From Antedon bifida (lineage: Eukaryota > Echinodermata > Crinoidea > Comatulida > Antedonidae), in NCBI GenBank assembly GCA_963402885.1, contig OY727098.1, positions 28,000,417 to 28,064,416 on the forward strand: a stretch of DNA of 64,000 bases, given 5' to 3'. The notes below the pieces were generated by a model. It saw only the letters and a program-made list of their open reading frames with translations, made no database searches and was not told where the DNA came from. Position numbers and translations under genes: made by a program. How positions within the stretch are numbered: the first letter of the stretch is position 1; each line of letters begins with the position of its first letter. This document shows positions 1-64,000 of this stretch, piece by piece.

Positions 1-540
1 ACCATTTCACGAATTTCCTATTCTGTAACACAGTGTCATATCGCCGTAGCTGCACTTGTAATCTGGCCTCATTTCACAGCCTTCGTTCTGCTTCACTGGG
101 CGCTTATATAAATTGAAACTTTTACCGTTCAAGAGACAAACAAATATATTTTACATTTTTTACTATTCATTTTAAACCCGGAACCCCCCTTTAAACTCCA
201 GTTGTTATGCCGTACTGTACTTAATTTGGTTTCCATAAATAATTCAACGATGTTTTTTACAAAATTGATATAGCCTATAGTAATTAAATTGTAATATTTG
301 GATCAATCGGTGATTATTTTCAGGTAATTAATAACTGTGATACTGTATGTTAAAATTTATAATTCATAACTTTTATTTTGGTAATTATAAAATATTGTTA
401 TTGGAATTTTTTGATTTGTTTGTGAAATAATTTTTTTTTTACTTTTTGATATTAATGTTTTTTAATAACAAATTAATTCTAAATCCGGCTACAAGTTTGC
501 AGAATCGTTCTATAAATCAATTCAATTTTTTCTGTGGTAC

Positions 541-676
541 ATCAGCTACAAGTGAAGCTATAGGATTGGGAGCAGGTGGAATGTTAGCGCAAAATTCAGC
601 AAAATGGAGAATTGATCATGAAGACAATGAGGGTGTATTAACTGCTTTTGGTTTAAGGACTACTACCAAAACATAA
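541..676 (+). CDS. Possible terminal coding exon of an upstream plus-strand gene, unidentified
   Basis: A short open frame ends at a TAA at 674-676. It follows an AG acceptor-like site at about 544-545, and from there the frame reads through IGLGAGGMLAQ and ends in FGLRTTTKT. The stretch is richer in G and C and more codon-like than its AT-rich surroundings, which would fit the last exon of a gene lying mainly outside the window. I do not recognise the protein family. The longer open frame back to 446 is poly-T-rich and looks like intron. It could equally be a chance open frame; no partner exon is visible in the first 540 bases. Confidence 0.25.
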
Positions 677-1226
677 ATGAGTAGGAAGATATTCTATGCA
701 ATATCCACATTAAACACACCAAAATAATCTTTTTGTATTGGCATAGCTGGTTTGCTCACAAATTATACTAAAATGGCGGCCATCATTACACTCAATGAAA
801 GCAAAACAAAATGATTTCATTCATAATCAAATTTATTACAAATCAAAACTTTGGATTCTCTTGATTTTTTCATTTTATTACAGCATTTTTTTACGACTTC
901 AATGAGAACTCTTTAAATAAATTAAATTTGCAATATTTGTTGTAAACACGACGACAGGAATAAAGCTAGATCTACTACTAGTCTACAGTACTTGAACAAT
1001 GGTGACTACATCAGGCATGCACAGCTTACATTAAAACACATTCTTCAATACATAACTCACATACTTAAAATGTGAGGGTTAGCAGATATCAAAGCAAATG
1101 TCGAGACAAAATATAAATCTATTATTAATGTATTCATTTTAACAAGATCGGTGATCCTTTATTTTGTCTCACAAACCTGACCTTAGCACCGAATTCCATT
1201 TCCAAACAATCTGTTCCATTGCTTTA

Positions 1227-1392
1227 AGATATCTACAGCCTTCAGAAGCTGCATACAAAACATATGTAGGCTCACCATCAAGATATCTACAGCCTTCAGA
1301 AGCTGCATACAAAACATATGTAGGCTCACCATCAGTTCATGTAATAAGCTGCATACAAAACATATGTAGGCTCACCATCAGTTCATGTAATA
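1227..1392. repeat. Short tandem repeat (54-bp and 46-bp units)
   Basis: A 54-bp unit beginning agatatctacagcc occurs twice in tandem (1227-1280, 1281-1334). Its second half (agctgcatac to accatca) then recurs at 1347-1380, flanked on both sides by gttcatgtaata. This produces a nested second repeat period of 46 bp. The open frame across it is an artefact of the repeat. Confidence 0.85.
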
Positions 1393-2305
1393 AACCTATT
1401 TTTCATGTACATTGGTTAACATTAATTTTAATGCAAACATCATCCTTGACATTTAAACATTATTACGCATGCAATCGGTATTTTATACATTTAGCCTGAG
1501 TTTATTGTGAATCTACTTCTTCAAAATTTAATTGTAAATACTTTTTGTTTTTGTTTCGTTTATTTCTTTGTGGGTCCTGTATTTATAAAGTGATGAACCT
1601 CACCACAAAATTAACAAAAACAATAAACAAACACACATACCTAGGCAGGTTTTAAAAATATATGCGGTGGTGGTAAATAAGATTAAAAAATTGCTTTTAA
1701 ACTGTTTTTCTTTCTGGTATTAACCTGAGTTATTCTTTAACATACTACACACCAGGCTACCCAACAAACTATACAATAGGCCTTTGTTTAATTCATTGCA
1801 CTCAACACTATGGGTTGTCATGGAAATCCTATTGGTCATAAAATATACTACCGTACTGTTTAAAAAAGCTGGATTGTTATTATTCACAACAAAATAAAAA
1901 AATCAGTTTATATGCAAATTAAAATATCAATATTATAATATATTCAGGCCATATTTTTTATATTTATCAGTATGACATAGGCTCCTCCAATAGGTTGTCA
2001 TTGAATTAAATTAATAATTGTTGTTTTAGTAAAAACTGTAATAAAAAATGCAAGTACACATAATTTAAATTGTGTGTACAAAGTGTGAGGTTGCATCATT
2101 TGTTTACTCCACTGTTGGCCTTACAAACATAATCAGTACTGTACTGCCCTCTATTGGAATGTGGTTTAAGTAAAAATGTAAAAAATAAGACATTTTAACC
2201 CGACCCTGCAACAATTAAGTTCTCAATCTAACTGAAAACATTAAATGGAAGAAGTGTATTAAACCGAATTACCACTTCCAACAGCTAGATCATTAAGATT
2301 TTCGA

Positions 2306-2620
2306 CATGGCCTGAACATTGTAATGACGTAAATTAACATAGGTGTTCTATTATGACCAAAACATTATAATGCAAACATTGAGGGCATTTTAACATAGCC
2401 AGAACATAAAGCAATTATGTAAAAAAATACATAGGTGTTGTACATTACCAGAACATTAATTGCCAACATTGAGAATAGCTGTGTTTAAGCATGTCTCCAT
2501 GCTAAAAGCAATCATGTTCTACATTATTGATTGTCAGGACATTACAAATCATTAATTCTGTAAAGCATTAATCAAGTGACACATATGTGTTCATGGCCAG
2601 GACATATTAACAGTGACATG
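2306..2620. repeat. Degenerate repeat rich in 'aacatt' modules
   Basis: Imperfect repeats of roughly 85-90 bp are visible. Phrases such as cataggtgtt, cagaacatt and aacattgag recur in the same order (for example 2338-2347 against 2430-2439). The copies are strongly diverged, so boundaries are approximate. Confidence 0.4.
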
Positions 2621-3183
2621 ATAGAAGGTAGGGTAGCCTACCAAACAGAGAAGCCATTACAAGAAGTTATCATTTGTAACATTTTTAAAAATACACTACA
2701 AACTTAAAATATGACTTTAAAAAGATGCACATTTAGGCATACAAAAAAATAACAATCCAAAGGGCTAATTTAAAAGGCTTCTTATGTATACCTTAAAATT
2801 GTTTATATTTAAAAATTGTTCATTAAAACAAACTAAAATCTCTCCAATGTTGGTTGTAAGAATGGATAACATACATTAAAATACTACTGTATATCTTGTA
2901 TATCTTTCTATTGACTCTGTAACATTTGGTTTGAATAATAATTTTATCAAAATATTGGGATGCTTTTAGTAAAATGAGGAATTTACTGGTCACGCAATTT
3001 GCATACAAAATTGATTTTTTTAATTCATAAGCAATATGTTCTATTTTTCATTCAGTACCAGTACAATTCTAATATATTTCAAAAACTTAATAAATCATTT
3101 TTGAAATTTACAAATTTGTATTTGCTGTTTGTATTTAATAATCAAAATCTTTTGGGAAAGAAGTCAACCAATTCAAGAATGAT

Positions 3184-3193
3184 TTTATTTATT
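3184..3193 (-). terminator. Candidate polyadenylation signal for the ZSWIM5/6 gene
   Basis: Two overlapping AATAAA hexamers on the minus strand lie about 760 nt downstream of the stop codon. They are the first such hexamers I found below the gene. In AT-rich DNA chance occurrences are common, so this is only a candidate 3' end. Confidence 0.3.
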
Positions 3194-3949
3194 ACTTGAA
3201 CAAAATGGAAGACGCACACTAAACCAAAATAACATGAAATAAAAGAGAGCAACAGAGGGTTCTAAAATACTTTGCTTTCTAGATTTAAAATGTGAGGTAG
3301 TTACTTAGCTGCCCAGTGGTATTTGAGCAGTTATCTAATATTAACAATAATAAATATAAACCAACATATTAAAACAAGAACCTGCTAACATTCAACCAAT
3401 TAATCATAATCACACTCCTTGCAACACACACACACTCACTCCATACCACCATCACTCTCAATTGGTAAGCTGCCTCTGATGACTAGGGACAATTCATTTA
3501 TAAATTGTAAACAAAAAAACTTGCAGCAGTGACCTTCAACCACTACTAATAATGCAAACTTTACATTACAATGATCAAAATGAAGAAAAGTATGTTTAAA
3601 AACATGAAGTATGTACAATGATTTGAACCCTTCTGGAAACTATGAATGTCATTCATTTAACATTAGTTTCTCTTCTTTTTAAATCTTGCTCTGTAAAGCA
3701 AGTAGCACCAGCAACATAATGCCATAAAACAACAAAATTGCAGACATCAAATATTAGATGCAAAAAGGTAGGTATGATGTTCACATGCATTTCATATTGT
3801 TATATTTTGTAGTTGAATTGCGTAACTCATGAGCAACCTGATGAAAGACTCGACGACGGTGGCAATACGTTGGCAATCACCTTGGAAACATCGCAACCTT
3901 GAACATATAAACGGAAAAATGCGACCCAATCACGTTTCCATTCCAGGAG

Positions 3950-34292
<30,343 letters not shown>

Positions 34293-36028
34293 CTATAAAT
34301 GTTATGAATTGTGTGTGCGCGCATGGGCTTTAACTCAGCACAATGGCTAAGTGTCCTCATTAGCATAGATAAATAACTTTTATAACCAATATTCCGGCCT
34401 ATCAAAAGCCACTGACCTCCATTGCCTTTCATAAACCATAGTTTAGTACTACTGTATTTCAAATAAATGTCTTATATTCGATTTATGTAAAGCATTTAAC
34501 ACACTTTTACTTGATTTATATATTGTGTTTTTTAAGTTCACCAGTGTTTATTAGTAAAAGTACGTTAAAATCACCATCGTTAATAATTTTGTGAATGTGT
34601 TTAAAATGAATGATAATTAATCATTGTGTAATAATGGAAGGCACTCAGATTCGTTGGCACACTATATTTAGTAGTTATCAATTAAAACGGTACATTTGAA
34701 CATTATTATAAAAGTTCATAGCATCCATTCCCTACAACTCAGTGAATACGTTTATTCCTTAATTTTATTCATTAATCGGAACCCCTCATTGATTTTAGTG
34801 TTTTACTTTAATTTTATTCCTCATATTGAGTTGTGTACCAAGACAAACATTCGTAATGTATGCTCTAAAAAGCAATGAGATAAGGATACTATCTTAATAT
34901 AGCGTGTATAATACGAATTGTATCACGCTACGCACATTATGTAAATGTATGCACAAAAACAATTCGATTATTGAGATTTAGTTTCAACTAATACCAAGAG
35001 CAAGCTTCGTCTTAAGTTATTATCAAATTGTACTTAAGCAGTGTTGCTGTCCAAAGCGAGATGATATACATCGATATCTAAGTTTCAGCTTAGATTTACC
35101 TAGCATAAGCATGGAGAAATAAATTAAGAGACAATCTCATCGTGAAATAAAGCCGCGTTTTATAATAGCAAAGTTAAAGCCAAACCATTCAATTGAAATA
35201 CATGCGTAAACATAATTTATACAATGCATCTACTTGAATATTTGAATAATGAGAAGATCGTTCTTATAAATTAAAACTCATTGTTGATAGCGAACTGTTT
35301 GATGGTTATTTTCATGATATAAGTTACTGTAATTATGAATGATTGATTGGTGTTAAGTCTGTCAACACTTTGACTGTAGAGGTCGCTCGTTCAAAAAAAC
35401 TGTTGTAATAGATGTCCTATATTTTATGGCACGATCGATTTGTGGGTCGTATATCGGCAGATATTAATAATTATTTAAAATATCAATGACTTAGATAGTA
35501 AAACAAACATTACTTGAAAAAAAAGCTTTTAGGTACATAAGAAGATAGCCTATATTGAGCGATCCTATTAGTATTGAACGTTTCGATCGATAAGTACAGT
35601 GTAGGTCTAATAACTGAGATTTAAAAAAGTCTAGTTTATGATCAAGTATATGGAATAAAACGTAAGCGACTTCTTACAGAATCGTCTGGGTAGAATTTCT
35701 TGAAAACGTGATGGATGGTTTGTTGATGAAAAGGAATACAGTTTGTGAATGCGATCGTACGGTAGAGAAATTCGACTTGTTCCACCATTCAACTTCAACA
35801 CTTGGCACCCGGATCACTCCAGATTTTGAATACAGATGATTTCGGTCGAAGTATAAACTAAAATTTATAAGTTTTCTAAAGGATAAAATGCAGAAATGTG
35901 TATTTTTCTCTAAACGTGACAGTATGGAAACTTTTGCAAAATCTTTGTACATTTATTAACATTTTTATATTTAATTCAGAATACAATAAAAATCATCTCT
36001 TTCATCAGAAATGAATACCTCAATCAAT

Positions 36029-36345
36029 AAAGATGTATTGTCCCCCAAAACATGAAAATTGAAGATGAATAAAATCAGACTTTGAGGCAATTTTGTAGTT
36101 TAAACAAAGTTAATCACTTCCTTGGAAAAAAAACGAAAAAAAAACCCCTAATATTTTCACTTATAAAATGACAAAATAAACGGTTAAATGCAATCAAAAT
36201 TCTATTCCAATCAATTTAATATTTAAAAAAGTTTAAATTACAGTTTTTCAGGTAAATAATTTTTGTTGTGATCCATTTGTTGGTGAATTATGTAACATTA
36301 AAATGGCATATTCAACAAAAGCATTAAAAAAAATGTCAAAAAGTT
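36029..36345. mobile_element. Diverged copy of an inverted-repeat element (second copy at 54036)
   Basis: The stretch starts aaagatgtattgtccccc and follows the 54036-54379 element with recognisable shared phrases (aacatgaaaa, agttaatcacttc, ttcacttataaaatgacaaa, cattaaaatgg). Its right terminal inverted repeat is not recognisable, so this copy is truncated or decayed at that end. Confidence 0.65.
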
Positions 36346-37062
36346 CCATAAAAAAGGGGTTCAGCAAGAAAGAAAATACTCATAAGTTGATTAAGGTTCA
36401 TTGTGTAAGTATGGCACTATGTTGTCGTAGACCTACTAGATAGTATATTTACACAATATAGGTACTAATTTCATCATTCTTCCTGTTTATTCACTTGCAA
36501 AGGCTTCTTTTATGAGTATAATTTACACAATATATGTAGCATAAATTTATTAATTACATATTGTAGGCTTCTGGTCTATTTACAAAACCACTTTAAAAGG
36601 CTTCTTTTATTTTGATTTATTTCAGTCGTCCTGTCCTGTATATTTCAAAATTTGACCCTTGAATCATAATGAATACAATTTAAACAAGAAAATATAACTC
36701 AACTCTAAACAAAGATTAAAAACAGCAGTTAGTATATGTTGTCTTGCACTGGTGAAGGCTAGTGTTGCCTGAAAGCTCTGCTATTTTACTCTGCTGTTTT
36801 ATTTTTATCATTTTGATTTAGCTTTTTGCTTATCCTATTTTGTATCTCCATTAAGATCCAGTCACTGATACCCACAGCATTATCATTTTCCCAGTGATTT
36901 GCCTTTGGATTTATGTATGGGATGTTAAATATCTTAACACAGTAATCATGAACAGGCTTGGTCGGTTCTAGACCGAATCCTTTTTTATTTATAATAATTT
37001 CAACTTGATTTACATCTGTTTGGCCAACTCACCTCATGCAATTTAATTTAAATATCTATAGA

Positions 37063-37072
37063 TTTATTTATT
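37063..37072 (-). terminator. Candidate polyadenylation signal for SCP2
   Basis: Overlapping AATAAA hexamers on the minus strand about 350 nt downstream of the SCP2 stop codon, a plausible 3' UTR length. Chance occurrence is possible in this AT-rich DNA. Confidence 0.35.
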
Positions 37073-37425
37073 AAACATTATTTAAAGACGGTAAATAGAT
37101 TTTCTGTTTCTTTAAAGTCTTTTAGAAACCTTTCTTGATTCCATCATCTATTCAATTTAGTGTTTATACCATAATACAATGTAGTGTAGTAGGATAAAAA
37201 TTATACTTGTCAAACACTGTTTTTGACTGTTGACTTTAATATCTGTCTTATTTGTTATTTTTCAAATCACATTATTAACAAATTCTTGATCTATATGTAT
37301 TTCAAAATTTGACAACTTGTCATCATGAGCTGTTTATCAAAAATAAGTGGTATTTCCCTCATGGAATTATTAAATTGAATTATGGAAACGATATATAAAT
37401 CATCATTTAATTCAGCGTGTTGTCC

Positions 37426-40400
37426 TTATAATTTAGCCTTGGGTTTTGGTAGAATTTGTTGTAGTTTCATTGCCGTCGCCATGTTCCCTGCAATTTTTAG
37501 TTTTCCAGAAAAGAATGCCTGTAATAAATAAAGCATATTAGACAAAATGATTAGTTTACAAAAAAAGCAGAGGCAAACACAACTACACAATATTATCAGA
37601 CAGGATTTGAACCTGCAACTTCTCACTGACAAGGCGAGCATTATAACCATTAGACCACATAAGCTTCATGATCAAATACTTCTTAGATACAATCTATCAC
37701 ACAATGAGTATTAACACTGTATTTACCTGTATTAAATGTAGTACAAGTACTTTATGTGTGTTCAATCTATTACGTATCAAAATAACGCACCAACACCTAA
37801 CACATGAGGTAGCATACTTAATTTGTTGCCATACTAAAGGTAATATACTTACAGATTGTGGCTGAAGTTTACCAAGTGCAAGGTCAATCAGGTCGCCGTC
37901 TTTTACTGTAATAGTACAATCAGCTTTCTCTGAAATAATCAAAGTACGATCAATTAAACTATATTTCCAAACAACTGTAAGATTAGTCAGTTGCCATGAG
38001 AAACTTAACCATAATCAAATATAAACAAAATATAATGTAATTTAAAATGATTAATAATAATTGACATTGAGGAGACAGTGGTGTATGAGCTGCCAGAAAG
38101 TTTGTTTAGACTCCAGAAAGTTGACTACCATAGTGTGCAACTGACTATCATAGTGTGAAACTGACAATCATAGTGTGCAACTGACTATCATAGTGTGCAA
38201 CTGACTATCATAGTGTGCAACTGACTATCATAGTGTGCAACTGACTATCATAGTGTGCAACTGACTATCATAGTGTGCAACTGACTATCATAGTGTGCAA
38301 CTGACTATCATAGGGTGCAACCAGGGAGATGTAAAATATTTTACATCTCCCTGGTGCAACTGACTATCATAGGGTGCAACTGACTATCAGTGTGCAACTG
38401 ACTATCATAGTGTACAACTGACTATCATAGTGTGCAACTGACTATCATAGGGTGCAACTGACTATCATATTGTGCAACTGACTATCATAGTGTGCAACTG
38501 ATGATCCACTCTATTAAATAATATACTTACTCTTTGATCCATATTCCACACTTCCATTTCCATTCTTAACATCTACAATCCATTTTCCTTTCTTTCCTCC
38601 AGGCCCATCAAGTATATCAAATGCAAACACTGACTTAACCTTGCTCACATATTTTGCACCATCCTAAATAAGTAAGTTGTATTTATGTATTTAAAATATT
38701 GTACATTAAGATTCAGTTAATAGGTCAAAAATAAACAAGCCTTTGTTGTACTTTCTAATTTCAATTCACTATAAAATGAAAGATTAAATATTATATTAGT
38801 AACGTCGGAGCATAGAAATTAGTGTTTTATAAGTTTTAAGAAAAAACACCACATTACTTCTTGATATTTATTAATAATTATGATTTTTTACTGAGGTATT
38901 GTACATATGAAAAAAAAACCACCGCAATATATATTCACCTTTTCAAGATTTCTTTCAATTTCATCAAAGACAGCGTCACATTTGAATCCTGTTGAGGAGG
39001 CAGTGTGGTACATGCGTACACCAGAACTAAAATAACAAATGAACAACTTGAAATTCTTTCTACTCTATGGGCTCAATCTACCCAGGTAATTTAATGAGCA
39101 TAGCTATTACTTAATTAAACTTAAACTAATCTATACCTTTTATACATAGTAATTTGAACTGCTTTGTTGTATGTTTATATATCAATAGTGTATATCCTTT
39201 AACAGATTGTACAAATGTACATGATAGAAAAAAATCTGATATATCCTGTATGTGTAGACAAACTAGGCAAATTATCTGAAACTGAATCTATAAGTTATTT
39301 GATACCAGCATCTACTAGCCTCAGATTTTAGGATCTATAGATTAATTTGTACAGGGACACAAAGCACTTTAGTTGCCTATGCTTCACTGCTTTCTGCAAG
39401 CGATAGGTGCCTAGAGAATGGACAATAATAGTTCAAGGGTGCAGGTTTTAAGCTCCTTATTAATATGAAAAGAAAATATTTCTTCCTGTTTAGATAAAGA
39501 GGGTATAAAAATGAAAGGAAGTGGGCCATCAAATACTTTGTACATACCACTTTTTAAGAGCATCCATACCAGCAAATCGTATACTACTGATTATTGGTGG
39601 TGTATGGTTCAGCATAGGTACTGGTAGGATAAGACTGATACTAAAGGTCATGGGACTTAAGCAAACCTTTGTACATAATAATAATCTTGATAGGGTTTAG
39701 CAAATACATATGTCAAGGGTACAGATGATGGATAACATACTAATAGAGGGCACTAGTAGTAGACCATGATTGTAGGAAAATTATATGGTTTACAAAATAT
39801 GAGGAGCTTTAATTTAAAGCCTAAACGAAGATGATGAAATATGCATAAGACAAGATACTAACTTTTGTATTAGCTCATATTGGTATGGCAATAATACACA
39901 TATCATGATATTACAGTAAAATAAAAAAGAAAATAAGAACACTGTAGTATTAATGCAATATTAAATAAATGCAAGACATCTTCAGCTATGAGAACAAAGT
40001 TCAACTCATTCAGGGCATCCAAACAGTGAACTTTATTTGTCATCAAATCAATTTAATTGATTTAATGTGTGATGAAATATATAATTACCTGGTATTTGGG
40101 AAGCCTAGTTTATATAGTCCAACGACTACAGCGCCCCCAAGTCCGATATTATGCTGCAACGCTAGCTTAGCATTTGGTACTTGTCGTTTACCAGCTTCGT
40201 TCCTAAGTTGCCAACATAACTCAGAACACTGAGCAAGACCTACAAAAAACAAACGTACAGAACTAAATAAACTAAATTTTACATGAGTACTATTTTATTA
40301 ATATAAGTCATTAGTGGGTACTGCACTATCACCTTGGTAAGGCCATGTTAGTATACACACATGTACTGTAGGAGAAATTAGTTCATTCATCATTATATTT

Positions 40401-43400
40401 GGTAAAAATAAAGATAAAACATTTATGTTGTAAAATAATAAACACATACATAGATGCGAATTTATAAGTAAGACATTCAGAAACCTTCCTAAATTTATGA
40501 AAATATTTGAAAAGGACAAAACAAATGTAACTATCTGTACAATTCATCCAGCATTGTCCAGTACAAATACAAGCCAACTTAAGTACAGCTGCTTATGTTA
40601 TATCCGGTATTAAAGTGTTGATGTAATACATGTCACATTACATTAAGTTTACTTCTAATAGTTGGCATCATATCAAACTATACCAAACCGTACCCCATAC
40701 TAACTATACCAAACTGTACCCCATACTAACTATACCAAACTGTACCCCATACTAATTCTCTTTATTCAATTGTTTCTAATTGAAAACTTAACACAAACTG
40801 TAATCTTTATAAATTGTGTTTATTTTTAAATTTAATTTTTTGTTGCATGTTTATGTCATATTGTATTTTTATACCCTCAAAAACATAATTGACATACAAC
40901 AAAATAAAAACAATACAAATTATACCAGTCAGCTACGATGCATTTAAAACTACTAAATGACTAAAAAAACTGTTTTGTTCATAAAATGACAAATAGCCCA
41001 TAGTAATTGAAATTGGATTGGATCAGAAATGATACAATTAAACATGATGAATATCATTGCTAACAAAGTAAGTATGCTTATTTATTTTATTTCAGATAGC
41101 AAAAATTGCTATGATTTCCATCAACAAAATAACCATTACATGTTCAGCTAGTTGCAGCTAAAAAATAAGTAACATAATAAATTCATTCAATTATTCCTTT
41201 GAAATAATACATTCAAAAGATAAAACAGTTGTGAGGAAACCTAGACACCTCGTGTGCACTGCAGTTGACCTCAATGGTTTAGTTTCCGTTGCTCTATATT
41301 GTCACATAATATAGTGACAAACAAGTGACAATGTGGTGCTCATCTTAGTTGAATCATTGAGTATGATACCATAAAGTTCAAATTTAACTAAAGGACAATG
41401 TTATCTGTTCATCTAGTGTCTCACTGACTACGATCTGACTTAAGTTCAAACTCACAAAACCAAAGGACATTGTGGTAGTCATCTCCTGTGTAATTGACTT
41501 ATTGAGTGTGACTTAAGCTGAAACTCAAAGGCATTTCAGTGGTAGCCATCTCCTGTGTAATTGACTTATTGAGTGTGACTTAAGCTGAAACTCAAAGGCA
41601 TTTCAGTGGTTCATTGGAGGTTCAGTTGAACAGTGTTACTTTGGGATAAAAGTTTTTGTTGTTCTGAGACTTACGATATTGTGTGTTAATATTTAAACTC
41701 CTTTGTATCCACAATATTTAAGAAGTTGATTATCAGTTAACAAACTGTAATTACTAGAGTTTACGTTGCTGTACCAAGTCATCAATTCAAATTGACCTAA
41801 TGGGTTGGCCAAATCAACCAAGTCTGATTCACTTCCGGATGGTAGTAGTAAACACACAAGGCTTGGATGGCCTAAGCCACAAGTTAATTAAGAATCTTAA
41901 GTCTAGTTTCTTAATTGAAACGTCAACTATAATGTGCAAAAGGGTCAAGGACATGATAGTAAGTTTTTTAGTTTGACATCTTCGACCCACTTTCCCTCGA
42001 GTGTACACTTATTCCGGCATTCACTTCACTTTCTTTTTTCTTCAGTCAATTTAAGCTGTTAATAGACTTATAAGTTTATTCTTAATTTGTTAATAGACAC
42101 TTCATAATAATTCCAGTAGAAATAAACCTGTATTTATTTACTGAGCACTATTTATGATATAGACCTATTTGTATTTATTTACTGAGCACTATTTATGATA
42201 TAGACCTATTTGTATTTATTTACTGAGCACTATTTATGATATAGACCTATTTGTATTTATTTACTGAGCACTATTTATGATATAGACCTATTTGTATTTA
42301 TTTACTGAGCACTATTTATGACATAGACCTATTTGTATTTATTTACTGAGTACTATTTATGATAAAGATCAATTTGAATGTGTCAGGATCTTTAAAAGTC
42401 TATCTTTTGATGTTATCAACTGTATTTTTAAACCTGTAACCTTTGAATTAAACAATGTAAATATTTATGTAAACACTAAATAAACGAATTACATTTTAGT
42501 TACTATTGTTCATGAATATAATTCAATAACAAATAACATCCACACAAATGTTTGAAGGAAGGTTATCGGTTCCATGACCTTCAAATTCTTCATTTTCATT
42601 GGTTAATATCTAATCAGAACTAAATTTATAATATCACAAAAATTATCCTAAAACAGTTGACAGAAAATTAACATTGGCCTACATATATCCCAGATATTTA
42701 AAATTAAATCACAACTATAGTTAGTTTGGTTTTTTCATGTATTTTTCATTTTAAGTTGATTTGAAGCAGATGACAAAATTGTCAAAATGTAGGTTTGACA
42801 GCTCTGATTCACCAACTGTACTGTAAAGTATAGGGACAAAAGGGGTTATATAATATAAGATTGGTTGTATTACTTATGGGTCAACTATAAAGAGGAAAAG
42901 AAGTGGTAGGGAAGCATTGTGTCCATTAAATACTCCAGTAAATAGAGTACAGTATACATATTCATTCATTCATCAATATGAGATGTTCCTTAAAAGGAAA
43001 TAAGTCCTCACAAACAAACTGACCAACAATGAATACTAACATACCTGTTGTGAGTGTCCTTTGGAAATAAGTCCTCACAAACTGACTAACGATGAATATT
43101 AACATACCTGTTGAACGGAGTGAGTGTCCTTTGGAAATAAGTCCTCACAAACTGACCAATGATAAATATTAACATACCTGTCGCACCAAGCGGGTGTCCT
43201 TTGGAAATAAGTCCTCACAAAGTGACCAATGATAAATATTAACATGCCTGTCGCACCAAGCGGGTGTCCTTTGGAATTAAGTCCTCACAAACTGACCAAT
43301 GATAAATATTAACATACCTGTCGCACCAAGCGGGTGTCCTTTGGAAATAAGTCCTCACAAACTGACCAATGATAAATATTAACATACCTGTCGCACCAAG

Positions 43401-46400
43401 CGGGTGTCCTTTGGAAATAAGTCCTCACAAACTGACCAATGAAAAATATTAACATGCCTGTCGCACCAAGCGGGTGTCCTTTGGAAATAAGTCCTCACAA
43501 ACTGACCAATGATGAATATTAACATACCTGTCGCACCAAGCGGGTGTCCTTTGGAAATAAGTCCTCACAAACTGACCAATGATAAATATTAACATACCTG
43601 TCGCACCAAGCGGGTGTCCTTTGGAAATAAGTCCTCACAAACTGACCAATGATAAATATTAACATACCTGTCGCACCAAGCGGGTGTCCTTTGGAAATAA
43701 GTCCTCACAAACTGACCAATGATAAATATTAACATGCCTGTCGCACCAAGCGGGTGTCCTTTGGAAATAAGTCCTCACAAACTGACCAATGATGAATATT
43801 AACATACCTGTCGCACCAAGCGGGTGTCCTTTGGAAATAAGTCCTCACAAACTGACCAATGATGAATATTAACATACCTGTCGCACCAAGCGGGTGTCCT
43901 TTGGAAATAAGTCCTCCACTTGGATTCACAACATATTTTCCACCATACGTATTGTCTCCTCTGTCAATCATATTACCTGCTTCACCTGAAATAAAGCAAG
44001 TATATAAAATATAGGAATTAGACAGATAATAAATAGTTGGAGAAGTACAATTCATATCAGGAGTAACTTGCTTGCAAACTAGTATGGTTTAAACAATGTA
44101 AAATGTATTATCCTTATGGTATATAGAAATTAGATTGCTGGAGGTAGTACGATTCATGATAGGAGTCACTTGCCAGCAAACTTGCTAAAAATAATCTAGA
44201 ATTTTTAATCTCATTAAAAATGTGTATCCAAACAATGGATCATAACAAAACAGTCAGGTCTAAATCTTAAGCTTAAGCTACACATGACAAAACAATGTGA
44301 TGTGCCCATATATGGACATGGTGATGTCATATCACTACCATATTTGGGCATATCACTGCCATATTTGGGCACATCATACTTTTTTTGTCAAACTAGTTTG
44401 ATAGTATAGACAGAGCTTAAAGTACAGTATGTACTCTAGGATATATAGTTTAGACACACCTGTGTCTGGGGTCCATTTTATTTATGCTAAATTGTTAAAA
44501 GGTCAGTAGTTCAGTTTGAAGCCTCTCAACTGGGCCAAATTGTAAATGAGAATGTAACTGCTATTAATTAATTAATGAGACTTAAATTAATCACTGCCGA
44601 TATAATTTAGTTGGATGTGAGTCATAAACAAATACTTATTTATACTGCCAGTTATGATAATTAATGTTTCTTATTTGCTAAACAAAATTACTTTATTAGA
44701 TATTGTACTCTCATAAAATACGTTGTTGATAGTATTCCAGTTAGCTAGATTTTTAAATAGTTGAATGAAAATAAATATTGAAATAAGGTGATCTCAATTT
44801 AGTGTGATTCTTATTATCCAACCAAGTACTACAAATTAAAAAATTGCTTAAGCCTCTTTAATTAAGATCCAAATTATATACAGTATTTAAGCATCCATAA
44901 GTATAAACTAACTTATATACAGTATATATATAAACACCACAGGCACAGAAATATACAAATTGCATGAACTTAGATTGAAGATGAGAACTGTACAATGATA
45001 AGTAAGGAAGGAAAAGAGTCATCTGGGGGTTGAACTAAATATGCTGATGTAGTACAGTGATACAGTAAGCAATTGACTCATGGCATACCATCATCATAAT
45101 ATATATAAATATATTGATATATACACACAGTTTATAAAGTTTTTTGATGTCAATTTAAAAAGATAAATATAATGTAAAAAGTATCTTTATATTGTCTTCA
45201 AAAGATACTCATTTGAAAATAAAAATGTAATAAAAATATATTTTTATTTTTTAAATATTGGTATAAAAGTTGAATGTAAGTGAAAATTATTAAATAATCA
45301 ATAAATCAGTTTCTATTAATTAAACAATGAATACACAGAAAAATAAATTAATGCTATCTCACAAAAAAAAACAGCATTGGGCATAATATCATAGGATTAA
45401 GCAGAATTTAACTTCAACTTTTGAATTGAATACCCAGTAAAGTTAATACAGTCAGTAGAAATCAGAATGTTTATTTTAATACTACAGTTTATAGGCAATT
45501 TTAAATTCTTTTTAATGTAATCATTTTACAAATCAAGTATTGTTTTGATGTTCTTAATAAATGTTCTGTAAAAATTTATTCCCAAATATGACAACAACTA
45601 ACTTAAGAAAAAAAACCTTTTTTAGAAACAAAGTGTGGGGTAACCTAAGGGGAAGGGTCCCATGGGTAGCATCGTACCAGCTGTTTGTGGTCACTCAGTC
45701 TAGTTTCCAGGGCATAATCATGACATTAGGTCAAGAACGCAGCTTCATTTGGGATACAAATTCAACATGATGATATGATAGCACAGACAGGCAGCTTGGA
45801 ACAGACAGTACTTACATTTCTAGAAAGATACTTAAATGAAAGAGATGATACCAAGCAATAGCACATAGTCCAAGTGCTGCATATGTGAATAGTGAGATAT
45901 AATGCATTGTGGGTAATTGTCATCACTTGTAACCTACCAGGAGCACATAGTCCAAGTGCTTCATATGTGATTAGTTCATTAGCAGCAAAGCAATCATGCA
46001 ATTCCACTACTTGCACATCTGTTGCAGAATATGGGGTCTTCTGAAAAAGTTTCTCTGCTGCCTTTTTTGTCATGTCATACCCAACCTTTATTAACAACAA
46101 ATATAATCATTATTTATCAGAAAGAATAAACAATTTGTTGTAAAATTGAAAGTTAATAAAGAAAGAAAATAGAATCTCTGTATGATGCCATTTTTCTAGA
46201 GTTATTTATCATTCAAAACTTACTACTTTCATACAGCTATTTTCTTCAAATGTGCTGGGAAGATCAGTTGCCATCTCCATACCAACTATTTCAACTGCCT
46301 TCTTTTCTAATCCATTTCTTTTGACAAAGTCTTCACTGCAAACTATTACAGCTGCACTCCCATCTGAAGTTGGACTAAAAGAGAGTAAGCAAGCATGAAA

Positions 46401-49400
46401 ATTACATAATGTACACAAAAGATTCTCATTATAAGTTACAAACACATGTGCTCTGATGAAGCATCACATACCTACATTAATATCCTAAAGGAGGACACAG
46501 ACTGAGAGGCAAAGATTGCATACATCAACAACTTAAATCACATACAGATATTTTAAATAATAAAAAATAAACAATTTTTAAAATAATTAAAAATCGTTCT
46601 TACCAACATTGCAGCTTAGTTAGTGGTTCATGTATAACTGGAGAACTCTGAATTTCTTTCATAGAATATTCTTTTGTGAACTGAGCATATCTGAAAAAGG
46701 TTTAATGTGAGTAATTATTCTAAATTCTAAAATAATATTGTAAAGAGTTAAAAGTTTATGGTTTTTATAGGCTCAGAATAACAATATACTAAACATATCA
46801 TTGGCTGAATGTTTATTGTTATAGGCTATTTTAAAAATATAAAAACTTAAAAATTCCAAACAATATACAAACTTACGGATTATTAGTTGAATGCTTATGG
46901 TTCTTATAGGCTATTTTAGCAAAATGATCTGGATTTGTACCTGAAAGAAAAAAAAAAAGATAAAGATTATTCTATTACTGTTACTGCCAATAATGTAAGA
47001 TTACAAATAATAAGATATCTGAGGCCAACTGTAATACTGTCAACACATATTATGCTGATGATGGTATAAAAAAAGACAAAACAAGTCACTGAAAGATCAC
47101 CACATCCTGTTTAGTTTCAGAGGGAACAACATCTTTCTAAATGACTCAAAATAATGAATTGCTATAATAAATCGATAATGCATTAAGTTTTATAAACTTT
47201 AGGGTGGGGTAGGTATATGGACATAGGACACTATGAAGCATCATTGTGTTGTCATATGTCCCTTCGCTGACCCATGTGACCCTTCATAAACTTGTTTACC
47301 TCCGCCAAGGAGGTAAATGTAATCGATCGCGTGTGTTTGTTTGTTTGTTAGCAGGATTACTCAAAAAGTACTTACAAGATCTTTACCAAAATGAAAATAC
47401 TGAGTGATAGATATGTGGTCAAGGACCACTCCATTAAATTTTGGATGCAATCCGGACCACGGTTTTTGTATAATTTTCAGACCTGCTAGTGTTAAAAGAT
47501 AGGACAGAATTTTCAAAAGCCGACGAGCAGCCTTAAAGTAAAAAGTAAACTGAAATTGCATTTTCTCGAGAACTACTTGTCCAAAAAACTTCATTTTTGT
47601 ACAAGAGGCCAGAGTTATAATTTGTGACTTGTAATTTTAAAACATAAATTGATTTAATTTACAGGTTTTTTGATACAAGTAGTTTTAAAAAACCTATTTC
47701 TTTCAAATTCATCCGTTTGTTTTTGCCGTCTATTGTTAGTCAACAGAATCTATTGTTAGTTGCAAGGCTGGTTACATAACCATTACACCAAATTCACATA
47801 CACATTCGTGTAGTGAAATTAGCCTAAATCACACACAGCATTAAGACACACATAAATATATATATATATTTTCCTGGAGAAATCTTATGTAGGAGAATTT
47901 TACAGTAGGTGGAGGTATGCACTCTCGGAGTGGCTTTCTAGTTTATGTATGTATTTTAGGTCTGCCATATAACCCATGTATGTATCGACATCCATCGATC
48001 ATAACTTAAATTAACAAACATAACATCATAAATAATGTATGTCTTTGAATTTGGACAATAAACAATAAGTTTGGAAGAGCAAGTGACCTAGAAATCCTAA
48101 ATCAGCTACTGATTCCATGAAATCCTAAATCAGCTACTGATTCCATGTCATTTTAGACATTAAGGGACCTAAGACCATGGGCCTAGAAATCCTAAATCAG
48201 CTACTGGTTCCATGTCATTTTAGACATTAAGGGACCTAAGACCATGGGCCTAGAAATCCTGAATCAGCTACTGATTCCATGTCATTTTAGACATTAAGGG
48301 ACCTAAGACCATGGGCCTAGAAATCCTGAATCAGCTACTGATTCCATGTCATTTTAGATATTAAGGGACCTAACAATAATTTGGTAGAAAGGTTAAGTGG
48401 GTCAACAGGATGTGAATCCTCAACTGTTCATATTTACCCCATTAATTAGATAGGAAGAATAATGGGGTAATTGGAGACATAACAGGACCTTACCAAATCA
48501 TCTTTACCCTAGAGATGCTAATTTGGGGTAAGTAGGTCAGACGGAAATAATGAGATGTTAATCATCCATAAAATCGACCCTAGAGATATTATTTTGGGGG
48601 AAATGGTGACTGGGTCACTTGGGACATAGAGGAACCTTAACCATTCATTATAATATTAATTTGGTATAATTGTTATATGGGTCAGTATATGATAGGATTC
48701 TTCACAACCTTATCCTGAAATAGTGTTTGTTGAGTATACATAGTTCACTAGGAAAACACTATATTGCATGAAAATGTCTTTGTCATGACATCTTAATATT
48801 ACGTTTTAATTAATTACTTATATTGAAGACTTTTGGATTAATTTATAGTAATTATATAATAAGCGATTGTTATTGGGTGACGCGTGTATGTTGCTGCGAC
48901 TAGTAAAGGTTGAATGTTCTGATGATCGTGGCCATAATTTTAATCATCAAAAACATAATTGTTGGTGAATGTTCGCCTCTCTGAACCTCGACTCGGGGTC
49001 CAGCTTAGTGTTATTCGCTTCACTCGCAAGGTAAAGTACCATGATTACTAGTTGACGCCCTCATATTTGATTAGATGTTAGTTTATGTAAAGTTTAAACT
49101 ACTTTAAATAAAAATTAAAAAGGAACATTTTTAAAGCTCTGTGAATAATGCTCCAGATTATTAGTAAAATCTATCATTAAATACTACATTTTCCAGCTTG
49201 TTAGGTCACACACCAATGACAAGCCATTGGAAATATTAGAATTAAACTAATTAGATTCCATAATCAAAACCATATTGAACAAAATATTAAAATTTGGAAT
49301 GAAAATATAGAATATAAACCACAGATGACAGCTAGCTATACTGTTGATATTCAAAATCATGGATTGATTATAGCTAGCCTTAGTGTGGAGCACGTCTTTA

Positions 49401-52400
49401 GTAATGAAACAGCATTTGACAGGGGAAGTAGTCATAGAGCTGTCCCAGCGCTCACTAGGCAAGAGTAGGCCTAGGGTTCAACCAGATGTGAAGGCCCAAG
49501 AGACCACCTAGGACATTGACAGTAAACTTAGAGCCAATATAGGGTGCATACTTATTTAAAGTTGAGACTGGCTTAGTCAGAGGCCAACTAAATATTGAGT
49601 AAATTACCAAGTTCAATATCTGCCCCAAAGGAAAATACTCATTAATATTGTCCATGATTAATGAACTGGATATTAATGTCACTTTTTTATATTTAATGTT
49701 TTCTTTCTAAATTTAAATCATGAAAACAGAAGTAGGTGGATGGTTGGAAGGAAGACCCAATATTAATTAATTATATTTCTAAAGTATATAGTCAAATGTT
49801 TGTGGGCTATATTAGGATATGGAGGAATGATTAGGAGGGTCATAAGAGTTATTAATAGACAGCAAGCTTTTGTAATAAAATAAACAATATCATCAATAGT
49901 AGAGATGTAGTGGAACCTATATTGACAATCCAGTTTTCAATTCAATTCAATTCAATTCAACTTTATTTCAGACAAACTGTCCATATGAAACATATAAATA
50001 CAATAAAAAAAAAAAAAAAAAAAATTGCATTTTTACAACTATGATTGCATTTTTACAACTAAACTATGAAAACAACACAGATGCCTCAGTGTGTAGCTCC
50101 TGCAACTAGTAAAACACTTTGGAATATGGTATTCCTTGATACCCACCTTTAAATAGATTAGTTCTAAAAAATAATTGCAAAAAGGCATTATAAGAGAACA
50201 ATTATTGGTCCTATTTTACTTTTATTCAAATCTTGTATAATATTGTTACTCGATATTTGAATAAACAAACTGAATTGAATTAATTTAAATTTAAGGAAAA
50301 GATGTTTAGCATTAATAAATTATAAAGGTTTGAGTAGAACAACTTGACAAGACATGGTGGATGAGGACAAAGTAAAATTGATGTCCAAATACACACTACG
50401 GTAGAAATCAATCAATGCATGCAGGGCACTTAATTCAAGGAAAAACAAGTGCAAAGTCAGGATGTTCCTCATCACCCCCTCCTATTCCAAACCCTTCTAT
50501 GCTGACTGTGCCTCTTCATTTCCCAGTTCAAACACATCAGATCTGTGCTGGAAGTGTCTAGGGAAATAGGTACTTAAGTACATAAACATGGACAGAGAGA
50601 CAGTGAGGACTTGCACAGGCACTCAAGATAGCACAGCAGGTCAATGACATTTTCAATATTAAATAAAGGAAACAAAAATGAATAACATTAATTTATTTTT
50701 TGTATAATAAAATAAAACAGATCTTCGTGAGTAGGCTACGATACAAAAATGAGACTAATAAGTACAAAAATGGTCATTCAACCTTTGAGTAGGAAACCAT
50801 TAAAGAGCGGAAAAAACATTAAACACAAGAGGGCAGCATCACTGTTTCCAAGCAAATTTGGGATTTTCATCAATCAATAGAATCATTTGCTGATAGAGAA
50901 TACATTAACATCAAACTTACCATATTTTTTCATATGTTCACGTCCAGCATTTCCAAACATTTGTGCTGCCATAGGACCACCAGAAAGTTCTTCAACATTC
51001 AACATGGTAACCAAGTGATTATCCAGTGGGTTTGTGCGGTCAGTGTACTAAAAAGTTTATGTGAAAGAAATAAAATGATGAAATAAGGGACCTGAAAATG
51101 TTGATAGTTGTATTTAACTTTTTTCTTTTGTGTTATCTATTTTATCATCAACATTATAGGTTCTATCATGTCGATGACAAAATGTATAGACTTATATTTT
51201 ATTAATTGTTTATGCCCAATGTATACAGTGTACATAGTTTGTATAGGCTAAGAGAATGTTGAAACATGCTGGTGTATGTCAATACATCAAGTATGTCCAA
51301 CTCATTATGTCATTTATTTGTATAAAAAAAATATACTCAAATCGTATCCAAGCATTTTAGAAACATTTTGAGATTTGTTATGAATATGCTGGCTAAATCT
51401 TCATAACATGGGTTACTTGATTACCTTCACTCCCAAGGAACCTCTTTCCATTTTCTCAAATCCAAGTGCTAAGACACAGTCACTTATGCCACCTTCTATA
51501 AACTGCTTTGCCATAAATAATGCTGTAGAACCAGTAGAACAGTTGTTATTCACCTTTAGAAAACAACAAATCATAGTCAAATTAACAATATCAACAAAAT
51601 ATTGGGCTAAATTTTGTTTCTCAAATACTACTGGGTTGAAAATTAAATATAATTGATTGCCTAGAAACATGAAAACATTTGTTTGGAAACTCACATTGTA
51701 AATAGGAATACCAGTAAGGCCTAGTTGGTAGACAGCTCTTTGACCACAGGTAGAATCACCATAGCAATATCCAACACAAGCTTGCTCTATCTTATCATAA
51801 CTAACTCCTGCATCTTGAAGAGCTTTTGTTCCTGCTTCCAAAGCCATTTGAGGATAATCAAAGTCTTCTCGTCTGCCTGGCTTTTCAAACTAAAACATAA
51901 GCAAGCAAGACTAATGATGACAACAACAAGGTATATAATACAAACTATTCCTATGCAAATGCATAGTACAAACCATTACAATAAACACAACATTTCCCAG
52001 TACACTTAAATGTTTGAGGTCTGTGGAATGCAATACATATACCAATATGTAGGTTAAAATCATGTCTGGGAATTTTAAACATGTTTAAACAATTAATGCT
52101 AAAAAGTGTAAAAACATGCTTTTTAACATTTTTTATTAAACTTTGTTTAATGAGGGTGACTCAAAACAGCCGAGGCTGACATGCATGAGGCCCTCAACAA
52201 GGGAACAATACATATACGAAAAGACGAGAAAAGGATAACAAAAAGAGAAAAAAAAGAGACCAATAAAAAAATATATAAATATATACAGTATATATGTTTA
52301 TGTCAGATTGTTCATTATTATCATTAGTGCTCTCCATGATTACATAACAAAGTTTATCATTATACTTTGAACAGTAACCTGCATTTGGTTTCTTATCAGT

Positions 52401-53781
52401 GATAGTAACACACTTTATCAAGTTTTGCTAACATGTGACTAACCACTTGAAATAAAAAATTACAATTTACTGTCTGATATTGGTAAAGTTGAAAAAATAG
52501 TTAGTTATGAGTTATTGTATATGCTCCTAGAGTAAATCGCGCGTTGACAAAGTGCGAAGCACGCCAAATATTTGTGCGAGGCATTATTTTGTTAATTCCA
52601 AAAGTGCGAGGCATGCGAGGCATATAGTAACAATCAATCTTTTTATAATAGGCTAGGCCTAAATAGATTTGTGTATACACTAGACATGTCGTTTATTTTT
52701 ATGTAACGATTGTTTTTGTATTTCATTTTTTGTCAAATTATTTGAGTTTACTTTTACAACAGTGCTCAAACTCTCCACAAGATGTCGTTGCCTCGCACTT
52801 TGTTATTACCCGAGTAAATCAACCCTTTCACAATTCAATTCATTAGAATCTCAAACCAGCAGATGTTTGGAATGTTTACCTGCAACTTTAATTAAATACC
52901 CACCTACGAATATTCATCTTTTAGACAATAGTTAAATCTCATATATATATATATTTCTTATTAAATGTATTGATGTTTCCATATGGCGCTTATTTCACGA
53001 ACCCAGGGCGCTTGCTTGACACTGGTGTCACATCACAGTAGTGGGCAACCAAAGTTTATCTCCCAGTTTTTTTGGTAAGTAAGTGTAAATGGGAGATGCC
53101 TCCAAGACTTGTGAGAACAGGTGTTAAAATGAGTCTGAAAGAAGCTCACGGTCACGCTTTATTGCACATTTTCGCAGTATCGATTCATTACTTGTGCATA
53201 AAATCGCAGATACCAAAAGGCTTATCGCAAAATAGCTTGATGTCGTGAGGAACGTCATTGCACATGCATGGTGGGATGGAATTGGGGGAATAAATAGAAA
53301 TCCTGTAAACACAATGCGCGTGCGTGTGTCCCTATTTCTTTCCCATCATGCACTGTATACGCTATTTACGATAATGCCTAACCTTACGTACCTCTTACAA
53401 CGACGAGAGAGGACTGTACTGTGGCCTCCTATGTAATCCTCTCCAGGAGGCTATAGGGCTATTAATATGTCTAGTAGTAGGTTACTGGTTAGAGTAGGGG
53501 GGTCCAGTTAGCTTAGCTCCAGAGACAATCAAATCCTTCCTAGCCTAGCTAGGCCTATCTATAGTATAGGCCTAGTATACAATCAAAAACAGTAAAAAAA
53601 ACTACCAACACAAATCTGTAATTTAGTTACATTATACCTTTGTCATTCCTACTCCAACAACGTAAACTTTGCGTGATGTACTCATATTCGGTTCTAATGT
53701 TCTTACAGCGGTGGAAAGTTTTCGAAAGCTAGGCCTAAAACGAAGTATGTTATTTACGAAAACAAGACCCCTGAATATCAT
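37426..53781 (-). CDS. SCP2: Sterol carrier protein 2 / SCPx (3-oxoacyl-CoA thiolase + SCP2 domain), complete, 14 exons
   Basis: Exons in order: 53781-53638, 51889-51695, 51553-51425, 51047-50921, 46940-46877, 46690-46604, 46374-46224, 46085-45938, 43985-43878, 40239-40089, 39026-38939, 38663-38531, 37929-37853, 37518-37426; phase closes throughout (564 aa; human SCPx is 547). SCPx cleaves branched 3-oxoacyl-CoAs, including bile-acid intermediates, in peroxisomes, and its C-terminal domain carries lipids. Thiolase landmarks: nucleophile C118 in [15 protein letters not shown] 329-332, GHPLGATG 378-385. The SCP2 domain spans about 435-564 and ends in AKL, a type 1 peroxisomal signal. The family-like start is M33 ([16 protein letters not shown]). 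However, an in-frame ATG 32 codons upstream, after a stop codon, adds an arginine-rich extension; I report that longer form. The end of exon 9 is amplified as a 70-bp minisatellite in intron 9. Confidence 0.96.
37591..37668 (-). repeat. tRNA-like sequence (degenerate tRNA or SINE head) in SCP2 intron 13
   Basis: On the minus strand a classic Pol III A box (TGGTCTAATGG, 37657-37647) and B box (GGTTCAAATCC, 37613-37603) are spaced as in a tRNA. Between them CTCGC and GTGAG form a five-pair anticodon stem around the 7-nt loop CTTGTCA, and GCAGG/CCTGT forms a T stem. The flanks do not pair into a seven-base acceptor stem, and D-arm pairing is poor. It therefore looks like a tRNA relic or the head of a tRNA-derived SINE, not a working tRNA gene. 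Confidence 0.5.
38117..38502. repeat. 20-bp minisatellite, about 17-18 copies, interrupted by a palindrome
   Basis: The unit is ctgactatcatagtgtgcaa with minor variants (tagggtgcaa, gtgtacaac). The array lies in SCP2 intron 12 and reaches to within about 30 nt of the exon 12 donor at 38530. A 34-bp palindrome interrupts it at 38321-38354. Confidence 0.95.
38321..38354. mobile_element. 34-bp perfect palindrome inserted in the 20-bp array, with 5-bp duplication
   Basis: The arm ccagggagatgtaaaat is followed immediately by its exact complement. It is flanked on both sides by tgcaa. Removing the palindrome plus one tgcaa restores the 20-bp array register precisely, which is what an insertion with target-site duplication predicts. 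It is far too short for a known autonomous element. Confidence 0.6.
40677..40755. repeat. 26-bp tandem repeat, 3 copies
   Basis: Three copies of a 26-bp unit containing ctataccaaactgtacccc, in SCP2 intron 9. Confidence 0.9.
41477..41611. repeat. 67-bp direct duplication, 2 copies
   Basis: Two nearly identical copies containing atctcctgtgtaattgactt and aaggcatttcagtggt, in SCP2 intron 9. Confidence 0.9.
42128..42370. repeat. 41-bp minisatellite, about 6 copies
   Basis: The unit contains tgtatttatttactgagcac and atgatatagacc; the last copies are slightly diverged (gacatagacc, gagtactat). In SCP2 intron 9. Confidence 0.95.
42983..43920 (-). repeat. 70-bp minisatellite made from the SCP2 exon 9 / intron 9 junction
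   Basis: Eleven units match at exactly 70-bp spacing, with cgcaccaagcgggtgtcc starting within units at 43181, 43251 and so on to 43881. Two or three more degenerate units lie at 42983-43180. On the minus strand each unit carries about 39 nt of exon 9 (encoding [12 protein letters not shown]), a donor-like site, then about 30 nt of intron. The copy at 43881 is the real exon 9 end (donor at 43877-43876); the others lie inside intron 9. Of the ten regular extra copies, seven keep a GT donor (GTATGT) and three (43251, 43461, 43741) have GC (GCATGT). Confidence 0.97.
45860..45900 (-). pseudogene. Duplicated 3' end of SCP2 exon 8 inside intron 8
   Basis: The 19-base phrase agcacatagtccaagtgct is identical at 45860-45878 and, within exon 8, at 45942-45960. 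Similarity continues (catatgtgaatagt against catatgtgattagt). The intronic copy corresponds to the exon segment encoding [10 protein letters not shown] and lies 82 bp downstream in minus sense. It has a GGTATC donor-like end where the true exon has GGTAGG. It appears to be a single tandem duplication across the exon/intron boundary. Confidence 0.75.
47283..47943. mobile_element. Interspersed element bounded by 'acctccgcc' / 'ggtggaggtatgcactctcg'
   Basis: The block opens with acctccgccaaggaggt, followed by a cgtgtgtttgtttgtttgtt run and gcaggattactcaaaaagt. It closes with gtggaggtatgcactctcgg and gtggctttctagttt. From memory, this opening and ending combination recurs widely in marine invertebrate genomes as an unclassified repeat; I cannot search to confirm. 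No transposase is visible. It sits in SCP2 intron 4. Confidence 0.5.
48095..48371. repeat. 67-bp minisatellite, about 4 copies
   Basis: The unit contains aaatcctaaatcagctactg, tcattttagacattaaggg and acctaagaccatgggc. The first copy is partial. In SCP2 intron 4. Confidence 0.95.
49938..50283. mobile_element. Two probable retroelement tails in opposite orientation
   Basis: At the left, ttcaattcaattcaattc followed by aactttatttca reads on the minus strand as AATAAAGTTGAATTGAATT, a LINE/SINE-like tail. At the right, gaataaacaaactgaattg is a similar tail on the plus strand. A 20-base A run lies between them at about 50008-50027. The bodies are not recognisable. Confidence 0.4.
52545..52815. mobile_element. 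Foldback element with 'acaaagtgcgaggc' ends
   Basis: The left end ttgacaaagtgcgaagcac and right end gcctcgcactttgttatta are imperfect inverted repeats about 230 bp apart. Further copies of the core (agtgcgaggcatgcgaggc) lie inside. Non-coding, in SCP2 intron 1. Confidence 0.5.
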
Positions 53782-54035
53782 TGTTATGTAAAACAACCTC
53801 GACGACCTTTAAATCTTCTAACGAGATAGACAGAGGGCGCTAACTAAAATACAGTCAGAGCCATTATTACTTAAGTATGCGTACTCAAGCAATATGAAAA
53901 CACTTTTTTTGCAGATATTCACACAAACAGTAACAAATAAATACTTGGTATTATTTATAAATAAAAATTGGTGATTTTACAGATGTGTTTCTTGATTTTA
54001 TTAATCTTCATTTAAATTTTCGGGACAATACAACT

Positions 54036-54379
54036 TTAAAGATGTATTGTCCCCCAAAAACATGAAAAATGAAGATTAATTAAATCAAACTTTGAATATG
54101 TTATTTTGTAGTTTTAATCAAGTTAATCACTTCAATAGAAAAAAACCATGTTTTCACTTATAAAATGACAAAACAAATGGTAAAATTCAACCAAAAATCC
54201 ATTGGCTGGCAGCCAATTTGACCATTTTTTGCTTTAAATTACATTTTTTTCAGGTAAATACATTTTTTTTTCGATCCAATTTTTTTTCAAAGTGGATAAC
54301 TATTATGTTACATTAAAATGGAATATTAAAAAAAATAATTGTTAAGAATTATTTTTTCAGGGGGACAATACATCTTTAA
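54036..54379. mobile_element. 344-bp MITE-like element with 20-bp terminal inverted repeats
   Basis: The left end ttaaagatgtattgtccccc (54036-54055) and right end gggggacaatacatctttaa (54360-54379) are exact inverse complements. The outermost bases are TTAA on each side, so the target duplication could be TTAA (piggyBac-like) or TA (Tc1/mariner-like). A related copy is at 36029-36345. Just outside the left end, cgggacaatacaacttta (54021-54038) resembles a third terminal repeat facing the other way, as if two elements abut. Confidence 0.75.
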
Positions 54380-54496
54380 TATTTTCATATCTGAAATTAT
54401 TTAGTGTATCTTCTACATCTGGAAAACCATGGTTATCTTTACATTTTTTAGGCAACAAAATAAATATGAAAAACATTTATAATTGACAGACTGAAT

Positions 54497-54502
54497 TTTA
54501 TT
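54497..54502 (-). terminator. Candidate polyadenylation signal for PRKAA
   Basis: The first minus-strand AATAAA that I find downstream of the stop codon lies about 1.2 kb away. A variant hexamer closer in could be used instead. Confidence 0.25.
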
Positions 54503-55726
54503 ACTTTCTATAATATTTCTTTGCATCTACTATATAACTTCTTGTTATTTACAACAAAACAAAAGTTTTTTTTACTTTTTACATTATTTAGGATATTATT
54601 ACTGTATAACCATTAACATGTCATGTGTTGAGTTGTTAAACACTGCCCACACATTTCAGTTTAGATGTTATTAATGTTGCTAAATACAAGCGTTTAGAAA
54701 GATTGTCAAGGATTGGTTACAGCCTTCTGGACCGTGGTGGTAGAAAAGGCTGGAGACGATTCAGAATAACTAGGCTACAGTATTAGTAAATTACTGTACA
54801 TAATTAAGGTAACAACTGTGACTAATATCTGGACAGTACCCCAAAACAGAGATTTGATTTGACTTTGCTACTCAATTGGATAAACTTTATATTTTGAAAA
54901 CTTGGAATCAAATTTACAATCTACAATGCAAATGTTTATATAAATAGTAAACTACAGTAATCTGTATTAAAGTTGAGTAGTGTATTATTATTATTACAAT
55001 GTTTTACTTCCAAACCATACAATTCACCAAACAATAGCAAATTTGTTTAATTGTTCTACCTGTTCTGAGGAAATTGGAATTACAAATATTATAAACAATT
55101 ATGTAAATTTACTGTTTTAAAGAGAAATAAGCTATGCAAAGAAGTTTGGAAATTCCTGGAGAAAAACATGACAGCATAATGATGATGATACAGGGTGGGC
55201 AAGTATGATATAACATCAATACAAATATTTACAGTATCCAATGAATTATATAAGTAGATATAGTGGAGCTAAAAGACACCACAAAACACTTAACTCACAC
55301 TCAATGTGCTTTATACCAACTACCAACCTTAAAACCAAATTCATCACGGTAAAAAGTTTAATTCTAGTTTAATTTGATTTATAGAATAAAAGACAAATTT
55401 GAATACAAATATTGACACTAGCACCAAGACATGATTAAAGTTGATATTCAAAGCCGTTAATCAGTTACTTGTTATTTAAGTATTTATATTACCACCATGA
55501 TTTCATTTCCATAAATATGTAAAGTTGGTGCTGAAAACTGTAATTAACTGTCTTCAATAATCATAAGGATATGTACACTTTTCAAGTCTATGTCCACAAA
55601 TGTATCCAACAATATTTCTAAATTTACAGACCTTCTATTTTTCTAAAACTATTACTTCCAGAATACATGTTGGTTTCAAAGGGTGTTGTACAGTATACAA
55701 ATGCATTTATAAAGGTTGCAAAAGCC

Positions 55727-62201
<6,475 letters not shown>

Positions 62202-64000
62202 ATGTTTTCTTCTAAACAGAATATAAAAGATAAAGGTTTAAGCAGTGGAGTTGGAAGACTACAATATCTTCAACAGCTTGTTACTGAGTTTCAAAAGACA
62301 ACAGACGATAGTAAATTATCTGGTTTTCCAATTTTTTTGCCCACTTCTTAATCTTTGTGCTTCCTCATGTCATCTTTATATCTGTTATTAGAGCAGATAG
62401 GCCATCCTCATTATTATTATTATTGAATAATATATCATCTTGATTGTGTAGTGAGTGTAAACATCACTATACAGTTATGTTAGAAGAAAAAGTAAAGAAA
62501 AATATTACTTATTTATAGACTGATTATACTTTAATTTAAGTCTGGAAATCCAGGTGAGTAAGTAGAAGATCCAGTAGATAATATTTAATAAAAGAAAAGC
62601 ATATTTATTAAACATTCATTCATCTGCAGGAGCTCCAATGATTTCTTTATTATATGTTTAAACTGTCCTTTGTTTCTCTAGACTCTGTCCCTGCCTAAAT
62701 AATTCAATAAAAGCAATGTTTGATTTTTTTTACAGTTTACAAACGACAAGTGATTGCAAATTTGGCAAATTTTTCATATGATCCCGTCAACTATGTGTAT
62801 CTACAGCAACTAAATGTCATTGACCTTTTTTTTGGTAAGAATAATATTAACGTATACATTGCAGCAACGCTTTAGAGTGACTTACCCTGAAATATTCAAA
62901 TTTAAAAAGTACCACACATATTTGGTGTTATTCTACCAAATTTTAACAAATCTATTTTGTTTTCAACAGATTCATTATCAGATGATAACCTTGTAGAACT
63001 TGCAGTTGGTGGCTTATGCAACATTGCACTTGGTTTGTACAATTAAAAACATTTTGATTTGCAGTAAAAAATGAATTACATAAATCCAAATATATAAACA
63101 AGTTAAAAAAGTAAATATTATTTAGCATTAAAATATAAAAGATAATGATCGCCAAATGCTACAGGGAATTGATTAAAGATGGTATTATATTATGAGACTG
63201 TCTAGTAGTAATTGTACAATTAACTAAAAAGATTAATTTAACTTAAAGAATTAAAAAGCTCTATTAAATAAATGTTTTGATTGATTAATATTTCATGTTT
63301 TATTACATTCCACCCTCAATTGGAAACATCCAGATGCCGACACAATTGTGGATGTTGTGTATATACTGCAAGTTAAAACATAATTGCAATCATTTTTCAG
63401 ATAAACAGTGCAAAGAATACATATTACAAAATGATGGAGTACGAATGTTAAAAGAATGCCTATCTAAGTGAGTCAAAATCTATTGTGTACTATCGGGAAA
63501 ACATGCTAATATTGTAAAATAATAGTGATCAATAAGCATAAACACTTTCTTTTTTATTTCAGTCAAAATGAGGAAGTGGTTCTTTCTGCTGTAACAACAT
63601 TAATGTTTTTGATAACACCAGCATCAAAATTAGGTAATTAATCCTGTAATTGATCAAATAATATAGTAGTACAAGCAGGCCTAATTGAATTGGGTTTTTT
63701 TTCATATTGTATATAGTATTGTGATATACATTGATTATTGATTGGCATTTCACACAATGGATAAAACAATGCTATAGCGACTCATGTTTTTGTGTTTAGT
63801 TATAGGTTGGCCTATTGTGATTTTATTTAAATGAGTCATTGAGCAAATTGCTATATTTTTCAATATTATAGAAATAACTGCCCCAGAGACAATAGCATGT
63901 ATGCAGAGGTTTTCAACATCTTTAAGTACTCGTCTTAGTAACCTGGCAACGGTTTTTATGCAAGATTACTGCACCGAGAGTCAACTTAACAGCTGTTTAG
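62202..64000 (+). CDS. ARMC7: Armadillo repeat-containing protein 7, 5' part, truncated by window end
   Basis: Exons: 62202-62310, 62736-62834, 62970-63032, 63401-63467, 63563-63633, 63872-64000 (open at the window edge). Phase closes at each junction and 179 codons are present; human ARMC7 is 198 aa, so little is missing. The segments [42 protein letters not shown] and [15 protein letters not shown] align in order with vertebrate ARMC7 and show armadillo helices. The function of the family is poorly known; a link to the spliceosome or nuclear complexes has been suggested for the vertebrate protein, but nothing in this sequence tests that. The start ATG is the first in frame and is family-consistent. 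It is divergent from PRKAA and may share its promoter. Confidence 0.9.

Follow-up and report, generated by a model that had tools for sequence, protein, structure and literature searches.

A 70-bp minisatellite spanning the exon 9 donor of the SCP2 gene of Antedon bifida, a mirage in an echinoderm

Duplicated exon-intron boundaries in animal genes

Minisatellite-like tandem duplications of exon-intron boundaries, named "mirages", have been described in amphioxus, where they occur on either side of the boundary and have units of 10 to 160 bp (PMC3087553). In the parts of the two sources used here, the units measure 10-72 bp in Adh3 and 150-160 bp in the globin genes BflGb6 and BflGb9 (PMC3087553, PMC3902484), and mirages in TnC and PGBD5 were added by one of them (PMC3902484). 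Many of the copies carry splice signals, and RT-PCR suggests that regular splicing is undisturbed (PMC3087553). In human segmental duplications, according to the portion of the source used, internal tandem repeats have lengthened exons or given rise to new introns in paralogs of recent origin (PMC2812944). The earthworm metallothionein gene contains intronic minisatellites, with no boundary-spanning array in the parts of that source examined (PMC12783039). A search of a limited literature collection found no echinoderm mirage.

The array analysed here belongs to the SCP2 (SCPx) gene, which lies on the minus strand of a 64,000-nt window (positions 28,000,417-28,064,416 of the 28,224,916 of contig C11; assembly total, 315.6 Mb). 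As far as the amphioxus mirages are described in those parts of the sources, the SCP2 array resembles them in being minisatellite-like, with a 70-bp unit that falls within the reported size range, and in having a unit that spans a real exon-intron boundary, splice signal included. Its inner copies are homogeneous and its edge is less so, in line with the concerted evolution within the amphioxus clusters. Unlike the amphioxus mirages, it is found in a crinoid echinoderm, hence in another phylum, and has 11 regular copies instead of the 3 to 6 given for BflGb6. It is of the donor type, whereas the amphioxus mirages include the acceptor type, and it is known here from the sequence of one assembly, whereas those of amphioxus are supported by haplotype length differences and RT-PCR. 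The SCP2 array is a known kind of structure, a mirage, in a new phylum. Minisatellite expansion at exon-intron boundaries is also shared with the human repeats, as that source presents them in the portion used, although these occur in recent paralogs and SCP2 is a conserved gene with an apparently intact structure.

Intron gain through tandem duplication of AG/GT proto-splice sites was reportedly put forward by Rogers in 1989, Zhuo in 2007, and Gao and Lynch in 2009. As in that process, the tandem copies place several donors in one gene. Unlike it, no new intron is evident in SCP2, since intron 9 is kept with the copies inside it and the potential acceptors are weak in most copies.

The array at the end of SCP2 exon 9

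The peptide joined from the thiolase exons (with X for the unmodelled parts) matched the SCP2-thiolase type-1 structure PDB 6hsj, which we take to be the zebrafish protein, over residues 26-151 and 209-410 of 414 (E 1.9e-145). Exon 9 (43878..43985, minus strand, 108 nt) is preceded directly by the acceptor TTTATTTCAG, and its first intron base is 43877. The thiolase frame goes on into exon 10 (40089..40239, minus strand); the peptide of both exons matched the same structure with an E-value of 2.2e-46, the junction being in frame. Between them, intron 9 (40240..43877, minus strand, 3.6 kb) contains the decoy array and three more minisatellites (42129-42376, 41436-41610 and 40676-40755).

In each unit, the final 39 nt of the exon are followed by 31 intron nucleotides counted from the GT, with the donor CAG|GTATGT at the junction. 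The preliminary description had proposed about 39 nt of exon, the donor and about 30 nt of intron, which agrees with the 39 + 31 = 70 nt measured, and for its 11 regular and 2-3 decayed copies we count 11 regular and two decayed copies plus a 14-nt stub. All regular copies open with GAGGACTT, at starts 43916, 43846 and so on to 43216, 70 nt apiece. Copy 1 (43847..43916, minus strand) is the true exon end, with its 39 exonic nucleotides, its donor and 31 nt of intron in all, the first intron base being 43877. Copies 2-11 (43147..43846, minus strand) are regular 70-bp decoys, whose donors are GT in copies 2, 4, 5, 6, 8, 9 and 11 and GC in copies 3, 7 and 10. The seven GT and three GC decoys counted earlier are therefore right for the ten regular decoys, and both decayed full copies add a retained GTATGT, giving nine GT and three GC decoy donors overall. 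One of these, copy 12 (43077..43146, minus strand), still has 70 nt and departs from copy 1 at 8 positions, of which 6 are exonic and 2 intronic; the other, copy 13 (43010..43076, minus strand), has 67 nt, with its first intron base at 43044. The stub of a further copy, GAGGACTTATTTCC, follows at 42996..43009 on the same strand. The nine GT decoys and the true donor have the 9-mer CAGGTATGT in common.

Tandem Repeats Finder (TRF) returned the array as 43054-43916, with a period of 70, 12.3 copies and a 96% match. The exon-end 23-mer occurs in 11 exact copies in the window, against 0 in 100 shuffles. When the 315.6-Mb assembly was searched with the unit, by a method that skips very common words, 13 matches were obtained, all of them inside the SCP2 array.

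Copies 1 and 2 are identical (70/70), and copies 1-11 differ from one another at 0-4 of 70 positions, with one variable column among the 39 exonic and four among the 31 intronic. Copy 12 differs from copies 1-11 at 8-12 positions. By eye, copy 13 has part of the copy 12 changes in common with it, plus a deletion. The array is thus uniform where it adjoins the exon, and divergence is greatest at the far end, in the intron, so that its decay is polar. A higher-order repeat of four units, with copies 2-5 resembling copies 6-9, was considered and rejected (lag-4 permutation, p = 0.23).

Arrays of the same type elsewhere in the genome

The whole assembly was searched for three donor octamers AGGTAAGT in a row, spaced by 46-76 nt. 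This gave 106 matches, which do not exceed the 111 of the reversed-pattern control, and hence the search establishes that the class exists and does not demonstrate a preference of arrays for donors. The 100 matches listed fall into 17 distinct loci, and the upstream letters were examined at every one of them. At 10 of these 17, among the matches listed, an open coding-like frame extends from upstream into copy 1, with the repeated donor at its end (L032, L033, L034, L035, L036, L037, L038, L043, L045 and L049); the remainder, by eye, are not at exon ends (L041, L042, L044, L047, L048 and L050) or not clearly so (L046).

The unit-bearing exon itself gave a Pfam or PDB match at five of the ten exon-end loci: NHL (6e-5), DUF2045 (1e-9), the STAT coiled coil (5e-7), MCM_OB (7e-5, at 23.1 bits under the Pfam cut-off of 24.8 bits) and, in PDB, DHX8 (1e-20). 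L035 matched a CEP76-type domain in Pfam (7e-7) through the preceding exon only. Pfam searches returned no match for L037, L043 and L049, the last of which had no PDB match either; for L038 the best Pfam value was 0.086 and the PDB search gave no match. For L037, L038, L043 and L049 the coding call is based on the open frame and on recall.

A second donor octamer, AGGTGAGT, gave 40 matches at 46-76 nt against 47 in the control, at 10 loci. Two of these ten, picked for their coding look, were examined and both are exon ends; the exon of L039 is of the USP9X type (1e-21), and that of L040 had no match in Pfam or PDB. With other spacings, AGGTAAGT gave 42 matches against 156 for the reversed control (16-46 nt) and 52 against 88 (76-106 nt). 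The pattern AGGTAWGT at 46-76 nt gave 597 against 189, a 56-bp satellite on contig C7 dominating the matches listed, and TTTTGCAG at the same spacing gave 38 against 23, the letters having been seen for 5 of the 38 places. The true number of such arrays is probably larger than that found, because the survey spans a small part of the possible donors and unit lengths.

Across 13 arrays, that of SCP2 and twelve more, the units have 18 to 79 nt of exon and 1 to 65 nt of intron. The donor at the array end was inspected in six arrays, a sample that is biased because they were found by a GTAAGT search. In three of them it departs from the GTAAGT of the copies (GTAATT in L034, GTACAG in L035 and GTACCA in L037); GTAAGT is also present at the array end in L033 and L038, and the end of L036 is unclear. 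In L034 and L035 a strong donor has been created where the intron start fuses to exon sequence. In L038, AAGTTGTT is common to exon and intron at the break.

The region sampled has a high density of minisatellites. In 264,000 bases, made up of the window, the 190 kb next to it and 10 kb taken from another part of C11, there are 59 arrays (period of at least 15, at least 1.9 copies, score of at least 76), which take up 16,086 bases; at such a density, arrays may simply happen to include exon-intron boundaries. Close to the window, a 52-bp array whose unit resembles the donor region of an AP-3 delta exon (2e-16) comes after that exon, a decayed case; array and donor boundary align with a score of 30, against 24 for the best other array and 0 of 2000 shuffles. 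Similarity to the boundary was not detected for a 20-bp array located 30 nt past the SCP2 donor at 38531 (letter-shuffle p 0.78), for a 27-bp array in a ZSWIM-like gene whose donor was guessed (p 0.97), for a GPX-like array (p 0.66) or at a RICTOR-like acceptor (p 0.08), the last three being named by eye. The SCP2 array belongs to a class of such arrays in this crinoid genome, whose sampled part is rich in minisatellites.

The assembly also includes a mitochondrial contig (C27, 15,844 bp), in which COX1 was recognised by Pfam (1.6e-139). At COX1 places that we take to be conserved, the codons fit the echinoderm code, with AAA read as Asn, ATA as Ile, AGR as Ser and TGA as Trp. The large rRNA was matched on the same strand as nad1, and nad4L is situated between nad4 and nad5. 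The genes nad1, nad2 and nad6, identified by eye, are opposite in strand to the other mitochondrial protein genes, as they are in the crinoid Thaumatocrinus naresi (PMC10013537). The code and these gene strands identify the animal as a crinoid echinoderm.

Splice-site choice and origin of the SCP2 array

The earlier statement that only the first donor keeps the family frame holds, given that 70 is not a multiple of three and that a stop codon interrupts the third unit when the array is read through. The donors of copies 4, 7 and 10 would restore the frame (210, 420 and 630 nt), yet translation would already have ended at that stop, so that any decoy donor would be predicted from the sequence to cause a frame shift or a stop. 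Exon 9 would have 178 to 941 nt with the decoy donors, against 108 nt with the first. Because the GT decoy donors have exactly the letters of the true one, the donor sequence alone is insufficient to pick the first. The likeliest rule for the choice of the first donor would be exon definition favouring the 108-nt exon. In minigene studies with duplicated equal donors, the intron-proximal one, nearest to the 3' splice site, reportedly can win; with letter-identical GT decoys this preference would predict mis-splicing, contrary to the best reading given below.

Predicted RNA folding gave no clear preference for the copy 1 donor over the decoys and carries no weight in the reading below. Over the 6-nt donor core, the accessibility of copy 1 was 0.057, against 0.0007-0.009 in copies 2-12 and 0.036 in copy 13, and it was 0.044 in an in-silico version with a single copy. 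Over 9 nt, copy 1 (0.0018) was not better than the decoys (0.0004-0.0099).

We consider, with a probability of about 0.75, that the SCP2 array is a mirage that arose as a by-product of frequent minisatellite birth, with no dedicated regulatory role, and that the first donor is used. This reading draws on the sequence, the homogeneity of the copies, their polar decay and the class of arrays shown, from which we infer the order of events, the splicing and the absence of function. The array would have begun with a tandem duplication whose two breakpoints lay within exon 9 and 31 nt into intron 9; the copies would then have multiplied and been homogenised, with the true exon end remaining as copy 1. 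The spliceosome would then pair the upstream acceptor with the first donor, yielding the normal 108-nt exon, and the decoy copies would all leave with the 3.6-kb intron. The preliminary description had left a choice between strong exon definition that picks the first donor and an array that tunes SCPx output and isoforms, and the former appears more plausible. The tuning proposal, under which the decoys would bind U1 or lead splicing into products with a stop and thereby determine SCPx levels or isoforms, could appeal to the 9-mer that nine GT decoys share with the true donor and to the stop in the third unit, which would make decoy use unproductive. It found no support and is unlikely, since arrays of the same kind lie at the exon ends of at least 10 other loci, which argues against an SCP2-specific device. 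These include unrelated genes (STAT, DHX8, USP9X-type, MCM-type, DUF2045 and NHL) with other unit lengths, and the amphioxus mirages are reported, in the parts of the sources used, to leave splicing undisturbed (PMC3087553, PMC3902484).

A second alternative is nascent exon creation, in which the AG before GACTT would define a 36-nt cassette in each copy that is sometimes spliced in. The coding side of this earlier suggestion stands: the GACTT...ACAG segment encodes 12 in-frame residues in phase 1-1, with the 34-nt gaps between copies that had been pointed out. Use of the cassette is disfavoured by its acceptor, which scores -0.9 in 10 of the 13 copies and, in the remaining three, -0.7, 0.4 and 2.0. 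In 11 of the 13 it is below the weakest of 19 real acceptors (leave-one-out minimum -0.5, median 7.5) and near the median of -1.1 for the 137 AGs in the remainder of intron 9. The scoring is crude and not decisive, as 4 of the 19 real acceptors likewise stay at or below 1.5, and TTGGTCAG contains an alternative AG, eight bases upstream, that reaches as much as 2.6. Intron gain from mirages has moreover been proposed for the amphioxus globins, in the part of the source available (PMC3087553). Neighbouring cassettes are separated by a mere 34 nt and insertions would probably disrupt the thiolase loop, and we regard this alternative as very unlikely. That mis-assembly multiplied a single real copy is the most improbable of all, because the copies have private variants and graded decay, the 863 bp fit well within one long read, and twelve other loci are alike with different units.

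Our preferred reading, a mirage born as a by-product, extends mirages from amphioxus to an echinoderm; it is relevant to the ways in which minisatellites change the structure of genes, and such arrays may supply new introns. How one donor is selected from a row of identical ones has long been asked, mostly with artificial minigenes. In conserved genes of this genome, ladders of near-identical donors occur naturally and would make the rule readable by ordinary RNA-seq. More tentatively, crinoid genes may carry many boundary minisatellites as part of a deuterostome-wide source of donor ladders, tolerated through exon definition at the first donor and sometimes through a consensus copy 1 donor made by the duplication itself. 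If this were true, such arrays would serve as a natural experiment on 5' splice-site choice and as a lasting reservoir of new introns and exons.

Donor-type arrays at exon boundaries

Outside SCP2, 12 donor-type exon-boundary arrays were found in the assembly, at loci L032–L040, L043, L045 and L049, in which the repeat unit carries a coding exon end together with its 5' splice site. The genes and families represented were STAT, DHX8, USP9X-type, MCM-type, NHL and DUF2045, and the remainder had no family match. One of these 12 arrays is hosted by a splicing helicase gene.

An AP-3 delta exon end with an adjoining array was located near the window, on the minus strand at positions 530–1093 of the stretch L030 (C11:27970417-27980416). 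This array (52 bp × 6.9) begins 28 nt past the exon end, and its units contain ACAGGTAA donors similar to the true AP-3 delta donor region. It is a second donor ladder in the neighbourhood of the window, now decayed.

Other arrays inside the window

A 20-bp × 19 array (38122–38501) lies 30 nt past the donor at 38531 of a downstream SCP2 exon, and its comparison with the boundary at that donor revealed no similarity. Directly after a ZSWIM-like coding stretch, a 27-bp × 5.8 array with 100% match (12031–12187) forms an open frame that repeats IQLAFIIFT. In the short plus-strand tandem repeat of unit CATTTTTTGCAGGTAAATA (54223–54268), acceptor-like and donor-like signals adjoin back to back.

Repeats and open frames elsewhere

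A long plus-strand open frame in the stretch L027 (7309–9999), assessed by eye only, resembles a retroelement gag-pol, with apparent zinc knuckles and an integrase-like region. Several blocks of a 56-bp satellite (AGGTATGTAAAGTATTCCC...) occupy contig C7 at about 11.84–13.17 Mb. Ladders of TTTTGCAG, spaced at about 72 nt, occur at C12:5687451-5688178 and C7:5377905-5378204, and are candidates for acceptor-type arrays.
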